Assembly (NCBI RefSeq): GCF_000165505.1
Contig: NC_014632.1
Location: 496,001 to 560,000, forward strand
Origin: Ilyobacter polytropus DSM 2926
GTDB taxonomy: Bacteria; Fusobacteriota; Fusobacteriia; Fusobacteriales; Fusobacteriaceae
DNA length: 64,000 nt
Direction of reading: 5' to 3'
Part shown: positions 1 to 64,000 of the stretch, in pieces
Layout of the letters: every line of letters begins with the position of its first letter
Position numbering within the stretch: position 1 is the first letter of the stretch
Made by a program: the position numbers and the translations under genes
Notes under the pieces: generated by a model
What the model was told of the DNA's origin: nothing
What the model saw: the letters and a program-made list of their open reading frames with translations, nothing else
Database searches by the model: none

Positions 1-530
1 TTATTGTTTTTCCAGTAGCCTTTACTTACGGAATAGATCCTGAGTCAGGTCCGGGTCTTATATTTACTACACTGACGTCTCTTTTCAATGAGATACAAGG
101 AGGATACGGATTAGGAGTGATGTTCTTTTTGCTTCTATTTTTGGCGGCTTTGACTACTGCGATCTCTTTATTAGAGTCTGTTGTGACGTGTCTTAATAAT
201 CAGTGTAAATTACCGAGAAATACAAGTGTTTTAATTGCAACTGTAATTATAACAGCTTTAGGAGCTGTAACTTCGTTATCTCTTGGAGTTTGGGGAGAAA
301 GTAATATATTCTATGTCTTAGATTATATAACAGTGGACGTTTTTCTACCTGTTATGGCCATGCTGACCTCTTTTTATCTTGGTTATGTTCTAGAATTAAA
401 AGTAATTAAAGAGGAGATGTCAAATGACGGAATTCAGTTTAAATATACTAAGCACTTACAGATGATGTTAAAATTTGTATGTCCTGTTATTATAGCTATT
501 GTTCTTTTAGGTGGCTTGGCACTGAATTAG
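1..530 (+). CDS. Sodium-dependent transporter, NSS family (C-terminal part)
   Basis: The open frame runs in from the left edge, so the start is missing; a GTG at 117 is internal. The visible segment begins with a run like FPVAFTYG, then GPGLIF, then AALTTAISLLE, which are conserved stretches of bacterial neurotransmitter:sodium symporters (LeuT/TnaT relatives). At least four hydrophobic membrane segments remain. Members import amino acids or related compounds with sodium at the inner membrane; the substrate cannot be told from this fragment. The stop is at 528-530 and a separate promoter follows for the next gene. Confidence 0.85.
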   Translation, partial: IVFPVAFTYGIDPESGPGLIFTTLTSLFNEIQGGYGLGVMFFLLLFLAALTTAISLLESVVTCLNNQCKLPRNTSVLIATVIITALGAVTSLSLGVWGESNIFYVLDYITVDVFLPVMAMLTSFYLGYVLELKVIKEEMSNDGIQFKYTKHLQMMLKFVCPVIIAIVLLGGLALN

Positions 531-535
531 CATAA

Positions 536-564
536 TTGATAATATAAAAGGAATATGATATAAT
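536..564 (+). promoter_or_regulatory. Sigma-70 type promoter for the DUF1385 gene
   Basis: TTGATA at 536-541 and TATAAT at 559-564 are separated by 17 bases. This places the transcription start about 30 bases before the DUF1385 start codon. Confidence 0.65.
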
Positions 565-602
565 TTCTTTATTAAACTAATGAATAATAGGCGGTAGTGT
601 AT

Positions 603-1541
603 ATGAAAAATAAAGAAATTACTGTAGGCGGACAGGCGGTTATAGAGGGTGTAATGATGAAAGGCTCTAAAAATCTGGCAACGGCTGTGAGGAAACCTGA
701 CGGTGAAATAGTCTATAGAAAGACGGATATTTCCAGTAAAAGTGGAAAGATTTCGAAACTTCCTTTTGTCAGAGGGTCTATAATTTTATTTAGTACCCTT
801 ATTTTAGGAACAAAAGAACTTACTTTTTCTGCTAATCAGGCAGATGACACAGAAGAGGAGCTTAGTGATAAGGAGCTTTTTATGACTGTTACATTTGCCC
901 TTTTACTAGGAGTTGGACTCTTTATGGTTCTTCCATCGGCTATAGGGGGCTTATTGTTTTCGGCTAACAAGCTTTATGCAAATATTCTAGAGGCCTTTTT
1001 AAGATTGTTGTTTTTCGTAGTATATATCTGGGCAATATCTTTTTCAAAGGATATCAGAAGAGTCTTTGAATATCACGGTGCTGAGCATAAATCTATATAT
1101 GCATTTGAGAATGGTTTAGAACTTACTCCAGAAAATGCAAAACAATATACGACGCTTCATCCTAGATGCGGTACAAGTTTTCTGCTTATTGTGATGCTCT
1201 GCTCTATATTTGTATTTTCTATTGTAGACTTTGTAATTCCTACACCTGCAACTATGTGGGGGCGTATCGGGTTAAAAGCAGTTCTGAGAGTTCTCTTCAT
1301 GCCTGCTATAGCAGGGTTGTCCTACGAATTTCAAAGATTTACCAGTAGAAATCTTCATAAAAAGTGGGTAAGAACATTGGCTTCACCTGGTCTTCTTTTG
1401 CAGAAAATAACTACTAAAGAACCTGATTTAGATCAGTTAGAGGTTGCCATAGTTGCACTAAGAGTTGCAATGGGAGAAACAGTGGACAACGCAGTTGAAA
1501 TAGAAAATAAAAACCTTAAAGTAAAAGAAGAGCACGCTTAG
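603..1541 (+). CDS. DUF1385 (YqhQ-like) membrane protein
   Basis: This 312-residue protein opens with VGGQAVIEGVMMKG, the hallmark of the DUF1385/YqhQ family, and carries a central EYHGAEHKSIYAFENG stretch plus HPRCGTSF, both family signatures with possible metal-binding His and Cys residues. Three to four hydrophobic segments (about residues 95-150 and 185-245) suggest an inner-membrane location. The family is widespread but its biochemical role is not settled. The ATG at 603 is preferred over the GTG at 597 because the GGCGG ribosome site upstream is better spaced. A hairpin terminator follows immediately. Confidence 0.85.
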   Translation: MKNKEITVGGQAVIEGVMMKGSKNLATAVRKPDGEIVYRKTDISSKSGKISKLPFVRGSIILFSTLILGTKELTFSANQADDTEEELSDKELFMTVTFALLLGVGLFMVLPSAIGGLLFSANKLYANILEAFLRLLFFVVYIWAISFSKDIRRVFEYHGAEHKSIYAFENGLELTPENAKQYTTLHPRCGTSFLLIVMLCSIFVFSIVDFVIPTPATMWGRIGLKAVLRVLFMPAIAGLSYEFQRFTSRNLHKKWVRTLASPGLLLQKITTKEPDLDQLEVAIVALRVAMGETVDNAVEIENKNLKVKEEHA

Positions 1542-1560
1542 CGCTGCTCTTCTTTGCTTT
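1526..1560 (+). terminator. Terminator after the DUF1385 gene
   Basis: AGAAGAGCA (1526-1534) pairs with TGCTCTTCT (1545-1553), with an inner CGC/GCG pairing and a T-rich tail. It overlaps the last codons of the gene and sits between two convergent genes. Confidence 0.6.
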
Positions 1561-1579
1561 TAGAGCTAGAAATATAGTT

Positions 1580-3286
1580 TTAACTTTTGTGGTATACCTC
1601 TACTCTGTTTCTTCCGTTTTTTTTGGCGAGATAAAGAGCTGAATCAGAATTTTTGATGGCTGCTTCAATTGTATCAAAAGAATCGTCTAAGGCTGAGATC
1701 CCTATGCTAAGAGTCACCTTGATACTGGTGTCATTGAAGATAAAAGTTTCTTCAGCTATTGTCTTTATTATTTTTTCTGCAACAATTTTTCCGGCCTTCA
1801 ATTCTGTTTCAGGTAAGGCGATTAGAAATTCATCCCCGCCGTATCTTCCAAAGATATCTTCGTTTCGGATTTTATCATGAATAATTTTGCTTATAGCTTC
1901 AAGAATGTAATCTCCTGCAAGATGTCCGTAGTTATCATTTATGCTTTTAAAATGATCGATATCAAAAATCATACAGCACAGAGATAAATGGTGTCTTTTT
2001 AATTTTGTCAGTTCTTTTGAAAAAAGTTCTGAGAAGTATCTTCTGCTATAGGTTTTTGTCAGAGGATCTATTGTGGAATGTAAAAAAAGCTGTTCGTTTT
2101 TTTCTTCAAGATAAGTGTTCATTTTTTTTAAAGTTTCTTTTTTTGTTTCAATCTCTTTGTTTTTTTCTGTCAGCTCTGAGTTTTTTTCTTTTATCATTTC
2201 CAGACTCAGATATTCAGAATATTTTGACTTTGAATAAAGAAAAGCTAGAAGTGCAATAAAAATAGATATAATATAAAATTTCCAAATCAGCTTATGATTA
2301 ATTTCTGATTTTATTTTAATAAAGTGCTTTTCAGGTATAGTGGAAATTATTATCCACCGATATTTTTCAAAGTCTTCATTGGAGTAATTATTCTGGGGAT
2401 TTTCAGACAAAATATATTTGTCTTTTGTGGGGTTTACTTTTGTATATGTGAAAAGGCTATTGTCTAAAAAAAGCTGACCCATAAGATTATTTTTCATTTC
2501 TTCCAATAACTCAGGATTGTCATTTTTCATGTTGATTGACTTTTTTTCATCGAACATGAATCCCCATTCTTTATTTTTATCTTGATGTATCAGATAATAA
2601 GAACTGCTGTTTATCATAAAGTAAGAGCTTGAATTTTTGAGGTCGGAGTTATTTTCTATATCGCTTAATATATTTTTTCCTAAGTAATTTACAATAACTA
2701 TTCCCAGTTTTTTTCCTGATTTATCAATTACCGGAGTGGCAAAACGAAGTACCGGTTTATAAGGTAATTCTATATTTTTATCTTCTATATTGAGATCAAA
2801 ATCAGACATAAAAATTTCACCTTTGTTTAATTTGATGGAATTTTTAAAATAATAACGTTCTTCTTTGTTTTGTAACTGTGTATTTTCTACAATAACAGGA
2901 TTCCCATCTTTATAATTCACCCTTATTTTTTCAAGACCTGAGTTATCTATATAGCGTATCTGATCATAAATTTTTTTGTATTTTATAAAGTTAAAATACT
3001 GGTGAGAAGTCTCTTTGAAATCTAAAGGGGATTTTTTTAAATCTTTGTATAAAGAAATGTTCTGGGAAAGATAAAGAACATCGGAAGTTACACTAGAAAG
3101 ATCATTTAGTATAATTTCATGTACTGATTCTATAGAAATTTTTTCTGAAATTTTGATTTGATCTATTTCATTTTTTATACTGGAATTTCTGACAACTGTG
3201 AAAAAAATAAGAGTTAAAATAAAAAAAGGTGCAAAAATATAAAGGAAATATTTTATTTTGATATATTTACTTTCTGTTTTATTCAT
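1580..3286 (-). CDS. Membrane-bound diguanylate cyclase with extracytoplasmic Cache-type sensor
   Basis: This 568-residue protein has an N-terminal membrane segment (about 14-33), a periplasmic sensor region of about 300 residues resembling a double Cache domain, a second membrane segment (about 333-352), a lysine/glutamate-rich coiled coil (about 360-405) and a C-terminal GGDEF domain. The intact GGDEF motif predicts synthesis of cyclic di-GMP from two GTP. An RNED (RxxD) inhibitory site lies exactly five residues before GGDEF, so product inhibition is likely. The periplasmic part probably binds a small ligand, such as an amino acid or organic acid (family knowledge). No EAL or HD-GYP partner is visible in the window. 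It is divergent from the permease gene at 3543. Confidence 0.9.
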   Translation of the reverse strand: MNKTESKYIKIKYFLYIFAPFFILTLIFFTVVRNSSIKNEIDQIKISEKISIESVHEIILNDLSSVTSDVLYLSQNISLYKDLKKSPLDFKETSHQYFNFIKYKKIYDQIRYIDNSGLEKIRVNYKDGNPVIVENTQLQNKEERYYFKNSIKLNKGEIFMSDFDLNIEDKNIELPYKPVLRFATPVIDKSGKKLGIVIVNYLGKNILSDIENNSDLKNSSSYFMINSSSYYLIHQDKNKEWGFMFDEKKSINMKNDNPELLEEMKNNLMGQLFLDNSLFTYTKVNPTKDKYILSENPQNNYSNEDFEKYRWIIISTIPEKHFIKIKSEINHKLIWKFYIISIFIALLAFLYSKSKYSEYLSLEMIKEKNSELTEKNKEIETKKETLKKMNTYLEEKNEQLFLHSTIDPLTKTYSRRYFSELFSKELTKLKRHHLSLCCMIFDIDHFKSINDNYGHLAGDYILEAISKIIHDKIRNEDIFGRYGGDEFLIALPETELKAGKIVAEKIIKTIAEETFIFNDTSIKVTLSIGISALDDSFDTIEAAIKNSDSALYLAKKNGRNRVEVYHKS

Positions 3287-3542
3287 TGTTTCTCCCTGTA
3301 GAACATGATTTTATAATTTCATTATAATCTAAGAAGTGAATATATTCTACATGATATCAGGTTATTTATGATTAAATTTTTTTATAATTATAGACTTTAT
3401 TTAGTTTAAAGTATAAAAAATTAATTTTAACAGAATTATTTTATGACTGAAAATTTTCTATCAAATAAAAAAGTTATTCTTAAGGGTTTGAAAGGAAATA
3501 AAACAGAAATGTAGAAACTATTACCTAAGTGGGGTGAGTACA

Positions 3543-5450
3543 ATGAACTTAAAAAAAGAACTGGGATTCTGGGAAGTTTTCAGCATAGCCACTGGAGCGA
3601 TGATTAGTTCAGGTATATTTATTTTGCCTGGCATAGCTTTTGAAAAAGCAGGTCCAAGTATAATATTGTCTTATTTTCTAGGTGGTATTCTTGCTCTTTC
3701 AGGGATACTCAATGTTATAGAATTAGCCACTGCAATGCCAAAGGCTGGAGGTGACTATTTTTTCGTCATGAGAACTTTGGGTCCCCTATTTGGAACCGTG
3801 TCTGGAGTTTTGAGTTGGTTTGCTCTGTCTCTAAAAAGTGCCTTTGCCATTCTAGGTATAGCAAGTTTTATTGACGGTATTTTTTACGGGTCTGTGACTG
3901 CCAATGATATGTTTTTTATATCCATATTTGTCACTATTTTTTTTATGGTATTAAATATAATAGGAGTAGATGTAGCTGCCAAATTTGAAGTTACTCTGGT
4001 AATTATTTTAATATGTGTAATGGTGCTGTATGTGATAGTAGGTTCGAGTTCTGTAGATGTTTCAAGGTATACTCCATTTATATCTTCTTTTGAAGATGGA
4101 AAGATAAAAGAAATTTTTCCGATATTTAAAAATTCAGGGATGTATAAAATAGTAGGTACAACTTCTCTTATATTTGTTTCTTTCGGAGGGCTTTTGAAGG
4201 CAACAACTGTGGCAGAAGAGGTAAAAGATGCAGGTAATAACATAACCAAGGGAATGATAGCCTCTATAATGACCATAACTATACTCTATGTACTTATGCT
4301 TACAGTTACTGTGGGTAATATCGATGGAGGGTACCTAGCAGGGTCCTTGTCCCCTATCTCAGATACGGCTAAAAGAGTTTTTGGACCGTGGGGATACTAT
4401 CTTATAAATTTTGCAGCTCTTTTGGCTTTTTTTACCACTGCCAATGCAGGTATAATGGCTGCGTCGAGGTATCCCATGGCTCTTTCTAGAGATGGACTTG
4501 TACCTCCTATAATGAGTACGGTAAGTATTAAATTTAAAACACCTGTTCTATCAATACTTTTTACAGGAACATTCATAATGCTTTCTCTTATGCTGCCACT
4601 GGAGTTGCTTGCTAAAACAGCATCGGCAGTTATACTTTTGGCCTATATGTTAACAAGTCTGTGTGTAATAATACTTCGGGAAAGTAATGTCAAAAATTAT
4701 AAGCCTATATTTAAGGCACCTCTATACCCCTGGCTTCAGATAAGCTGCATAATAATATTCAATTACTTTATGTTTAGTCTAGGATGGAAGGTCCTAAAGA
4801 TAAATGTTTTACTGATAATAATAAGTATAATGGTGTATTTTCTTTACGGTAAAAAAAGAACATCACAGGAATATGCACTCCTTCACCTTCTTCTAAGAAT
4901 AACTGAAAATCTAGGACTAAAGCATGGTCTTGAAGAAGAGCTAAGGGATATAATACATGAAAGAGACGAAGTGGAGTTAGATGAATTTGACAGGCTTATA
5001 AAAAATGCCAAGATTCTGGATCTTAAAGGACCAGTCACTCTAGATGAACTTTTCGATATAGAGGCTAGGCATCTGACAAGTGTAGTTGATAAACCAGAGC
5101 ATGAACTGATAAAACTTTTTAATGACAGAGAGAGGGAATTTAGTACTGCCATAACTGATTTTACAGCCATTCCACATATAGTGGTAGATGAGAAGGATCT
5201 CTTTTATCTCATGGTTGTAAGATGCCGAGAGGGGATAAGGTTTAACGAAAAAAGAAACTCTGTCAAAGCTGTATTTTTATTTATAAGCAGTCCGACCCTA
5301 AGAAAAACTCATCTTAGAACCTTGGCCTCTATAGCCTCACTCACAAGAGAGGAAAGTTATGAGAGGAAGTGGATGAGTGCCAAAAATGAAAATTATCTGA
5401 GAGACATGATTTTGCTAAGTAAAAGAGAAAGGATACATCATAAATTTTAA
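3543..5450 (+). CDS. APC-family amino acid permease fused to a C-terminal PTS EIIA-like domain
   Basis: Residues 1-440 form about twelve membrane segments and start with LGFWEVFSIATGAMISSGIFILPG, an amino acid-polyamine-organocation (APC) permease signature. A cytoplasmic region follows in which residues about 450-600 resemble the fructose/mannitol-type EIIA domain: REREFSTAITDFTAIPHIVV aligns with the RE..ST.IG..AIPH motif, and the histidine near residue 545 matches the phosphorylated one. Family knowledge suggests amino acid uptake with activity tuned by the EIIA-like domain; whether it is phosphorylated is unknown. ATG at 3543 is chosen because GGGGTGA lies just before it; a GTG at 3534 would overlap that site. 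Confidence 0.85.
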   Translation: MNLKKELGFWEVFSIATGAMISSGIFILPGIAFEKAGPSIILSYFLGGILALSGILNVIELATAMPKAGGDYFFVMRTLGPLFGTVSGVLSWFALSLKSAFAILGIASFIDGIFYGSVTANDMFFISIFVTIFFMVLNIIGVDVAAKFEVTLVIILICVMVLYVIVGSSSVDVSRYTPFISSFEDGKIKEIFPIFKNSGMYKIVGTTSLIFVSFGGLLKATTVAEEVKDAGNNITKGMIASIMTITILYVLMLTVTVGNIDGGYLAGSLSPISDTAKRVFGPWGYYLINFAALLAFFTTANAGIMAASRYPMALSRDGLVPPIMSTVSIKFKTPVLSILFTGTFIMLSLMLPLELLAKTASAVILLAYMLTSLCVIILRESNVKNYKPIFKAPLYPWLQISCIIIFNYFMFSLGWKVLKINVLLIIISIMVYFLYGKKRTSQEYALLHLLLRITENLGLKHGLEEELRDIIHERDEVELDEFDRLIKNAKILDLKGPVTLDELFDIEARHLTSVVDKPEHELIKLFNDREREFSTAITDFTAIPHIVVDEKDLFYLMVVRCREGIRFNEKRNSVKAVFLFISSPTLRKTHLRTLASIASLTREESYERKWMSAKNENYLRDMILLSKRERIHHKF

Positions 5451-5456
5451 AATATA

Positions 5457-5485
5457 TTGACTTTTTAATGAGAGATTATTAATAT
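5457..5485 (+). promoter_or_regulatory. Promoter for glyA
   Basis: TTGACT at 5457-5462 and TAATAT at 5480-5485 with a 17-base spacer, just before the AAGGGGGAATAAG ribosome site of glyA. No glycine riboswitch-like structure is visible. Confidence 0.5.
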
Positions 5486-5513
5486 AGAAACATCTTGATA
5501 AAGGGGGAATAAG

Positions 5514-6758
5514 ATGAATTTGAGTAACCTTAATAACATCGATCCGGAAATTTACGATGTTGTATTAAAAGAAGAAGACAGACAGGAGTACGGGTTAGAG
5601 CTCATAGCTTCTGAAAATTTTGTGTCAAAGGCCGTAATGGAAACTACGGGGAGTGTACTTACAAACAAGTATGCTGAAGGGTACCCTGACAAGAGATATT
5701 ATGGTGGATGTCAGTTTGTAGATGTCGCTGAAAAACTTGCTATTGAAAGGGCAAAGCAATTGTTTGGTGCAGAATATGTAAATGTTCAGGCACATTCAGG
5801 GTCACAGGCTAATATGGCTGTGTATAAAAGTCTTATAAACATCGGAGACACTATATTAGGGATGAAGTTAGACCATGGAGGACATCTTACTCACGGTATG
5901 CATGTAAACTTTTCAGGGAAAGACTATAAAGTGGTTTCCTATAGCGTGAAAAAAGATGATGAACTTATAGACTATGAAGAAGTAAGAAAATTAGCTCTTG
6001 AGTCTAAGCCAAAAATAATAATAGCAGGGGCAAGTGCCTACCCTAGAATAATTGACTTTAAAAAGTTTAGGGACATAGCAGATGAAGTAGGAGCTTACCT
6101 AATGGTAGATATGGCACATATAGCAGGTCTAATAGTGGCAGGAGAACATCCAAATCCTGTAGAGTATGCCCATGTAGTAACAACAACAACTCACAAAACA
6201 CTCAGAGGACCTCGTGGAGGTATGATACTCACAAATGATGAAAATATAGCAAAAAAAGTTAATAAAACAATCTTCCCAGGTATCCAGGGCGGACCACTTA
6301 TGCATATAATTGCAGCAAAGGCAGTGGCTTTCAAGGAAGCATTGCAGCCTGAGTTTAAAGACTACCAGATACAGGTAGTAAAAAATGCCAAGGTACTAGC
6401 AGATGCGCTACAAAAGGGAGGTTTAAGAATCGTCAGCGGCGGTACAGACAACCACATGATGTTAGTTGACCTTACACCTAAGGGACTTACAGGTAAGGCA
6501 GTAGAAGAGGGGCTAGGTAAGGCTCATATAACTGTAAATAAAAACGGAATACCATACGACACTCAAAAACCTATGATTACTAGTGGAATCAGAATAGGAA
6601 CTCCAGCTCTTACAACAAGAGGAATGAAAGAAGAAGAGATGAAAAAAGTCGCTTCATTTATATTAGCCGTTGTAGATAATATCCAAGACGATGCTAAAAT
6701 AAAAGAGGTAGGAGAAGAGATAAAAGAATTTTGTAAAGATTTCCCTCTCTATAGATAA
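5514..6758 (+). CDS. glyA: Serine hydroxymethyltransferase
   Basis: This 414-residue PLP enzyme interconverts serine and glycine with transfer of a one-carbon unit to tetrahydrofolate in the cytoplasm. The sequence shows [10 protein letters not shown] near the N-terminus, [11 protein letters not shown], and the PLP lysine motif [14 protein letters not shown] with the lysine at residue 228. Length and motif spacing match bacterial GlyA. The start has a strong ribosome site (AAGGGGGAATAAG). It has its own promoter and a terminator directly after the stop, so it is probably transcribed alone. Confidence 0.97.
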
Positions 6759-6768
6759 TTGACACATT

Positions 6769-6796
6769 AAGGCTGCTTTAGGCAGCTTTTTTTTTA
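6769..6796 (+). terminator. Terminator of glyA
   Basis: AAGGCTGC (6769-6776) pairs with GCAGCTTT (6782-6789) around a five-base loop, followed by a run of T. Confidence 0.8.
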
Positions 6797-6924
6797 CCAA
6801 AGAGAAAAAAAGAACATTATTTTAGAAAGTTGAAATTTAATCTAAAGATGATTTATCCATTTAAAATTGCATAAAAATATAGGTTTTTTTTAAAATAATA
6901 TGGATATAAATATTATTTTAAGTG

Positions 6925-6953
6925 TTGACATTTAGAGAAAGTGAAATTATACT
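6925..6953 (+). promoter_or_regulatory. Consensus promoter of a candidate small RNA
   Basis: TTGACA (6925-6930), a 17-base spacer and TATACT (6948-6953): a near-perfect sigma-70 promoter in a region with no gene directly downstream. Confidence 0.75.
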
Positions 6954-6959
6954 CATACT

Positions 6960-7077
6960 AAGAAAAGTAAAAAGCTTTTCTAAATTATTGCGACGATCTG
7001 TAGGACGTGCAGAATCTCGTAAACAACAATCTACTACACCCACTTAAGACCAGGTTGCCCACCTGGTCTTATTTTTT
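6960..7077 (+). ncRNA. Candidate small RNA of about 118 nt
   Basis: A consensus promoter predicts a start near 6960 and a strong intrinsic terminator ends near 7077. In between there is no ribosome site or convincing reading frame. A 5' hairpin (AGAAAAG/CTTTTCT, 6961-6981) is followed by about 60 largely unstructured bases. It lacks the conserved bases of SRP RNA, tmRNA and RNase P RNA and is too short for 6S RNA, so it looks like an orphan regulatory RNA. No target is proposed. It lies between glyA and sfsA; a very short leader peptide transcript cannot be fully excluded. Confidence 0.6.
7046..7077 (+). terminator. Strong terminator of the candidate small RNA
   Basis: AAGACCAGGT (7046-7055) pairs perfectly with ACCTGGTCTT (7061-7070) around TGCCC, followed by ATTTTTT. 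Confidence 0.85.
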
Positions 7078-7179
7078 GTGAGTTTTAGCTTTTATTAAAT
7101 TCATCTGAAATGCTCTTTTATTATAAGTATAATAGATAAGATTATATTAATTACAAGATAAAAATGATAATATAGTATC

Positions 7180-7206
7180 AACACTTATTGGTAAAAAATA
7201 AGTGTT
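7180..7206 (+). other. Hairpin upstream of sfsA
   Basis: AACACTTATT (7180-7189) pairs perfectly with AATAAGTGTT (7197-7206), followed by TTTTA. It could be a second terminator or a leader hairpin in the sfsA 5' region. The rest of 7078-7249 shows no gene. Confidence 0.45.
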
Positions 7207-7249
7207 TTTATAACTGTAAATATTATTTTTTAGAAAGGGATGTGTAAAA

Positions 7250-7972
7250 GTGAAAAAAATTTATGAGATAAATTGTGATCAAAAAGGAAGTTTCATAGAG
7301 AGGCCTAACAGATTTATAGCCAAGGTAAAACTCGACAACGGATCATTAGAGACAGTACACGTTCATGACTCAGGAAGAATAAGAGAACTCCTTTTTGAGG
7401 GGAATCGTGTGAATATAAAAAGTGCTTCAAATCCAAATCGAAAGACAAAGTGGGATATGATAAGTGCATTGAGTGACGACGGGGAAGAGATACTTATAAA
7501 CTCTGCCTACCATCGATATATATCTGAAAATATTATCCGTGATCCGGAAATTTCACCCTTTGGAAAGCTAGACAGCCTAAGAGCAGAAGTTAAATACGGA
7601 AAAAGCAGGATAGACTATATGCTGACTAAAAACGGTGAGAATATATGGGTGGAGGTAAAGGGAGTGTCTCTGTCTGTAGATAAAATGGCCATGTTTCCAG
7701 ATGCTCCTAGTACAAGGGCTCAAAAGCATCTAAAAGAACTAATGGAGCTTTTAGAAAAAGGTGATAAAGCTGCAGTGCTACTTCTTATTTTCAGAAAATC
7801 AGAATGTTTCAGACCTAAATGGGAAACGGATCCTGTATTCTCAGCGCTTTTTTATGAGGCAATGGAAAGAGGGGTAGAAATTTATCCGGTTCAGTTAGAA
7901 CTGAAGGATGGGAATATAAATTATAAAGGGTTGTTGCCTATAGAGGAAAGAAATGAAAGAAAGCCTGTTTGA
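7250..7972 (+). CDS. sfsA: SfsA family DNA/RNA nuclease-like protein (sugar fermentation stimulation protein)
   Basis: This 240-residue protein matches SfsA: RPNRFIAKVKLDNG near the N-terminus (the nucleic-acid-binding OB-like part), VHVHDSGRIREL, and a C-terminal nuclease-like core containing SRIDYML, WVEVKGVSL and FPDAPSTRAQKH. The D...ExK pattern (about residues 125-142) is that of a PD-(D/E)XK fold. SfsA was first described as stimulating maltose metabolism in E. coli; its physiological role is still unclear. The GTG start has an AAAGGGA ribosome site and fits the usual family length. Confidence 0.92.
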   Translation: MKKIYEINCDQKGSFIERPNRFIAKVKLDNGSLETVHVHDSGRIRELLFEGNRVNIKSASNPNRKTKWDMISALSDDGEEILINSAYHRYISENIIRDPEISPFGKLDSLRAEVKYGKSRIDYMLTKNGENIWVEVKGVSLSVDKMAMFPDAPSTRAQKHLKELMELLEKGDKAAVLLLIFRKSECFRPKWETDPVFSALFYEAMERGVEIYPVQLELKDGNINYKGLLPIEERNERKPV

Positions 7973-8069
7973 CTTGATTTAAAAGTCTAAAGTGAATTTT
8001 TTTCTTGATTTTAAGGTGCTATAGAGGTATCATCTAAATGAAAGTCATATATAAATTGGAGGTATTTAA

Positions 8070-8375
8070 GTGTTTGAGAGTGACGGTTTTAATTACAAAT
8101 TTGTACAAAACAGCAAGTGTGAATATTTTCCATGTCACGATATCAAAGATAAGGAAAAATTCAATTGTCTGTTCTGCTACTGCCCTCTATACATGATGGG
8201 TGAAGAGTGTGGTGGTAATTTCAAATATACAGAACACGGAATAAAAGATTGCTCTAAATGTGTTCTCCCTCACATTAAAGATGTGGGATATGATCATGTT
8301 CAGGAAAAAATGATGACGGTTATAGATATGGTAAAAGATGAATATTTAATTAAGAAGGTAAAAAACGGAGGCTAG
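8070..8375 (+). CDS. Cysteine-rich small-domain protein, predicted metal-binding
   Basis: This 101-residue protein holds ten cysteines in a pattern typical of the 'cysteine-rich small domain' family (COG2158-like): CEYFPCH, FNCLFCYCPLYMMGEECGG, DCSKCVLPH. The spacing suggests zinc or Fe-S binding in the cytoplasm. Function is unknown. The GTG at 8070 is preceded by GGAGGTATTTAAG, a good ribosome site. It ends in a terminator shared with the convergent aminomutase gene. Confidence 0.8.
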   Translation: MFESDGFNYKFVQNSKCEYFPCHDIKDKEKFNCLFCYCPLYMMGEECGGNFKYTEHGIKDCSKCVLPHIKDVGYDHVQEKMMTVIDMVKDEYLIKKVKNGG

Positions 8376-8397
8376 ATAAAAGCCCCCGTTTTTTTTA
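8361..8397. terminator. Bidirectional terminator between convergent genes
   Basis: AAAACGGaGGCT (8362-8373) pairs with AGCCcCCGTTTT (8381-8392) with one mismatch. A-rich and T-rich flanks let it serve both the cysteine-rich gene and the aminomutase gene. Confidence 0.75.
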
Positions 8398-9651
8398 TAA
8401 ATATTCTTTTATGTCGATGGTAGGATGGTTTTCGTAATCGATAACCACTCCTTCCCATGTTCTTATTTTTACTGAATTTTTACTTCTAGAAAGAAGGTAT
8501 TGAGGCATAATAGGAGTTTTACCCTGTCCTTTAGGAGCATTTATTATATATGTAGGGATAGCCATTCCAGATGTATAACCTCTAAGGTATTCCATGATCT
8601 CTATACCATCATCTACAGATGTGTTGAAATGAAGAGTACCCTTTACGTGTTTTGCATGGAAGATGTAATAAGGTCTTACTCTTATTTTTAACATCTCGTG
8701 GTTCAAGAGTCTCATAACGTATTTATCATTATTGATCCCGTTTAAAAGAACGGCCTGATTCCCCAGGGAAATACCTCCGTTGGCCAGTTTATCACAGGCC
8801 TCTTTAACTTCTGGAGTTATCTCCTTTGGATGGTTGAAATGTGTGTTTATATATATAGGCTGGTATTTTTTTAGCATATCCACAAGCTCGTCGGTTATTC
8901 TCTGAGGCATTGTAACTAAGGTTCTTGTTCCTAGCCTGATATAGTCGACGTGAGGAATACTTTTTAATTCTTTTAGTATCCACTCTAGCCTCTTGTCAGA
9001 CAGACACAAGACATCTCCACCTGTAAGAAGGACATCTCTTATTTCTGGATTATTTCTTATATAATCTATAGATTCCATTATAACAGCGTCACTTTTATGA
9101 GTGTCTGTTTCTCCTATATTCCTTCTTCTCTGACAGTGTCTGCAATACATTGCACATTCATTGGTAGTATTTATAATTAATCTGTCTGGATATCTTCTGG
9201 TGATACTTCCAGCAGGATTTGTAAATTCTTCTCCCATAGGATCTACTTCTCCTTCAGGGTGTGCTGCTTCTGAGCCTGTGGGTACAGAAAGAAGCCTAAT
9301 TGAGTCATATTTATTTTCAGGATCTATAAGAGCGGCATAGTATGGTGAAATAGCCCATCTATATGTCGCGCCCACATTTTTGATCTCTTCTTTTTCTTTT
9401 TCAGTAAGATTCACAATAAGACTAAGTGTTTCTATATCACTGATTCTATTTATAAGCTGCCATTTATAATCATTCCATTGTTCTTCAGAAGCCCCAAAAT
9501 GCTTCATTAAAATTTCTTTTGATTTTTTATACTGTTCCTGCACTTTTTCTGAAAAACCTGTCGGGATAGAGTCTCTTACACTGAGGTAATCCTCAATTCT
9601 TGATTTTAATTCACCGGCTCTCTCTAGAGAAATTTCACGTCTTTTGTTCAT
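8395..9651 (-). CDS. eam: Radical SAM aminomutase, predicted glutamate 2,3-aminomutase
   Basis: This 418-residue protein is of the lysine 2,3-aminomutase family. It has the radical SAM cluster motif CAMYCRHC (C166, C170, C173) and the PLP lysine in APKGQGKTP (K378). In lysine aminomutase two aspartates (D293, D330 of the clostridial enzyme) hold the lysine side chain. Here the aligned positions are lysine (K334 in YYIFHAKHVKG) and asparagine (N371 in YIINAP), the pair reported for glutamate 2,3-aminomutase. The predicted reaction is L-glutamate to beta-glutamate, a known compatible solute. No lysine-fermentation genes lie nearby. It is transcribed alone from a consensus promoter. A lysine-specific enzyme is the alternative but fits less well. 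Confidence 0.8.
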   Translation of the reverse strand: MNKRREISLERAGELKSRIEDYLSVRDSIPTGFSEKVQEQYKKSKEILMKHFGASEEQWNDYKWQLINRISDIETLSLIVNLTEKEKEEIKNVGATYRWAISPYYAALIDPENKYDSIRLLSVPTGSEAAHPEGEVDPMGEEFTNPAGSITRRYPDRLIINTTNECAMYCRHCQRRRNIGETDTHKSDAVIMESIDYIRNNPEIRDVLLTGGDVLCLSDKRLEWILKELKSIPHVDYIRLGTRTLVTMPQRITDELVDMLKKYQPIYINTHFNHPKEITPEVKEACDKLANGGISLGNQAVLLNGINNDKYVMRLLNHEMLKIRVRPYYIFHAKHVKGTLHFNTSVDDGIEIMEYLRGYTSGMAIPTYIINAPKGQGKTPIMPQYLLSRSKNSVKIRTWEGVVIDYENHPTIDIKEYL

Positions 9652-9750
9652 CTGTACCTCCTCGAAATTTGTAATGTTAGTTATATCGTATATAACCCCC
9701 CCTTGATGGATGGTTGAATAATGATAATATAAAACTTATCGAACTCTTTC

Positions 9751-9779
9751 ATTATATATCAAATATATTTTTATGTCAA
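9751..9779 (-). promoter_or_regulatory. Consensus promoter for the aminomutase gene
   Basis: On the reverse strand TTGACA (9779-9774), 17 bases, TATAAT (9756-9751): both hexamers match consensus exactly. The leader is about 95 bases long. Confidence 0.8.
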
Positions 9780-9987
9780 CTTTTGTATACTTATTCTATT
9801 TGTTTGGTAATACAAACAACACAGTTTGGAACTTCGAGTTTCACAAAAGCCCTTTACGTTTTATTTCAGAACAATTACCAGATTGTAAAATTCATGAACT
9901 ATACACCAGGTATATAGTGATAGATTGTAAGAGAGAGAAATTTAAGAGATTAGTTGTAAAATGATTTCATATAAAGGCTTAAATACG

Positions 9988-10016
9988 TTGGATAAAAAGT
10001 ATAATTGTGATATAAT
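9988..10016 (+). promoter_or_regulatory. Promoter for truB-typA
   Basis: TTGGAT (9988-9993), 17-base spacer, TATAAT (10011-10016), about 34 bases before the truB start. Confidence 0.65.
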
Positions 10017-10049
10017 TCTAGGTAGACTTTGAAACGAGGAGAAATCAGG

Positions 10050-10910
10050 GTGGATGGAATTATAAATATAGACAAATCTTCTGGAATGACATCCTTTGAT
10101 GTGGTCAGAAGACTGAAAAGAATACTAAAGATGAAAAAAATAGGACACACTGGAACTTTGGACCCCATGGCTACAGGAATACTGGTGATCTGTACAGGAC
10201 GAGCAACCAGGCTGGCCCAGGATATAGAGGGACAGAGAAAGACATATATAGCAGGATTTGAATTGGGTTACAAGACTACCACATACGACACTGAGGGAGA
10301 GATAACTCACAGAACAGACAAAGGTGCCAAGAGAGAAGAACTAGAAAAAGCCTTGGAAAATTTTAGAGGTGAAATAGATCAGATTCCTCCTATGTATTCT
10401 GCTCTCAAAGTGAACGGTAAGAGGCTTTATGAATTGGCTCGAGAAGGGAAAGAAGTAGAGAGAAAATCTAGAAGGGTTACTATAGAAAATCTGGAGATAC
10501 TGGATTTTGACGGAAGAAAAGGGACCTTTACCTGCACTGTGTCTAAGGGAACCTATATAAGATCTCTTATTTATGATATAGGGGAACTCTTGGGAACCTA
10601 TGGGGTGATGACTTCACTAAGAAGGACACAGGTAGGAGAATATACTCTTGATATAGCCTATACCCTAGAAGAGATAGAGGACATGATGGGAAAAGAGGAT
10701 TACAGTTTTTCTAAAAGTATAGAGGAAAGTTTTTTATATCCTACTATTGAGATCTCAGGAGAAAAAAATATAAAATTATTTAATAACGGAAATACTTTGA
10801 TTTATGAAAAAGAAGATGGAAGATACAGAATATATAATGACAAAAAATTCCTTGGACTGGCAGAAGTAAAAAAATGTCGTCTCAAGGGTTATAAATATTA
10901 TAATGTGTAG
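10050..10910 (+). CDS. truB: tRNA pseudouridine(55) synthase
   Basis: This 286-residue enzyme converts U55 in the T-loop of tRNAs to pseudouridine. It begins [17 protein letters not shown], and the catalytic aspartate is D38 in [28 protein letters not shown]..ARxG and the KGTYIRSL motif are also present. GTG at 10050 is chosen because CGAGGAGA lies about eight bases upstream and the protein then starts like other TruB proteins; an in-frame TTG at 10029 precedes the ribosome site. It is followed at 12 bases by typA, probably in one operon. Confidence 0.95.
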
Positions 10911-10922
10911 AAAGGGAGTAGT

Positions 10923-12728
10923 ATGAAGGTAAAGAATATAGCTATTATTGCCCATGTTGATCATGGGAAAACAACTCTTGTAGACGGTATGTTGAGACAA
11001 TCAGGAGTATTTGGATCTCACGAAGTTTTAAGTGAGAGGGTAATGGACAGTAACGATCTTGAAAAAGAGAGAGGAATCACAATATTTTCAAAGAATGCTT
11101 CACTTAGATTTAAAGATTACAAAGTGAATATTGTAGATACTCCAGGCCATGCTGATTTTGGTGGAGAGGTGCAGAGAATACTTAAAATGGTTGATTCGGT
11201 TCTTCTTCTTGTAGATGCATTTGAAGGAGTAATGCCTCAGACAAAATACGTGCTGAAGCAGGCTCTTGAGCATGGGCTTAGACCTATCGTAGTAGTAAAT
11301 AAGATTGACAGACCAAACTCTACACCTGAAGAAGTTGTAGATTCTGTATTTGATCTTTTTGTAGAATTAGGTGCAAATGATCTACAGCTTGAGTTCCCAG
11401 TAGTGTATGCTTCTGCGAAGAATGGTTTTGCAAAGTACAACTTGGAAGATGCTGATGAAAATATGCAGCCGCTACTTGAAACTATATTAGAGCATGTAGA
11501 AGATCCTGAGGGAGATCCTGAGGCACCGCTACAAATGCTTGCAACAAATATAGCTCCGGACAACTACCTGGGTAAACTTGGAACAGGAAGAATATATAAC
11601 GGAGTTTTAAGTAAAAATCAGGAAGTTACCCTAATCAAAAGAGACGGAGAACTTATAAATTATAAAGTCACAAGAATATTCGGATATGAAGGGCTTAAAA
11701 GGGTAGAGATGGAAAAGGCTGTAGCTGGAGACATAGTTACAATAGCAGGTCTTGAGAAGATAGATATAGGGGAAACTGTTGCAGATAGAGAAAATCCTAT
11801 GGCACTTCCTCTTATAGATATAGATGAGCCTACTCTTGCCATGACATTTATGGTAAGTGACTCTCCATTTGTAGGAAGAGAGGGTAAATTTGTAACCTCT
11901 AGAAATATATGGGACAGACTTCAAAAAGAACTTGAACATAATGTAAGTATGAAAGTAGAAGAAACAGAATCTGCAGACGCCTTTATTGTAAAAGGAAGAG
12001 GAGAACTTCAGCTTTCAATACTTATTGAAAATATGAGAAGAGAGGGATTCGAGCTTCAAGTGGCGAAGCCTCAGGTAATCTTCAAAGAGGTAGACGGGGT
12101 AAAATGCGAACCTATCGAGCTTGCTATAATTGACGTTGCTGATGAATTTACAGGAGTAGTTATAGAAAAACTTGGTATCAGAAAAGGTGAAATGATCAAC
12201 ATGGTACAGGGGACAGACGGTTATACAAGAATCGAGTTTAAAGTTCCGGCAAGAGGACTTATCGGATTCAGAAATGAATTTATGACTGAAACAAGAGGTA
12301 CAGGTATCCTAAACCACTCATTCTATGACTATGAAGCTCACAGAGGAGAGGTTCCTACAAGACAAAGAGGAGTACTTATCTCTATTGATGCTGGTACGAC
12401 TACAGCATACTCTCTTGGAAATCTTCAGGACAGAGGAGTATTATTCGCACCTCCAGGACAAGAAGTATATGCTGGAATGATTATTGGAGAACACTCTAGA
12501 GAAAATGATCTTACTGTAAATGTAACTAAAGGAAAGCAGCTTACTAATATGAGAGCTTCGGGATCAGATGCAACTGTTAAACTGGCTCCCCCAAGAGAGT
12601 TTACTCTTGAGCAGGCTTTGGAATATATAGCTGATGATGAGTTAGTAGAGATAACTCCGGAAAGTATAAGAATGAGAAAGAAAATATTAGACGAAGGTGC
12701 TAGAAAAAGATCTCAAAGAAAGGGATAA
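10923..12728 (+). CDS. typA: Ribosome-associated GTPase TypA/BipA
   Basis: This 601-residue translational GTPase has the elongation-factor G1 motif [11 protein letters not shown]2 around ERGITI, G3 [12 protein letters not shown] and G4 NKIDRP. The C-terminal part carries the BipA-specific [17 protein letters not shown] and [19 protein letters not shown]. TypA binds the 70S ribosome and supports 50S assembly and stress adaptation (family knowledge). Full length and collinear with the family. Its last codons overlap the ribosome site of the next gene. Confidence 0.97.
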
Positions 12729-12732
12729 TCAT

Positions 12733-13632
12733 ATGAAGAAAATAGTCTTTATGCTTTTGACAATTTTGATATTAATAGGTTGTAGTAATAGACAGACTGA
12801 TGGAGGGATCGATATTGACAATGTCAAAGTGACTCCTGAAGATGTTTATACATCTATATTTTTAGATGACTCGGACAGTGTAAAACTTTTTTTAGATAAT
12901 GGATTTCCAATAAATTATAAAGATGAATTGGGAGAAACCCTTTTAATAAAAGCTGTAAAAGGTAATTCCAAAAATGTGATTAATCTTCTAGCTTTAAGGG
13001 GTGCTCTTCTTGAGGAAAGAACATTTTCAAAATCAAGAAAAAACACAAACATAACTGTACCTGGAAGAACAGCGATTTATTTTGCAGAAAATCTTGACAT
13101 TTTAAATCTTCTTGTAGATAATGGTGCAAATGTTAACTTTGTTAACGGTGAAGGAGAACCACTTTTAATTTATTTCATAAAGCATAAGCCAGATGAATAT
13201 ACAAAACTTCTTATAAAAAAAGGGGCCAAAGTTAATTCTGTTGATGAAAATATGTGGACTCCTTTAATATGGGCCGTCGTGAACTCAAAAGAGGAAATAG
13301 TTAAGGAACTTATAATAGAGGATGTAGATTTATTTTACAGAGATTCTCAGGGGAATTATGCTGTCTATTATGCTTTCAATAAAAACATTATCTCTCTTCT
13401 TTTAGAAGATGGATATAGAATAAAGGCTGAAAATAAAGATGATGAAACAATTATGGGAGAAGTTTATCTCAAATGTGTATCCAACGGATACTATGACGAG
13501 GTAGAAAAGCTCTTGGAAATGGGGATTGATGTAAACTATATGTCTTATGGCGATAGTGCCCTTTCTCTTGCAAAAGAAAATAAAGATGCAAAAATGACGG
13601 TTTTGCTGAAAAGTAGAGGAGCCGTTGAATAA
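12733..13632 (+). CDS. Ankyrin-repeat lipoprotein
   Basis: This 299-residue protein has a lipoprotein signal peptide (KKIVFMLLTILILIGCS) with a lipobox ending LIGC, so it is probably anchored in a membrane facing the periplasm. The mature part consists of ankyrin-like repeats (for example GETLLIKAVKGNSKNVINLL, GRTAIYFAENLDILNLLVDNG, MWTPLIWAVVNSKEEIV, DSALSLAKENKDAKMTVLL), about six to seven copies, suggesting protein-protein binding. ATG at 12733 is chosen as it starts the signal peptide and follows AAAGGGA at the typA stop. It is probably cotranscribed with typA. No partner is evident. Confidence 0.85.
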   Translation: MKKIVFMLLTILILIGCSNRQTDGGIDIDNVKVTPEDVYTSIFLDDSDSVKLFLDNGFPINYKDELGETLLIKAVKGNSKNVINLLALRGALLEERTFSKSRKNTNITVPGRTAIYFAENLDILNLLVDNGANVNFVNGEGEPLLIYFIKHKPDEYTKLLIKKGAKVNSVDENMWTPLIWAVVNSKEEIVKELIIEDVDLFYRDSQGNYAVYYAFNKNIISLLLEDGYRIKAENKDDETIMGEVYLKCVSNGYYDEVEKLLEMGIDVNYMSYGDSALSLAKENKDAKMTVLLKSRGAVE

Positions 13633-13647
13633 TATACTAAAATGCAT

Positions 13648-13692
13648 AAGTTTGCCCTAGGTAGAAAACTACCTAGGGCAAACTTATTTTTT
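13648..13692. terminator. Long perfect-stem terminator after the ankyrin gene
   Basis: A 17-bp perfect stem (13648-13664 with 13669-13685) with an AAAA loop is followed by TATTTTTTG. It isolates the truB-typA-ankyrin unit from the next operon. Confidence 0.85.
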
Positions 13693-13762
13693 GTTTGGAA
13701 AATTTATAAATAATATTATTTTTCTTTTGAAAAACTAGAAATTAGATTTAATAAGCTTTCCA

Positions 13763-13785
13763 GAACAAATGTTTGGAACAAATGT
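13763..13785 (+). promoter_or_regulatory. Direct repeat upstream of the dhaL promoter
   Basis: GAACAAATGT occurs at 13763-13772 and again at 13776-13785. It shares the ACAAATG core with the palindrome inside the promoter, so it is a candidate auxiliary operator. Confidence 0.45.
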
Positions 13786-13805
13786 AAAAAAATTCTTTTT
13801 ATCCC

Positions 13806-13834
13806 TTGACATTTGTAAAATACAAATGTATAAA
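13806..13834 (+). promoter_or_regulatory. Promoter of the dhaLK-lsrF operon with an embedded palindromic operator
   Basis: TTGACA (13806-13811), 17-base spacer, TATAAA (13829-13834). The palindrome CATTTGTA-AAA-TACAAATG (13810-13828) fills the spacer between the two hexamers, a position where a bound regulator would block RNA polymerase. The SorC-type regulator at the end of the cluster is the obvious candidate (inference). Confidence 0.75.
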
Positions 13835-13872
13835 TTAGTAGAAAGACTTAATAAATAAGTTGTTTAGGATGG

Positions 13873-14502
13873 ATGGAAATGATTTTAAACAAAGAAAATT
13901 TTGTAGATATGCTCAATTCAAGTTGTCAATTAATAGATAAAAACATAGATAAACTTGGAAATATAGATGCAAAATTTGGTGACGGTGACCACGGTGTAAC
14001 AATGTCAAAGATAAGCAATATCATAAAAAAATGCATAAATAATTGGGAAAATGAATCGGTATATGAATTTTTTGAAAATATGGGAGAAGAAATAATGGAT
14101 GTAAATGGAGGGTCTGCGGGACCTCTCTACGGAACTTTTTTTCAAGGATTGGGAGAAGGGATAGAAAACTCAGAAGAGATAGATAATAAAGTATTTAAAA
14201 AAATGATTTTAAGTTCTTTGGAAAATATGCAAATGATCACAAAAGCGAAGGTAGGAGATAAAACAATGATGGATACACTTATTCCTGCAGCAGAATGTGC
14301 AAAAAAATCTTCTTTAGAATTACCAGAGTGCATAACCGAGATAGCAGATGCTGCCTGTAGAGGAGCAGAAAAATCTAAAGAGTTTCCTTCTAAATTTGGA
14401 AGAGCTAGATTTTTTAAAGATGAAACAATTGGCTATATGGATGCAGGTGCTATGTCTTTAAGTTTAATTTTTATGGGATTCAATGAAGGAATAAAAAAAT
14501 AA
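13873..14502 (+). CDS. dhaL: Dihydroxyacetone kinase-like nucleotide-binding subunit (DhaL type)
   Basis: This 209-residue protein matches DhaL, the subunit that carries the ADP/ATP and Mg of bacterial dihydroxyacetone kinases. The Mg-binding acidic cluster is present (IDAKFGDGDHG, D32, D37, D39), as is NGGSAGPLYGTFFQGLG. It is the first gene of a tight operon. There is no DhaM (PTS phosphodonor) in the cluster, so phosphate may come from ATP directly or from a DhaM elsewhere. The start may be the ATG at 13873 or at 13879; AGGA lies just before both. The true substrate of the kinase may not be dihydroxyacetone, given the LsrF neighbour. Confidence 0.88.
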   Translation: MEMILNKENFVDMLNSSCQLIDKNIDKLGNIDAKFGDGDHGVTMSKISNIIKKCINNWENESVYEFFENMGEEIMDVNGGSAGPLYGTFFQGLGEGIENSEEIDNKVFKKMILSSLENMQMITKAKVGDKTMMDTLIPAAECAKKSSLELPECITEIADAACRGAEKSKEFPSKFGRARFFKDETIGYMDAGAMSLSLIFMGFNEGIKK

Positions 14503-14519
14503 CAGGGGAGGATTAAAAA

Positions 14520-15518
14520 ATGAAAATGAAGAAATTTATAAACAACCCGGAGAATTTAACACAGGAATTATTGGAAGGACTGGCACTGGCCAACAAAGAG
14601 ATACTTACTTTGGTAGAGGGACATCTGGTTGTAAGTAAGGATCTAGAAACAGCAGATCGTGTGACAGTGGTAACATTAGGCGGTACAGGTCATGAGCCGG
14701 CACTACAAGGGTTTGTAGGTAAAGGTATGGTTGACATAGCAGTTTGTGGAGATATATTTGCTGCACCTGGTCCAGATAGTTGTGTAAAGGCAATTCAGAT
14801 GGCAGACAAAGGTCATGGGGTTTTGTTTGTAGTATTAAATCATTCGGGGGATATGTTGACAGCAAACCTTACTATGAAAAAAATAAAAAAAATGGGAATT
14901 AATGTAGCTAAAGTAGTAACACAAGAAGATATCTCGTCGGCTCCGAGAGAAGATGCAGATAACAGAAGGGGTTTTGTAGGGTGTGTTCCTTTATACAAAA
15001 TTGCAGGAGGAGCAGCTTTACAGGGAAAATCCTTAGAAGAAGTAGCAAATGTGTCTCAACGTTATGCAGATAATATGGCAGCGATCTCTGTATCACTCCG
15101 TGGAGCTACTCATCCAGCAACCGGTGGACCTTTGGCAGAGTTAGATGAGGAAGAAATGGGTGTCGGAATGGGACAGCACGGAGAAGGGGGCGGAGAAAAA
15201 ATACCTATGGAGACAGCAGATGTGACTACTGATATTTTAATGGAAAAAGTATTGGATGATTTGAAAATAAAGTCAGGGGAAAAGTTAATGGTTGTGGTAA
15301 ATGGATCTGGAGCAACAACTTTAATGGAGATGCTAATTGTTTACAGAAGGGCTGTAAAGCACTTGGAAGAAAAAGGTATAGAGGTAGTCGGAAATATGGT
15401 AGGTGAAATTTTGACAGTTCAAGAAACGTCTGGATTCCAGTTATTCATAGCAAGAATGGATAATGAGTTACAATCTTACTGGAATGAACCTTGTAAAACA
15501 CCATATTATTCTAAATAA
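14520..15518 (+). CDS. dhaK: Dihydroxyacetone kinase-like substrate-binding subunit (DhaK type)
   Basis: This 332-residue protein aligns with DhaK. The substrate-binding residues known from E. coli DhaK appear with an offset of two: H58 (GGTGHEP), D111 (NHSGD) and the covalent hemiaminal histidine H220 (GMGQHGEGG). Local motifs deviate from canonical DhaK (GTGHEP for GSGHEP, NHSGD for NYTGD, GQHGEGG for GIHGEPG), which suggests a different short-chain ketose. It would bind the ketone while DhaL supplies phosphate. It sits 17 bases after dhaL with a good ribosome site (CAGGGGAGG). Confidence 0.88.
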   Translation: MKMKKFINNPENLTQELLEGLALANKEILTLVEGHLVVSKDLETADRVTVVTLGGTGHEPALQGFVGKGMVDIAVCGDIFAAPGPDSCVKAIQMADKGHGVLFVVLNHSGDMLTANLTMKKIKKMGINVAKVVTQEDISSAPREDADNRRGFVGCVPLYKIAGGAALQGKSLEEVANVSQRYADNMAAISVSLRGATHPATGGPLAELDEEEMGVGMGQHGEGGGEKIPMETADVTTDILMEKVLDDLKIKSGEKLMVVVNGSGATTLMEMLIVYRRAVKHLEEKGIEVVGNMVGEILTVQETSGFQLFIARMDNELQSYWNEPCKTPYYSK

Positions 15519-15545
15519 TAATTTTAAATATTGAGGAGAGATAAA

Positions 15546-16418
15546 ATGGCAGATTTAGAAGGAAACAAAGTTTCCAAGAATTTTCATTTAGATAAAAAAT
15601 CAACATTAGAAGGATTTCATGTGAAGGGCTTAAATCACAGCGATTGGGGAATGAAAACAAGGCTTTCAAAGATATTTAACGAAGAATCTGGGAACTCGGT
15701 AATTTTAGCTTTTGATCATGGATATATAATGGGGCCAACATCTGGATTGGAAAGGTTGGATATAGTGGTTCCTCCATTACTGCCTCACATCGATGTATTG
15801 ATGGCAACAAGAGGAGGACTAAGGAGTTGTATATCTCCGGCTTGTGGTAAAGGAATAGCTTTGAGGTGCACTGCGGGAAGATCTGTATTAGATGATGATC
15901 TGTCAAATGAATTTAAGGTGGTGGATACAGAAGAAGTTATAAGAATGAATGCTTCTTGTATGGCTATTCAGGTTTTTATTGGTTCTAAAAATCAACATGA
16001 AAATTTGAAAGAGTTAAACAGAGCAGTAAATGAGGGAACTAGGTATGGTATACCAACAATGGGGGTAGTTGCAGTAGGGAAAGAAATGAGTAGAACAAAA
16101 GAATATTTTTTATTGGCAACTAGGATGATTGCTGAATTCGGAGCTCATATAATTAAAACATATTATTGTGAAGGATTTGAAGAGGTAGTTGCAGCCTGTC
16201 CTGTTCCGATTGTAGTTGCAGGAGGGAAAAAAATACCAGAAAAAGATGCCTTAAATCTTACATACATGGCTATAAAAGCAGGTGCTAGAGGTGTAGACAT
16301 GGGAAGAAATATCTTTCAAGCTGAAAATCCTGTAGCCATGGCAGAGGCTGTAAGTCTTATTGTACATAAAAATTACACAGATGAGGAAGCATATGAAATT
16401 TATCTGAAGAATAAATAA
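15546..16418 (+). CDS. lsrF: LsrF-family class I aldolase/thiolase
   Basis: This 290-residue protein is strikingly close to E. coli LsrF (3-hydroxy-5-phosphonooxypentane-2,4-dione thiolase): LAFDHGY.MGPT.GLER, MATRGGLRS, the Schiff-base lysine K204 in HIIKTYYCEGFE, CPVPIVVAGGKK and RGVDMGRNIFQ. LsrF ends autoinducer-2 catabolism, passing an acetyl group from a phosphorylated C5 diketone to CoA and releasing dihydroxyacetone phosphate. Here the transporter and kinase genes of the lsr system are absent and DhaK/DhaL-type proteins take the kinase place. ATG at 15546 follows GAGGAGA; the in-frame TTG at 15531 is upstream of that site. Confidence 0.88.
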   Translation: MADLEGNKVSKNFHLDKKSTLEGFHVKGLNHSDWGMKTRLSKIFNEESGNSVILAFDHGYIMGPTSGLERLDIVVPPLLPHIDVLMATRGGLRSCISPACGKGIALRCTAGRSVLDDDLSNEFKVVDTEEVIRMNASCMAIQVFIGSKNQHENLKELNRAVNEGTRYGIPTMGVVAVGKEMSRTKEYFLLATRMIAEFGAHIIKTYYCEGFEEVVAACPVPIVVAGGKKIPEKDALNLTYMAIKAGARGVDMGRNIFQAENPVAMAEAVSLIVHKNYTDEEAYEIYLKNK

Positions 16419-16456
16419 AAATAATCAGTTTATATGTAAGAAGTAAGGAGGGCGAA

Positions 16457-16975
16457 ATGACTAAAAAAGAATATATAGTTGGTCCGATAATTGTAGCAGC
16501 TATTGCAATGGTAGTACAAGTGATAGATCAAACTTCAGTTTTAAATATTTCATCGGTAGGTACGGGGTTTGGATGGGTTTCTTTTCAAGCGTGGGCCTGT
16601 TACTTTTTAGCCGGTTGTACACCTAAAGGCGCTATTAGAACATTTAATAGTTATCTACTAGGATGCATCGCTTCTATTATCATAATGATATTAGGGGGAA
16701 CTTTGGCGTCAATATTGGGATTTTTCGGGTTTCCGATGGCGATCTTAATATGTGTTGTACCTGTTATATGTCTAGAAAAATCAGGTGAATGGTTTGACTT
16801 TGTACCGGGTCTTTTTATAGGGGCAGGAGCATTCTTTGGTTTCATGAGTTATGTTCCAGGAGCATCATTTTTAAATGCGACTGTTACAATAATGATCTAT
16901 TGTATATTGGGGTTATTAGCAGGATATTTTACTATTTTATTTAGAACAAAATATGAAATGGTTTTAAGCAAATAA
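16457..16975 (+). CDS. DUF1097 membrane protein
   Basis: This 172-residue protein has about five hydrophobic segments and the DUF1097 pattern (WACYFLAGCTPKGAIRTF, SYLLGC, FVPGLFIGAGAFFG). The family (E. coli YcdZ is a member) consists of inner-membrane proteins of unknown function. It sits between an aldolase and a VOC-like protein in a catabolic operon that has no other transporter gene, so a role in uptake or release of the substrate is the natural guess, but nothing in the sequence proves it. The ribosome site AAGGAGGG precedes the ATG. Confidence 0.8.
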   Translation: MTKKEYIVGPIIVAAIAMVVQVIDQTSVLNISSVGTGFGWVSFQAWACYFLAGCTPKGAIRTFNSYLLGCIASIIIMILGGTLASILGFFGFPMAILICVVPVICLEKSGEWFDFVPGLFIGAGAFFGFMSYVPGASFLNATVTIMIYCILGLLAGYFTILFRTKYEMVLSK

Positions 16976-16990
16976 AAAAAGGAGAAAAAA

Positions 16991-17305
16991 ATGGAGATAT
17001 TACATGTTGGAGTTATAACAAATGTACCTGTAGACGGGGAAGCATATAATGATGGTTTAAAAGTTCACTTAACAGATCCGGAAAACCATCCTTTTAAGTA
17101 TGAATTTTTAAGATTTGAAGACGGTTCTCCCTTACATAAAAGAATCCAAACAGAACCTCATATTGCAATAAAAGTAGATTCGATAGAGGAAGAAGTTTCA
17201 AAGGCGACTGAAATTTTATCAGAAGAGATGGACTGTGGCGGAATGTTTATAAGGTTTGCTGATATAGATGGTTTCATATTTGAATTTACAGAATTTAGAA
17301 ATTAA
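16991..17305 (+). CDS. VOC-superfamily-like small protein
   Basis: This 104-residue protein starts MEILHVGVITNV and ends with DGFIFEFTEF, resembling a single vicinal-oxygen-chelate (glyoxalase/epimerase-type) module; H5, H57 or another histidine and the late glutamate could bind a metal. Such proteins isomerise or cleave small hydroxy-keto compounds. As last gene of the operon it could fill the position of LsrG, the isomerase that acts before LsrF in autoinducer-2 breakdown, although it shows no similarity to LsrG (inference). The family assignment is by pattern only. Confidence 0.6.
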   Translation: MEILHVGVITNVPVDGEAYNDGLKVHLTDPENHPFKYEFLRFEDGSPLHKRIQTEPHIAIKVDSIEEEVSKATEILSEEMDCGGMFIRFADIDGFIFEFTEFRN

Positions 17306-17319
17306 TATTGAAGAATAAG

Positions 17320-17370
17320 ACCTTTTCGGTTACTGATCTTATGTCATCAATAACCGAAAAGGTTTAGTTT
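17320..17370 (+). terminator. Terminator of the dhaLK-lsrF operon
   Basis: ACCTTTTCGGTTA (17320-17332) pairs perfectly with TAACCGAAAAGGT (17351-17363); an 18-base loop and a T-rich tail follow. It separates the operon from its regulator gene. Confidence 0.75.
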
Positions 17371-17404
17371 TTATTTTAAGAATTTTTAATTGGAGAATCT
17401 TTGG

Positions 17405-17434
17405 GTGACAAAATTTATTACTTTATTGTATAAT
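17405..17434 (+). promoter_or_regulatory. Promoter of the SorC-family regulator gene
   Basis: GTGACA (17405-17410), an 18-base spacer and a consensus TATAAT (17429-17434). The leader is about 27 bases, ending in TTGGAG before the ATG at 17468. Confidence 0.55.
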
Positions 17435-17467
17435 GTTTTAAAAAATAATATTTTGGAGTGTTTTCTA

Positions 17468-18412
17468 ATGATTTATGAGATTGATAAAATAAAAAAAATT
17501 GTAGATGTTGCCAGGATGTATTATGAACAAAATTTGACACAAAATGAAATAGCCAAAGCTTTATCTATCTCTAGGCCATCTATAAGCAAAATGCTGGCCG
17601 AGGCAAAGAATTTGGGGATTGTTAAAATAACGATAACCTCTCCTCTCGAACAAAATGAAGAGCTTTTAAAAAATATAAAAGAGACATTTAATTTAAAGGG
17701 TGGAATTATAGTCCATGGAGCAGCTTCTGAGAAAGTAAATAATGCTTTTATAACCAATGAAAGTGCAATATATATCATGAATAAACTAACTAAATCCAAT
17801 AAAATAGGACTTGGTTGGGGTAAGATGATGAATTCTATTGTGAAAAGAATAAGTGAAACATCTTCTGTAAAAACTTCGGGGAGTATCTGTCCATTGTTAG
17901 GTAACTCGGTAACTCCTTATGAAGAATATCATCCTGACTCACTTGTCAGAAAATTAGGAGAAAAAATGGGACTCAAGCCATTTTATATATATTCTCCAAC
18001 ATTTTTTGCAAGTAAAGAAGAATTTGAAGGTTTTTTAAACTTGGAAAATCAAAAGATAATAAATAATCTTTGGAATTCTCTGGATATTGCCATATTAAAT
18101 ATAGATAATCACCCGTCAGTGCCTGATTTTGCAACGGCCTCACGTTTTGGTGAAAGCCTAAATACAAAAAAAATTATTGGTCATATGATTTCATATTATT
18201 ATAATATAAATGGTGAAATTTTAAAGAGTTCAAGTGACTATACAAATCATATTAGTTTATCTGATCTTAAAAATACTGAAACAGTTATCGGGGTTTGTTC
18301 TTCTGATACAAATGTTAAAGCAGTAATTGGGGCTCTGAAAACTGGATTAATAACGCATCTTATTATAGATGATGAGTTAGCAACTAAGGTTCTAGAAACA
18401 ATAAGCAAATAG
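17468..18412 (+). CDS. SorC/DeoR-type sugar-responsive transcriptional regulator (LsrR-like)
   Basis: This 314-residue protein has an N-terminal helix-turn-helix (ARMYYEQNLTQNEIAKALSISRPSISKMLAEAKNLGIV) and a C-terminal sugar-phosphate-binding domain typical of the SorC family, to which LsrR, the sensor of phosphorylated autoinducer-2, belongs. Conserved stretches include GLGWGKMM, IVKRI and TASRFGES. It probably represses the preceding operon through the palindrome at 13810-13828 and is relieved by a phosphorylated intermediate (inference). ATG at 17468 is selected because it follows the promoter and a GGAG site; the frame is open further upstream. Confidence 0.88.
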   Translation: MIYEIDKIKKIVDVARMYYEQNLTQNEIAKALSISRPSISKMLAEAKNLGIVKITITSPLEQNEELLKNIKETFNLKGGIIVHGAASEKVNNAFITNESAIYIMNKLTKSNKIGLGWGKMMNSIVKRISETSSVKTSGSICPLLGNSVTPYEEYHPDSLVRKLGEKMGLKPFYIYSPTFFASKEEFEGFLNLENQKIINNLWNSLDIAILNIDNHPSVPDFATASRFGESLNTKKIIGHMISYYYNINGEILKSSSDYTNHISLSDLKNTETVIGVCSSDTNVKAVIGALKTGLITHLIIDDELATKVLETISK

Positions 18413-18452
18413 GAAGCATTGCCAATAAAGTTATGATTGTGCAATGCTTCCT
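18411..18452. terminator. Hairpin between convergent sorC-type and rlpA genes
   Basis: AGGAAGCATTGC (18411-18422) pairs perfectly with GCAATGCTTCCT (18441-18452). Flanking T/A runs are modest, so termination strength is uncertain. Confidence 0.6.
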
Positions 18453-18478
18453 ATTAATTTGAAAGTTTATTATTGAAA

Positions 18479-18892
18479 TTAACTTTTATATCTGAATGTC
18501 TCCGAGTCGTCTAAAATTTCAATTTTTACAGGTATCACTCCGCTATTGAGCGAGGCTATACTTTTAAAGGCCTTAGGACTGAGGTCTATAACTCGACCTT
18601 TAACAAAAGGGCCACGATCATTTATTTTTACTCTTACACTTTTTCCATTGTTTAAATTAGTGACACGCACGATAGTTCCAAAAGGAAGGGATTTGTGTGC
18701 AGCAGTATAATATCTAATATTATACTTTTCTCCGCTGGCAGTTAACCGCCCATGAAAATCTTTTCCATACCATGAAGCCATACCTTTTAGAGTGTGAGTC
18801 TTGGAATAAACTTCGGTTTTTTTTGATACGGCAGAACATCCAGATATAAGTAAAAGTATCAAAATTATAAAAATATTAAATTTGTTTTTCAT
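18479..18892 (-). CDS. rlpA: RlpA-like septal lipoprotein (double-psi beta-barrel)
   Basis: This 137-residue protein has a lipoprotein signal ([13 protein letters not shown]) and an RlpA double-psi beta-barrel: [57 protein letters not shown]. RlpA proteins bind and can cleave glycan strands lacking stem peptides in the cell wall. The C-terminal SPOR domain found in many proteobacterial RlpA proteins is absent. It follows aspA by three bases on the reverse strand, so it is probably the last gene of a hydF-aspA-rlpA unit. Confidence 0.88.
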
Positions 18893-18895
18893 AAA

Positions 18896-20230
18896 TCACT
18901 CCTTTACCAAACCTTTCTCTTTTAAAAGCTCATCATATGATTTTCCTGTTTTTTCACATTCTTTCAGAATTTCCGATAAAAGCTCATAACCTAGTTGGTC
19001 TATATGACTTGTTATAGTTGAGAGGCTAGCTCTCAGGTGTTTTTCACATCTTTCTTTATCAGCGGTAATTCCTTTGATAACCTTTTCTCTAAACATTTTT
19101 ATACCATCTCTTAAAACCTCTATACTTTCAAGAACAGATTCAGAAATAATTGGAGTGAGTGCATTTAATTCAAACTCTCCTTCAGCTGCCGCCGCTGAAA
19201 CAATAAGGTCATTTCCCTGTACCTTATGAAATATCTGTTTTATAAATTCTGCTCCTACAGGGTTTATTTTTCCCGGCATTATAGAGGATCCCATCTGTAT
19301 TGAAGGAAGTTTTATCTCTCCTATACCACCATTTGGACCTGAAGACATAAGCCTTAGGTCGTTAGATATCTTATTTAGGTTGACGGCCATTGTTTTAAGA
19401 AGGCCTGAGATTTCTACAAAAACATCTAGGTTTTGAGTGGCATCTATTAGGTTCTCTGCCCTTGCAAGGCCGTATCCGGTGAGTCTCTTAAGCTCTTCAG
19501 TCACATAATAACGATACTTTAGGCTAGCCCCTATACCGGTTCCTATGGCAGTTCCTCCGATGTTGATTCTTCTGATTCTTTCTTCTATTTTGTACAGTCT
19601 CCACCTGTCTCTAGAGACAGCTTCGGCAAATGCACCGAAACTTTGTCCTAAGGTGAGTGGGACGGCATCTTGAAGCTGTGTTCTTCCTAATTTGAATATA
19701 GGTGAGAACTCTTTTTCTTTTTTTTGAAGTTCTTCTTGCAGAGCCATGGCTTCTGTTACTAATTCTCTCAAGATTCTGATCACAGTTATTTTAACTGCAG
19801 TGGGATATGTATCATTGGTACTCTGGCTGAGGTTGACATCTTCTATGGGGTTTATGAGATCATATCTTCCCTTTTCTTCTCCCATCTCTTCTAGGGCAGC
19901 ATTTGCAACTACCTCATTTGCATTCATATTTGTAGAAGTACCTGCACCACCCTGGATTGAAGAAAGAGGGAACTCAGATTCTAGCTCTCCATTATAAACC
20001 CTTTCACAGGCTCTAACTATGTAGTTTTTTTTATCTTCATCAAGTTTTCCAGCTTTGAAATTGGCTTCAGCAGCAGCAAGTTTCACCAGAGCAAAGCTTT
20101 TTATCAATTCTGGATTTGTTTTTTTCCCATTTTTAAGGTAGAAATTATCTATTGCTCTTTGAGTGTGGATTCCGTAATATTTGGTTTTAGGTATTTCTAG
20201 TTCCCCTATACCGTCTTTTTCAATTCTCAT
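18896..20230 (-). CDS. aspA: Aspartate ammonia-lyase
   Basis: This 444-residue enzyme converts aspartate to fumarate and ammonia. It has the fumarase/aspartase signature GSSIMPGKINP and the N-terminal YYGIHTQRAIDNF, in which IHT rather than AQT favours aspartase over class II fumarase; GGAGTSTNMNANEV and SQSTNDTYPTA are also present. It is somewhat shorter than E. coli AspA but shows no missing motif. It lies 15 bases after hydF and 3 bases before rlpA. In a fermenting anaerobe it would feed fumarate as an electron acceptor (inference). Confidence 0.92.
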   Translation of the reverse strand: MRIEKDGIGELEIPKTKYYGIHTQRAIDNFYLKNGKKTNPELIKSFALVKLAAAEANFKAGKLDEDKKNYIVRACERVYNGELESEFPLSSIQGGAGTSTNMNANEVVANAALEEMGEEKGRYDLINPIEDVNLSQSTNDTYPTAVKITVIRILRELVTEAMALQEELQKKEKEFSPIFKLGRTQLQDAVPLTLGQSFGAFAEAVSRDRWRLYKIEERIRRINIGGTAIGTGIGASLKYRYYVTEELKRLTGYGLARAENLIDATQNLDVFVEISGLLKTMAVNLNKISNDLRLMSSGPNGGIGEIKLPSIQMGSSIMPGKINPVGAEFIKQIFHKVQGNDLIVSAAAAEGEFELNALTPIISESVLESIEVLRDGIKMFREKVIKGITADKERCEKHLRASLSTITSHIDQLGYELLSEILKECEKTGKSYDELLKEKGLVKE

Positions 20231-20245
20231 CTGTAGGTATCCTCC

Positions 20246-21475
20246 TTAATCTTCTAGCCACTGGAAATATACCTCTGGGAAAGGTTTCAGTGCCCTGTCT
20301 AAAATTCCATGGAGAGTGGCTATGCAGAGTCCGTAATTCAGTACAGGGACTCCTTGTACTGAACTCACCTCGATTCTAGAAAGCATCTCTTTCCTGTTTA
20401 GAGTGCAGCCTCCACAGTGTATCACAAGCTTGTAGTCTGAAAGGTTGTCTGGATAATCTCTTCCTGCACAAAAGTCAAAAGTGAGATCATTTTCTATGTT
20501 CTGACGAATCCATCTAGGAATTTTTACTTTTCCGATATCATCAGGCTGAGCATGGTGTGTACATGCTTCTGCCATAAGTACTTTGTCCCCGGCTTTTAAA
20601 TTCTTTAAAGCTTTTGCGCCTTTGACCATCTTCATGAGATCTCCCTTGTATCTTGCAAAAAGTATGGAAAAAGATGTAAGGAGGATATCATCTGGAGTAT
20701 CTGCTGAAACTTTTGAAAATTCCTGGGAATCAGTTATTACCAGTTTCGGTTTTTCTTTTAACTTATCGAGAGTCCAACGAAGCTCCCTTTCTTTGCAAAC
20801 ATGAAAGACTCCGTCATTGTCTAGAATGTCCCTCATAGTCTGTACCTGAGGGAGGATGAGCCTTCCCTTGGGCATTCCTGTATCTACCGGGATTACTAAA
20901 ACGATGCTCTCTCCAGGATTTATAAGATCTCCAACTATGGTAGGTTGTTCAAATTCCTTAGGAGAGTATTTAATAATGAGCTCTTTTAAAGTGTGTATCT
21001 CTTCTTTTAGTTGTGCCGATACAGCTACATAAGGGATATTTTTTATTTTCAATTCTTCTGTGAATTCTGAATTTGCAGGTATTATATCTTTTTTGTTTAT
21101 AACTGTTATAAAAGGAATATTTTTTTCCTCTAAAAGTTTTATTATCTCTCTGTCAAAGTCACTAAATCCTTCTCCGGTAACTGTGAGAAGAGCAATATCG
21201 GTTTTTTTTAAAACTTCGAGACTTTTTTTGACTCTCAATTCTCCTAGATCTCCCAAGTCATCTAGTCCTGCGGTGTCTATTATGACACAGGGACCGATTG
21301 GAAGGATTTCCATAGCTTTGTAAACAGGATCTGTTGTGGTACCTGCATATTCTGAAACTATAGCAAGGTTTTGCCCTGTGAGGGCATTTATCAGTGTGGA
21401 TTTTCCCATATTTCTTTTTCCAAATATAGCTATATGAAGTCTGCTAGAACTAGGAGTTTTATTAAGTTCGGACAT
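20246..21475 (-). CDS. hydF: [FeFe]-hydrogenase H-cluster maturation GTPase HydF
   Basis: This 409-residue protein has an N-terminal Era/TrmE-like GTPase domain (G1 GKRNMGKST, G3 DTAGLDD, G4 NKKD), a dimerisation region, and the C-terminal cluster-binding domain with CTHH and HCGGCTLNR, matching the HydF Fe-S ligands. HydF is the scaffold on which the di-iron subcluster of [FeFe] hydrogenase is built before transfer to the hydrogenase. Its partner hydG is at 47691 in this window; hydE and the hydrogenase genes are not here. The upstream region carries an inverted repeat at 21529-21558. Confidence 0.95.
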   Translation of the reverse strand: MSELNKTPSSSRLHIAIFGKRNMGKSTLINALTGQNLAIVSEYAGTTTDPVYKAMEILPIGPCVIIDTAGLDDLGDLGELRVKKSLEVLKKTDIALLTVTGEGFSDFDREIIKLLEEKNIPFITVINKKDIIPANSEFTEELKIKNIPYVAVSAQLKEEIHTLKELIIKYSPKEFEQPTIVGDLINPGESIVLVIPVDTGMPKGRLILPQVQTMRDILDNDGVFHVCKERELRWTLDKLKEKPKLVITDSQEFSKVSADTPDDILLTSFSILFARYKGDLMKMVKGAKALKNLKAGDKVLMAEACTHHAQPDDIGKVKIPRWIRQNIENDLTFDFCAGRDYPDNLSDYKLVIHCGGCTLNRKEMLSRIEVSSVQGVPVLNYGLCIATLHGILDRALKPFPEVYFQWLED

Positions 21476-21528
21476 GGTTCCTCCTTGAAAAAAATATTAT
21501 AGTTAATTTTTTTATTATAAATATAAAG

Positions 21529-21558
21529 ATAGTTATAAGATCATTATATTATAACTAT
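21529..21558. promoter_or_regulatory. Inverted repeat upstream of hydF
   Basis: ATAGTTATAA (21529-21538) and TTATAACTAT (21549-21558) form perfect arms with a 10-base spacer, about 55-85 bases before the hydF start. It may be a regulator site or an RNA hairpin. Confidence 0.45.
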
Positions 21559-21663
21559 GTGATTTTGTGCAAACTTCTATTTGAAAATAAATAAATACCA
21601 TACCTAACCAAAGTTTATTTATCGCTTTATTTAGGTTAAAGTATTGAATTTCTCCAAAGTTCC

Positions 21664-22092
21664 GTTACTTTTCCTTGATGAAAAGTAACCAAAAATCAAG
21701 GCCTGTGAAAAATAAGCTAAATGCCTTCGGAAATCTAAGTAAAAATCAAAACTCGCTGCGCTCAGACAGTTGATTTTTTCTAGAGATTTCTCTCAGCCAT
21801 TCTTAACGCTTATTTTATCAATGGCCAAAAACTTAAAAAACCTTTTGTGTGCATAAACCTTGGTAAACCTTTGCGCTTGCTTTTTAAGTGAGAACATATG
21901 GTTTTAAATTTTTTTGAATTTTCAAGTCGCAGGGCTTATACAGAAAAGAACCTGCACTCAGCCGTCCTACAGAATAAGTTCCGCAGGGAACCGAGGACTG
22001 TAGCTTACAAAGGCGATAAAAGAAATATATACTTCCTAGACATTTGAAAATTCTTGAACTTTTGGTTACTTTTCTTTCAAGAGAAAAGTAAC
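21664..22092. repeat. Structured intergenic repeat element, copy 1
   Basis: This 429-bp gene-free block is bounded by matching inverted ends. The left end (GTTACTTTT...GAAAAGTAACC, 21664-21690) and the right end (GGTTACTTTT...GAAAAGTAAC, near 22064-22092) are each palindromic and are inverse copies of one another. The right part (21912-22068) recurs almost unchanged at 51536-51692. It contains nested inverted repeats (GTTCC/GGAAC inside GTCCT/AGGAC; GCAGG/CCTGC). No protein is encoded, so it may be a non-autonomous mobile element or a structured-RNA repeat. Confidence 0.75.
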
Positions 22093-22209
22093 AGGTTCAA
22101 ATAAAGTCAGTAATTTATCAGAATTCATTTCAAATATCAACTTGAACTACATAATATTAGAGTTTGGGATGTTATTTTAAGTTGAGATTTTTTTAAAATA
22201 ATTTAATGG

Positions 22210-22238
22210 TTCACAAATAAGTTTAATTATCTTATAAT
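22210..22238 (+). promoter_or_regulatory. Promoter of the MBL hydrolase gene
   Basis: TTCACA (22210-22215), 17 bases, TATAAT (22233-22238), just before the GGAGG ribosome site. Confidence 0.55.
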
Positions 22239-22266
22239 AAATCTAAAAATGGAGGTACTAATAACT

Positions 22267-22893
22267 ATGAAAATAAAAACTTTTTATTTGGGCGAGATGA
22301 TGTCTTGTGCTTATCTTACTTGGAATGAGGATACAAAAGAGGCTTTTCTTTTTGACTGCGGTGGAGAAAACCTAGAAAATCTTTTTGCATTTTTAAGAGC
22401 CAATGAACTGACTTTAAAAAAAGTAATATTCACTCACGGACACCACGATCATATAGTGGGACTAAAGAAACTTCTTCAGCATGTTTCAGATGTAGAGATT
22501 TATATAGGGGAAGAAGAGGAAAAATTTCTTACTGATGCCAACTTAAACCTTTCAGCTTTCTTAGGAAAAAGTTTCACTTATGAAGGGAAGGTAAAAACTG
22601 TAAAAGAGGGAGATATGATAGGAGGATTCAAGGTTATTGATACTCCAGGGCATACAGTGGGATCAAAATGCTATTATAATTCCAAGGAAAAAATAATGCT
22701 TTCAGGAGACACTCTTTTTAAAAGAAGTTATGGTAGATATGATCTTCCAACAGGTAATGGAGAAGTTTTATTTGTGAGCTTGGGGAAAATATGTAATGAA
22801 TATCCAGGTGAAACAAAGGTTTACAGCGGTCATACAGAGGTAACTACCCTTGGAGAAGAAAAAGTATTTCTTCAGATGAATGGGCTTATTTAA
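22267..22893 (+). CDS. Metallo-beta-lactamase-fold hydrolase (glyoxalase II-like)
   Basis: This 208-residue cytoplasmic protein has the binuclear metal motif THGHHDH, then DTPGHTVGS, LSGDTLF and YSGHTEVT, in the order found in hydroxyacylglutathione hydrolase-type enzymes. It probably hydrolyses a thioester or related small molecule; the compact size lacks the C-terminal domain of true glyoxalase II. The start is ATG 22267, since GGAGG lies 15-11 bases before it and inside the longer frame from 22249. Neighbouring ArsR and thioredoxin reductase genes suggest a thiol-related role (inference). Confidence 0.85.
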   Translation: MKIKTFYLGEMMSCAYLTWNEDTKEAFLFDCGGENLENLFAFLRANELTLKKVIFTHGHHDHIVGLKKLLQHVSDVEIYIGEEEEKFLTDANLNLSAFLGKSFTYEGKVKTVKEGDMIGGFKVIDTPGHTVGSKCYYNSKEKIMLSGDTLFKRSYGRYDLPTGNGEVLFVSLGKICNEYPGETKVYSGHTEVTTLGEEKVFLQMNGLI

Positions 22894-22956
22894 AATTTGA
22901 CAATGCATAGGGAAAGTAGTATTCTGATATTATAATATGTAAATAGGAGTAGAGTT

Positions 22957-23229
22957 GTGGAAATTGATAAGGCTGTCTTACTGTTTAAAATGATGTCAAA
23001 TCCCATAAGGCTTGGAATCTTAAAGGAGCTTTCTGAAAAAGGTGTTCTTTGTGTAAGTATGCTAGAGGAAGCTATAGGGTCTTCTCAGTCTAGTACTAGT
23101 CAACATCTGGCACATCTCAGAAATTCTGGAATACTTACCTGTCAAAAAAATGGTAAGAAGGTGTGCTATACCATAGCTGACAAGAATGTGGAGGAACTTA
23201 TAAAACAACTTAAATTAGAGGAAAACTAA
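22957..23229 (+). CDS. ArsR/SmtB-family transcriptional regulator
   Basis: This 90-residue winged helix protein has MMSNPIRLGILKELSEKGVLCVSMLEEAIGSSQSSTSQHLAHLRNSGIL, the ArsR recognition fold. The classical ELCVCDL metal site is reduced to one cysteine (LCVSML), so direct arsenic/antimony sensing by that site is unlikely; a thiol or redox signal is possible. GTG start at 22957 with AGGAG upstream. It precedes the thioredoxin reductase-like gene by 61 bases and probably controls this small group. Confidence 0.85.
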   Translation: MEIDKAVLLFKMMSNPIRLGILKELSEKGVLCVSMLEEAIGSSQSSTSQHLAHLRNSGILTCQKNGKKVCYTIADKNVEELIKQLKLEEN

Positions 23230-23290
23230 ATTTAGAGACTGTCTTCTCATAGCGGATGGCAGTCTCCTTTTGTTTTGAAAGGAGAGAACT

Positions 23291-24217
23291 GTGGAAAAAA
23301 TATATGACATGATAATTATAGGGGGGGGACCTGCAGGGCTTACAGCTGCCATATACGCAGGCCGTGCACAGTTAAATGTTCTGGTAATAGAAAAAAGAGA
23401 ACTAGGAAGTCTTATTTCAGCCCATAAAATAGACAATTATCCTGGATTTCCAGACGGGATAACAGGCAGAGAGTTATACCAGCTGAAAAAAGAACATGCT
23501 TTAAAATATAATGTAAATATTGTAGAGGGGACTTTTCTTGAACTTGATATTTTCTCTGAACCAAAGATCGTAAAGACAGACGTAGAAAATTACCACGGTA
23601 AATCAGTTATAATAGCCAGCGGTTGGCCTAAAAATAGTGTTAAGAAGATAAAGGGAGAGCAGGAATTTATAGGAAAGGGGGTATCCTATTGTGCCACCTG
23701 TGACGGGGCTTTTACCAGAAATCTAAAGGTGGGCTTATTCGGTCAGGGGGATGAAGTTGCAGAAGAGGCACTTTTTCTCACAAGATACTCTAAGGAGATA
23801 TTTATTTTCTCAAAGGAAAACAGTCTAAAATGCAACGAGGAACTAAAAAATGCTCTTTTATCCCATGAAAATGTAAAAATAATTCCAAATAGCAGTATTG
23901 TTGAAATAAAGGGAAATGATTATGTGGAAGAAGTTGTTGTATCAAGAGATGGCCTAGAGGAAAGTTACTCTTTAGATTATACTTTTTTATATTTAGGAAC
24001 GAGGTCCACAGAGGAACTTTTTTCTGGATTTGCCAAACTAGATCCAAACGGATACATAATAACAGGAGAAGATATGAAGACCGAGGTAGACGGAGTCTAT
24101 GCAGCGGGTGACATAAGATCAAAGGCTATAAGGCAAGTTACCACAGCGGTGGCAGATGGAACAATAGCCTCATTAGAAGCTGCCAAGTATATACTGAAAC
24201 AAAAAAAAGAGAGTTAA
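23291..24217 (+). CDS. Thioredoxin reductase-like flavoprotein with atypical pyridine-nucleotide site
   Basis: This 308-residue protein has the FAD motif GGGPAGLTAAIYAGRA, the redox pair CATC (C134, C137) and the C-terminal GVYAAGDIR FAD motif, in TrxB order. In ordinary TrxB the NADPH domain has GGGDSAVEEA and an HRRxxxR motif. Here these read GQGDEVAEEA (151-160) and FSKENSLK (173-180), so the basic residues that hold the NADPH 2'-phosphate are missing. It may use NADH or another donor such as ferredoxin, as described for some clostridial enzymes. Start GTG 23291 follows AAAGGAG. A thioredoxin gene is not adjacent. Confidence 0.85.
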   Translation: MEKIYDMIIIGGGPAGLTAAIYAGRAQLNVLVIEKRELGSLISAHKIDNYPGFPDGITGRELYQLKKEHALKYNVNIVEGTFLELDIFSEPKIVKTDVENYHGKSVIIASGWPKNSVKKIKGEQEFIGKGVSYCATCDGAFTRNLKVGLFGQGDEVAEEALFLTRYSKEIFIFSKENSLKCNEELKNALLSHENVKIIPNSSIVEIKGNDYVEEVVVSRDGLEESYSLDYTFLYLGTRSTEELFSGFAKLDPNGYIITGEDMKTEVDGVYAAGDIRSKAIRQVTTAVADGTIASLEAAKYILKQKKES

Positions 24218-24230
24218 CCCTCTCTTTTTT
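24203..24230. terminator. Bidirectional terminator between the reductase and sigma-factor genes
   Basis: AAAAAAGAGAG (24203-24213) pairs with CTCTCTTTTTT (24220-24230); A and T flanks serve both convergent genes. Confidence 0.75.
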
Positions 24231-25021
24231 TACATAGTATACCTAAACTTATCTCTTAACTTATCGATAGCTTTGAGCTGAATTTGCCTTATTCGCTCTC
24301 TGGTTAGGTTCAGATGGTTTCCTATCTCTTCTAGAGTAAGAACATTTTTGTTGAAAAGTCCAAATCTGTGTATGATGACGTCTCTTTCCTTGGAATTAAG
24401 TATTTTTAAATTACTTATAAGTTCTTCGTTTACACTGTCTGTTATTATCTGCTCTTCAAAAAGATCATCACTTGGAATAATGCTGTGAAGGTCTCCGTTT
24501 TCACCGTAGGATTCTTCAAGTGAATTCAGGGATTGTTCAAAAATATTGAGGTATTTCTCCACATCTTTTTTCTTGAATTCAAGGCCTGTGGCGATAACTT
24601 CAATAGATGGAACGGAACCATATTTATTTTTGTAATCTCTTATGAATTTGTTTATTTTTGAGATATTATCATAGATATAAGTAGGATATCTTATAACCCC
24701 TTTATTTGATGAAATATATCTTAAAATACTCTGCTTTATCCAAAAAGTGGCATAGGTGGAAAACCTTTTATCCATGGTGGTATCAAACTTACTGACAGCT
24801 TTTATCAGTCCGATATTTCCTTCTTGTATGAGATCTAAGACAGGAATGCCGATATTTATATATTTTTTTGCTATACTTACTACGAGTCTTAGGTTGGATG
24901 TAACCAACTTTTCATGAGCTGATTCGTCTCCATTCTGGGCTTTCAAGGCAAATTCTATCTCTTCTTCCTTGGTTAAGAGGGGATAGTGGCTTATCTCTTT
25001 TAGATAATTGGATATATTCAT
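24230..25021 (-). CDS. Sigma-70 family RNA polymerase sigma factor (secondary, no region 1.1)
   Basis: This 263-residue protein contains sigma regions 1.2 (NYLKEISHYPLLTKEEEIE), 2 (NLRLVVSIAKKY, LDLIQEGNIGLIKAV, FSTYATFWIKQSILR), 3 (region 145-190) and 4.2 (LTLEEIGNHLNLTRERIRQIQLKAIDKL). It lacks the acidic region 1.1 and non-conserved region of a housekeeping RpoD, so it is a group 2/3 alternative sigma factor. Which genes it serves is unknown. ATG at 25021 is chosen for its fit to the family; a purine-rich AAAGGAGGGGG lies 19 bases upstream, separated by a small GCCT/AGGC hairpin that could bring it closer. Confidence 0.9.
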   Translation of the reverse strand: MNISNYLKEISHYPLLTKEEEIEFALKAQNGDESAHEKLVTSNLRLVVSIAKKYINIGIPVLDLIQEGNIGLIKAVSKFDTTMDKRFSTYATFWIKQSILRYISSNKGVIRYPTYIYDNISKINKFIRDYKNKYGSVPSIEVIATGLEFKKKDVEKYLNIFEQSLNSLEESYGENGDLHSIIPSDDLFEEQIITDSVNEELISNLKILNSKERDVIIHRFGLFNKNVLTLEEIGNHLNLTRERIRQIQLKAIDKLRDKFRYTM

Positions 25022-25163
25022 TTTACGTAGCCTTTTAAGGCCCCCTCCTTTCAATATAAGAGTTTGTTTTCTAAGTAAGATATACGTTGCAGTATGAGAA
25101 ATCCTTTTTTATAGAATTTTTTTTTAATCTATGGTAAACTTTTAAATAGGGGTGAAATAAATA

Positions 25164-25736
25164 GTGAGAGTTTTAGGTATTGATCCGGGAACTGCAACAG
25201 TGGGATACGGAATCGTAGATTTTAAAAATAATAATTATGATACGGTAACTTATGGATGTATATATACAGACAAAGATCTTCCCATGTCAAAAAGGCTTGA
25301 AAAAATATATGATGAACTTTATGCTCTCATAGAAGAATATAAGCCCGCTCATATGGCTGTGGAGGAGCTTTTTTATTTTAAAAACAATAAAACAGTTATA
25401 AGTGTAGGTCAGGCAAGAGGAGTAATAATCCTCTGCGGTGAGAAACAGGGACTCTGTTTAGACAGTTATACACCTCTTCAGGTAAAAATGGGGATAACTG
25501 GATACGGGAAATCTGAAAAAAAACAGGTTCAGATTATGGTTCAGAAGATATTAAAACTAAATGAGCTTCCAGAGCCTGATGATGCTGCAGATGCCTTGGC
25601 TATAGCAGTGACTCACATAAATTCACTAAACTCAGGATGCTACAGCATATCTGATAATAAAAAAATATGCGGGAAAAAAATAGGAAGTGGGAAACTAACA
25701 GCGAAGGAATATAGGGAATTGTATAATATCAAGTAA
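25164..25736 (+). CDS. ruvC: Crossover junction endodeoxyribonuclease RuvC
   Basis: This 190-residue enzyme resolves Holliday junctions in homologous recombination. Catalytic acidic residues are visible: D7 (MRVLGIDPGTATVGYG), E67 (AVEELFYFKNNKT) and the pair in PDDAADALAIAVTH; KMGITGYGKSEKKQVQ is also typical. GTG start with GGGGTG upstream. It is slightly longer than E. coli RuvC owing to a C-terminal tail. No ruvA or ruvB lies in the window. Confidence 0.95.
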   Translation: MRVLGIDPGTATVGYGIVDFKNNNYDTVTYGCIYTDKDLPMSKRLEKIYDELYALIEEYKPAHMAVEELFYFKNNKTVISVGQARGVIILCGEKQGLCLDSYTPLQVKMGITGYGKSEKKQVQIMVQKILKLNELPEPDDAADALAIAVTHINSLNSGCYSISDNKKICGKKIGSGKLTAKEYRELYNIK

Positions 25737-25759
25737 ACCAGAATAAAGGAGGTGATTGT

Positions 25760-27040
25760 GTGTGGGGTAAAATAAATTATAATCTAAGCAGAAAAACAAT
25801 TATTGGAAAAAAACTTACAAATAATGAAAAAGATATCTCACATATGATCCAGGAATTTGAATCTATAGAAAAGATGATGTCAGTTATTTATAGTGAAAAA
25901 AATGAAGGTAGAGTGATATTCTGCATTCTTCTTCTTTTGATCGGGAAACTAGACTTAGGGTATGTTGAGAGTTATTACTTCCATTATGATGAAGAGTCTA
26001 AGACTCTTCAGTATAAGGAGGGATATTTTAATCTAGATAAAATAGAGGAAGAGGAATTAGATGAGATATATGATTCTCTCAGTGACATTATAGAGGTAGA
26101 TCAGGCACCATTCTTAAAAGAGATATTAGAGATTGGGGAACCAGTTTATGATATAAAGAAATTTACAGAATTGACTCCCTATACATTTCTCAGCAGGCTG
26201 AATAATTTTTCTGTGATCCCAGTGGGTTATGCAGATAAAAATTATGGCGTGCTTATTATGGCGGGAAACAAAAAACTTCTTAAAATGGGTAAAAGAAAAC
26301 GGGAACTCGTAGATATATTTAAGTACAATTTATCTATGTATCTTTATAACAGAGACTTAGAAAAAAAAGAACTCAAAGACGATAGATTAAAAACCATAGG
26401 ATATTTTGCCAACTCCATAGTTCATGAGTTTAAAACTCCTGTATCAGTAATAAAGGGCTTTGCAACTCTGGCTAAAAATAAACTAGATGATCCTGAAAAG
26501 CTAAAGATATATCTAGAAAATATAATTAATGAATCAGATAGGATAATAGAGATGTCTGACGAGGTTGGGGAATATGCTCAGACAAGGAATTCACTTAGTA
26601 TAGAGGAAGAGTTTTATTTTCAGGATGTTGTAAAGGAAATCTATAAAAAATTCAAAAACAAATTTGAAAGACTGGAAATAAAACCAATATTCATGGAGGA
26701 GAAAAAAATATTGGTAAAAGCCAATAAAAAAACTTTTTCAAGAACAGTATGTCATATCCTAAAAAATGTAGCAGAAAATGTGGACTATAAGAAAGATAAC
26801 AGATATATACTGTTTAGATTTGAGGAACAAGACGGAAGAGATGTTGTGGTATTTGAAGACAATGGCTGCGGGATACCTGAAGATAATTTATCGAAAGTAT
26901 TTTCACCATTTTATACTACAAAAATAAATGGAACAGGTCTTGGAATGACCATAGTAAAAGAATACTACGAAAAAATAGGAATGGAAATAAAACTAGAGTC
27001 AGTTTGTGGAAAGTACACTAAGCTGACAGTAATATTATAG
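25760..27040 (+). CDS. Sensor histidine kinase, soluble and orphan
   Basis: This 426-residue protein has a GAF-like N-terminal sensor region (about 40-190), a HisKA dimerisation helix with the phospho-acceptor H-box HEFKTPVSVIKGF, and a HATPase domain with the N box (HILKNVAENV), G1 EDNGCGIP and G2 GTGLGMTIV. No membrane segment is evident, so it senses a cytoplasmic signal. No response regulator gene is next to it. GTG at 25760 is preceded by GGAGGTGAT. It lies tightly between ruvC and trmL in what looks like one operon. Confidence 0.88.
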   Translation: MWGKINYNLSRKTIIGKKLTNNEKDISHMIQEFESIEKMMSVIYSEKNEGRVIFCILLLLIGKLDLGYVESYYFHYDEESKTLQYKEGYFNLDKIEEEELDEIYDSLSDIIEVDQAPFLKEILEIGEPVYDIKKFTELTPYTFLSRLNNFSVIPVGYADKNYGVLIMAGNKKLLKMGKRKRELVDIFKYNLSMYLYNRDLEKKELKDDRLKTIGYFANSIVHEFKTPVSVIKGFATLAKNKLDDPEKLKIYLENIINESDRIIEMSDEVGEYAQTRNSLSIEEEFYFQDVVKEIYKKFKNKFERLEIKPIFMEEKKILVKANKKTFSRTVCHILKNVAENVDYKKDNRYILFRFEEQDGRDVVVFEDNGCGIPEDNLSKVFSPFYTTKINGTGLGMTIVKEYYEKIGMEIKLESVCGKYTKLTVIL

Positions 27041-27050
27041 GAGGAGTTAG

Positions 27051-27503
27051 ATGAATATAGTTTTGCTGAATCCAGAGATACCTTACAATACAGGAAACAT
27101 AGGAAGAAGTTGTGTTCTTACCAATACCTCACTTCATCTTATAAAACCAATGGGATTCTCTCTAGATGAAAAGCAGGTGAAAAGGGCAGGCCTAGATTAC
27201 TGGAACAGTGTAGATCTTCATACTTGGGATAGCCTAGAAGAACTTATAAAAGCCAATCCTGATTCAAATTTTTATTTTGCTACGACCAAGACAAAAAAAA
27301 AATATTCAGATGTAAAATATGAAAAAAACGATTTTATTGTTTTTGGACCTGAATCTAGAGGAGTGCCAGAAGAGATACTAGAGGCAAACAAAGAAAACTG
27401 CATAACAATACCTATGATAAAAATGGGAAGATCTCTGAATCTTTCAAATTCTGCAGCAATAATATTATATGAAGCTTTAAGACAAACTGGCTTTGATTTT
27501 TAA
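27051..27503 (+). CDS. trmL: tRNA (cytidine(34)-2'-O)-methyltransferase
   Basis: This 150-residue SPOUT methyltransferase starts MNIVLLNPEIPYNTGNIGRSC and ends with the knot motifs VFGPESRGVPEEI, ITIPMIKMGRSLNLSNSAAI, matching TrmL/YibK. TrmL methylates the ribose of the wobble base in tRNA-Leu species. Size equals the family norm. The start is 10 bases after the kinase stop with a GGAGGAG ribosome site, so it belongs to the ruvC-kinase operon. Confidence 0.93.
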   Translation: MNIVLLNPEIPYNTGNIGRSCVLTNTSLHLIKPMGFSLDEKQVKRAGLDYWNSVDLHTWDSLEELIKANPDSNFYFATTKTKKKYSDVKYEKNDFIVFGPESRGVPEEILEANKENCITIPMIKMGRSLNLSNSAAIILYEALRQTGFDF

Positions 27504-27537
27504 AATAGATTTTATGGGGTAATATAAAAGATCAATT

Positions 27538-27552
27538 TATGGGATATTTCAA
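27538..27552 (+). promoter_or_regulatory. Leader motif shared with the permease gene at 29161
   Basis: TATGGGATATTTCAA lies 56 bases before the thioesterase start; a near-identical TATGGGATATTCAA lies 53 bases before the permease start (29108-29121). Both are followed by an AATTATT run. Confidence 0.35.
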
Positions 27553-27593
27553 CAAATTATTATACTTACAAATTGAAAATAAGGGGGCATTAT

Positions 27594-27989
27594 ATGAGTA
27601 TGGAATACACAGGGTTTCAAAATGAGATGGAACCGGCTTTACGTTTGGTGGCGATGCCAGCAGACACAAATCCAGCAGGTGATGTATTTGGGGGATGGAT
27701 CATGGCACAGGTGGATTTGGCAGGTGCAGTTATTGCATCACAGAGAGCCCAGAGCAGAATTGTAACGATAAAAGTAACTGACTTTGTTTTTAAAGAACCT
27801 GTCTATGTAGGGGATTTGGTAACATGTTACGGAAAGATAGAAAAAATTGGAAATACGTCTATTACTGTAAAAGTAGTTGTCTGTGCCCAAAGAAACAGGT
27901 ATGAAAAAACTTGTATAAAAGTAACAGAGGCTACTGTAGTATATGTGGCAATCGACGAAGATGGTAATCCTAAGGAAATATCAAAGTAA
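27594..27989 (+). CDS. Acyl-CoA thioesterase, hotdog fold (YciA-like)
   Basis: This 131-residue protein has the YciA/BFIT signature: LRLVAMPADTNPAGDVFGGWIMAQVDLAGAV with the active-site NPxGDxFGGW..D arrangement, then VTDFVFKEPVYVGDLV. Such enzymes hydrolyse a range of acyl-CoAs in the cytoplasm. ATG at 27594 follows AAGGGGG at the right distance; the open frame begins earlier at 27573. A multi-stem terminator follows at 28069. Confidence 0.9.
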   Translation: MSMEYTGFQNEMEPALRLVAMPADTNPAGDVFGGWIMAQVDLAGAVIASQRAQSRIVTIKVTDFVFKEPVYVGDLVTCYGKIEKIGNTSITVKVVVCAQRNRYEKTCIKVTEATVVYVAIDEDGNPKEISK

Positions 27990-28068
27990 TTTAAATTTTG
28001 AAAAGATATAAATGTATATTTTTTCAGAAAACATATTAAGAAGCATTTGAAATAAGGTTTTGTCTTTT

Positions 28069-28132
28069 AAAGTCCTTCTCTTAATTATTAAATGATACTC
28101 TAGTATCTATTTGATTAAGGGGGGACTTTTTT
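28069..28132 (+). terminator. Multi-stem terminator after the thioesterase gene
   Basis: AAAGTCC (28069-28075) pairs with GGACTTT (28123-28129), CTTAAT (28080-28085) with ATTAAG (28114-28119) and GATAC (28094-28098) with GTATC (28103-28107); TTTTTTG follows. Confidence 0.65.
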
Positions 28133-28176
28133 GTTGCTGGCTATGTTCTCTTCTAGTAAAGTTTTAAAAGTTCTTT

Positions 28177-28188
28177 GTGATGCATCAC
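28177..28188. promoter_or_regulatory. Palindrome GTGATGCATCAC
   Basis: A perfect 12-bp palindrome of the form GTGA-N4-TCAC, like the second site at 28500-28511. Candidate regulator site. Confidence 0.35.
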
Positions 28189-28494
28189 TATATATGTTAT
28201 TTAGATTCTACATAATAAAGAGAATCTTTATTCATTAAATAGAGAGTTCAGATAATGATAAATATTCTATTTTTTAGTTTTATAGAAAAAAATTGCGTGA
28301 TATAAATTTTTTAAAGGATGTATCTCCTCTATTTTAAGGCTTTGTGTCTTGTATTTAAAAGCTTTAAAGCAAAATAATATTAGTTTGACTAGAATTTTTA
28401 TCAATAATTATATTTTGAAAATATTTTTTAACTATTGTAAGTTCTTGTGCTTAAATACTTAAGGATCAGCCATTAATTTTATCTTTATATACTC

Positions 28495-28516
28495 TTTTTG
28501 TGACGCGTCACAAAAA
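28495..28516. promoter_or_regulatory. 22-bp perfect palindrome centred on TGTGACGCGTCACA
   Basis: The palindrome spans 28495-28516, with T and A runs outside TGTGACGCGTCACA. Its centre lies about 65 bases before the transcription start predicted from the promoter at 28535-28563, a spacing used by CRP/FNR-type activators. The N4 spacing differs from the CRP consensus (N6). Confidence 0.5.
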
Positions 28517-28534
28517 AATTAGAGACCTGTACCA

Positions 28535-28563
28535 TTGTGATTTAAAAGAAAACCCTTTATAAT
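28535..28563 (+). promoter_or_regulatory. Promoter of an unassigned transcript
   Basis: TTGTGA (28535-28540), 17-base spacer, TATAAT (28558-28563). The predicted transcript would run about 220 nt to the terminator at 28740-28790. Confidence 0.55.
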
Positions 28564-28569
28564 CTTAGT

Positions 28570-28790
28570 ATATTAAATCTTACAAGTCAGTTTCCGGAAC
28601 TATTTTCAAGTAAATAACTATGGTAATCGACTTTGATAAAATATTGAATTATCTATCATTAAATAATATATCATATAAAAGTAAATGGCATCTTATCAGC
28701 AAAAAGAAGAGATCCCTCTTTAATACCCTGGAAAGGTACAAAGTCGTTTTACTTTCTCTGAATATCAGATGGAAGTAATGCGACTTTTTT
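28570..28790 (+). ncRNA. Candidate non-coding or leader transcript of about 220 nt
   Basis: It is defined by a promoter and an intrinsic terminator. The only frame inside is a 52-codon ATG frame (28620-28778) without a ribosome site that runs into the terminator stem, so it is not called a gene. It may be a small RNA, or an attenuated leader for the permease gene 370 bases further on. No known riboswitch motif was recognised. Confidence 0.4.
28740..28790 (+). terminator. Terminator in the gene-free region
   Basis: AAAGTCG (28740-28746) pairs with CGACTTT (28781-28787) and TTACTT (28749-28754) with AAGTAA (28773-28778), followed by T6. Its base stem resembles that of the terminator at 28069. 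Confidence 0.65.
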
Positions 28791-29160
28791 GTTATAGATA
28801 TATTGTTTGGTATAAATTCAATTTAATTTGATTTAAAAAAATTATTAGGAGGTTTAAAGTATCGGTAGAAGCTGGTATCATTAATGCTCTAGAAATGGAT
28901 ATCCTTCCTGAAGTTTAAAATTTATGAGATGAGAATTCAACTATTTAATTTTCTATTTAACACTTTTCATTACTTGGCATCTGTTCAAAGCCTTTTCTTG
29001 AATTTTTAGATCTATTGAGATAATCAAAATCAGGAGATTATCACTATAATATTTTGAAAATGCAAACAACAATCAAAAAATAAGGTAAAAAATATGGGAA
29101 ACAATATTATGGGATATTCAAGGGCATATTTTAACTAATTATTCAATAGGAGGTTACAGT

Positions 29161-30594
29161 ATGACAAATCAAAAATTAGGGTTATCGAGTGCAATTTCAG
29201 CAGGTATTGGTCTAATTGTGGCGACCAGTTGTTTAGTAACATTATCACAAGGTGTTGGTTTTGCAGGTAAGGGATTTATCATCGCTTTGGCTATTGCCTG
29301 TGGATTAAATATTTTAGTATCTTTTTCTTTTGCAGAACTCAACGGATTAATGCCTGTTACTGGTGGGTTGGGTCAGTACACATTAGCAGCAATGGGGCCT
29401 TTTGTATCGATGATTGCCGTTATTGGAGGATATATCATCTGTGGTATTTTGGCAGCCAGTTCAGAAGCCGCTATGATTGGTTTTGTGGTTAATTCATCTA
29501 TTTTACCCAATGTCAGTCCTTTATTGATTACACTTATTTCGATTTTATTCTTATTTATAATTAATGTTTTCGGAATTCGTTCCTATGCAAGAACTCAGAT
29601 GATTACCACAGTTATAATGATAGGTTCCATGATCATAATAGGTGTAATGGGAGCTTTGAAACTTGGCTCTGGTGAAGTAGTTACCCAAGCGAATCAGGCT
29701 TTCAATCCTATGGGATTTGGAGTTGTTTCTATGACAGCTTTGGCTTTCTGGTTGTTTATCGGAGTTGAATTTGTATTACCTTTAACAAAGGATATGAAAA
29801 AACCAGAGAAAGACATTCCTAGGGGGATGATACTAGCCTTACTTATACTAATGGTGGTTCAATCAATTATGATATTCGGTATCTCTAATTATGTACCTTA
29901 TGAAATATTGCAGACATCAAATCAGCCACATATGGATTTCGCCAGACTTTTGTTAGGAAAGGTAGGGACCGGATGGATGACTATTATAAGTATAGGTGCA
30001 GTTGTAAGTACATTAAATACAATCCTTGCCGGTATTCCTAGAATGCTATTGGGAATGGCTGAAGGTGGAATGCTTCCAAAAGCTTTTACAAAAACTAATC
30101 GTTACGGAGTGCCATATAATGGATTGTTTCTTATTACAGGTGGAATTGTAACAGCTCTACTTACAGGTATTACATCAGCCGATGATTTAATAATATTTAT
30201 TCTGACAGGATGTCTATTCTGGATGGCGTCATATATTGTAGCACATTTAAATGTCTTGGTTCTTAGAAAGCGTTATCCAGATGCTAAGAGAAGCTTCTGT
30301 GTCAAATTATTCGGGCTACCTCAAATTGTTGGGATTCTAGGAATGATCTATATGATGACACACATTATAGATGTACCTGATTTAAGAAATGCTATCTATT
30401 CAAACGCTGCAATCTTAATGATGGCTTTAGTTGCTTATTGTTTTGTGTGGGTTAAGTTTGTTATGAAAAAAGGTCTTTTTGAGACTATAAGTATGGAAGA
30501 AGTAATTGCTCAAGATGAGAATAGTTCCGATCTAGATTTAAATAATGATCCAGATTACGATGATGAAAAAAAATTAGAAACTGTTTTCAGTTAA
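29161..30594 (+). CDS. APC-superfamily amino acid/amine permease
   Basis: This 477-residue protein has about twelve membrane segments. The start, SAISAGIGLIVATSCLVTLSQGVG, and the FAELNGLMPVTGGLGQYTLAAMGP stretch are APC-superfamily features. A charged cytoplasmic tail ends the protein. It is the first gene of a long catabolic cluster (OCD-family enzyme, FAD/Fe-S dehydrogenase subunits, RidA), so it most likely imports the amino acid or amine that the cluster oxidises. Ribosome site AGGAGG, ATG start. The substrate is not deducible. Confidence 0.87.
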   Translation: MTNQKLGLSSAISAGIGLIVATSCLVTLSQGVGFAGKGFIIALAIACGLNILVSFSFAELNGLMPVTGGLGQYTLAAMGPFVSMIAVIGGYIICGILAASSEAAMIGFVVNSSILPNVSPLLITLISILFLFIINVFGIRSYARTQMITTVIMIGSMIIIGVMGALKLGSGEVVTQANQAFNPMGFGVVSMTALAFWLFIGVEFVLPLTKDMKKPEKDIPRGMILALLILMVVQSIMIFGISNYVPYEILQTSNQPHMDFARLLLGKVGTGWMTIISIGAVVSTLNTILAGIPRMLLGMAEGGMLPKAFTKTNRYGVPYNGLFLITGGIVTALLTGITSADDLIIFILTGCLFWMASYIVAHLNVLVLRKRYPDAKRSFCVKLFGLPQIVGILGMIYMMTHIIDVPDLRNAIYSNAAILMMALVAYCFVWVKFVMKKGLFETISMEEVIAQDENSSDLDLNNDPDYDDEKKLETVFS

Positions 30595-30638
30595 TTAAAA
30601 AAGGGATTATAAAAATAATTTTTTAGGGGGAAATGAAT

Positions 30639-31775
30639 ATGAAAGATAGTAAAGTAGATTTTATTTATTTAAGTGAAAAGGATATGATTGAAGCTGGAGT
30701 CAAAGATATGGGTGGTTGTGTAGATGCTATGGAGGAGATGTTCAAACTTCTTAAGGTTGGAGATTTTAGAATGGGTGGGTCTAACGGATTTTCTCACGGC
30801 TGTATGGTAACTTTTCCTGAAGAATCACCTTTTCCTAATATGCCTTTAGACGGCCCTGACAGAAGATTTATGGCAATGCCTGCATATCTTGGTGGTCAAT
30901 TTGATATGGCTGGAGCAAAGTGGTATGGATCAAACTCTGACAATAGAGAAAAGGGATTACCAAGATCTATTCTTATGCTAACACTGAATGATAAAGATAC
31001 TGGTGCACCTGTAGCACATATGTCAGCTAACGTTCTCAGTGCCTACAGAACAGGAGCTATTCCTGGAGTGGGAGTGAAATATCTGGCACATGAAAATGCC
31101 AAAGTCTGTGGTATTGTCGGTCCTGGAGTAATGGGGAAAACAGCTTTAGCTTCATTTATAGCTGTAAGACCTGGGATTGAAACAGTGAAAATAAAGGGGA
31201 GAAGTCAAGGATCAATAGATTCTTTCGTAAAATATGTAAAAGAGGAGTTCCCAACTGTTAAAAACATTGAAATCGTTGATGATATAGAGTCAGCAGTTAA
31301 AGATGCTGATGTTGTATGTTTAGCTACTTCTGCAACACTTGGAAATCTTGATGAATATCCATATGTAAAAGAGGAATGGATTAAACCTGGAGCAGTAATA
31401 TGCTGTCCTGCGTCAGCAAGATTTGATGAAGATTTTATTGTAAATAAAGCCAGAACAGTTGTAGATTGTTTACATCTATATGAAGCATGGGCAGAGGAAT
31501 ATCCATATCCAACATTCCATACTATTCCTATTCCAGCTTGTTACAATATGGATTTACTGCATGAAGGGAAAATAACAAAAGATGACATACATGATCTCGG
31601 AGATATTTTAATGGGAACAATTCCTGCCCGTCGTAATGATGAAGAGATAATAATATACTCTGTAGGTGGTATGCCTGTTGAAGACATAGCATGGGGAACG
31701 ATAGTATACAGAAATGCACTTAAAAAAGGCATCGGTACAAAACTTAACCTTTGGGAAAAACCAGAGTTGGCCTAA
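30639..31775 (+). CDS. Ornithine cyclodeaminase/mu-crystallin family protein
   Basis: This 378-residue protein has the family's N-terminal catalytic region and a Rossmann domain (CGIVGPGVMGKTALASFI) with SAYRTGAIPGVGVKYLA, typical of ornithine cyclodeaminase, alanine dehydrogenase of the OCD type and imine reductases. It carries family-atypical insertions (MGGSNGFSHG, GAKWYGSN). NAD(P)-dependent reduction or deamination of a cyclic imine or amino acid is likely, but the substrate is open. ATG 30639 is preferred to 30633 because the TAGGGGG site is then eight bases away. It lies 44 bases after the permease. Confidence 0.8.
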   Translation: MKDSKVDFIYLSEKDMIEAGVKDMGGCVDAMEEMFKLLKVGDFRMGGSNGFSHGCMVTFPEESPFPNMPLDGPDRRFMAMPAYLGGQFDMAGAKWYGSNSDNREKGLPRSILMLTLNDKDTGAPVAHMSANVLSAYRTGAIPGVGVKYLAHENAKVCGIVGPGVMGKTALASFIAVRPGIETVKIKGRSQGSIDSFVKYVKEEFPTVKNIEIVDDIESAVKDADVVCLATSATLGNLDEYPYVKEEWIKPGAVICCPASARFDEDFIVNKARTVVDCLHLYEAWAEEYPYPTFHTIPIPACYNMDLLHEGKITKDDIHDLGDILMGTIPARRNDEEIIIYSVGGMPVEDIAWGTIVYRNALKKGIGTKLNLWEKPELA

Positions 31776-31835
31776 GAAAAATAGTTGACATAAAAAAGTT
31801 AACTTAAAAAATTGAAAAATTAGGAGGGTCTCCAC

Positions 31836-32144
31836 ATGAGAATAGAAGAACACCCGGTACTGGGAAAGATAGAAAAAGGTGAATTAGTGGATTTTACCAT
31901 GGACGGTAAGCCGCTAAAAGGACATGAGGGAGAACCAATATCTGCAGCTTTAAAAGCTGCAGGTGTTATGGTTCACAGACACACACACAAGCATTCTCCA
32001 AGGGGAGTATTCTGTGCTATAGGACGTTGTACAGACTGTGTTATGGTGGTTAATGGCAAGGCAAATGTGAGAACCTGTGTTACTCCTTTAGAGCAGGGAA
32101 TGGTAGTTGAAACTCAATATGGTGTTTCGGCAAAGGCAAAATAG
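31836..32144 (+). CDS. 2Fe-2S small subunit of an FAD amino-acid dehydrogenase (HcnA-like)
   Basis: This 102-residue protein is of the Fer2_4 type found as gamma subunit in hydrogen cyanide synthase (HcnA), opine oxidase and D-hydroxyproline dehydrogenase complexes. The cluster ligands are C60, C65, C68 and C81 (FCAIGRCTDC...RTC), and DGKPLKGHEGEPISAALKAAG is typical of the N-terminus. It would pass electrons from the FAD subunits. ATG 31836 follows AGGAGGG. A 209-base gap without a gene separates it from the next subunit. Confidence 0.85.
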   Translation: MRIEEHPVLGKIEKGELVDFTMDGKPLKGHEGEPISAALKAAGVMVHRHTHKHSPRGVFCAIGRCTDCVMVVNGKANVRTCVTPLEQGMVVETQYGVSAKAK

Positions 32145-32353
32145 ACGAAATTAAATAAAGTTACTTTTTGAATAATTGATGTAAGTTATTGATTTTCTTA
32201 TATTTTTAGTCACAAATCATAAAAATAAACTAAAAGAATGTAAAATTTTGGACACAGAGTATAACAGAGGAAATAAATGAGTTTATTAGAGTCCTAGCAG
32301 AAGAGTTCAGTTTAATTTATAGATTTTAATTATAGAATAGCAAAAAGGATGGG

Positions 32354-33949
32354 ATGAATATGAAAAGATATGATCTTATAGTAGTCGGTGCAGGACCTGC
32401 AGGACTTTCAGCTGCCATTGAAGCTGCAAAAAGAGGTCTCGAAGTAGCTGTTTTCGATGAAAACTCTAAGCCAGGTGGCCAACTATTTAAGCAAATACAT
32501 AAATTTTTCGGATCCAAAGAACATAAAGCTAAAATAAGAGGGTTTAAAATCGGGGATGAGCTCCTTGAAACAGCTAATGAGCTGGGTGTTAAAGTTGTGT
32601 TGAATGCAATTGTTATTGGAATTTATTCTGAAAAAGAGATAACAGTTAATATAGATGATGAAATAATACACTATAAAGCAGATTCAATTATAGTAGCTAC
32701 AGGGGCATCTGAAAACATGGTTACATTTGACGGGTGGACACTTCCAGGTGTTATAGGTGCAGGAGCTGCACAGACTATGATGAATTTACACGGAGTGAAA
32801 CCTGGTAAAAAAATACTAATGCTTGGGAGTGGTAATGTAGGCTTGGTTGTAAGTTATCAACTGTTACAAGCAGGATGTGAGGTAGTTGCAGTTGTAGATG
32901 CAGCACCAAAAATCGGTGGATATGGTGTTCATGCTGCAAAAATAGCACGTTGCGGTGTTCCTTTTTACCTGTCACATACAATTATCAAAGCAGAGGGTGA
33001 TGACTGTATTAATGGAGTTGTGGTAGGAGAAGTTGACAGTAAATGGCAGATTGTAGAAGGAACGGAAAAACACTTTGATGTAGACACGATATGTCTGGCT
33101 GTAGGTCTATCTCCTATATCTCAGCTATTAAAAATGGCAGGGTGTGAAATGATTGAAGATCCTAAAAAAGGAGGACTGGTTCCTGTCTGTGATAATTATG
33201 GTGCCACGTCACTTCCAGGGATATTTGTTGCAGGGGATGTATCGGGTATAGAGGAAGCGAGTTCTGCAATGATAGAAGGAAGAATAGCTGGAATTGCAGC
33301 TGCTCACGCTTTGGGTTATATAGAAAAAGAAGAATTGATAAAAGAAGCTGAAGAACTAGAATCTTCTCTTATAAGCTTACGTCAGGGAATGTTTGCCCCT
33401 GAAAATCGAGGTAAAGACATTCTTAAAACTGATGAAGGTTTTGATGTTTCAAACAACTTACTAAGAAAAGGTTATTTAACAGATGACGAAGTGACAAAAT
33501 ATCCTGGTGTAAAATCAGTAAGCGGAGTACATCCTATTATTGAGTGTTCACAAAATATTCCGTGTAATCCTTGTCAGGATGCCTGTCCTAAAGGATGTAT
33601 AAAAATTGGTTCTGATATCACAACATTGCCAGCTTTTGACGAGTCAACAAAATGTACTGGTTGTGGCTTGTGTGTAGTATCGTGTTCAGGACAATCAATA
33701 TTCTTAATAGATGAGGATAAAGAAAAAGGATATACTCACATTACTATGCCTTATGAATTTTTACCATTGCCTGAAAAGGGTGACAAAGGAAAGGCATTGG
33801 ATCGTAGTGGTAAACCAATTTGTGAGGCTGAAGTTGTTGGTGTGAGGACATCAAAGAATTTTGATCAAACAAGTTTGCTAACTATTAAAGTTACAGATGA
33901 TATGGGGATGAAAGCCCGTTTCTTCAAGCAGTTGCAGGAGGTAAAATAA
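32354..33949 (+). CDS. FAD/NAD(P)-binding dehydrogenase subunit with ferredoxin domain (HcnB-like)
   Basis: This 531-residue protein starts with an FAD fold (YDLIVVGAGPAGLSAAIEAAKRG), has a second dinucleotide fold (KILMLGSGNVGLVVSYQLLQAG) and a closing FAD motif (GIFVAGDVSG). Residues about 395-455 add two 4Fe-4S sites (CNPCQDACPKGC and CTGCGLCVVSC). HcnB-type alpha subunits usually carry a BFD-like C-terminal domain instead; here that domain is the separate next gene. It probably channels electrons from amino-acid oxidation to a low-potential acceptor. ATG 32354, with 32360 as a close alternative. Confidence 0.85.
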   Translation: MNMKRYDLIVVGAGPAGLSAAIEAAKRGLEVAVFDENSKPGGQLFKQIHKFFGSKEHKAKIRGFKIGDELLETANELGVKVVLNAIVIGIYSEKEITVNIDDEIIHYKADSIIVATGASENMVTFDGWTLPGVIGAGAAQTMMNLHGVKPGKKILMLGSGNVGLVVSYQLLQAGCEVVAVVDAAPKIGGYGVHAAKIARCGVPFYLSHTIIKAEGDDCINGVVVGEVDSKWQIVEGTEKHFDVDTICLAVGLSPISQLLKMAGCEMIEDPKKGGLVPVCDNYGATSLPGIFVAGDVSGIEEASSAMIEGRIAGIAAAHALGYIEKEELIKEAEELESSLISLRQGMFAPENRGKDILKTDEGFDVSNNLLRKGYLTDDEVTKYPGVKSVSGVHPIIECSQNIPCNPCQDACPKGCIKIGSDITTLPAFDESTKCTGCGLCVVSCSGQSIFLIDEDKEKGYTHITMPYEFLPLPEKGDKGKALDRSGKPICEAEVVGVRTSKNFDQTSLLTIKVTDDMGMKARFFKQLQEVK

Positions 33950-33950
33950 T

Positions 33951-34274
33951 ATGAGTAAAATAAATGATCGTTCAAAAGATATAGGAAAATTTATTCCTCA
34001 AGCTGATGATGATACGATAATCTGCAGATGTGAGGAAGTAACAAAGGGTGAAATTCGTCAAGCAATACATGCAGGGATGTTTACGCTTCAAGAAGTACGT
34101 AAATATTTGAGAACTGGAATGGGGTTGTGCCAAGGTCAGACCTGCGGGAAACTTGTTAAAAAGATTATTTCCCAAGAATTGGGGATTTCTCCTTTAGAAT
34201 TGGAATCGGCTGTATCAAGAGCTCCAATGAGACCCATCGAAATGAAAGTTCTTGGGAACGAGAGGAAGGGGTGA
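33951..34274 (+). CDS. BFD-like (2Fe-2S)-binding protein
   Basis: This 107-residue protein carries the BFD-type ligand set C25, C27, C60 and C65 (ICRCEEV ... GLCQGQTCG). In most HcnB/LhpA-type alpha subunits this module is fused to the C-terminus; here it starts 1 base after the stop of the FAD/ferredoxin subunit and ends 4 bases before the next subunit, so translation is coupled. It is expected to be part of the same membrane-associated or soluble complex as a further electron-transfer step. Confidence 0.87.
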   Translation: MSKINDRSKDIGKFIPQADDDTIICRCEEVTKGEIRQAIHAGMFTLQEVRKYLRTGMGLCQGQTCGKLVKKIISQELGISPLELESAVSRAPMRPIEMKVLGNERKG

Positions 34275-34278
34275 GAAG

Positions 34279-35406
34279 ATGATAAATAAAGCAGATGTAA
34301 TTATAATAGGAAGTGGAGTTATAGGGAATGCCACTGCATATAATCTTGCAAAAGCAGGGAAATCCGTTATTGTACTGGAAAAAGATGAAAGCATCGGTGA
34401 CGGGGGATCGACACGTAACGGTGGAGGTGTGAGACAGTCTGGGCGTCATTCTGCCGAGCTTCCACTGGCAATGTACGGTGTAAAAAATCTTTGGCCAAAC
34501 CTTTCTGAGGAATTGGGAGTAGATGTTGAGTACTATCAAGAAGGGAATCTTCGGTTGGGGAAGACTGAAGAACATCTGAAAGTACTGCAGGGAATAGTGG
34601 ACAGAAGTAAAGCCTTAGGTTTGGATCTAAAAATGGTAGAAGGAGACGAGGCCAGAGAAATATGTCCTTACCTCTCTGATGAAGTTATAGGGGCGAGCTG
34701 GTGTCCTACAGATGGCCACGCGAACCCTATGCTGGTCACTTTGGGATATTATAAAAAAGCCCGTGAACTTGGTGCCTGTTTTATTACAGGGGAAGAAGTT
34801 GTCGAGATAAAGAAAATTAAAGGTAAAGCCCGGCAGGTAGTGACAAAAGAAAATATTTATGAAGGGGATAAAATCATCCTTGCAGCAGGATATGGAAGCC
34901 GTAAAATTGCAGAAACAGTAGGTGTCGATGTACCGATGAATCCTATTTTAATGGAAGTATTGGTCACAGAAGCACAATCTCCGATGTTTTATCAGATGCT
35001 GGGAACAGCAGAAGCGGATTTTTATGGACACCAAAGTACCCACGGTTCCTTTGTTTTTGGAGGAACTTCAGGACATGAAGCCTTTAACAAAGATGGTGGA
35101 ATCCATGCTACTAACAGTAAAACAGCATCGGCAGTCTGCAGAGGGATCATGAAGTATTTTCCTGATTTAGGTGATCTTAAGATCATCCGTACATGGGCCG
35201 GACATCTAGATTATTGTGTAGACGGTATCCCTGTAATGAGTCATGTGGAGGAAGTTCCGGGACTCATTCTTGCATGTGCTTTTTCAGGGCACGGATTTGG
35301 TATCGCACCTACTGTAGGGATGCTGCTTAGTGAAATGGCGATGGATAAAGAGACAACACTGGATGTGACTCCGTTCAGATATGACAGATTTAAAGCTAAA
35401 ATATAG
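34279..35406 (+). CDS. FAD-dependent amino-acid oxidoreductase catalytic subunit (DAO family, HcnC-like)
   Basis: This 375-residue protein has the FAD motif ADVIIIGSGVIGNATAYNLAKAG, GGGVRQSGRHSAELP and a C-terminal FSGHGFGIAPTVGMLLSE, typical of the D-amino-acid/glycine/sarcosine oxidase superfamily. With the 2Fe-2S and FAD/Fe-S subunits it resembles the heteromeric proline, hydroxyproline, opine and glycine (cyanide-forming) dehydrogenases, which oxidise a C-N bond to an imine. The start at 34279 follows GAAGGGGTGAGAAG and leaves 4 bases after the previous stop. Confidence 0.85.
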   Translation: MINKADVIIIGSGVIGNATAYNLAKAGKSVIVLEKDESIGDGGSTRNGGGVRQSGRHSAELPLAMYGVKNLWPNLSEELGVDVEYYQEGNLRLGKTEEHLKVLQGIVDRSKALGLDLKMVEGDEAREICPYLSDEVIGASWCPTDGHANPMLVTLGYYKKARELGACFITGEEVVEIKKIKGKARQVVTKENIYEGDKIILAAGYGSRKIAETVGVDVPMNPILMEVLVTEAQSPMFYQMLGTAEADFYGHQSTHGSFVFGGTSGHEAFNKDGGIHATNSKTASAVCRGIMKYFPDLGDLKIIRTWAGHLDYCVDGIPVMSHVEEVPGLILACAFSGHGFGIAPTVGMLLSEMAMDKETTLDVTPFRYDRFKAKI

Positions 35407-35440
35407 ATGATTTAAAATTTAAAAATGTGGAGGAAAATAT

Positions 35441-35833
35441 ATGGAAATGGTAAGAACAAATTATTCTTCAGGTGCACCTTTAGAAGAAAAAGCAGGATAT
35501 TCAAGAATGGTTACAGTGGGACCTTTTGTATATTTAGGAGGGACAACATCTGTAAAACCAGATGGAACAGTACACGGTGAAGATGACCCTTATGAACAGA
35601 CAAAATTTATTTTTGATAAATTATTGAAAATTATGGAAAAAGCAGATTCCGGAGCTGAAAATGTCGTAAAAGTAAAAGCCTATGTTACTGATATGAAATA
35701 TGCTCCTGAAGTTGCGAGGGCTTATTCTGAATACTTTTTAAATATAAAACCACTTTTTACTATGGTTGGTACAACTATGCTTAACCGTCCAACTCAGTTA
35801 GTTGAGATTGAAATGGATGCAATAAAATATTAA
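35441..35833 (+). CDS. RidA/YjgF/YER057c-family enamine/imine deaminase
   Basis: This 130-residue protein shows the RidA pattern: YSRMVTVGPFVYLGGTT, AENVVKVKAYVTDM and a C-terminal NRPTQLVEIEMDA with the conserved arginine. RidA proteins hydrolyse reactive imine/enamine intermediates to keto acids plus ammonia. That suits the position after an imine-forming FAD dehydrogenase. Start ATG 35441 with GGAGG. A terminator-like hairpin follows. Confidence 0.9.
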   Translation: MEMVRTNYSSGAPLEEKAGYSRMVTVGPFVYLGGTTSVKPDGTVHGEDDPYEQTKFIFDKLLKIMEKADSGAENVVKVKAYVTDMKYAPEVARAYSEYFLNIKPLFTMVGTTMLNRPTQLVEIEMDAIKY

Positions 35834-35865
35834 TTCACATAAATAAAATAATTAATTGAAAAAGG

Positions 35866-35896
35866 AAAAACCGGGCCTAATTAGGCTCGGTTTTTT
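35866..35896 (+). terminator. Terminator after the RidA gene
   Basis: AAAACCGgGCCT pairs with AGGCtCGGTTTT around AATT, followed by T6. It ends the dehydrogenase operon before the alcohol dehydrogenase gene. Confidence 0.75.
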
Positions 35897-35966
35897 ACTG
35901 GATAATTGTAGTGATAACAGAACAATACAGCCTTCAGGCTATATTTTAATATGTAGGAGGAAAAAG

Positions 35967-37115
35967 ATGAATTTTATTTTTGATATACCAGCAACTGTAT
36001 TTTTTGGAGATAATAAAATAGTAGAAACAGGTAACTTATTAAAAGGTTTTGGTACAACTAAAACGATGATTGTTTGTGATAAAGCTATGTTAGACTTAGG
36101 GTTTGTAGATAAGGTTATTAGTTCGCTTGAAGAAGAAAATATAGAATATGTTATTTTTGATTCGGTTATGCCAAACCCCACAGATGTATTGATGCATGAA
36201 GGTGCTAAAATTGCTGAAGAAAAAAATATTAATTCTTTCGTTGCAATTGGTGGTGGAAGTGTTATGGACAGTGCTAAAGCTATTAATATTTTACTTACTA
36301 ATAAAGGTAAGATAGCTGATTATGAAGGGATAAACAAAGTTGCAATATCTACACTGCCGTTGATTATGATTCCGACAACATCAGGGACTGCCAGTGAAGT
36401 GACCTCTGTGAGTGTTGTGACAGACACAAAACGTCACAAGAAAATGGTCATTGCCGGTCAATTTGTTGGTGGGAATATAGCACTATGTGATCCAAGCTTA
36501 ACTATGAAACTGCCAAAAGGCATAACTGCTTCTACTGGTATGGATGCATTAACTCATGCAATAGAGGCTTATGTTTCCAAATGGGCATCCCCTGTAACAG
36601 ATGCCATGGCATTAAAATCAATTAAATTGATAATGGAGAGCCTTGAAGAAGCTGTTCTTAAAAGTAGTAAAATATCTAGAGAGAAAATGATGTTAGGGAG
36701 TGTTACAGCAGGAATGGCTTTTAACTCTGCATTGTTAGGGTTAGTACATTCTCTGGCTCATCCGCTTAGTGCTCATTATGATATTGCTCATGGGGTAGCC
36801 AATGCTATTTTTCTACCTTATGTAGTTGAGTATAATATTGAAACCTTCGGAGATAAACTTAAGCCTTTGGCTGAATCCATGGGTATTGAAATTGGTGGAC
36901 TTGATGAGAAAACATTGGCTGACTCGGTTGTAAATAAGCTGATAGATTTATCAGAAACCATAAAGATTCCAAAGCTCAAATCATTAAATATTCCAAAAGA
37001 AGATTTTAAAATGCTCGCAGAAGAAGCGATGCTTGAAATGAGTACGATGACTAATCCTAAGGAAACAAATGTTGATGATTTGATTATGATAATTGAAAAA
37101 GCATACTTGAGATAA
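35967..37115 (+). CDS. Iron-containing alcohol dehydrogenase
   Basis: This 382-residue protein belongs to the group III Fe-dependent alcohol dehydrogenases: GGGSVMDSAKAI for NAD binding, PTTSGTASEVT, and metal ligands in MDALTHAIEAYVS and LAHPLSAHYDIAHGVANAI. It would reduce an aldehyde or oxo acid made by the preceding pathway to an alcohol, disposing of NADH (inference). ATG 35967 follows TAGGAGG; the longer open frame from 35856 runs through the terminator. No promoter is clear, so readthrough past the hairpin is possible. Confidence 0.88.
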   Translation: MNFIFDIPATVFFGDNKIVETGNLLKGFGTTKTMIVCDKAMLDLGFVDKVISSLEEENIEYVIFDSVMPNPTDVLMHEGAKIAEEKNINSFVAIGGGSVMDSAKAINILLTNKGKIADYEGINKVAISTLPLIMIPTTSGTASEVTSVSVVTDTKRHKKMVIAGQFVGGNIALCDPSLTMKLPKGITASTGMDALTHAIEAYVSKWASPVTDAMALKSIKLIMESLEEAVLKSSKISREKMMLGSVTAGMAFNSALLGLVHSLAHPLSAHYDIAHGVANAIFLPYVVEYNIETFGDKLKPLAESMGIEIGGLDEKTLADSVVNKLIDLSETIKIPKLKSLNIPKEDFKMLAEEAMLEMSTMTNPKETNVDDLIMIIEKAYLR

Positions 37116-37423
37116 AAAGATACAATAATAAGTATGGGAAATTTTATCTTCTATTTTTTAATTGTGCAAAAAATATTTTAGATTACAATTCCCATAGAAT
37201 AACCCCTAAAAAATAAACTTAAAAAGATCTAGAATCCTAAATATCTATTCTAAATATATTAGGAGTACTCATGAAAACATATTATTAAGATTATATTAAG
37301 CTCGTTCAGGACGAATCAGTAGATATAAATATTGATAAAATAATGATATAATAAAATATGAGCTCGGAAGGATTTTGAATATTATATCCTTATAGGATTG
37401 TAAGATTAAAAAAAGGGGAAATT
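37116..37423. other. Intergenic region before the PucR gene
   Basis: It contains an inverted pair TATGGGAA/TTCCCATA (about 37133-37197), a second imperfect hairpin (TCCTAA/TTAGGA, about 37230-37264) and, after a TTAGGAG site, an ATG frame at 37271 that stops after five codons and reopens for 20 more. No gene is called. Confidence 0.45.
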
Positions 37424-38602
37424 ATGGCTATAAAATTAAGTGAATTATATAAATCTACTAGCAGAAAAAATATGAAATTAATTGCCGGTAAAAATGGTAT
37501 TAATAATATTGTTACATGGGCACATATGATTGAAAGTATTGAAACATCAATTTTCTTGGATGGTAAGGAGTTGGCTTTTATAACTGGTATTGCTCTAGAA
37601 AAAGTTGATATAGAGGAGAAATTATATGAGCTAGTTGAGCATACTTATAAACATAAGGCCAGCGGCATAGTTATAAATACAGGTCCGTATATTGAAAAAA
37701 TACCAGAGGATGTTATACAGTTCTGCAATGAAAATAATTTTCCACTTTTTGAAGTTCCATGGCATACTCATTTGGCTAATCTTATGAAAGATTTTTGCTA
37801 TCAAATAACCCTATCAGATAAAACTACCCTCGAACTGTCAAGTGCTCTAAATAATGCGATCTTTTTTCCAAGCCAACATGAACTCTATATTCCCTACTTA
37901 GAAAGCAAAGGTTTTAGAACTATATGGCCATATTGCGTTGTTCTTATAGAAATATTTGAGCGAGACGGAATAACGGCAGTTAATAGTAAAAAGAGAATTA
38001 AACTTTTAAGATTCATAGAAAATATTTTGTACTCCTACGAAAGAACTATCATTTATGATGTGGATGCTAAGATTACTCTTGCTTTCGCCAATTATACTCA
38101 AGAAGAAATAAAAAATATACTTGATGAAATAAAAAAAAGATGTATGGAAATATTGAAAAAAGATGAAAAAATATATTTATGTGTTGGAGAAAATACTAAA
38201 AATATCCAATGTATTGCAAAAAGTGCTCGGCAAGCAATGGATGTATTGAAACTCCAAAGAAAAAAAGAAATTTATGATAAGGTCAGTATGTATAGTGATT
38301 TGGGGGCGTACAAACTACTCTTGGCAATAGAAGATAAAGAAATTATTAAAAAATACTTCCGAGAAACCATAGAGGAACTTGTTAAAAATGATGAATTAAA
38401 GGGGACAGATTACTTAACAGTATTAGAAAGTTATCTTAGAAATAGCGGAAGCATCAAAGCAGTTTCTGAAGAACTTTTTTATCATAAAAATACCGTGTGC
38501 TATAAATTGTCCAAAATTGAGGGTATACTAGGGTGTAATTTATCCTACTTAGATAATAGAATGACATATAGGTTGGCTCTTATGATAATGGATATAATTT
38601 AA
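37424..38602 (+). CDS. PucR-family transcriptional regulator
   Basis: This 392-residue protein has the N-terminal PucR/CdhR ligand-binding domain (LSELYKSTSRKNMKLIAGKNG) and the C-terminal PucR helix-turn-helix (YLRNSGSIKAVSEELFYHKNTVCYKLSKIEGILG). These regulators usually activate catabolic operons for purines, amino acids or alcohols. Its place right after the oxidation cluster suggests it controls that cluster. ATG 37424 with AAAGGGG upstream. Confidence 0.88.
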   Translation: MAIKLSELYKSTSRKNMKLIAGKNGINNIVTWAHMIESIETSIFLDGKELAFITGIALEKVDIEEKLYELVEHTYKHKASGIVINTGPYIEKIPEDVIQFCNENNFPLFEVPWHTHLANLMKDFCYQITLSDKTTLELSSALNNAIFFPSQHELYIPYLESKGFRTIWPYCVVLIEIFERDGITAVNSKKRIKLLRFIENILYSYERTIIYDVDAKITLAFANYTQEEIKNILDEIKKRCMEILKKDEKIYLCVGENTKNIQCIAKSARQAMDVLKLQRKKEIYDKVSMYSDLGAYKLLLAIEDKEIIKKYFRETIEELVKNDELKGTDYLTVLESYLRNSGSIKAVSEELFYHKNTVCYKLSKIEGILGCNLSYLDNRMTYRLALMIMDII

Positions 38603-38731
38603 AAAATATTTTAGAACCTCTGCCGGGAGGTCCTTTTGTAATGTTAATCTATTCAATGATAAGATGTAAAATTCTATATAAAAATTCATTTTTTATGATA
38701 TGATGTAAAAAAAATAGGCAGGTAATAATTT

Positions 38732-39463
38732 ATGATTGATAGAAATTCAAGAACACCTATATATGTCCAAATAGAAAAATATTTTTTAGAACTAATTCAA
38801 GAAAATAAGATAAAAGTCGGAGAGCAGTTTCCATCTGAGACTGTTCTGTCAAAAGAACTTGGTGTAAGCAGAATGACAATAAGACAGGCAATAAATAGTC
38901 TTGTTATAAACGGTTATCTCGTTAGAAGTAGGGGGAAAGGTACTTTCGTTAAAGAAAGAGATACTAAAAAAATAGAGTTACCGTTGGATAAACTTCGAAA
39001 TTTTTCAAAAGAAGTGCAAAAATCTGGTAAAGAACCTGTAAATATAGTTGTGGTCTTTAAGCTGACAGAAGCACCATTAAATATTTCTAAAATTTTAAAG
39101 ATAGCAGATGGGGAAAAAGTTTTTTATATGGAAAGACTTAGGTGTTTGGGCGATGTACCAGCAGTATTAGAACAGACATATATGCGTAATGATCTTTTTG
39201 ACGATCTTACAGAGGATGTCATACTTTCTTCTAAATATAAATATATTCAAGAAAAAGGTTATAAGATAAAAGAAAGTAAGAGAGAAATCATGGCCGAAAT
39301 TCCATTGGAAAATGTAGCAAGTCTTTTAAAATTAAATAGAAATGAGCCTGTTCTCAAGGCTAAATCCATAACTTTTTTAGCCGATGGAACCCCTTTTGAA
39401 TACTCGGAAATAAGCTATAATCAAAAAAAATATAAGTTCACTTTGATAGCAGAATATGATTAA
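38732..39463 (+). CDS. GntR-family (HutC subfamily) regulator with UTRA domain
   Basis: This 243-residue protein has an N-terminal winged helix (IYVQIEKYFLELIQENKIKVGEQFPSETVLSKELGVSRMTIRQAI) and a C-terminal UTRA sugar-phosphate-binding domain (about 90-240). The GH4/PTS operon begins 136 bases downstream, and its promoter is overlapped by the palindrome AATTGTCTAGACAATT, of the TTGT-N4-ACAA form bound by relatives such as TreR. It is therefore probably a repressor released by a phosphorylated sugar. E. coli mngR, controlling mannosylglycerate uptake, is of the same regulator type. Confidence 0.9.
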   Translation: MIDRNSRTPIYVQIEKYFLELIQENKIKVGEQFPSETVLSKELGVSRMTIRQAINSLVINGYLVRSRGKGTFVKERDTKKIELPLDKLRNFSKEVQKSGKEPVNIVVVFKLTEAPLNISKILKIADGEKVFYMERLRCLGDVPAVLEQTYMRNDLFDDLTEDVILSSKYKYIQEKGYKIKESKREIMAEIPLENVASLLKLNRNEPVLKAKSITFLADGTPFEYSEISYNQKKYKFTLIAEYD

Positions 39464-39499
39464 AAACACACAATGGCTGTTCTAAAAAAAAACTTTATG

Positions 39500-39528
39500 T
39501 TGACAGAATTGTTTTTTTTAACTATACT
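39500..39528 (+). promoter_or_regulatory. Promoter of the GH4/PTS operon
   Basis: TTGACA (39500-39505), 17 bases, TATACT (39523-39528). Confidence 0.75.
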
Positions 39529-39530
39529 TG

Positions 39531-39546
39531 AATTGTCTAGACAATT
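39531..39546. promoter_or_regulatory. Operator palindrome AATTGTCTAGACAATT
   Basis: A perfect 16-bp palindrome directly after the -10 box, covering the predicted transcription start. A further half site (TAGACAA) follows at 39546-39552. Expected to bind the neighbouring GntR/UTRA protein. Confidence 0.7.
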
Positions 39547-39598
39547 AGACAACTTGGAAATTTGTTAAATTTGTAATATATTTTTAAAGAGGAGTGAG

Positions 39599-40927
39599 AT
39601 GATGGATAAGAGATTTAATATTGTATTAGTCGGTGGAGGATCTACATGGACTCCAGGAATTTTAAAGGCAATTTGTAAAAAACAGAAAGATTTTCCTTTA
39701 GCGAGTATAGTATTATATGATGTTGATGAAGAAAGGCAGGAGGTTATTGGAAAGTTTGGAGAAATTCTTTTTAGGGAAGAATATCCAGAAGCAAAATTTA
39801 TTTATACAACGGATAAAAAGGTAGCTTTTACAGATATGGATTTTGTATTCTGCCAAATGAGGACAGGCGGATATCCAATGAGAGAACTAGATGAAAAGAT
39901 ACCATTAAGTGAGGGTGTTATTGGTCAAGAAACTTGTGGTCCAGGAGGATTTGCATACGGTATGAGATCAATAAGAGATATGATAGAATTAGTTAATGAC
40001 GTAAGAGAAATGTCTCCAGATGCTTGGATACTAAACTATACAAATCCTGCCGCTATAGTAGCAGATGCTTTAAACAGGGTATTTCCTGATGATAAAAAAA
40101 TTCTCAACATCTGTGATCAGCCGGTAAATCTTTTGAGGTCATATGGAAGGTTGCTTGATATGGATCCAAGTGAATTTGAACCTGTATATTTTGGACTCAA
40201 TCACTTTGGATGGTTTACACACCTGTATAATAAGAATGGTGTAGACATGGCACCTAAGTTAAAGGAGATAATTACGACTGGTGGATTTATTCCTGTAGAT
40301 GCCGAACAGAGAGATCAATCTTGGCTCGATACATATGCAATGGTTAGAGATATGCTGGTAGACTTCCCGGAATATCTACCGAATACTTATCTTCAATATT
40401 ATTTATATCCTGATTATAAAGCAAATAAGTTAGATCCTAATTATACAAGAGCCAATGAGGTAATGAACGGAAGAGAAAAGAGAGTGTTCCAGGAGTGTAG
40501 AGATGCTGTAAATGCCGGAACAACAAAGCTTTCTGATGTAGTTCACAATGATGCTCATGGTGATATGATTGTTGAAGTAGCTGAGGCTATTGCATTTAAT
40601 AAAAATAAAACATATATTGTTATTATTCAAAATAATGGACTTGTTGAAAATGTTCCTAACGATGCCATGGTAGAAGTAGCTGCGTCACTAGGGATAAATG
40701 GTCCCAAACCTTACGGTGTTGGAAAAGTAGATACTTTTTATAAGGCTATGATAGAAAATCAATTTGCATATGAGAGACTAACTGTGGAGGCTTACTTTGA
40801 AGGGTCATATAATAAGGCACTGAAAGCACTTACGCTAAACAGAACTGTTGTTGATGCAAAAAAAGGAAGGAAAATATTGGATAAACTTATTGATGCTAAT
40901 AAGGATTATTGGCCTAAATTAGTGTAG
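39599..40927 (+). CDS. GH4 6-phospho-alpha-glucosidase
   Basis: This 442-residue enzyme is close to fusobacterial MalH/GlvA: GGGSTWTPGI (NAD binding), GVIGQETCGPGGFAYGMRSI, NYTNPAAIVA, NICDQP (C172, D173) and GLNHFGW (H202). GH4 enzymes use NAD and Mn to split phosphorylated glycosides by a redox-elimination route. The CD-P motif is of the alpha-glucosidase subgroup (CDMP) rather than the CN-P motif of 6-phospho-beta-glucosidases; the third residue, Q for M, is unusual. The operon context suggests its aglycone may be glycerate. ATG 39599, or 39602, follows AGAGGAG. Confidence 0.9.
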   Translation: MMDKRFNIVLVGGGSTWTPGILKAICKKQKDFPLASIVLYDVDEERQEVIGKFGEILFREEYPEAKFIYTTDKKVAFTDMDFVFCQMRTGGYPMRELDEKIPLSEGVIGQETCGPGGFAYGMRSIRDMIELVNDVREMSPDAWILNYTNPAAIVADALNRVFPDDKKILNICDQPVNLLRSYGRLLDMDPSEFEPVYFGLNHFGWFTHLYNKNGVDMAPKLKEIITTGGFIPVDAEQRDQSWLDTYAMVRDMLVDFPEYLPNTYLQYYLYPDYKANKLDPNYTRANEVMNGREKRVFQECRDAVNAGTTKLSDVVHNDAHGDMIVEVAEAIAFNKNKTYIVIIQNNGLVENVPNDAMVEVAASLGINGPKPYGVGKVDTFYKAMIENQFAYERLTVEAYFEGSYNKALKALTLNRTVVDAKKGRKILDKLIDANKDYWPKLV

Positions 40928-40951
40928 AATAATTTGAAATAGGGGTGAATT

Positions 40952-42469
40952 ATGAAGGATAAGGTTATGAAATATCTGCAGGATTTTGGTAGAAGTTTAA
41001 TGTTACCAATTGCCCTCTTAGCAGCGGTGGGTATATTGTTTGGATTCACTGCTGCATTGAGTAGGCCGCAAATTAAAGATATGCTGCCCTTCCTTAATGG
41101 TGGTGGAGTAGCATATGTGCTTTTCTTGATTAGAACTATGAGTATTAAAATATTTGGTCTAATTCCTGTGCTATTTGCAATTTCTATTTCTTTGGGACTT
41201 GCAAAGAAAGAAAAAGAAATAGCTGCACTTGCAGGGTTTGTATGTTATTACACATTAATGTGGAGTTCAAGTTACATGGTAGCATCAAACTATATATCAT
41301 TTCCAAATTCAGCATTGGGAAGCGCCTTAGGACTAGGTGGAGTTCCTGAAATGGGAGCTGTCGGAGGAATGATAGCAGGTACACTCACTGCTTATATTCA
41401 CAATAAATATTATAATATTAATCTTCCTGTTGCTATAGCCTTCTTCGGAGGAAAAAGATTTGTGGCAATCGGGGTAATTATTGTGGGATCAATATTAGGT
41501 CAAATTCTTCCATTTATCTGGCTACCTATAAGTAATACAATACAATTTGTAGGTATTGGAATATCCAATCTGGGACTTTTTGGAACATTTCTATATGGTT
41601 TTTTAGAAAGACTTTTAATTCCTACTGGGTTGCATCATATTTTAAATGGTATATTCAGAACTACAGCTGTAGGTGGAGAACTAAATGGAACTGTTGGAGT
41701 ATGGAATATCTTCTTTGAGTATTTTGGTAAAGTAGATATAAACGAGTTGAAAGAATATACAAGATTTTTATCTCAGGGAAAAATTCCTTACATGGTATTC
41801 GGTCTACCTGCGGCGGCCCTAGCTATGTATAAAACCGCCCCAGAAGGTAAAAAGAAAACCACAGAGGCACTTCTTATAGCAGGAGTTCTTGCTTCTATGA
41901 CTACAGGAATTACAGAACCTTTAGAGTTTACATTTCTATTTATAGCTCCATTATTATTTGTTTTCCATTCGGTAATGGCTGGTCTATCATTTTTACTAAT
42001 GGATTTATTCAGTGTAGGAATTGGAAATACTCAAGGTGGTCTTATTGATCTATTGGTATATGGAACTCTGGTACCAGGCTCAAATTGGATATATCCAGTT
42101 ATAGTTGGTCTGGGTTACTCTGGAATATATTACTTTACCTTTAAATATTATTTCACCAAAAAAGGAATAATTATAGACTCAGGTGTAGAAAGCACGGAAA
42201 AATCATCTACAAATATATCCGAAAGCAAAGATGAAAAAACAGCATTAATAATAGATGGTCTCGGTGGAGATTCTAATATAGTGTCGGTGGACAACTGTTT
42301 TACTAGACTTAGACTTGAGGTTAAGAATTCAAAAGACATTGACGAAGTGAAACTAAAATCAACTGGTGCAGCAGGAATAAAGATAATTTCTGAGACACAG
42401 GTGCAAGTTATATATGGTCCGAAAGTAAATATTATAGCAAGTGGGGTCAAGGATCATTTAGGTTATTAA
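40952..42469 (+). CDS. PTS enzyme IICB, glucose/alpha-glucoside type
   Basis: This 505-residue protein has a membrane IIC domain (about 1-400; SLMLPIALLAAVGILFG, GLHHILNGIF, TGITEPLEFTFLF) and a C-terminal IIB domain with the phospho-cysteine C449 in DNCFTRLRL. It imports and phosphorylates a glucoside-type substrate. No IIA is fused; the Glc-type IIA is encoded at 43760. It starts 24 bases after the GH4 gene, so uptake and hydrolysis are coupled. Confidence 0.92.
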   Translation: MKDKVMKYLQDFGRSLMLPIALLAAVGILFGFTAALSRPQIKDMLPFLNGGGVAYVLFLIRTMSIKIFGLIPVLFAISISLGLAKKEKEIAALAGFVCYYTLMWSSSYMVASNYISFPNSALGSALGLGGVPEMGAVGGMIAGTLTAYIHNKYYNINLPVAIAFFGGKRFVAIGVIIVGSILGQILPFIWLPISNTIQFVGIGISNLGLFGTFLYGFLERLLIPTGLHHILNGIFRTTAVGGELNGTVGVWNIFFEYFGKVDINELKEYTRFLSQGKIPYMVFGLPAAALAMYKTAPEGKKKTTEALLIAGVLASMTTGITEPLEFTFLFIAPLLFVFHSVMAGLSFLLMDLFSVGIGNTQGGLIDLLVYGTLVPGSNWIYPVIVGLGYSGIYYFTFKYYFTKKGIIIDSGVESTEKSSTNISESKDEKTALIIDGLGGDSNIVSVDNCFTRLRLEVKNSKDIDEVKLKSTGAAGIKIISETQVQVIYGPKVNIIASGVKDHLGY

Positions 42470-42472
42470 ATT

Positions 42473-42500
42473 AAAAAGGATAGAGGTGTCTATCCTTTTT
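42473..42500 (+). terminator. Hairpin between IICB and glycerate kinase
   Basis: AAAAAGGATAGA (42473-42484) pairs perfectly with TCTATCCTTTTT (42489-42500) around GGTG. It can act as a partial terminator, lowering expression of the two downstream genes; no strong promoter follows it. Confidence 0.65.
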
Positions 42501-42574
42501 AATATTAGATATTTTAAAATTAAAGATTTCTTTGAATAATCTAAGTCTGGTTGTATTTGGGGGTAAGGATTTTA

Positions 42575-43729
42575 ATGAAAGTAGTTATTGCGGTAGATTC
42601 CTTTAAGGGAAGCCTTAGTTCATTAGAGCTTGGACAGCTTATAGAAAATGGTATAAAAAAAATATATGAAAATGCAGAGGTAAAAAAAGTCCCTGTGGCA
42701 GACGGGGGAGAAGGAACAGTAGATGCCCTTGTAGAGGGAACAAAGGGTCAATTTGTAGATGTAAAAGTACACGACCCTTTTATGAGACTAATAGATGCTA
42801 AATATGGAATAATGGGAAATAATGTGGCTGTTATAGAGATGGCAGAGGCATCGGGACTACCCCTTTTAAAACCGGAAGAGAGAGATCTCAGAAAAGCCAC
42901 AACATATGGTACTGGGGAACTTATAAAAGATGCAATTGAAAAAGGGTGTAGAGAGTTTATTATAGGTATAGGTGGAAGTGCAACAAATGATGCAGGTCTT
43001 GGAATGATGCAAGCATTGGGATATAAATTTTTGGATAAAGATGGAGAACTTCTTGGTTACGGCGGCGAGATAATGGGAAAAGTGGCTGAAATAGATTCTA
43101 GTGGTACCATGGACGGTCTTAATAAATGCCGGTTTTCTGTAGCCTGTGATGTGGATAATCCTTTTTATGGTCCTAAAGGAGCGGCTCATGTGTATAGCAG
43201 GCAAAAGGGTGCCGATGATGAAACGGTGGAATACTTGGACTTATCTCTTCAAAAACTAGCTTTGACTCTTAAGGAAAAAACAGGTAAAGACATATCTGAT
43301 ATACCTGGAGCAGGAGCGGCAGGAGGTCTAGGAGGAGGCTTTGTAGCTTTCCTAGATGGGGAGCTGAAGCCTGGGATAGATATAATCCTTCAGGAGGTAG
43401 GACTTGCTGAGAGTATAGAGGGTGCAGACTTTGTAATAACTGGTGAAGGAAGGATAGACTTTCAGTCAGTTATGGGGAAAGCCCCAATGGGCGTATCTAA
43501 AATGTCTAGGGACAAAGGAATTCCTGTAATAGCAATAGCAGGATGCGTGGCAGATGATGCAGGAGCCATGCATGATCACGGCTTAGATGCCTTCTTCTCT
43601 ACTATAAATTACCCTGTTTCTCTTGAAGAAGCAATGAATAAAGAGAGAGCCGGAACTTTTGTAGAAAAAAACGTTGAAGAGATATTTAGATTAATAAAGG
43701 TTTGTGAAATAAAATATAAATCGAGATAA
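42575..43729 (+). CDS. Glycerate kinase
   Basis: This 384-residue protein matches the GlxK/GarK family: MKVVIAVDSFKGSLSSLE, VADGGEGTVDAL, IGIGGSATNDAGLGMMQALG, IPGAGAAGGLGGGF and ITGEGRID. It phosphorylates D-glycerate (mostly to 2-phosphoglycerate in this family), feeding lower glycolysis. Its position between the IICB and IIA genes of a PTS is unusual and suggests that the imported glycoside contains glycerate. ATG 42575 follows GGGGGTAAGG; the frame from 42551 lacks a ribosome site. Confidence 0.93.
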   Translation: MKVVIAVDSFKGSLSSLELGQLIENGIKKIYENAEVKKVPVADGGEGTVDALVEGTKGQFVDVKVHDPFMRLIDAKYGIMGNNVAVIEMAEASGLPLLKPEERDLRKATTYGTGELIKDAIEKGCREFIIGIGGSATNDAGLGMMQALGYKFLDKDGELLGYGGEIMGKVAEIDSSGTMDGLNKCRFSVACDVDNPFYGPKGAAHVYSRQKGADDETVEYLDLSLQKLALTLKEKTGKDISDIPGAGAAGGLGGGFVAFLDGELKPGIDIILQEVGLAESIEGADFVITGEGRIDFQSVMGKAPMGVSKMSRDKGIPVIAIAGCVADDAGAMHDHGLDAFFSTINYPVSLEEAMNKERAGTFVEKNVEEIFRLIKVCEIKYKSR

Positions 43730-43759
43730 AAAAATCAACTTTATTCTTAGGAGGTTAGT

Positions 43760-44263
43760 ATGGGATTATTTAATTTTTTTAAAAAGGAAAAAACAATTGA
43801 AGATAATTGGTTTGATATCTATTCACCATTAAATGGTAAGGTTATAAATATTTCCGAAGTTCCTGATGAAGCTTTTGCAAGCAAGATGATAGGAGACGGG
43901 TGTGCAATAGAACCATATGAAGGGTCAATATTTTCTCCAGTTGCAGCGGAAATAAATATTTTTGAAACTAATCATGCTGTTAGTTTTGAAGTGGAAAATG
44001 AAATTGAAATGATAGTCCATTTTGGAATAGATACTGTTAATCTTAAGGGAAATGGGTTTGAAAGGATTGCTGAATCAGGATTAAAAGTAAAAATAGGAGA
44101 AGAGCTTGTTAAATATGATATTGACTTTATAAAAGAAAATGCCAAGTCTGTAAGAACTCCAGTTATCATAAATAATATGGACTTGGTTGAAGAGTTGAAG
44201 ATTGTGGCCAATGGAGATGTCAAAGTCGGAGATTTGCTGATGAGAGTCAAAATGAAAAAATAG
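43760..44263 (+). CDS. PTS enzyme IIA, glucose type
   Basis: This 167-residue protein is a Glc-type IIA. H87 in MIVHFGIDTVNLKGNGFERIAESG is the phosphorylated histidine and H72 (ETNHAVSFE) its partner. It takes phosphate from HPr and passes it to the IIB cysteine of the IICB protein. It lies 30 bases after the glycerate kinase gene, which ties that kinase to the PTS operon. Confidence 0.93.
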   Translation: MGLFNFFKKEKTIEDNWFDIYSPLNGKVINISEVPDEAFASKMIGDGCAIEPYEGSIFSPVAAEINIFETNHAVSFEVENEIEMIVHFGIDTVNLKGNGFERIAESGLKVKIGEELVKYDIDFIKENAKSVRTPVIINNMDLVEELKIVANGDVKVGDLLMRVKMKK

Positions 44264-44689
44264 GTATATTCGAAATTAAGTTTAAATAACCTTTTAAATT
44301 ACCGATAGGGCTCTAATCAGGGCTCTTTTTTTTATCCCGAAGGTGGTAAAATTTGAAGAGTTATAGTACCAGATCTTTTGTCATAGTGAATTATATTTTT
44401 GTGGAAACAGAAAAAACAGCATAATAGATAATTTTATTGATTAAAATAAAATATCAATCAAAACTAACTATATGAAAAATTTTTAAAAGTTATTTGAAAA
44501 AGTGTTGTCATTATAGATATTTACTACTAAACTTATATAATGAGATAAAAAAGTTGTGGGTACTTTATACAATGTCAATTTTAATAAATACTGGGGTAAA
44601 ATATTTACGGTTAATAAAAAAATGTTCTGAATATTCAGATCATTACGAGAGGGTTTTTAATATAATTGTAGAACTTAGGAGAAATTATT
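44264..44689. other. Intergenic region between IIA and the FGGY kinase
   Basis: A direct repeat GGGCTC-TAATCA-GGGCTC followed by T8 (about 44308-44334) resembles a terminator but does not form a hairpin. A 67-codon frame (44494-44697) overlaps the kinase start and lacks a ribosome site. No clear promoter is recognised. Confidence 0.4.
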
Positions 44690-46117
44690 ATGAGTAAGTA
44701 TATAATAGGCATAGATAATGGTTCACAAAGCACTAAAGTTACTATTTTTGACTTGGAAGGAAATGAAGTTTGCTATGGATCTAAAACTTTAAAAAGCCTC
44801 TATACAGCCGAAGGCGGTGTAGCATTACATCCTAATGATGATCTATGGGATAGTGTCCTAGGTGGATTAAAGGACTGTCTAAGTAAATTTACTGGAAATA
44901 AAAATTCTATCTTGGCCATAGGACTTTGCACAATAAGGTGTTGTCGTGTACTCCTAAAAAAAGATGGTTCACTAGCCTATCCTGTTTTAAGCTGGATGGA
45001 CAAAAGGTTGTCTGCACCCTATGTGCATGATAATGATGAGGTGAAATATGTTACAACTACTTCAGGTTACTTAGCTAGCAGAATGACAGGCGAATTCAAA
45101 GATACCTGCAGTAATTTAGAAGTTTACTGGCCAATTGACAGAAAAACTCTTGACTGGTCAACAGATGACCAAGTTATAAAAGATAATGGACTAAAGAGAG
45201 ATCAATTATTTTCTATAATAAAACCGGGCGAGAGCTATGGTTCTTTAAAAACTGAGTTGTGCAGAGAATTTGGTCTGAAAGAGGGAATTCAAGTTGTATC
45301 AAGTGGTAATGATAAGGCTGTGGAAGTACTAGGTTCTGGCATCAATGACGATAAATCAATTATGATCTCTTTGGGAACTTTTATATCTTCTATGCTTTTG
45401 AGAGAAGATTATTTTGAAGATGCCAAGAGTTTCTTTCCAACATTAGCCTGTGTTCCTTTTAAATATGTCTATGAATCTAAAGGAATAAGAAGGGGAATGT
45501 GGACTGTAAGTTGGTATAAAGACCTTCTAGGTGAAGAAGTAATCAAAAAATCTAAAGAATTAGGTGTTTCTGAAGAAGATTATTTAAATCAAATTGGGGA
45601 AACAATACCTCCAGGAAGTGATGGGCTGATCACTTTATTAGACTGGCTAAACAATTCAGATTATGAGTTCAGGAAAGGAGTTATGCTAGGTTTTGACCAT
45701 AGGCATACAAGTGCTCACATATACCGTTCTATTCTAGAGGCCATCTCCTACAACATTAAAAATAATATATATGAGATGCTAGATGAAATAGGAGCTGAGA
45801 TCGATAATATTACTGTAATCGGTGGAGGCTCTAAGAGTAACTTAATGATGAAGATAATAGCTGATATGTTTGGTTTACCGGTTAAAAGAAACAAAGCAAC
45901 GAGTTCTGCTTGTCTTGGTGCAGCAATATGTGCTGCCAAATATCTAGGCATATATAAATCCTTTGATGAAGCAATGGAAAAAATGGTTAGAGTCAGTGAA
46001 GTCTTTGAACCAGATAAAAATCTTTATAAATTTTATGATGAGATAAATACAAAGGTAATTAAAAATATAAGAAAACATACTGATGAAATTTTGAAGATAA
46101 CACATTCAGTCTTTTAA
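44690..46117 (+). CDS. FGGY-family carbohydrate kinase
   Basis: This 475-residue protein has the FGGY fold: N-terminal phosphate loop GIDNGSQSTKVTIFD, SWMDKRL, SGNDKAVEVLGSG and the C-terminal ITVIGGGSKSNLMMKIIADMFGLPV. It resembles xylulokinase-like members of uncertain specificity. No sugar transporter or isomerase is adjacent except the PTS operon just upstream, from which it is separated by 426 bases. The substrate is unknown. ATG 44690 with TAGGAGAA. Confidence 0.85.
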   Translation: MSKYIIGIDNGSQSTKVTIFDLEGNEVCYGSKTLKSLYTAEGGVALHPNDDLWDSVLGGLKDCLSKFTGNKNSILAIGLCTIRCCRVLLKKDGSLAYPVLSWMDKRLSAPYVHDNDEVKYVTTTSGYLASRMTGEFKDTCSNLEVYWPIDRKTLDWSTDDQVIKDNGLKRDQLFSIIKPGESYGSLKTELCREFGLKEGIQVVSSGNDKAVEVLGSGINDDKSIMISLGTFISSMLLREDYFEDAKSFFPTLACVPFKYVYESKGIRRGMWTVSWYKDLLGEEVIKKSKELGVSEEDYLNQIGETIPPGSDGLITLLDWLNNSDYEFRKGVMLGFDHRHTSAHIYRSILEAISYNIKNNIYEMLDEIGAEIDNITVIGGGSKSNLMMKIIADMFGLPVKRNKATSSACLGAAICAAKYLGIYKSFDEAMEKMVRVSEVFEPDKNLYKFYDEINTKVIKNIRKHTDEILKITHSVF

Positions 46118-46134
46118 TCTAGGAGATACTTTAT

Positions 46135-46998
46135 TTAAATTTTTTTAAAAAAATCTACGACTTTTTTTACAGCTTTTTCTTTTCCTTTGGCCTCTATCTC
46201 AACGTCGAAAAGGTCAAAGTATTTTCTGAATTTTATTAGATCCTCGGTGGAGATATACTCTGAATGGGATTTATAGCTGTTTTTTTCATCTCCAGCAGGA
46301 GAACTTATATGAGCCAGTGGAACTTTGTTTTTAGAAAGGTTCAATATTTTTTCTATATAGTTTTCGAAACTTTGAGAAGATGGCTTTATCCTGTCGTGAT
46401 GAAAATCCAAACACGGTCTAATGCCGGTCTTCTCACAAATTTCTATGACATCCTCTATACCCACACTATGACAGTTTTCCAATAAAATCTTGGCCTTTAA
46501 TTTTTTATTTAAAAGCTTGGTGTTTTTGATAAATCTTTCCTTGTAATCTCCCTTTGAACTTCCCACATGGATGATAATATCCTCTACTCCTAAAAGCTCA
46601 GATATTTCATAATGGTGATTCAATATTTTAATGGAATTATGAACCACTTCATTATTCTCACTGTTCAATACAGTAAATTGATCTGGATGCATTATTAGTC
46701 TTATATTATTATCCTTAGCGAATTTTTTTAAAATCTTAAGTTTTTCTAAAATACTATCAAAATTTTTCCAATTCCAAAATTCATTGTAGGGTATAAGGCT
46801 GCTAGAAACCCTAAACATACCTTGCCCGTGGTTTTTTACCCATTTTAAGCATTCTAGGGTGTAGTCTATATTATAAAGTGCTGCCTCACAGGCTTTTTTA
46901 TCAATTTCAACTTGGCTTAGTTTTTCTAGTGCCTTTATACCTGTAAACCCTTTTTTCATACCTCTTCCTTTTAGCATACAGACTAAACCTATCTTCAT
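46135..46998 (-). CDS. uvsE: UV DNA damage endonuclease
   Basis: This 287-residue TIM-barrel enzyme matches UvsE/UVDE: MKIGLVCM, FRVSSSLIPYN, RLIMHPDQFTVLNS, DIIIHVGSSKGDYKERF, LLENCH and LDFHHDR, which contain the metal-binding His, Asp and Glu residues. It nicks DNA 5' to UV photoproducts, allowing alternative excision repair. ATG 46998 (reverse) follows AAGGGGGATAAT; the open frame is longer. It converges with the FGGY kinase gene. Confidence 0.9.
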   Translation of the reverse strand: MKIGLVCMLKGRGMKKGFTGIKALEKLSQVEIDKKACEAALYNIDYTLECLKWVKNHGQGMFRVSSSLIPYNEFWNWKNFDSILEKLKILKKFAKDNNIRLIMHPDQFTVLNSENNEVVHNSIKILNHHYEISELLGVEDIIIHVGSSKGDYKERFIKNTKLLNKKLKAKILLENCHSVGIEDVIEICEKTGIRPCLDFHHDRIKPSSQSFENYIEKILNLSKNKVPLAHISSPAGDEKNSYKSHSEYISTEDLIKFRKYFDLFDVEIEAKGKEKAVKKVVDFFKKI

Positions 46999-47113
46999 AT
47001 TATCCCCCTTAATTTGACTATGATAAAAGTTGGAATTTGTATAAAAAGTATAACTCAACTATTTCACTTTTCCAAGTATACTTTAGAATTTTATACTTTA
47101 GATATGGGAAAAG

Positions 47114-47143
47114 TTGACTTTTGTGTGTTAGATGTACTATACT
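47114..47143 (+). promoter_or_regulatory. Promoter of the TM1266-type gene
   Basis: TTGACT (47114-47119), 18-base spacer, TATACT (47138-47143). Just upstream, ATACTTTAGA occurs twice in direct orientation (about 47079-47104). Confidence 0.5.
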
Positions 47144-47197
47144 GTAACTAGAATCGCTTGTGATAAAATGTACTAAGTTTTACTGCTGAGGTGATAA

Positions 47198-47440
47198 ATG
47201 AACGAAAGAATAGCTACACTTTCTGTTTTTATAGAAAAAAAAGAGAGTGTAAAGAAAGTAAATGACATACTGTCAGAATTTTCAGAGCTTATTATCTCAA
47301 GGATGGGGATACCCTACCGGGAGAAAAGAGTGTCTGTAATAGTGCTTATATTAGACGGAACCAACGAAGATATGAGTGCACTGTCTGGAAGAATAGGCAA
47401 TCTTGAAGGAGTATCTGTAAAGACTGCTGTGAAAAAATAA
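47198..47440 (+). CDS. TM1266-type putative regulator of the iron-only hydrogenase system
   Basis: This 80-residue protein (MNERIATLSVFIEKKESVKKVNDILSEF ... SRMGIPYREKRVSVIVLILDG) matches the small ACT-like TM1266 family, repeatedly found beside hydG/hydE/hydF and annotated as a putative hydrogenase-system regulator. It precedes hydG here by 250 bases, in which a strong terminator lies. A biochemical role has not been shown. Ribosome site GAGGTGATAA. Confidence 0.88.
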   Translation: MNERIATLSVFIEKKESVKKVNDILSEFSELIISRMGIPYREKRVSVIVLILDGTNEDMSALSGRIGNLEGVSVKTAVKK

Positions 47441-47614
47441 ATAAAGATGATATTCCTAATTACAAAGATGAGAAAAGATGATTCTGAGTAAAAGGGAAGG
47501 TTGAATCTGAAAAAAGTACTATATTTTATATAGGTTTATTGAATTTTTATTGGGAGAATTATAATCTCTAAAAATACTTTAAAATCTTTATAAAAAACTT
47601 TTTAAATGATTTTA

Positions 47615-47655
47615 AAGGCCTTCCTAAATTTAGGAAGGCCTATTTTTATTTCTTT
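47615..47655 (+). terminator. 26-bp perfect palindrome with T-rich tail before hydG
   Basis: Positions 47615-47640 form a perfect palindrome (arms AGGCCTTCCTAAA/TTTAGGAAGGCCT) followed by TATTTTTATTTC. It should end the TM1266 transcript or attenuate hydG. Confidence 0.75.
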
Positions 47656-47690
47656 TAGATTACTTAAATAATGTAAATTAGGGGGCATAA

Positions 47691-49106
47691 ATGAAGAAAA
47701 CATGGAAAGATGAAGTGGAAGAAAAAAGTTTTATAAACGGAGAGCTCATAGAAACCCTTTTGGAAAAGAATAACAATCCCTCAGATTCTGAGTTTGACCT
47801 TGTTATGGAAAAGGCAAAGAGACAGGAAAGACTCTCTATAGATGATGTATCAATACTTTTAAACAGTGACCAGGAAGATAGGGTAAATAAAATATTTTCC
47901 CTGGCAAAAGATATAAAGGAAAGAGTTTATGGAAACAGGGTTGTACTTTTTGCCCCCCTATACATAGGAAACAAATGTACTAACTCATGTACATACTGCG
48001 GATTCAAGGTGACCAATGACATAATGAGAAAAAGTCTGTCCCTTGATGAGGTGCAGCACGAGGTAGAGGCATTGGTAGACGAGGGTCATAAAAGAGTAAT
48101 CATGGTTTATGGAACTCACCCTGACTATCCTGCAGAGTATATAAAAGATACTGTAAAAAAGGCATATACAGTAAAAAAAGGTAAGGGAGAGATAAGAAGG
48201 GTAAATATAAATGCCTCTCCTATGGACGAGGAAGATTATAAAATAGTAAAAGAGGCTGGAATAGGAACTTATCAGATATTCCAGGAAACCTACCATGAGG
48301 AGACTTATAAGAAGGTACATCCTAGGGGAGAAAAATCCAACTTCAAATGGAGACTTTTCGGTCTTTCAAGGGCTATGAAGGCTGGAATCGATGATGTAGG
48401 TATAGGGGCCTTATTCGGTCTTTACAAATGGAAGTTCGAAGTTATGGGACTAATGCAGCATGTAGAACATCTAGAAAGTAATTTTGGTGTGGGACCTCAT
48501 ACTATTTCATTTCCGAGACTGAATGAAGCAACTGGGTCTAAAAAAGATCCTGAGTTTATTGTGGGAGATATGGAACTAAAGAGGATAATAGCCATCTTGA
48601 GACTTGCAGTACCTTATACAGGACTTATCCTTACTGCCAGAGAAAATGCAGAACTAAGAAGAGAATGCATGACCCTTGGTGTGTCACAGATAGATGCAGG
48701 AACACAGATAGAGCTTCAAGGATACAGTAAAAAGAAAGAGGAGCAGGATCTTTCTAAAGAGCAGTTTAAAATAGGAGATACAAGATCTTTAGATGAAGTT
48801 ATGGGAGAACTTATGTCTAGTGGATTTACTCCTTCATTCTGTACAGCCTGCTATCGTCTAGGAAGAACAGGTGAACACTTTATGGAGTTTTCAAAACCAG
48901 GCTTCATACATCATTTCTGTACTCCTAATGCTATACTGACCTTGGCAGAGTATTTGGAGGATTATGCAGGAGAAGAAACAAAGGCTGTGGGATACAGCCT
49001 TATATTTGAGCAGATAGAAAAAAGTGAACTTTTACCTGAGGTAAAAGAAACTCTGAAACTAAAGCTTGAAAAAGTAAAAAAAGGTGAAAGGGATCTTTAT
49101 TATTAA
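47691..49106 (+). CDS. hydG: [FeFe]-hydrogenase maturase HydG (radical SAM tyrosine lyase)
   Basis: This 471-residue enzyme cleaves tyrosine to CO and cyanide ligands for the hydrogenase H-cluster. The radical SAM motif is C96, C100 and C103 (CTNSCTYC), in the form PLYIGNKCTNSC shared with ThiH. The C-terminal auxiliary-cluster motif CTAC followed after 22 residues by another Cys (CX2CX22C) is intact and distinguishes HydG from ThiH. hydF lies at 20246 in reverse orientation; hydE is not in the window. AGGGGGC ribosome site. Confidence 0.95.
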   Translation: MKKTWKDEVEEKSFINGELIETLLEKNNNPSDSEFDLVMEKAKRQERLSIDDVSILLNSDQEDRVNKIFSLAKDIKERVYGNRVVLFAPLYIGNKCTNSCTYCGFKVTNDIMRKSLSLDEVQHEVEALVDEGHKRVIMVYGTHPDYPAEYIKDTVKKAYTVKKGKGEIRRVNINASPMDEEDYKIVKEAGIGTYQIFQETYHEETYKKVHPRGEKSNFKWRLFGLSRAMKAGIDDVGIGALFGLYKWKFEVMGLMQHVEHLESNFGVGPHTISFPRLNEATGSKKDPEFIVGDMELKRIIAILRLAVPYTGLILTARENAELRRECMTLGVSQIDAGTQIELQGYSKKKEEQDLSKEQFKIGDTRSLDEVMGELMSSGFTPSFCTACYRLGRTGEHFMEFSKPGFIHHFCTPNAILTLAEYLEDYAGEETKAVGYSLIFEQIEKSELLPEVKETLKLKLEKVKKGERDLYY

Positions 49107-49108
49107 TT

Positions 49109-49585
49109 ATGATAAGTTTAATAGTGGCCTTTGATGAAAACAGGGTTATAGGTAAAAATAACAAATTACCTTGGAATATACCTGAAGATATGGAAAAGTT
49201 TAAAAAAGCAACCATGGGAAATATTATAATTATGGGAAGAAATACCTTTGAGGGGATAGGAAGACCCCTTCCAGGAAGAATAAATATTGTGATCACAAAA
49301 GATGAAAGTTTTCATTATAAAGGGGTAGAAGTTTTCCACAGCGTTGAAGAAGCCCTAGAAGAAGCTTTAAAACTTGGAAAAGAGGTATTTTTCATAGGTG
49401 GAGAGAGTATATATCGTCAGGTGGCAGATCTTGTAGACAAGTTTTATATTTCATATATTCACGGAAAGTATGATGGAGATTCATATTTTCCAGAAATAAG
49501 TTTGAGCAATTTTCAAATTATTAAAGAAGAGATTTATGATGATTTTATTTACAAAGAATATGAGAAAAATACCCTGGCTCTTTAG
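49109..49585 (+). CDS. folA: Dihydrofolate reductase
   Basis: This 158-residue enzyme reduces dihydrofolate with NADPH. It shows MISLIVAFDENRVIGKNNKLPWNIPEDM, IIMGRNTFEGIGRPLPGR and VFFIGGESIYRQ, the standard DHFR motifs. It begins 3 bases after hydG, so it is probably translated from the same transcript. A terminator follows. Confidence 0.95.
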   Translation: MISLIVAFDENRVIGKNNKLPWNIPEDMEKFKKATMGNIIIMGRNTFEGIGRPLPGRINIVITKDESFHYKGVEVFHSVEEALEEALKLGKEVFFIGGESIYRQVADLVDKFYISYIHGKYDGDSYFPEISLSNFQIIKEEIYDDFIYKEYEKNTLAL

Positions 49586-49601
49586 CCGGGGTATTTATAT
49601 T
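49567..49601 (+). terminator. Terminator after folA
   Basis: AAATACCCtGGCT (49567-49579) pairs with AGCCgGGGTATTT (49584-49596), one wobble pair; it overlaps the last codons. Confidence 0.75.
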
Positions 49602-49839
49602 AAAATAAAACTTATTATATAATGGAATCATTACAAGTTTAAATCTAAAATATCTTATCCTAAGTCAGATTTGACAAAGGGATGAGGTTTTTAAAAATTA
49701 CTTATGGTTTTTTAAAAAGTTTAAAAATTATTTTATATTAATTAAAAGTTAATTTAAAATTAATTAAATTCTGATATATTACACCGTTGATTAAATAAGA
49801 AACACAATGACCATGTGCTTAAAGGAGAAAAATAAGATT

Positions 49840-51162
49840 ATGAAAATAATAAAACTGACTACTGGAATATTAGGGATACTTTTTTCAACGGTGTCATTTG
49901 GAGCCTCTATAGACCACGTACAGAACTTATCAATGGAGTATAACGCCAACCCTGCTCAGCAGGGAGCCATAAGTCCTGGGTCTAGTCCTTACTTTAACCC
50001 TGCAGGTTTAATGCAGCTTGAAAACGGAAATTATTTTGGTGTGGGACTTCAGCTTGCTATAGGTGAGGAAAAGATGGAATACGACGGGAAGGAATATAAG
50101 GCTGACCTACTAGAACCTATGCCAAACGTATCATTTGTAAGTAAGAATGATGAAAGAGCCTGGTACTGGACTCTGGGAGGTATAGGGGGCGGAGGTGACC
50201 TAGAATATGAAGACGGTGTTGCCGGGATAGGTTTTCTTACTGATTTAGAGGTTTCTGGCATGTCTCCGGTTACCTCGGTAAATGATAACTATGCAGAAGG
50301 ATCTAACAAATATATTCAGTCAACCTTGGGAAGAGCGTGGTTTGTGACAGATAAAATATCTGTATCTGCTGCAGGTCGGGTAGTTTACGGTATGAGAAGC
50401 CTTGTTGCAGAAGCGGACTTGACACTTTTAAATGGTGACGATGAAAGCATATCCATAGATTCAGAAAGAACTGCCTGGGGGTATGGAGGACAGTTTGGTA
50501 TGAACTATAAGGCGACGGAAAAACTCAATATAGGGATGAGGTATGATACAAGAATTGTCATGGAATTTGAGGCAGATGCAGATGAAACCTATGTAAACAG
50601 CTATCTGGGAAGTGTATTTGATTCTATTCCTAACTTAGGGAATGGTGACGGGTATTTTGGAATATCAGATTTTTATCCTGAATATGCTGACGGTGTAAAG
50701 ATGAGAAGAGACCTGCCTGCTGTGGCGGCTATAGGGGCTTCTTATGCAGTCAATGACAGGTGGAATTTATATGCAGGAGGGAATTACTACTTCAACAAAG
50801 ACGCTGATATGGATAGAGAAGTGGAAGAGGCTAACAGCAACTATGAAAATGGATGGGAGCTTGCAGCAGGTTCTGAATACTGGCTCAATAATAAATGGGC
50901 ATGGCTTATAGGGGTAAATTATGCCTATACTGGTGCCCCTGAAGAAACTTATGACGATGTAGAATATGCCCTAAACTCAATCATGCTTGGAACAGGGTTT
51001 AAATACAGACAGTCAGAGACTACTGAATGGGTTGTATCTGTGGCAAACTACTGGTATGAAGGAAATGAAGGTATCTATTCAGAAGACTATGGTACAGAAG
51101 AAAATCAAAAATATGATAAATCAATAGTTTCAGTGGGAGTTGGACTGACTAAGAAATTTTAG
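49840..51162 (+). CDS. Outer-membrane protein transport protein, OmpP1/FadL/TodX family
   Basis: This 440-residue protein has a cleavable signal peptide (KIIKLTTGILGILFSTVSFGA) and then SPYFNPAGLMQLENG, the FadL NPAG motif near the N-terminus of the mature protein. The rest alternates as in beta-barrels and ends in a C-terminal phenylalanine (GVGLTKKF), the outer-membrane assembly signal. FadL-type channels admit hydrophobic compounds such as fatty acids. ATG 49840 follows AAAGGAG; earlier codons from 49807 precede that site. It is monocistronic, and the TetR gene downstream may control it (inference). Confidence 0.88.
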   Translation: MKIIKLTTGILGILFSTVSFGASIDHVQNLSMEYNANPAQQGAISPGSSPYFNPAGLMQLENGNYFGVGLQLAIGEEKMEYDGKEYKADLLEPMPNVSFVSKNDERAWYWTLGGIGGGGDLEYEDGVAGIGFLTDLEVSGMSPVTSVNDNYAEGSNKYIQSTLGRAWFVTDKISVSAAGRVVYGMRSLVAEADLTLLNGDDESISIDSERTAWGYGGQFGMNYKATEKLNIGMRYDTRIVMEFEADADETYVNSYLGSVFDSIPNLGNGDGYFGISDFYPEYADGVKMRRDLPAVAAIGASYAVNDRWNLYAGGNYYFNKDADMDREVEEANSNYENGWELAAGSEYWLNNKWAWLIGVNYAYTGAPEETYDDVEYALNSIMLGTGFKYRQSETTEWVVSVANYWYEGNEGIYSEDYGTEENQKYDKSIVSVGVGLTKKF

Positions 51163-51163
51163 T

Positions 51164-51193
51164 AAAAGCTGTGGCCTATGCCACAGCTTTTTA
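51164..51193 (+). terminator. Terminator of the FadL-like gene
   Basis: AAAAGCTGTGGC (51164-51175) pairs perfectly with GCCACAGCTTTT around CTAT, with a short T run. Confidence 0.85.
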
Positions 51194-51289
51194 TATTAAG
51201 TTTAGAGATAGTTTTAAATTAAGTTGCTATTTGAACTAACTTCAGATAAATTACTGAATTTACAAGAATATTAAAGTCAAAAGATTTTG

Positions 51290-51400
51290 TCACGAATGAA
51301 AACCGATAAAAGGCAAAAAAATTAACACGAATAAAGATAAAACCTTTTGGCCACAGAGGACACAGAGAAAAGAAGAGAGTTTCACAGAGTGAAAACTAAA
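51290..51400. repeat. Short intergenic repeat motifs
   Basis: CACGAAT occurs at 51291 and 51326, and ACAGAG occurs three times between 51351 and 51390. The block has no coding potential and lies next to the dispersed repeat copy. It looks like a degenerate intergenic repeat. Confidence 0.4.
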
Positions 51401-51535
51401 GTATATGCATTTTCTTTTGCGAGAGGTTTTTTATTCTTCTTCCTATACTATGGCTAAAATCAGAGTTAAGAATAGTCAAAAATTAAGGAATAACTGTGTG
51501 CATACTATTTGTTTGGCCTTTATTATTTTTATGTC

Positions 51536-51749
51536 TTTTGAATTTTCAAGTCGCAGGGCTTATACAGGAAAGAACCTGCACTAAGCCGTCCTACAGAATA
51601 AGTTCCGCAGGGAACCGAGGACTGTAACTTACAAAGGCGATAAAAGAAATATCTACTTCCTAGACATTTGAAAATTCTTGAACTTTTGGTTATGCCCTGA
51701 CCGAAGGGAGGAAATGCCCTTGGGGTGCTTTTCATCAAGGAAAAGTAAC
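51536..51749. repeat. Structured intergenic repeat element, copy 2 (partial)
   Basis: Positions 51536-51692 match 21912-22068 over the same 157 bases with about four differences and no gaps. After that, about 35 unrelated bases (51693-51729) interrupt before the end sequence CTTTTCATCAAGGAAAAGTAAC, which is the inverse of the left end of copy 1. The left half of the element is missing. The reading frame found here on the reverse strand is part of the repeat and not a gene. Confidence 0.8.
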
Positions 51750-51909
51750 GAATCCCAATAAATTTAATACTTTAACCTGAAATAAAAGGGTAACTTGTTT
51801 ATTTTAGGTTATCTTCTTTTCTTTGAACTTAGAGGATAGAATCTTATATTTTGAAAAGAAATTTTAATTAAGATAAAGCTACTCTTTTGTAAAGAGTATA
51901 ATAATTTAG

Positions 51910-51938
51910 TTGAAAAATAAAAAATTAAGTGTTATATT
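51910..51938 (+). promoter_or_regulatory. Promoter of the TetR-family gene
   Basis: TTGAAA (51910-51915), 17 bases, TATATT (51933-51938). Confidence 0.5.
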
Positions 51939-51968
51939 ATAGGTGTAATTTTATTTTGGGAGGTTGGA

Positions 51969-52562
51969 ATGCCAAAAAAAGCAATTTTCACTAAAGATCA
52001 TATATTAAATAAAGCCTTTGAAATGCTAGAAAAAAAAGGCCTTGAAGAGATAACAGCCAGAAATCTGGCAAAGGCTCTTAAATCCTCGCCTGCACCTATA
52101 TATGGTTTTTTTAAATCTATGGACGACTTAAAGAAAGAACTAATAGAGAGGTCTAAGAGTGTTTTCATGGAGTATGTAAAAAATCAAAATACCGAACTTC
52201 CATTGTTGAATATAGGGATGGGGATAGTTACCTTTGCAAGGGAGGAGAAACAGCTCTTCAGATCTATATTTCTGAGAGAAAAATCTTATCAGGGTCTGAT
52301 ACAGGAATTTAAAGAACTTGTAGAGGAAGAAATAACAGCTGATAACAGATTTATGGGACTTCCTAAAGAGGTAAAAGAGACATTGTTTTTAGACTGTTGG
52401 ACTTATGCCCACGGGATGGCGACCCTCACATGTACAGGATATTTTGAGAACCCTTCAGATGAGTTTATAAAAGATAGGCTCATGCAAAGTGCAGCTGGTA
52501 TTATATACAGAAGGCTAGAAGAGGCACCGGAACTGGAAAATTTTTTTAAGGATCAGGGATAA
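51969..52562 (+). CDS. TetR-family transcriptional regulator
   Basis: This 197-residue protein has the N-terminal TetR helix-turn-helix (FTKDHILNKAFEMLEKKGLEEITARNLAKALKSSPAPIYGFFKSMDDL) and a helical ligand-binding region with a TetR C-terminal-like DCWTYAHGMATL stretch. Ligand and targets are unknown; the FadL-like porin upstream is a possible target. ATG 51969 with GGGAGG. Confidence 0.9.
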   Translation: MPKKAIFTKDHILNKAFEMLEKKGLEEITARNLAKALKSSPAPIYGFFKSMDDLKKELIERSKSVFMEYVKNQNTELPLLNIGMGIVTFAREEKQLFRSIFLREKSYQGLIQEFKELVEEEITADNRFMGLPKEVKETLFLDCWTYAHGMATLTCTGYFENPSDEFIKDRLMQSAAGIIYRRLEEAPELENFFKDQG

Positions 52563-52577
52563 CCTGGTTCTTTTTTT
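52548..52577 (+). terminator. Terminator of the TetR-family gene
   Basis: GGATCAGG (52550-52557) pairs with CCTGGTTC (52563-52570), followed by T7. Confidence 0.7.
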
Positions 52578-52632
52578 GTTTTTTAGATAGTAAAAAAAGG
52601 CCTTTTAAAAGACCCTTTAGAAAATATCTTTA

Positions 52633-55212
52633 TCAAAAAAATGCGAGAATATCTTTTGTTGAGAAAATTTCAGTGTAATTTTTTATGTTTTTTAGTATTT
52701 CTATTTTTTCCTTATAAGGTAGTTTTTTTGTATAGAATATTTTCTGTATATCATATAATTTTACCAGTTGAGATTCAGGTAAAATTTTGATATTTTGAGG
52801 CAGTGAATAGCTGTCCTTTATCTTATGGAATCCTTCTATAGATATATCTGTATGAGAAATTACAAGTATATTTTCACGAAGAGTTTTCATCTCATTTCCA
52901 GGGGTTGTATTCATAAAAATATAATAATCATACCCCTCTAGATATTTTTCAGAAACCTGAGTATAATTTTTTAATTTCTCTGGAATATTTCCCTGTGTAA
53001 CAAGAAGGAGTTTTTTTCCAGAAATAAAATTATAAATACCGATGGTTTCAATAACAGCCCCTATACCCCGTCCTGGGTCTGTTATTGCGAGGGTTCTCTT
53101 ACCCTCCTTAAAAACTGATGAGAGTATTTTTTTCTGTATTGAGTTATAATTTAACTCTCCAAGAATAAATTTTTTGATTTCCTTAAATATCTCATTTTTC
53201 TTATATGCAAGGGTTGAAAAAGAATAATCTCTTTTTATATTGAGATGTATGTTGTAGTTTTCAGGTTTTTTAACAACTTTCTTGATTTCAGTGATAAAAT
53301 TAAAGTTATAAGAATATTTCAGTCTTTTTAAAACTGCTGCAGTCTGATAATCTATGAATCCAGCAACCCTTCTTTCTTGTATAAGTTCTACACCATCAGA
53401 AAAACTTAAATAAACATCCTTGTCCGACGGCTCTCTTCTGCTGTAGATAACTGCCTCCATGGGAAAAACCGTATCATAAATTGCTATACTTTCTTTGAGA
53501 TAGTTTCTCTCGTTTTGTGAGGGATTAAGGTCCTCTATGTATATCTTATTCATATATCTGTCCTTGAATATCTCTTGTTTCAGCTTGAATGCCACGTCAA
53601 TCTCCCTCATATGAGCTATCTCCTGAAAATTATGACCGCTGCTGAACCAGACACAGTTTTTGATCTCATTTCCATCTTTTAATATGGTGAACATCATGTG
53701 GTTTTTATCTTTACCTATCATTCTCAGGTCTTTGAAAAGGCAGTTTTTTATGGAAAATATGGGAGTGGGGTTTCCGAAACCAAAGGGTTCTAAAAGTCTG
53801 AGTTTATCCAAAAATTCGTAGGAGATCTTATGAAAAAGAATCTCTTTTTCTATTTTTACAGGCTTTTGAAAATCACTTTCATCTAATATAGAACCTGCAT
53901 AACTGTTTATCCTGTCACTAAATTCTTGGATTTTATCTGCAGGTATTGAAAAACCTGCTGCCCCGTCGTGACCTCCGTATTTTAAAAATATATCAGGCAT
54001 GGTGTTCAAGGCATCAATCATACTGAAGTTATCTATACTCCTGCAAGATGCAACAGCTATATTTTCTTTTTCCTTTATCTCCATTATTATTGTAGGTTTG
54101 TAGTATTTGTCCACTATCTTTGATGCTACTATCCCGATTACTCCGTGGTGAAAATCTTTGCTGGCAACTACTATTACGTTTTTCATATCCAGGGATTCTT
54201 CAGATATATTTTTTTCCACAAGATCTAAAATTTCACTCTGAATCTCTTTCCTTTCATTGTTTTTTCCCATGAGGTTCTGAGATATCTCTCGGGATTCCTT
54301 TTTAGAGTCAGAAACAAAGAGTTCGACCCCGATTTTGGCGTCTTCAAGTCTTCCTGCAGCATTAAACACAGGGGCAATGACAAATCCCACATCATATGTA
54401 TTGAAAACTTTTGTTTCATATTCTGGGTAGAGAAAACCAAGAAGAGTCCGAAGTCCCAGATGTTTTGTATTTTCCAAAAGTTTCAGTCCGAATTTTGAAA
54501 AAATCCTGTTCTCCTCAACAAGGGGAACTATATCGGCAATTGTACCAATGGCAACAATATCAAGGTACTGGTGCATTTTTTCCCCTATACCCATCTTCCT
54601 GTAAATGGCATATAAGAACATAAAGGCAGTCCCCACCCCTGCTAAAAATTTAAAGGGGTAGACATTGTCTTCTCTTTTGGGATTGATAACTGCATAGGCA
54701 GAAGGCAAGGCGTTGTTTATCTCATGATGGTCGGTGATTATGACATTTAGCCCTATTTTGTTGGCATGCTCTATCTCTTCTATAGATGAGATTCCGCAGT
54801 CTACAGTTATTATTACATCTCCCCCTTCATTTTTTATATATGAAAGAGCCTCTTTATTGAGTCCGTATCCCTCGTCTCTTAAGGGGATATAATATCTCAC
54901 ATTGAGCCCTATATCTCTAAGGGCCATAAAACACATAGAAGTAGAGGTGATGCCGTCTACATCATAATCTCCGTAGATCCATATCTCTTCTTGTTTTTCC
55001 TTGGCTTTTAAAATCCTGTTCACAGCCAGATCCATATCTGCTAGGGTCATAGGGTCTCTAATATCCTCTATAGAAGAGTAAAGAAATCTGTTTATCTCCT
55101 TTTCATCTTTTATACCTCTGTTATAGAGGATGTTCAGTATATCTCTGTCTATGGGAAGGGAGCTATTTTCATGAAGATAGTCCCCTTTGTATATCCATTT
55201 TGTATTATTCAT
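52633..55212 (-). CDS. recJ: Single-stranded-DNA-specific exonuclease RecJ
   Basis: This 859-residue protein degrades single-stranded DNA 5' to 3' in recombination and repair. The DHH phosphoesterase motifs are visible: IYGDYDVDGITST (motif I), VDCGIS, TDHHE (motif III), the DHHA1 part with KYGGHDGAAGFS and the OB-fold region. It is longer than E. coli RecJ by about 280 residues; the extra C-terminal part (from about 600) includes a P-loop-free helicase-like stretch of unknown function, as in the long RecJ proteins of Firmicutes. It is transcribed alone on the reverse strand. Confidence 0.93.
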   Translation of the reverse strand: MNNTKWIYKGDYLHENSSLPIDRDILNILYNRGIKDEKEINRFLYSSIEDIRDPMTLADMDLAVNRILKAKEKQEEIWIYGDYDVDGITSTSMCFMALRDIGLNVRYYIPLRDEGYGLNKEALSYIKNEGGDVIITVDCGISSIEEIEHANKIGLNVIITDHHEINNALPSAYAVINPKREDNVYPFKFLAGVGTAFMFLYAIYRKMGIGEKMHQYLDIVAIGTIADIVPLVEENRIFSKFGLKLLENTKHLGLRTLLGFLYPEYETKVFNTYDVGFVIAPVFNAAGRLEDAKIGVELFVSDSKKESREISQNLMGKNNERKEIQSEILDLVEKNISEESLDMKNVIVVASKDFHHGVIGIVASKIVDKYYKPTIIMEIKEKENIAVASCRSIDNFSMIDALNTMPDIFLKYGGHDGAAGFSIPADKIQEFSDRINSYAGSILDESDFQKPVKIEKEILFHKISYEFLDKLRLLEPFGFGNPTPIFSIKNCLFKDLRMIGKDKNHMMFTILKDGNEIKNCVWFSSGHNFQEIAHMREIDVAFKLKQEIFKDRYMNKIYIEDLNPSQNERNYLKESIAIYDTVFPMEAVIYSRREPSDKDVYLSFSDGVELIQERRVAGFIDYQTAAVLKRLKYSYNFNFITEIKKVVKKPENYNIHLNIKRDYSFSTLAYKKNEIFKEIKKFILGELNYNSIQKKILSSVFKEGKRTLAITDPGRGIGAVIETIGIYNFISGKKLLLVTQGNIPEKLKNYTQVSEKYLEGYDYYIFMNTTPGNEMKTLRENILVISHTDISIEGFHKIKDSYSLPQNIKILPESQLVKLYDIQKIFYTKKLPYKEKIEILKNIKNYTEIFSTKDILAFF

Positions 55213-55520
55213 CGTCTTATCTTCCCCTTTATAAAATAATCAGTTTAAACTTTTCATTTGTTTATTCAGTTAATTTAACAGTCAAATAAATTATATCATA
55301 GGAATTATCATAAATCATAATTTAACCTAAGCTGATGTTCTATTTTAAATTATAGTTTAGTTGATATCTCTGCTTTTTATTGATTTTAATTCGTGGAAAA
55401 ATATTTTGACTCTGATATTCTTATGAATTTCACTATCTTTTATAATGTAAGGCAATTAAAAAACAGGAGGATAAATTTAAATAAAAGAGAATATATAAGA
55501 AAAGAGCAGGAGGTCCAATA
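55213..55520. other. Divergent intergenic region between recJ and the AMMECR1 gene
   Basis: A TATAAT at 55441-55446 is the best -10 box for the AmmeMemoRadiSam operon, with a weak -35. AGGAGG occurs twice (55466 and 55509); only the second is followed by a start codon. Nothing else is recognised. Confidence 0.4.
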
Positions 55521-56033
55521 ATGTACAAAACCAAAAGCATATATACACAAGTTGCGTTAAGTAGTATCATGGAAAATTTTGCAAAAGAAGAAAAAATATT
55601 ATCAATACCTGATGAGCTCAAAGTAAAGGCCGCATGTTTTGTGACTCTTCATAAAATAAATGGTGAATTGAGGGGATGTATCGGAACCTTAGAGCCATTT
55701 CGTGAGAACCTTTATGAAGAGATATGGGGAAATGCAAAATCAGCAGCCTATGATGATCCTAGATTTCCACCCCTAAGAGAATATGAGCTAGAAGAGATAG
55801 AGATTTCTGTAGATGTGTTGGAAAAAGCTGAAAAAATAGACAAAATAGAAAAACTCGATCCCAAAATATACGGAGTCATAGTATCTAGCAGAGGACGAAG
55901 AGGTGTGCTACTCCCAGATATAGAGGGGGTAGACAGCCCAGAAAAACAAGTCTCTATAGCCAGGGAAAAGGGAGGGATACTACCTGGTGAAAATGCTGAT
56001 ATTTACAGATTTCAGGTAAAGAGATATCACTAG
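55521..56033 (+). CDS. AMMECR1-domain protein (AmmeMemoRadiSam system protein A)
   Basis: This 170-residue protein carries the AMMECR1 core: ACFVTLHKINGELRGCIGTLEP, YDDPRFPPL and ISVDVLEKAEKI. AMMECR1 proteins are conserved from archaea to humans without an assigned enzyme activity. In bacteria the gene often travels with a radical SAM and a Memo-family gene, as here, in a trio called AmmeMemoRadiSam. ATG 55521 with GCAGGAGG. It is the first gene of the operon, 11 bases before the radical SAM gene. Confidence 0.92.
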   Translation: MYKTKSIYTQVALSSIMENFAKEEKILSIPDELKVKAACFVTLHKINGELRGCIGTLEPFRENLYEEIWGNAKSAAYDDPRFPPLREYELEEIEISVDVLEKAEKIDKIEKLDPKIYGVIVSSRGRRGVLLPDIEGVDSPEKQVSIAREKGGILPGENADIYRFQVKRYH

Positions 56034-56044
56034 GAGGAAAAAAT

Positions 56045-57058
56045 ATGAAAAAAGCACTTTTTTATAATTCAGAGGGAGAAAATATACGCTGTTTTCTCTG
56101 CCCCCACAACTGCCTTATAGGTGAAGGAAATTATGGGATATGCAATATGAGAAAGAATATAGAGGGGGAGCTTTATACCATGAATTACGGTATATCGTCA
56201 GCTGTGAGCCTAGACCCTGTAGAGAAAAAACCCATGTACCATTTTTATCCGGGATCAAAAGTTCTTTCTGTAGGAAGTATAGGATGCAACCTAAAATGTA
56301 AATATTGTCAGAACTACACCATAGCCCAGGGAAAGTTTGAAGAGTTTGAAGGATATACAGAGGGACTCTCCCCTGAAGGGATAGCAGGAGAGGCAGTGAG
56401 GCTGAAAGAAAATGGAAATATAGGGGTTGCCTATACGTATAATGAACCTATTATATGGTATGAGTTTATGTATGATATATCAAAAGTTATAAAGTCCAGG
56501 GGAATGAAAAATATAATGGTTTCCAACGGATTTATAAATCCAGAACCTTTAGAAAAACTCCTTGAAACAATAGATGCCTTTAGTATAGATTTAAAGGGTT
56601 TCACAGATGAATTTTATAAAAAAATAACAGGCAGCAGACTAGAGCCTGTGAAAAGGACTCTAGAAACAATAGCGGCATCAGACAGACATTTAGAGGTTGA
56701 ATACCTTGTTATACCTGGTCATAATGATGATAAAAAGAAGTTTTCAGAGATGCTAGACTGGTATGAAAAATCCCTTGGAAAAGATGTTCCCCTTCATATA
56801 AACCGATATTTCCCCATGTATAAGATGACAGAACCTGCCACTCCTATGAAAACCTTAAAAGAATTATATGAGATGGCTAAGAATAAGCTAGATTATGTCT
56901 ATCTGGGAAATACAGAGAGTGACCTAGGAAGTGACACTTATTGTCCTAACTGCGGCAGCCTAATTGTGAAAAGGTCGGGATATTTTTCAGAAGATTTGGG
57001 ATCAAAAAATGGGAAATGTAAAAAATGTGGTTTAAAGATAAGAGGTGAAGGGTTATGA
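56045..57058 (+). CDS. Radical SAM enzyme of the AmmeMemoRadiSam system
   Basis: This 337-residue protein has the SAM-cluster motif C81, C85, C88 (CNLKCKYCQN), in a PflA-like frame. The N-terminal CFLCPHNCLIGEGNYGIC gives four more Cys (16, 19, 23, 33) and the C-terminus ends in a zinc-ribbon-like pair (CPNC ... CKKC). The reaction is unknown; the family is expected to modify a protein or small substrate by a radical mechanism. It overlaps the Memo-family start by four bases, so the two are translationally coupled. Confidence 0.92.
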   Translation: MKKALFYNSEGENIRCFLCPHNCLIGEGNYGICNMRKNIEGELYTMNYGISSAVSLDPVEKKPMYHFYPGSKVLSVGSIGCNLKCKYCQNYTIAQGKFEEFEGYTEGLSPEGIAGEAVRLKENGNIGVAYTYNEPIIWYEFMYDISKVIKSRGMKNIMVSNGFINPEPLEKLLETIDAFSIDLKGFTDEFYKKITGSRLEPVKRTLETIAASDRHLEVEYLVIPGHNDDKKKFSEMLDWYEKSLGKDVPLHINRYFPMYKMTEPATPMKTLKELYEMAKNKLDYVYLGNTESDLGSDTYCPNCGSLIVKRSGYFSEDLGSKNGKCKKCGLKIRGEGL

Positions 57059-57888
57059 CAGTTAGAAAATGCGGTGTAGCAGGAAGTTTCTATCCAAATT
57101 CTCCAGAGGAGATAAAAGAGATATTTGAGGAGGCCCTCCAAAAAGAAAGTGACAATATAAAAACAGAACTTAAAAATAAAAATATAATAGGAGGTGTAAG
57201 CCCTCATGCTGGCTATGTTTACTGTGTCAGAGAGGCGGTGCATCTTTTTGAGATACTGAGAGAAAAGGGTGAAAAATATGATACGGTGGTATTGGTGAAT
57301 CCCAATCACACAGGTTACGGAGAAGCAGTCTCGATAGATTCCAATAAGGCTTGGGAGACACCCTTTGGTAGTATAGAGTTGGATAGTGAGTTTGGAGACG
57401 AGCTTTCTTTCCCAGTAGAGCCAATGGCACAGAGGTTTGAGCATTCAGGGGAGGTTATGCTTCCTTATCTATATTATTTTATTAAAAAAGGCTTTAAAAT
57501 ACTTCCAATATGCATGATGAGGCAGGATCTCAAAACAGCAAAAAATATAGCAGAAAAGATAAAAAATGCCTCAGAAAAGCTAAACAGAAAGATATTAATT
57601 CTCATATCTTCAGATTTTACACATTTTCACTCTTCTGAAGAGGGAGCAAAATTAGACAGCTATGCAATAGAATCATTGCTCAAGATGGATTCTGGTGAAT
57701 TTCAGGATAGGATACTAGAAAAAGATATATCCATATGCGGAATGGGTCCTATAATGGTACTTTTGGAGTACAGTAAGATGATTCTTAAAAATCCAAAACT
57801 GGAGATACTAAAGAGAGGACATTCAGGAGAAGTCTATCCTTCTGATGAGGTTGTAGACTATGTATCGATACTTGTTTATGAAGAATAA
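57055..57888 (+). CDS. Memo-family protein (AmmeMemoRadiSam system protein B)
   Basis: This 277-residue protein matches Memo/MEMO1: AGSFYPNSPEEI, GGVSPHAGYVYC, LVNPNHTGYGE and SSDFTHFH, with conserved histidines. Bacterial Memo proteins resemble class III extradiol dioxygenases in fold; their substrate is unknown. ATG 57055 overlaps the previous stop (ATGA). Confidence 0.92.
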   Translation: MTVRKCGVAGSFYPNSPEEIKEIFEEALQKESDNIKTELKNKNIIGGVSPHAGYVYCVREAVHLFEILREKGEKYDTVVLVNPNHTGYGEAVSIDSNKAWETPFGSIELDSEFGDELSFPVEPMAQRFEHSGEVMLPYLYYFIKKGFKILPICMMRQDLKTAKNIAEKIKNASEKLNRKILILISSDFTHFHSSEEGAKLDSYAIESLLKMDSGEFQDRILEKDISICGMGPIMVLLEYSKMILKNPKLEILKRGHSGEVYPSDEVVDYVSILVYEE

Positions 57889-57889
57889 A

Positions 57890-57921
57890 TAAACCCCTAC
57901 AGTTTATCTGTGGGGGTTATT
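57890..57921. terminator. Bidirectional terminator after the Memo gene
   Basis: ACCCCTACAG pairs with CTGTGGGGGT around TTTAT, with A/T flanks on both sides; it serves the Memo gene and the convergent pilin-like gene. Confidence 0.75.
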
Positions 57922-57931
57922 TTTATGAAAA

Positions 57932-58549
57932 TTAGTTGAAGTTATCTTCTTCCCACATGCTTTCATCTTTCATATCATCTGGAAATGACATGCTATCACT
58001 TAGAGGCTTATATACAATAACTCTAGGAATAATATATGAGGAGGAAACAATATCTATCCTGCAGAAGGGAGAGCTGTCGCTTTTTTGAACCAGTATAGAG
58101 GGGTGATATTTACTGTAAAATCCGTTTTTCAGAAGAGTTCCGTCATTATCGTAAGTTTCAGTTAGGGTTCCGTCATCTGCAATTTTAAAAACAACATTGT
58201 CAGAAGTTACTAACTCAGTTGTCTCACCCTTAGAGGAGTCTCCCATTTCATCATCGTCTGTTTTTGTTACTGCGAAAAAAGAATAAGAATAATTTTGAGG
58301 TAATTCTATCTCATTGCTTCCCTCCTTTATATATTTAGAAGATAAGTTTATCTCTATCTCTTTCTCATCTCCGTCTTCAAAGGCTTTGTTAGTCTCTGTA
58401 AAGATAATTTTAGGAATAAAAGTAGCTATCTTTTGATAATCATTTCTTTCAATGGCTTTTTTTATAGATAAACCTGCTATACCCAGTACCACAAGGGTAA
58501 TAGCAATTACTACAACAAGTTCGATCAAGCTAAATCCATTTTTTTTCAT
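57932..58549 (-). CDS. Prepilin-like protein (GspH/minor pilin type)
   Basis: This 205-residue protein has a type IV prepilin leader: KKNG followed by FSLIELVVVIAITLVVL, with glutamate at mature position 5, so it should be cut by prepilin peptidase and methylated. The C-terminal globular part is acidic and rich in beta-strand-like segments. It is divergent from three further pseudopilin genes. It may be a minor pilin of a type IV pilus or type II secretion system; no assembly ATPase or secretin lies in the window. Confidence 0.82.
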   Translation of the reverse strand: MKKNGFSLIELVVVIAITLVVLGIAGLSIKKAIERNDYQKIATFIPKIIFTETNKAFEDGDEKEIEINLSSKYIKEGSNEIELPQNYSYSFFAVTKTDDDEMGDSSKGETTELVTSDNVVFKIADDGTLTETYDNDGTLLKNGFYSKYHPSILVQKSDSSPFCRIDIVSSSYIIPRVIVYKPLSDSMSFPDDMKDESMWEEDNFN

Positions 58550-58732
58550 TCAAACACCACCGCCTGTAAATTTAGTATATTTTATAATACTACACTTCCT
58601 TGTAAAATCCCTTTTTATTAATTTGATTTTATAAAGATATGCTTTTTAACTTAAAAATTAATGTTTTTAGAAGGAAAAACCAATGCTGAAAGCAATAGCT
58701 ATTTATAAAGTTTATTTACAGGAGTGATAGAT

Positions 58733-59377
58733 ATGTCCAAGAAAAAGGGAACTATTATGCTAGAGGTGGTTATTGCAATTGTAATATTCCTGATAGGGAT
58801 TTTACCGATTATCGGTTTTACGGTAAAAGTTCTCGGACAAAACAGGAGAACCACAGAGATAGAGGAAGACACAAGGGTTGTAACCTCAGTAATAGATTAT
58901 ATAAAATCCATGGGATATGACTATGTATCTGACTATGTTTTGAGTGGTGTATCAACTTTGGATAAAGAATATGTGTTGGAGTACGAAGAAGCTGAAGACT
59001 CTTATGTCGTGGATACTGTGAAATCAACTTCAGATTTTGAAACAGACTTTTGGGGGGAAATATACAATGAAAAATCAGATGAGGCTGATGCATTATTTTT
59101 GTTAGAGAGCCGTGGACTTGACCTAGAAGGTGCAAAACTGAGTATTGTTATAAATAAGACAGACCTCTCCATGAATGAGAACAGTTATAAAAATCCTGTA
59201 AATAATCAAACAACGACTAATATTATAGGATATGAAGGAGTAATAGACGACAAAATCTTATACGGAAGAGTAATCTTAGAATATACTTCTACCAAAGACA
59301 ACTCAGGGGAGACAAAGGAGTATGGACAAAACTTTCTGCTGACTCCTGTAGAGAATTGGGGGCATTTATATGAATAA
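58733..59377 (+). CDS. Prepilin-like protein (GspI/PilV type)
   Basis: This 214-residue protein has the leader KKKG cut before TIMLEVVIAIVIFLIGILPIIGF, with glutamate at mature position 5. It heads an operon of three pilin-like genes and overlaps the next one by eight bases. ATG 58733 is chosen because ACAGGAGTGATAG precedes it; the GTG at 58724 lies inside that site. Globular part unrecognised. Confidence 0.8.
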   Translation: MSKKKGTIMLEVVIAIVIFLIGILPIIGFTVKVLGQNRRTTEIEEDTRVVTSVIDYIKSMGYDYVSDYVLSGVSTLDKEYVLEYEEAEDSYVVDTVKSTSDFETDFWGEIYNEKSDEADALFLLESRGLDLEGAKLSIVINKTDLSMNENSYKNPVNNQTTTNIIGYEGVIDDKILYGRVILEYTSTKDNSGETKEYGQNFLLTPVENWGHLYE

Positions 59378-60044
59378 AAGAGGATTTACAGTTATAGAGG
59401 CATTAGTGGCAGTGGCGGTTTTGGCAGTGGTCTTTCTTTTATCTTCACCTCTCATAAAAGGCTTCGGAATGGTGAGCAGACGTGTACAGATGCAGAAAAA
59501 AGTGGATCATAAATTTTCAGTTGTGACCAAGTTCATGAAGAGCAAGGTCAGAAGTGCAAAAAACAGCAGAGATCTGTCGGGATATAACGATAAATTAGGT
59601 TATGTAGGAGTGTTTAAGAAATTTAAATCAAAAGATGTAGATGATGTAGATTATTATTCAGAAGATTATTATGAAGCCAAAGATTTTTTCAAAGAATTGG
59701 AAACTGATGAAAAAAAGAGTGGCCCTATTCTTTTTCTAGAGATACCTGCTGATTCAACATCAGACTCTGTAAATTCAAAATTTGTATTTTTTATGTTTGA
59801 AAAAGATAAAATAAAGTACAGAGAATCAAAGGAGTTTACAGAGTCTGACGAAACAGATGACACCTTTACTTTTGACGGGAATGGGTGGGAGACTATTATG
59901 GATGATGTAGAAGACTGTAGTTTTAAGTACAGAGAAGGAATCGTAACATTTTTTATAGATATGGATGTAGATGAGTTTGAAGGTAAAATAAAAGACACAG
60001 TGAGAGATACTGTAATAAGCAGAATTGATATAAACAGCCTTTAA
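59370..60044 (+). CDS. Prepilin-like protein (GspJ/PilW type)
   Basis: This 224-residue protein has the leader MNKRG before FTVIEALVAVAVLAVVFLLSS, with glutamate at mature position 5. Its place as second gene, after a GspI-like and before a GspK-like protein, mirrors minor pseudopilin operons that build the tip of the pilus or pseudopilus. The acidic, aspartate-rich C-terminal region is unrecognised. Confidence 0.82.
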   Translation: MNKRGFTVIEALVAVAVLAVVFLLSSPLIKGFGMVSRRVQMQKKVDHKFSVVTKFMKSKVRSAKNSRDLSGYNDKLGYVGVFKKFKSKDVDDVDYYSEDYYEAKDFFKELETDEKKSGPILFLEIPADSTSDSVNSKFVFFMFEKDKIKYRESKEFTESDETDDTFTFDGNGWETIMDDVEDCSFKYREGIVTFFIDMDVDEFEGKIKDTVRDTVISRIDINSL

Positions 60045-60057
60045 GGGAGGGTGAGTT

Positions 60058-61035
60058 ATGAAAAACTTTATATTTTTAAAATCCGTTTTCCCTTGTAGGA
60101 GAAATAAAAGTACAAAAGGGGAAAAAAATGGATCAGCAATAATACTATCTGTGATGTGCCTTGCCTTTTTTCTAAGTATGTCTCTGAATATATATTATAC
60201 AGGTGCAAAAAAAGCAGAGTCGGCCATTGACAAAGTAACAGGAGAAAAAATCACCAACAATATAGATACTGCTTCAAGTATCGGTTATCAGGAGCTGTAT
60301 CTGGCTGAGAATTTCGTCAGAAAAGGATTTATATATGATGATGATCATCCTTCCAGTTTTGGAGATACAGACAGTTATGCAGTGCCTAATGAAGATGGTC
60401 AATCATCGTATTTTAATTACGGTACCGGTGAATACACTAGTGAATATTATGGAATTCAATTAAATAGTTTCTCGGAATATTTTGACTCACACTGGGACTA
60501 CACTCTAACAGATAGTTCAAAACAAAAGACAATGATCAGTGAAAATATAGAAGAAATAAAATATACTTATAACAAAGCAAAAGATGATAAGGTCTACAGG
60601 GTAATGGAAAGATCCTGGCAGTCTGGAGGTGTACCGGAGAAAACACAAAAATTATGGAAAAGTACAGGTTCATCTTATGATGAGGAAAAAAAGGTGAGTA
60701 TAGGAGGATACAGGCTGACACATATTATCCTCAAAGATTCAAGTGGAACTGAAAAATACAATGAGGATGTGACAACAACTACAACTCTGAAAAGTGATAT
60801 AGAGGACATACTAGCCACTGGAACGGTAGGGGATGAGTACAGTATAGAGGCTACCTTTGAAAAAACTGTTGTCCTAGCAGCTTATGAATCAGACGGAGAT
60901 GTCAAGATACCAGAGATGAGCTTTGACATAATAGTAAATGAAACTATTGATCTAAATACAGATGACGGACTTCTCCTCACAGATGTTGAATATGAAAATT
61001 CAGCGATTTCAATGGAGATAAATCAAGTTAATTAG
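60058..61035 (+). CDS. Large pseudopilin-like protein without Glu5 (GspK/PilX type)
   Basis: This 325-residue protein has a hydrophobic N-terminal segment (NGSAIILSVMCLAFFLSMSLNIYY) after a basic stretch of about 24 residues. Glycine precedes the segment, but position 5 of the mature form is leucine, not glutamate, as in GspK, which caps pseudopili. Size also matches GspK. The remainder shows no recognised domain. It is third in the operon and ends at a bidirectional terminator. Confidence 0.72.
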   Translation: MKNFIFLKSVFPCRRNKSTKGEKNGSAIILSVMCLAFFLSMSLNIYYTGAKKAESAIDKVTGEKITNNIDTASSIGYQELYLAENFVRKGFIYDDDHPSSFGDTDSYAVPNEDGQSSYFNYGTGEYTSEYYGIQLNSFSEYFDSHWDYTLTDSSKQKTMISENIEEIKYTYNKAKDDKVYRVMERSWQSGGVPEKTQKLWKSTGSSYDEEKKVSIGGYRLTHIILKDSSGTEKYNEDVTTTTTLKSDIEDILATGTVGDEYSIEATFEKTVVLAAYESDGDVKIPEMSFDIIVNETIDLNTDDGLLLTDVEYENSAISMEINQVN

Positions 61036-61056
61036 AATAATTAAATTTTAAATAAT

Positions 61057-61087
61057 AAAAGAGGCTGGATTATCAGCCTCTTTTATT
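61057..61087. terminator. Bidirectional terminator between the pseudopilin operon and the secreted-protein gene
   Basis: AAAAGAGGCTG (61057-61067) pairs perfectly with CAGCCTCTTTT (61074-61084), with A and T flanks. Confidence 0.8.
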
Positions 61088-61106
61088 ATTTTATTTTTAT
61101 AAAGTT

Positions 61107-62537
61107 TTATTTGGATATTCTTTTTATCTTGAAACTGTTATCACCATCACTGACATCCATTATTTTTATCCCTATGTCACTATTTCTCTGACGATCACTT
61201 TCTGGTGAATTAGTGATCATAGAAGTAGCTGAATCGACTTCCACTCCTTCGTCAGTAATAAATGTCATCGTTGCACTTTCACTAGAATTTGAATAAAGTT
61301 TAATCAGAACAACAAAATCCTGCATATCAGAATAAGATGCAGTTGAACTATAATTTCCTCCGTGTTCAAAAAGGATAAGGGCGTCATTGCTTCCCATGGT
61401 TATATTATAATAATCTGGATTATCTGCATCTTGATCTTCTGGAACTTCAAGAGCGATATCTTCGTCATCTTCGTCTTGTACAAAATCAATATAGGATGTC
61501 TGGTCATTTAAACCGGGAATTGGTAGGATGGTGTCTCCGTCTTTCTTTACAAAGATGTACTCACCACTATGAGTGCTAGAATCCGAATCGATAATCTGAT
61601 CTTCATTCCCACTCCATTTTTGGGTTCCGGATCCCTGTCTGCTGTAAACTGTTATTACATCGCCGGCATCTCCTGAAAGACTGACAGATAAAATTCCTAA
61701 GAGACTATAGTCACCGGTACTTGCATTTTTTCCAGTGACAGAGTTTGTGACAACTTTACCGTCAGATGAGGTTGTTGAAGAGACAGATTCGCCAGGGGTC
61801 CAGTTTGTATATTCTCCATTTGAACTATAATAGGAATCAAATTCGGTTTTGAAATCATCAGATTCTTTCCATTCCTTTATTTTGGAATTTCCGTCCTTGT
61901 CAGTCACCGTAACAGCTCCTGATATATTTGACTGGGTATATTCAGAAGCGATAACTTTAGCAGTTCCTGTATATTTATCTGTTGTAATTATCTTACCGTT
62001 CTCTATGGTAAAGGGAGCCGGGAAAGGTATCTCTTCTATAATATTAGAAGAGATGTTTGAAGAGTCGTCTCTTACTGGCACGGCAAAGAACCTCATATCA
62101 CTTGTGACTTCAACTCCCGGGAAACTGGAATACGCGGAATAGTAGGATGTATTTAATATATCCAAATAATCATAATCGCCATCAGAATCATTTTCTACTA
62201 TGGTGTCTCTGACATCTTCAAAACCATCGGCAGCTTCGTTGGCTAATAAGACATAATAGTCATCATAACCTTCACCACCTTTCCAATCATATCCTGCAGC
62301 GACCTTTATTTTTTCCTCGTCTGTATCTATGGATATTTTTACAGTATCGTATTCATCCCCATCTGTCTTGGTGGTGGTTATACCGGTAATTTTGTTTCCG
62401 CTGGTATCCATGGCAGATACAAAAAAATTACCACTTCCTACCTCTGTATTTTTATGCACTATAAGGTAAACTTTTCTTTTACCAAATGAATTGAGAGATA
62501 TAATAAAAATAAATATTAAAAACACAGCTTTTTTCAT
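61107..62537 (-). CDS. Secreted protein of unknown function, acidic and Ser/Thr/Asp-rich
   Basis: This 476-residue protein has a signal peptide (KKAVFLIFIFIISLNSFG) and a long acidic mature part rich in Ser, Thr, Asp and Gly, with repeated beta-strand-like segments (for example VTDKDGNSKIKEW, DDYYVLLANEAADGFEDV). No known domain was recognised. It converges on the pseudopilin operon and lies next to a murein hydrolase gene, so it might be a surface protein or a substrate or tip component of that system. That is guilt by association only. Confidence 0.7.
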   Translation of the reverse strand: MKKAVFLIFIFIISLNSFGKRKVYLIVHKNTEVGSGNFFVSAMDTSGNKITGITTTKTDGDEYDTVKISIDTDEEKIKVAAGYDWKGGEGYDDYYVLLANEAADGFEDVRDTIVENDSDGDYDYLDILNTSYYSAYSSFPGVEVTSDMRFFAVPVRDDSSNISSNIIEEIPFPAPFTIENGKIITTDKYTGTAKVIASEYTQSNISGAVTVTDKDGNSKIKEWKESDDFKTEFDSYYSSNGEYTNWTPGESVSSTTSSDGKVVTNSVTGKNASTGDYSLLGILSVSLSGDAGDVITVYSRQGSGTQKWSGNEDQIIDSDSSTHSGEYIFVKKDGDTILPIPGLNDQTSYIDFVQDEDDEDIALEVPEDQDADNPDYYNITMGSNDALILFEHGGNYSSTASYSDMQDFVVLIKLYSNSSESATMTFITDEGVEVDSATSMITNSPESDRQRNSDIGIKIMDVSDGDNSFKIKRISK

Positions 62538-62629
62538 AAAAATCTACCTCCTGAAAATTATGCTATAGGGAGCTTTACCATACTTCAGGTTTATTTCCTG
62601 TCAATTTTAAATTTAGAATTTAAAATAAA

Positions 62630-62665
62630 AAAAACTCCCCTGTGTAAGTTTACAGGAGAGTTTTT
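62630..62665 (-). terminator. Terminator of the lytic transglycosylase gene
   Basis: AAACTCcCCTGT pairs with ACAGGaGAGTTT (62652-62665 side), with the T run on the reverse strand. Confidence 0.7.
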
Positions 62666-62680
62666 ACTCGGCTTTAAAGA

Positions 62681-64000
62681 TCAGTAGTGATATATTCTCT
62701 TATATTTATAATAATTATTTATGACTCTTTTGACGTATTTCTTGGTCTCAGAAAAGGGTATCTTTTCTATATCCAGATCACCTTTTTTGTCAGACTTCCA
62801 TTTGACTACATTGCCGGCACCTGCATTATAAGCAGCTACTGTTTTTGGAATGTTTCCGTCAAATTTAGTCAAAAGACTTTTTAGGTATCTAGATCCTAGT
62901 TCTATATTTATATCTGGAGCAAGAAGTTTCTCCTGTGTTATATCTGGGTCCATATCTTTGGCTGTAGAGAGCATTATCTGCATGAGTCCTGTGGCTCCTG
63001 CCTTTGATATAAGAGATGGTTCAAAGACACTTTCCTGAAGGATGACACTGTAGATCAGTGCTTCTTCTATATTATATTTTTTAGCTGCCTTTTTTACCAT
63101 AAAATCATAATATCTGGGATAAAGGAAAGTTATTAAATTTGAATATTTTGAAAAATCATTTTGATATTTCCTGGACTTTAAGACTGCACTCAGATAAAAC
63201 CCGCCCTTTTCATATATACTGCTCATGAGATATTCTCTGAAAACTCTGTCTTTTTCAGGAAAGTCCATATTTTCAATTTCTATTTTTAGTATTTCTCCGT
63301 CTTTTAGTTCTGCCAGTGATTCTAGTCTTTGGACTTTTTCCCTGTATATTCTTGATTTATAATTTAGAGGGTAGGCCTCGAGATTTCTCATGTTTTCCAT
63401 GATAGAATAAGCCAACTCATAATAATAGGTGTTTATATTATATTTTATTATCCAATTTAGATAATTTGGATTTTGACTCTCTTTATAGAGGAGGAATCTA
63501 TAATATGCTGCCTGATCGCTATAGGGGTATTTTTTTATATAGTTTACAGAAGCTTTTTTAAATTCTTCTGTCATCCCTGCCTTTATGTATGTTTCCATAA
63601 GAAGGTTGTTGGCATAGGAAGATTTGATGCTTTTTAATATTGAAATAGCCTTTTTATATTCTCTTCTTGAAGACAGGATCCTTGCAATACTTATAGAGGC
63701 GGCTTTTTTATATTTTCCGGTTTTTACTTTGGAGAATGTTTGTTCTGCATCTGATTTTTTTCCTAGCTGCATCTGTGCAAGAGCCAGATAGTAATAAAAG
63801 TCACTGTTGTCGGATAAAGTTATAAAGTCTGAGGATTTCTCCAGGAGGACATCATATTTTTTTGATCTTTTGAGAGTTTCTAAAAGTGATAACTTTACCT
63901 GATGAACATCTTTTTTCTCAAGATTAAGATATTCTGAATATACCTTTTCTGCAGATTGGTAGGAACCTTTAGATAGAAAAAAATCTCCCAATGCCAGAAT
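62681..64000 (-). CDS. Lytic murein transglycosylase with TPR-like N-terminal region (5' end missing)
   Basis: The frame stays open to the right edge, so the start is outside the window. The N-terminal part consists of helical TPR-like repeats (SYQSAEKVYSEYLNLEK, YYYLALAQMQLGKKSDAEQTFSKV). The last 170 residues form an SLT domain: the catalytic glutamate is in IYSVILQESVFEPS, followed by GATGLMQIMLSTA and AAYNAGAGNV. It resembles Slt70-type enzymes that cleave peptidoglycan strands to 1,6-anhydro products in the periplasm. Confidence 0.9.
   Translation of the reverse strand: MLALGDFFLSKGSYQSAEKVYSEYLNLEKKDVHQVKLSLLETLKRSKKYDVLLEKSSDFITLSDNSDFYYYLALAQMQLGKKSDAEQTFSKVKTGKYKKAASISIARILSSRREYKKAISILKSIKSSYANNLLMETYIKAGMTEEFKKASVNYIKKYPYSDQAAYYRFLLYKESQNPNYLNWIIKYNINTYYYELAYSIMENMRNLEAYPLNYKSRIYREKVQRLESLAELKDGEILKIEIENMDFPEKDRVFREYLMSSIYEKGGFYLSAVLKSRKYQNDFSKYSNLITFLYPRYYDFMVKKAAKKYNIEEALIYSVILQESVFEPSLISKAGATGLMQIMLSTAKDMDPDITQEKLLAPDINIELGSRYLKSLLTKFDGNIPKTVAAYNAGAGNVVKWKSDKKGDLDIEKIPFSETKKYVKRVINNYYKYKRIYHY

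Follow-up and report, generated by a model that had tools for sequence, protein, structure and literature searches.

A five-gene operon of Ilyobacter polytropus, a strict anaerobe from marine mud whose genome comprises 3,132,314 bases with a chromosome I of 2,046,464 bases (PMC3035301), likely serves the PTS-mediated uptake and breakdown of 2-O-alpha-glucosylglycerate, with cleavage by a GH4 hydrolase, a subsequent glycerate kinase (GK) step, and control by a GntR-type regulator. The operon lies in a 64,000-nucleotide stretch of DNA, referred to here as the window. The sequences themselves show the gene content, the gene linkage, the repeated recruitment of GKs, the co-location with GH38 relatives of the mannosylglycerate hydrolase, a duplicated GK, and a conserved operator-like box, and the comparative sequence evidence supports the glucosylglycerate reading put forward in the first-pass annotation. 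In the proposed route, 2-O-alpha-glucosylglycerate would be imported by the PTS as the 6-phosphate, the NAD+- and metal-dependent GH4 enzyme would release glucose 6-phosphate and glycerate from 6-phospho-glucosylglycerate, the GK would convert glycerate to phosphoglycerate, and both products would enter glycolysis; the GntR protein probably represses at the promoter TTGTCTAGACAA box as long as neither the substrate nor its phosphate is present. Glycerate as a product is the best-supported step of this mechanism, while we infer the exact substrate, its 6-phosphate, and the mode of action of the regulator: the glucosyl group because of the GH4 subfamily and because the mannose version is served by GH38, and the 6-phosphate because of what is known of the PTS and the GH4 family.

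The operon is arranged in the order GntR/UTRA regulator, GH4, PTS IICB, GK, and PTS IIA, and all five genes are located on the + strand and identified by profile matches over the family cut-offs. Briefly, a HutC-type GntR/UTRA regulator (38732-39463; PF00392 and PF07702), the probable repressor of the operon, is followed by the GH4 gene (39599-40927; PF02056 and PF11975), which encodes a predicted 6-phospho-alpha-glucosidase, by an EIICB of the glucose/MalX superfamily that forms a clade of its own (40952-42469; PF02378 and PF00367), by a PF02595-type GK (42575-43729), and by an EIIA of the glucose (Crr) type (43760-44263; PF00358 at 152 bits, and TIGR00830), which carries the NHAVSFE and VHFGIDT motifs. 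The GK scores 469 bits against TIGR00045 (cut-off 168) and 488 bits against PF02595 (cut-off 23); ATG at 42575 is the better start, and TTG at 42551, which gives a longer reading frame, is less likely. The gene order and the position of the GK between the two PTS genes, both described previously, are confirmed at these coordinates with the family cut-offs well exceeded. Homologues of the GntR gene adjoin GH4/IICB genes in loci of Vibrio, Enterobacterales, and Fusobacteriota. Two neighbors were considered as operon parts and rejected. The FGGY-family kinase just past the operon (44690-46117), which is similar to xylulokinase and AI-2 kinase and reaches no equivalog cut-off, is separated by a terminator-like site after IIA and is kept only in the near-identical congener, as are the upstream iron-alcohol dehydrogenase and PucR genes. 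A separate cluster at 29161-38602 encodes an amino-acid permease, a member of the ornithine cyclodeaminase family, an FAD/NAD oxidoreductase with an Fe-S domain, a DAO-type oxidase, RidA, an iron-alcohol dehydrogenase, and a PucR activator, and looks like a route for an opine or an amino-acid derivative.

The GH4 protein, the only one encoded in the I. polytropus genome, scores 177 bits against PF02056 (cut-off 23) and 181 bits against PF11975 (cut-off 24), and its best three PDB matches are all 6-phospho-alpha-glucosidases (6vc6, 591 bits; 6dux, 457 bits; 1u8x, 454 bits). The dinucleotide-binding GGGS motif (VGGGS), the CDxP motif, and the NH motif are present, and C172-D173, N201-H202, and Y264/Y267/Y268 are conserved in >97% of 123 sequences. 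The CDxP motif presumably marks the alpha type and, together with the PDB matches, predicts a 6-phospho-alpha-glucosidase. Like GlvA (PDB 1u8x), 6dux, 6vc6, and AglB/MalH, the enzyme belongs to a PTS-linked family with conserved cofactor and metal motifs; unlike them, it falls into a separate clade linked to GK and GH38, whose members are 65-82% identical to the window GH4, compared with about 41-54% for the other GH4s sampled. Gln237-Arg238, invariant in this clade and missing from GlvA/AglB-like sequences, was considered as a clade-specific, carboxylate-binding pair and rejected, as it is also found in 6vc6 and in three loci that are not linked to GK (L108-L110). The carrier is similarly distinct: it scores 406 bits against MalX TIGR02004, under the cut-off of 632, and 218 bits against the alpha-glucoside carrier TIGR02005, under the cut-off of 607, and it is also under the glucose-carrier cut-off, although it belongs to the glucose/MalX superfamily and its IIB domain carries the DNCFTRLR motif. 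The transporters of the clade form at least two groups, 38-51% and 34-38% identical to the window IICB, respectively, the latter occurring in Enterococcaceae, Collinsella, and some Bacillaceae.

The linkage between GH4 and GK was surveyed in 80 relatives of the window GH4 (65-82% identity), fetched with flanks of up to 8 kb. GK was found inside the fetched flanks of 23 of the 80 clade loci, in approximately 14 genera, and the linkage is not due to chance, because it is members of the same GH4 clade that lie near GK in these loci. Rather than being confined to this genome, the case raised in the first-pass annotation as a point against the reading, the linkage is shared by members of Fusobacteriota, Bacillota, and Pseudomonadota, whose GKs were drawn from different lineages. 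Many of the linked genera are salt- or alkali-loving (Alkalibacterium, Halolactibacillus, Amphibacillus, Streptohalobacillus, and Thermohalobacter), and IICB, "6-phospho-alpha-glucosidase," and "glycerate kinase" are annotated consecutively on a Vibrio plasmid. As a control, clade GH4s and other GH4s of the same genome sets were compared for a GK within 3 kb, with the places paired by hand. The pooled counts are 10/26 for clade GH4 vs. 0/131 for other GH4; in Fusobacteriota, they are 4/14 vs. 0/53 for other GH4s of the 6-phospho-alpha type (Fisher p 0.0013), and in Lactobacillales 6/12 vs. 0/78 (Fisher p 1.5e-6), both p values ignoring shared ancestry. Two other GH4 genes (G240 and G217) have a GK 6.5-7.6 kb away, without GH38. 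Gene order varies among GH4-IICB-GK, IICB-GH4-GK, and a divergent GK, and GKs that adjoin closely related GH4 genes often share no more than 37-47% identity: in Vibrio sinensis/cincinnatiensis, the GH4 is 96.4% and the GK 46.5% identical, with corresponding values of 82 and 37% in Alkalibacterium and 79 and 42% in Bacillaceae. The kinases were therefore recruited more than once, and 11 changes are needed to place the GK label on the GH4 tree. By contrast, GK is missing from the fetched DNA (flanks of up to 8 kb) in 57 of the 80 clade loci, and the clade may therefore not share one substrate. Where the clade GH4 stands apart from any GK, 21 of 22 sampled genomes encode one elsewhere, which is weak evidence because GK genes are widespread (88 of 118 Lactobacillales genomes). 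Among the loci without GK, the Enterobacterales copies between rhlE and dinG add no extra metabolic genes. In five Enterobacterales loci (L011, L018, L020, L022, and L073), a GntR-IICB-GH4 set without GK is located just upstream of dinG, and rhlE lies on the other side of the set in several loci.

This recurrent and clade-specific linkage, with different GKs recruited, argues against an ordinary operon for alpha-glucosides such as maltose, sucrose isomers, or trehalose in which the GK is present by accident. That explanation draws on the solved matches of the hydrolase, which include the B. subtilis maltose-6'-phosphate glucosidase, and on the relationship of the IICB with MalX; nevertheless, it is unlikely. 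The published description of I. polytropus gives glucose and fructose as used and maltose, sucrose, trehalose, melezitose, raffinose, and mannose as not used (PMC3035301). As the species has no GH4 gene other than the one in the window, its reported failure to use maltose, sucrose, trehalose, or melezitose weakens the maltose alternative. Slightly less probable still is another glycerate-yielding alpha-glycoside, i.e., alpha-galactosylglycerate, 3-O-glucosylglycerate, or a longer glucosylated glycerate. The evidence is stronger for glycerate as a product than for glucose as the sugar, and GH4 also includes galactoside and uronide enzymes, with PRK15076 as a weak relative of the window protein; however, every one of the nearest solved structures is a 6-phospho-alpha-glucosidase, 2-O-alpha-glucosylglycerate is the abundant natural compound among the alpha-glycosides of glycerate, and galactosylglycerate is not known as an osmolyte.

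The glucosylglycerate reading is further supported by the second of the two GK genes of I. polytropus, which closes the operon ManA-GntR-MngA-MngB-GK at C1:848000-864000 of the same genome. MngA (996 bits, cut-off 763) and MngB (1243 bits, cut-off 1138) match the curated equivalogs for the carrier and the hydrolase of 2-O-mannosylglycerate. Identity between the two GKs is 88% at the protein and 84.6% at the DNA level, and a tree of GKs places the window copy and that of the congener, with full support, together with those of mannosylglycerate operons; the window GK is therefore a recent copy in the mannosylglycerate-operon lineage, and glycerate is the product in the mannosylglycerate operons that other members of this lineage serve. 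The parallel with mngAB drawn previously thus has a concrete counterpart in a genuine MngA-MngB-GK operon of the same genome, which shares the recently duplicated GK. Similar to E. coli mngR-mngA-mngB, the window operon is proposed here to combine PTS uptake as the 6-phosphate, a phospho-glycosidase releasing hexose 6-phosphate and glycerate, and a GntR-type regulator. Unlike mngAB, it has a GH4 rather than a GH38 hydrolase and a glucose-family IICB with a separate IIA rather than the fructose-family MngA, and its sugar would be glucose; with this IICB and GH4, the operon works like the MngA/MngB system and is not a member of it.

Furthermore, relatives of MngB occur within the GH4 cassettes themselves. 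The arrangement RpiR-GH38-IICB-GH4-GK was found in eight Bacilli loci (Alkalibacterium, Halolactibacillus, and Desemzia), and GH4-RpiR-GH38-IICB-GntR in five Fusobacteriaceae genomes; Youngiibacter also has GH38 in the GH4 cassette, with no GK detected, and two further genomes have GK-RpiR-GH38-IICB without a clade GH4. The cassettes thus contain GH38 only, GH4 only, or both. In four Bacillota members scanned, the GH38 partner reaches 771-811 bits with the MngB profile, under the cut-off of 1138, and is a relative of MngB with a putative role as mannosylglycerate hydrolase. This GH38 subfamily near MngB (L047, L055, L056, L065, L094-L099, and L107) occurs with RpiR and one IICB lineage, and in Bacillus AFS055030, IICB-GH4-GK adjoins the true MngB and MngA. 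The pairing of GH38 and GH4 fits a scheme in which each of the two epimeric hexosylglycerates has its own hydrolase and the step that follows is common to both. A second mannosylglycerate route, in which the GH4 enzyme would split mannosylglycerate 6-phosphate imported by the IICB, accords with the origin of the window GK and with the GH38 relatives in the same cassettes as GH4, but is highly improbable, as the genome already has MngA/MngB, the cassettes with both hydrolases would be redundant, and we know of no GH4 alpha-mannosidase. Beyond the glucosylglycerate operon itself, we tentatively suggest, as a possibility somewhat short of even, a widespread modular hexosylglycerate PTS in which one glucose-family IICB lineage serves mannosyl- and glucosylglycerate, with paired GH38 and GH4 phospho-hydrolases and a GK either shared or separately recruited. 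In four Alkalibacterium cassettes (L050, L053, L057, and L065), the GK is followed by an MscS-type mechanosensitive-channel gene, in keeping with the osmolyte theme.

Marine picocyanobacteria and other organisms use glucosylglycerate as a major compatible solute, and little is known of what becomes of it in anaerobes, Vibrio, and salt-loving Bacilli. The known breakdown enzymes are a GH63 hydrolase and a GH13_18 phosphorylase (PMC11009771, PMC6608630). The mycobacterial GH63 enzyme GgH shares the proposed substrate and aglycone with the window GH4 (PMC6608630, PMC11009771); however, it acts on the unphosphorylated substrate, belongs to another family, and has no PTS. Glucosylglycerate phosphorylase (GGaP, GH13_18) likewise shares the proposed substrate (PMC11009771), whereas it proceeds by phosphorolysis to glucose 1-phosphate without a PTS. 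As the first-pass annotation had supposed, a search of the open-access literature, subscription journals being mostly outside this scope, turned up no glucosylglycerate pathway with a GH4 enzyme or a PTS. If the proposed route is correct, phosphate would be conserved and two glycolytic intermediates gained, a large GH4 clade now labelled only "6-phospho-alpha-glucosidase" would acquire a function, and a genomic marker for glucosylglycerate-eating bacteria would become available.

The best sigma-70-like promoter of the region, TTGACA-N17-TATACT (39500-39528, + strand), agrees with the consensus at 11 of 12 positions and is assigned by consensus match only. Directly 3' of it lies an exact, operator-like palindrome, AATTGTCTAGACAATT (39531-39546), overlapping the expected transcription start, and its core TTGTCTAGACAA has no second exact site in the genome. 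The same box occupies the same place in L009, L093, L013, and L025. Across the 1.76 Mb of loci fetched, the core TGTCTAGACA is otherwise confined to sites ahead of GH4 or IICB, namely those of a Fusobacteriia MAG, the congener, Siccibacter, and Brenneria. Conservation of the box is only partial, because it is present in only 5 of 39 GntR-linked loci, two of which (L009 and L100) come from one MAG. At the end of the operon, a terminator-like hairpin with a T run (44307-44334, + strand) was identified by a consensus scan only. A strong hairpin between IICB and GK (42470-42503, + strand; 15 pairs, -17.6 kcal/mol, z -5.40) is kept in the congener L093 and may act as an attenuator or partial terminator; the expression level of GK-IIA may therefore differ from that of GH4-IICB, a potential separation that counts against the proposed route, and a possible attenuator at this site could set the kinase level below those of the hydrolase and the carrier.
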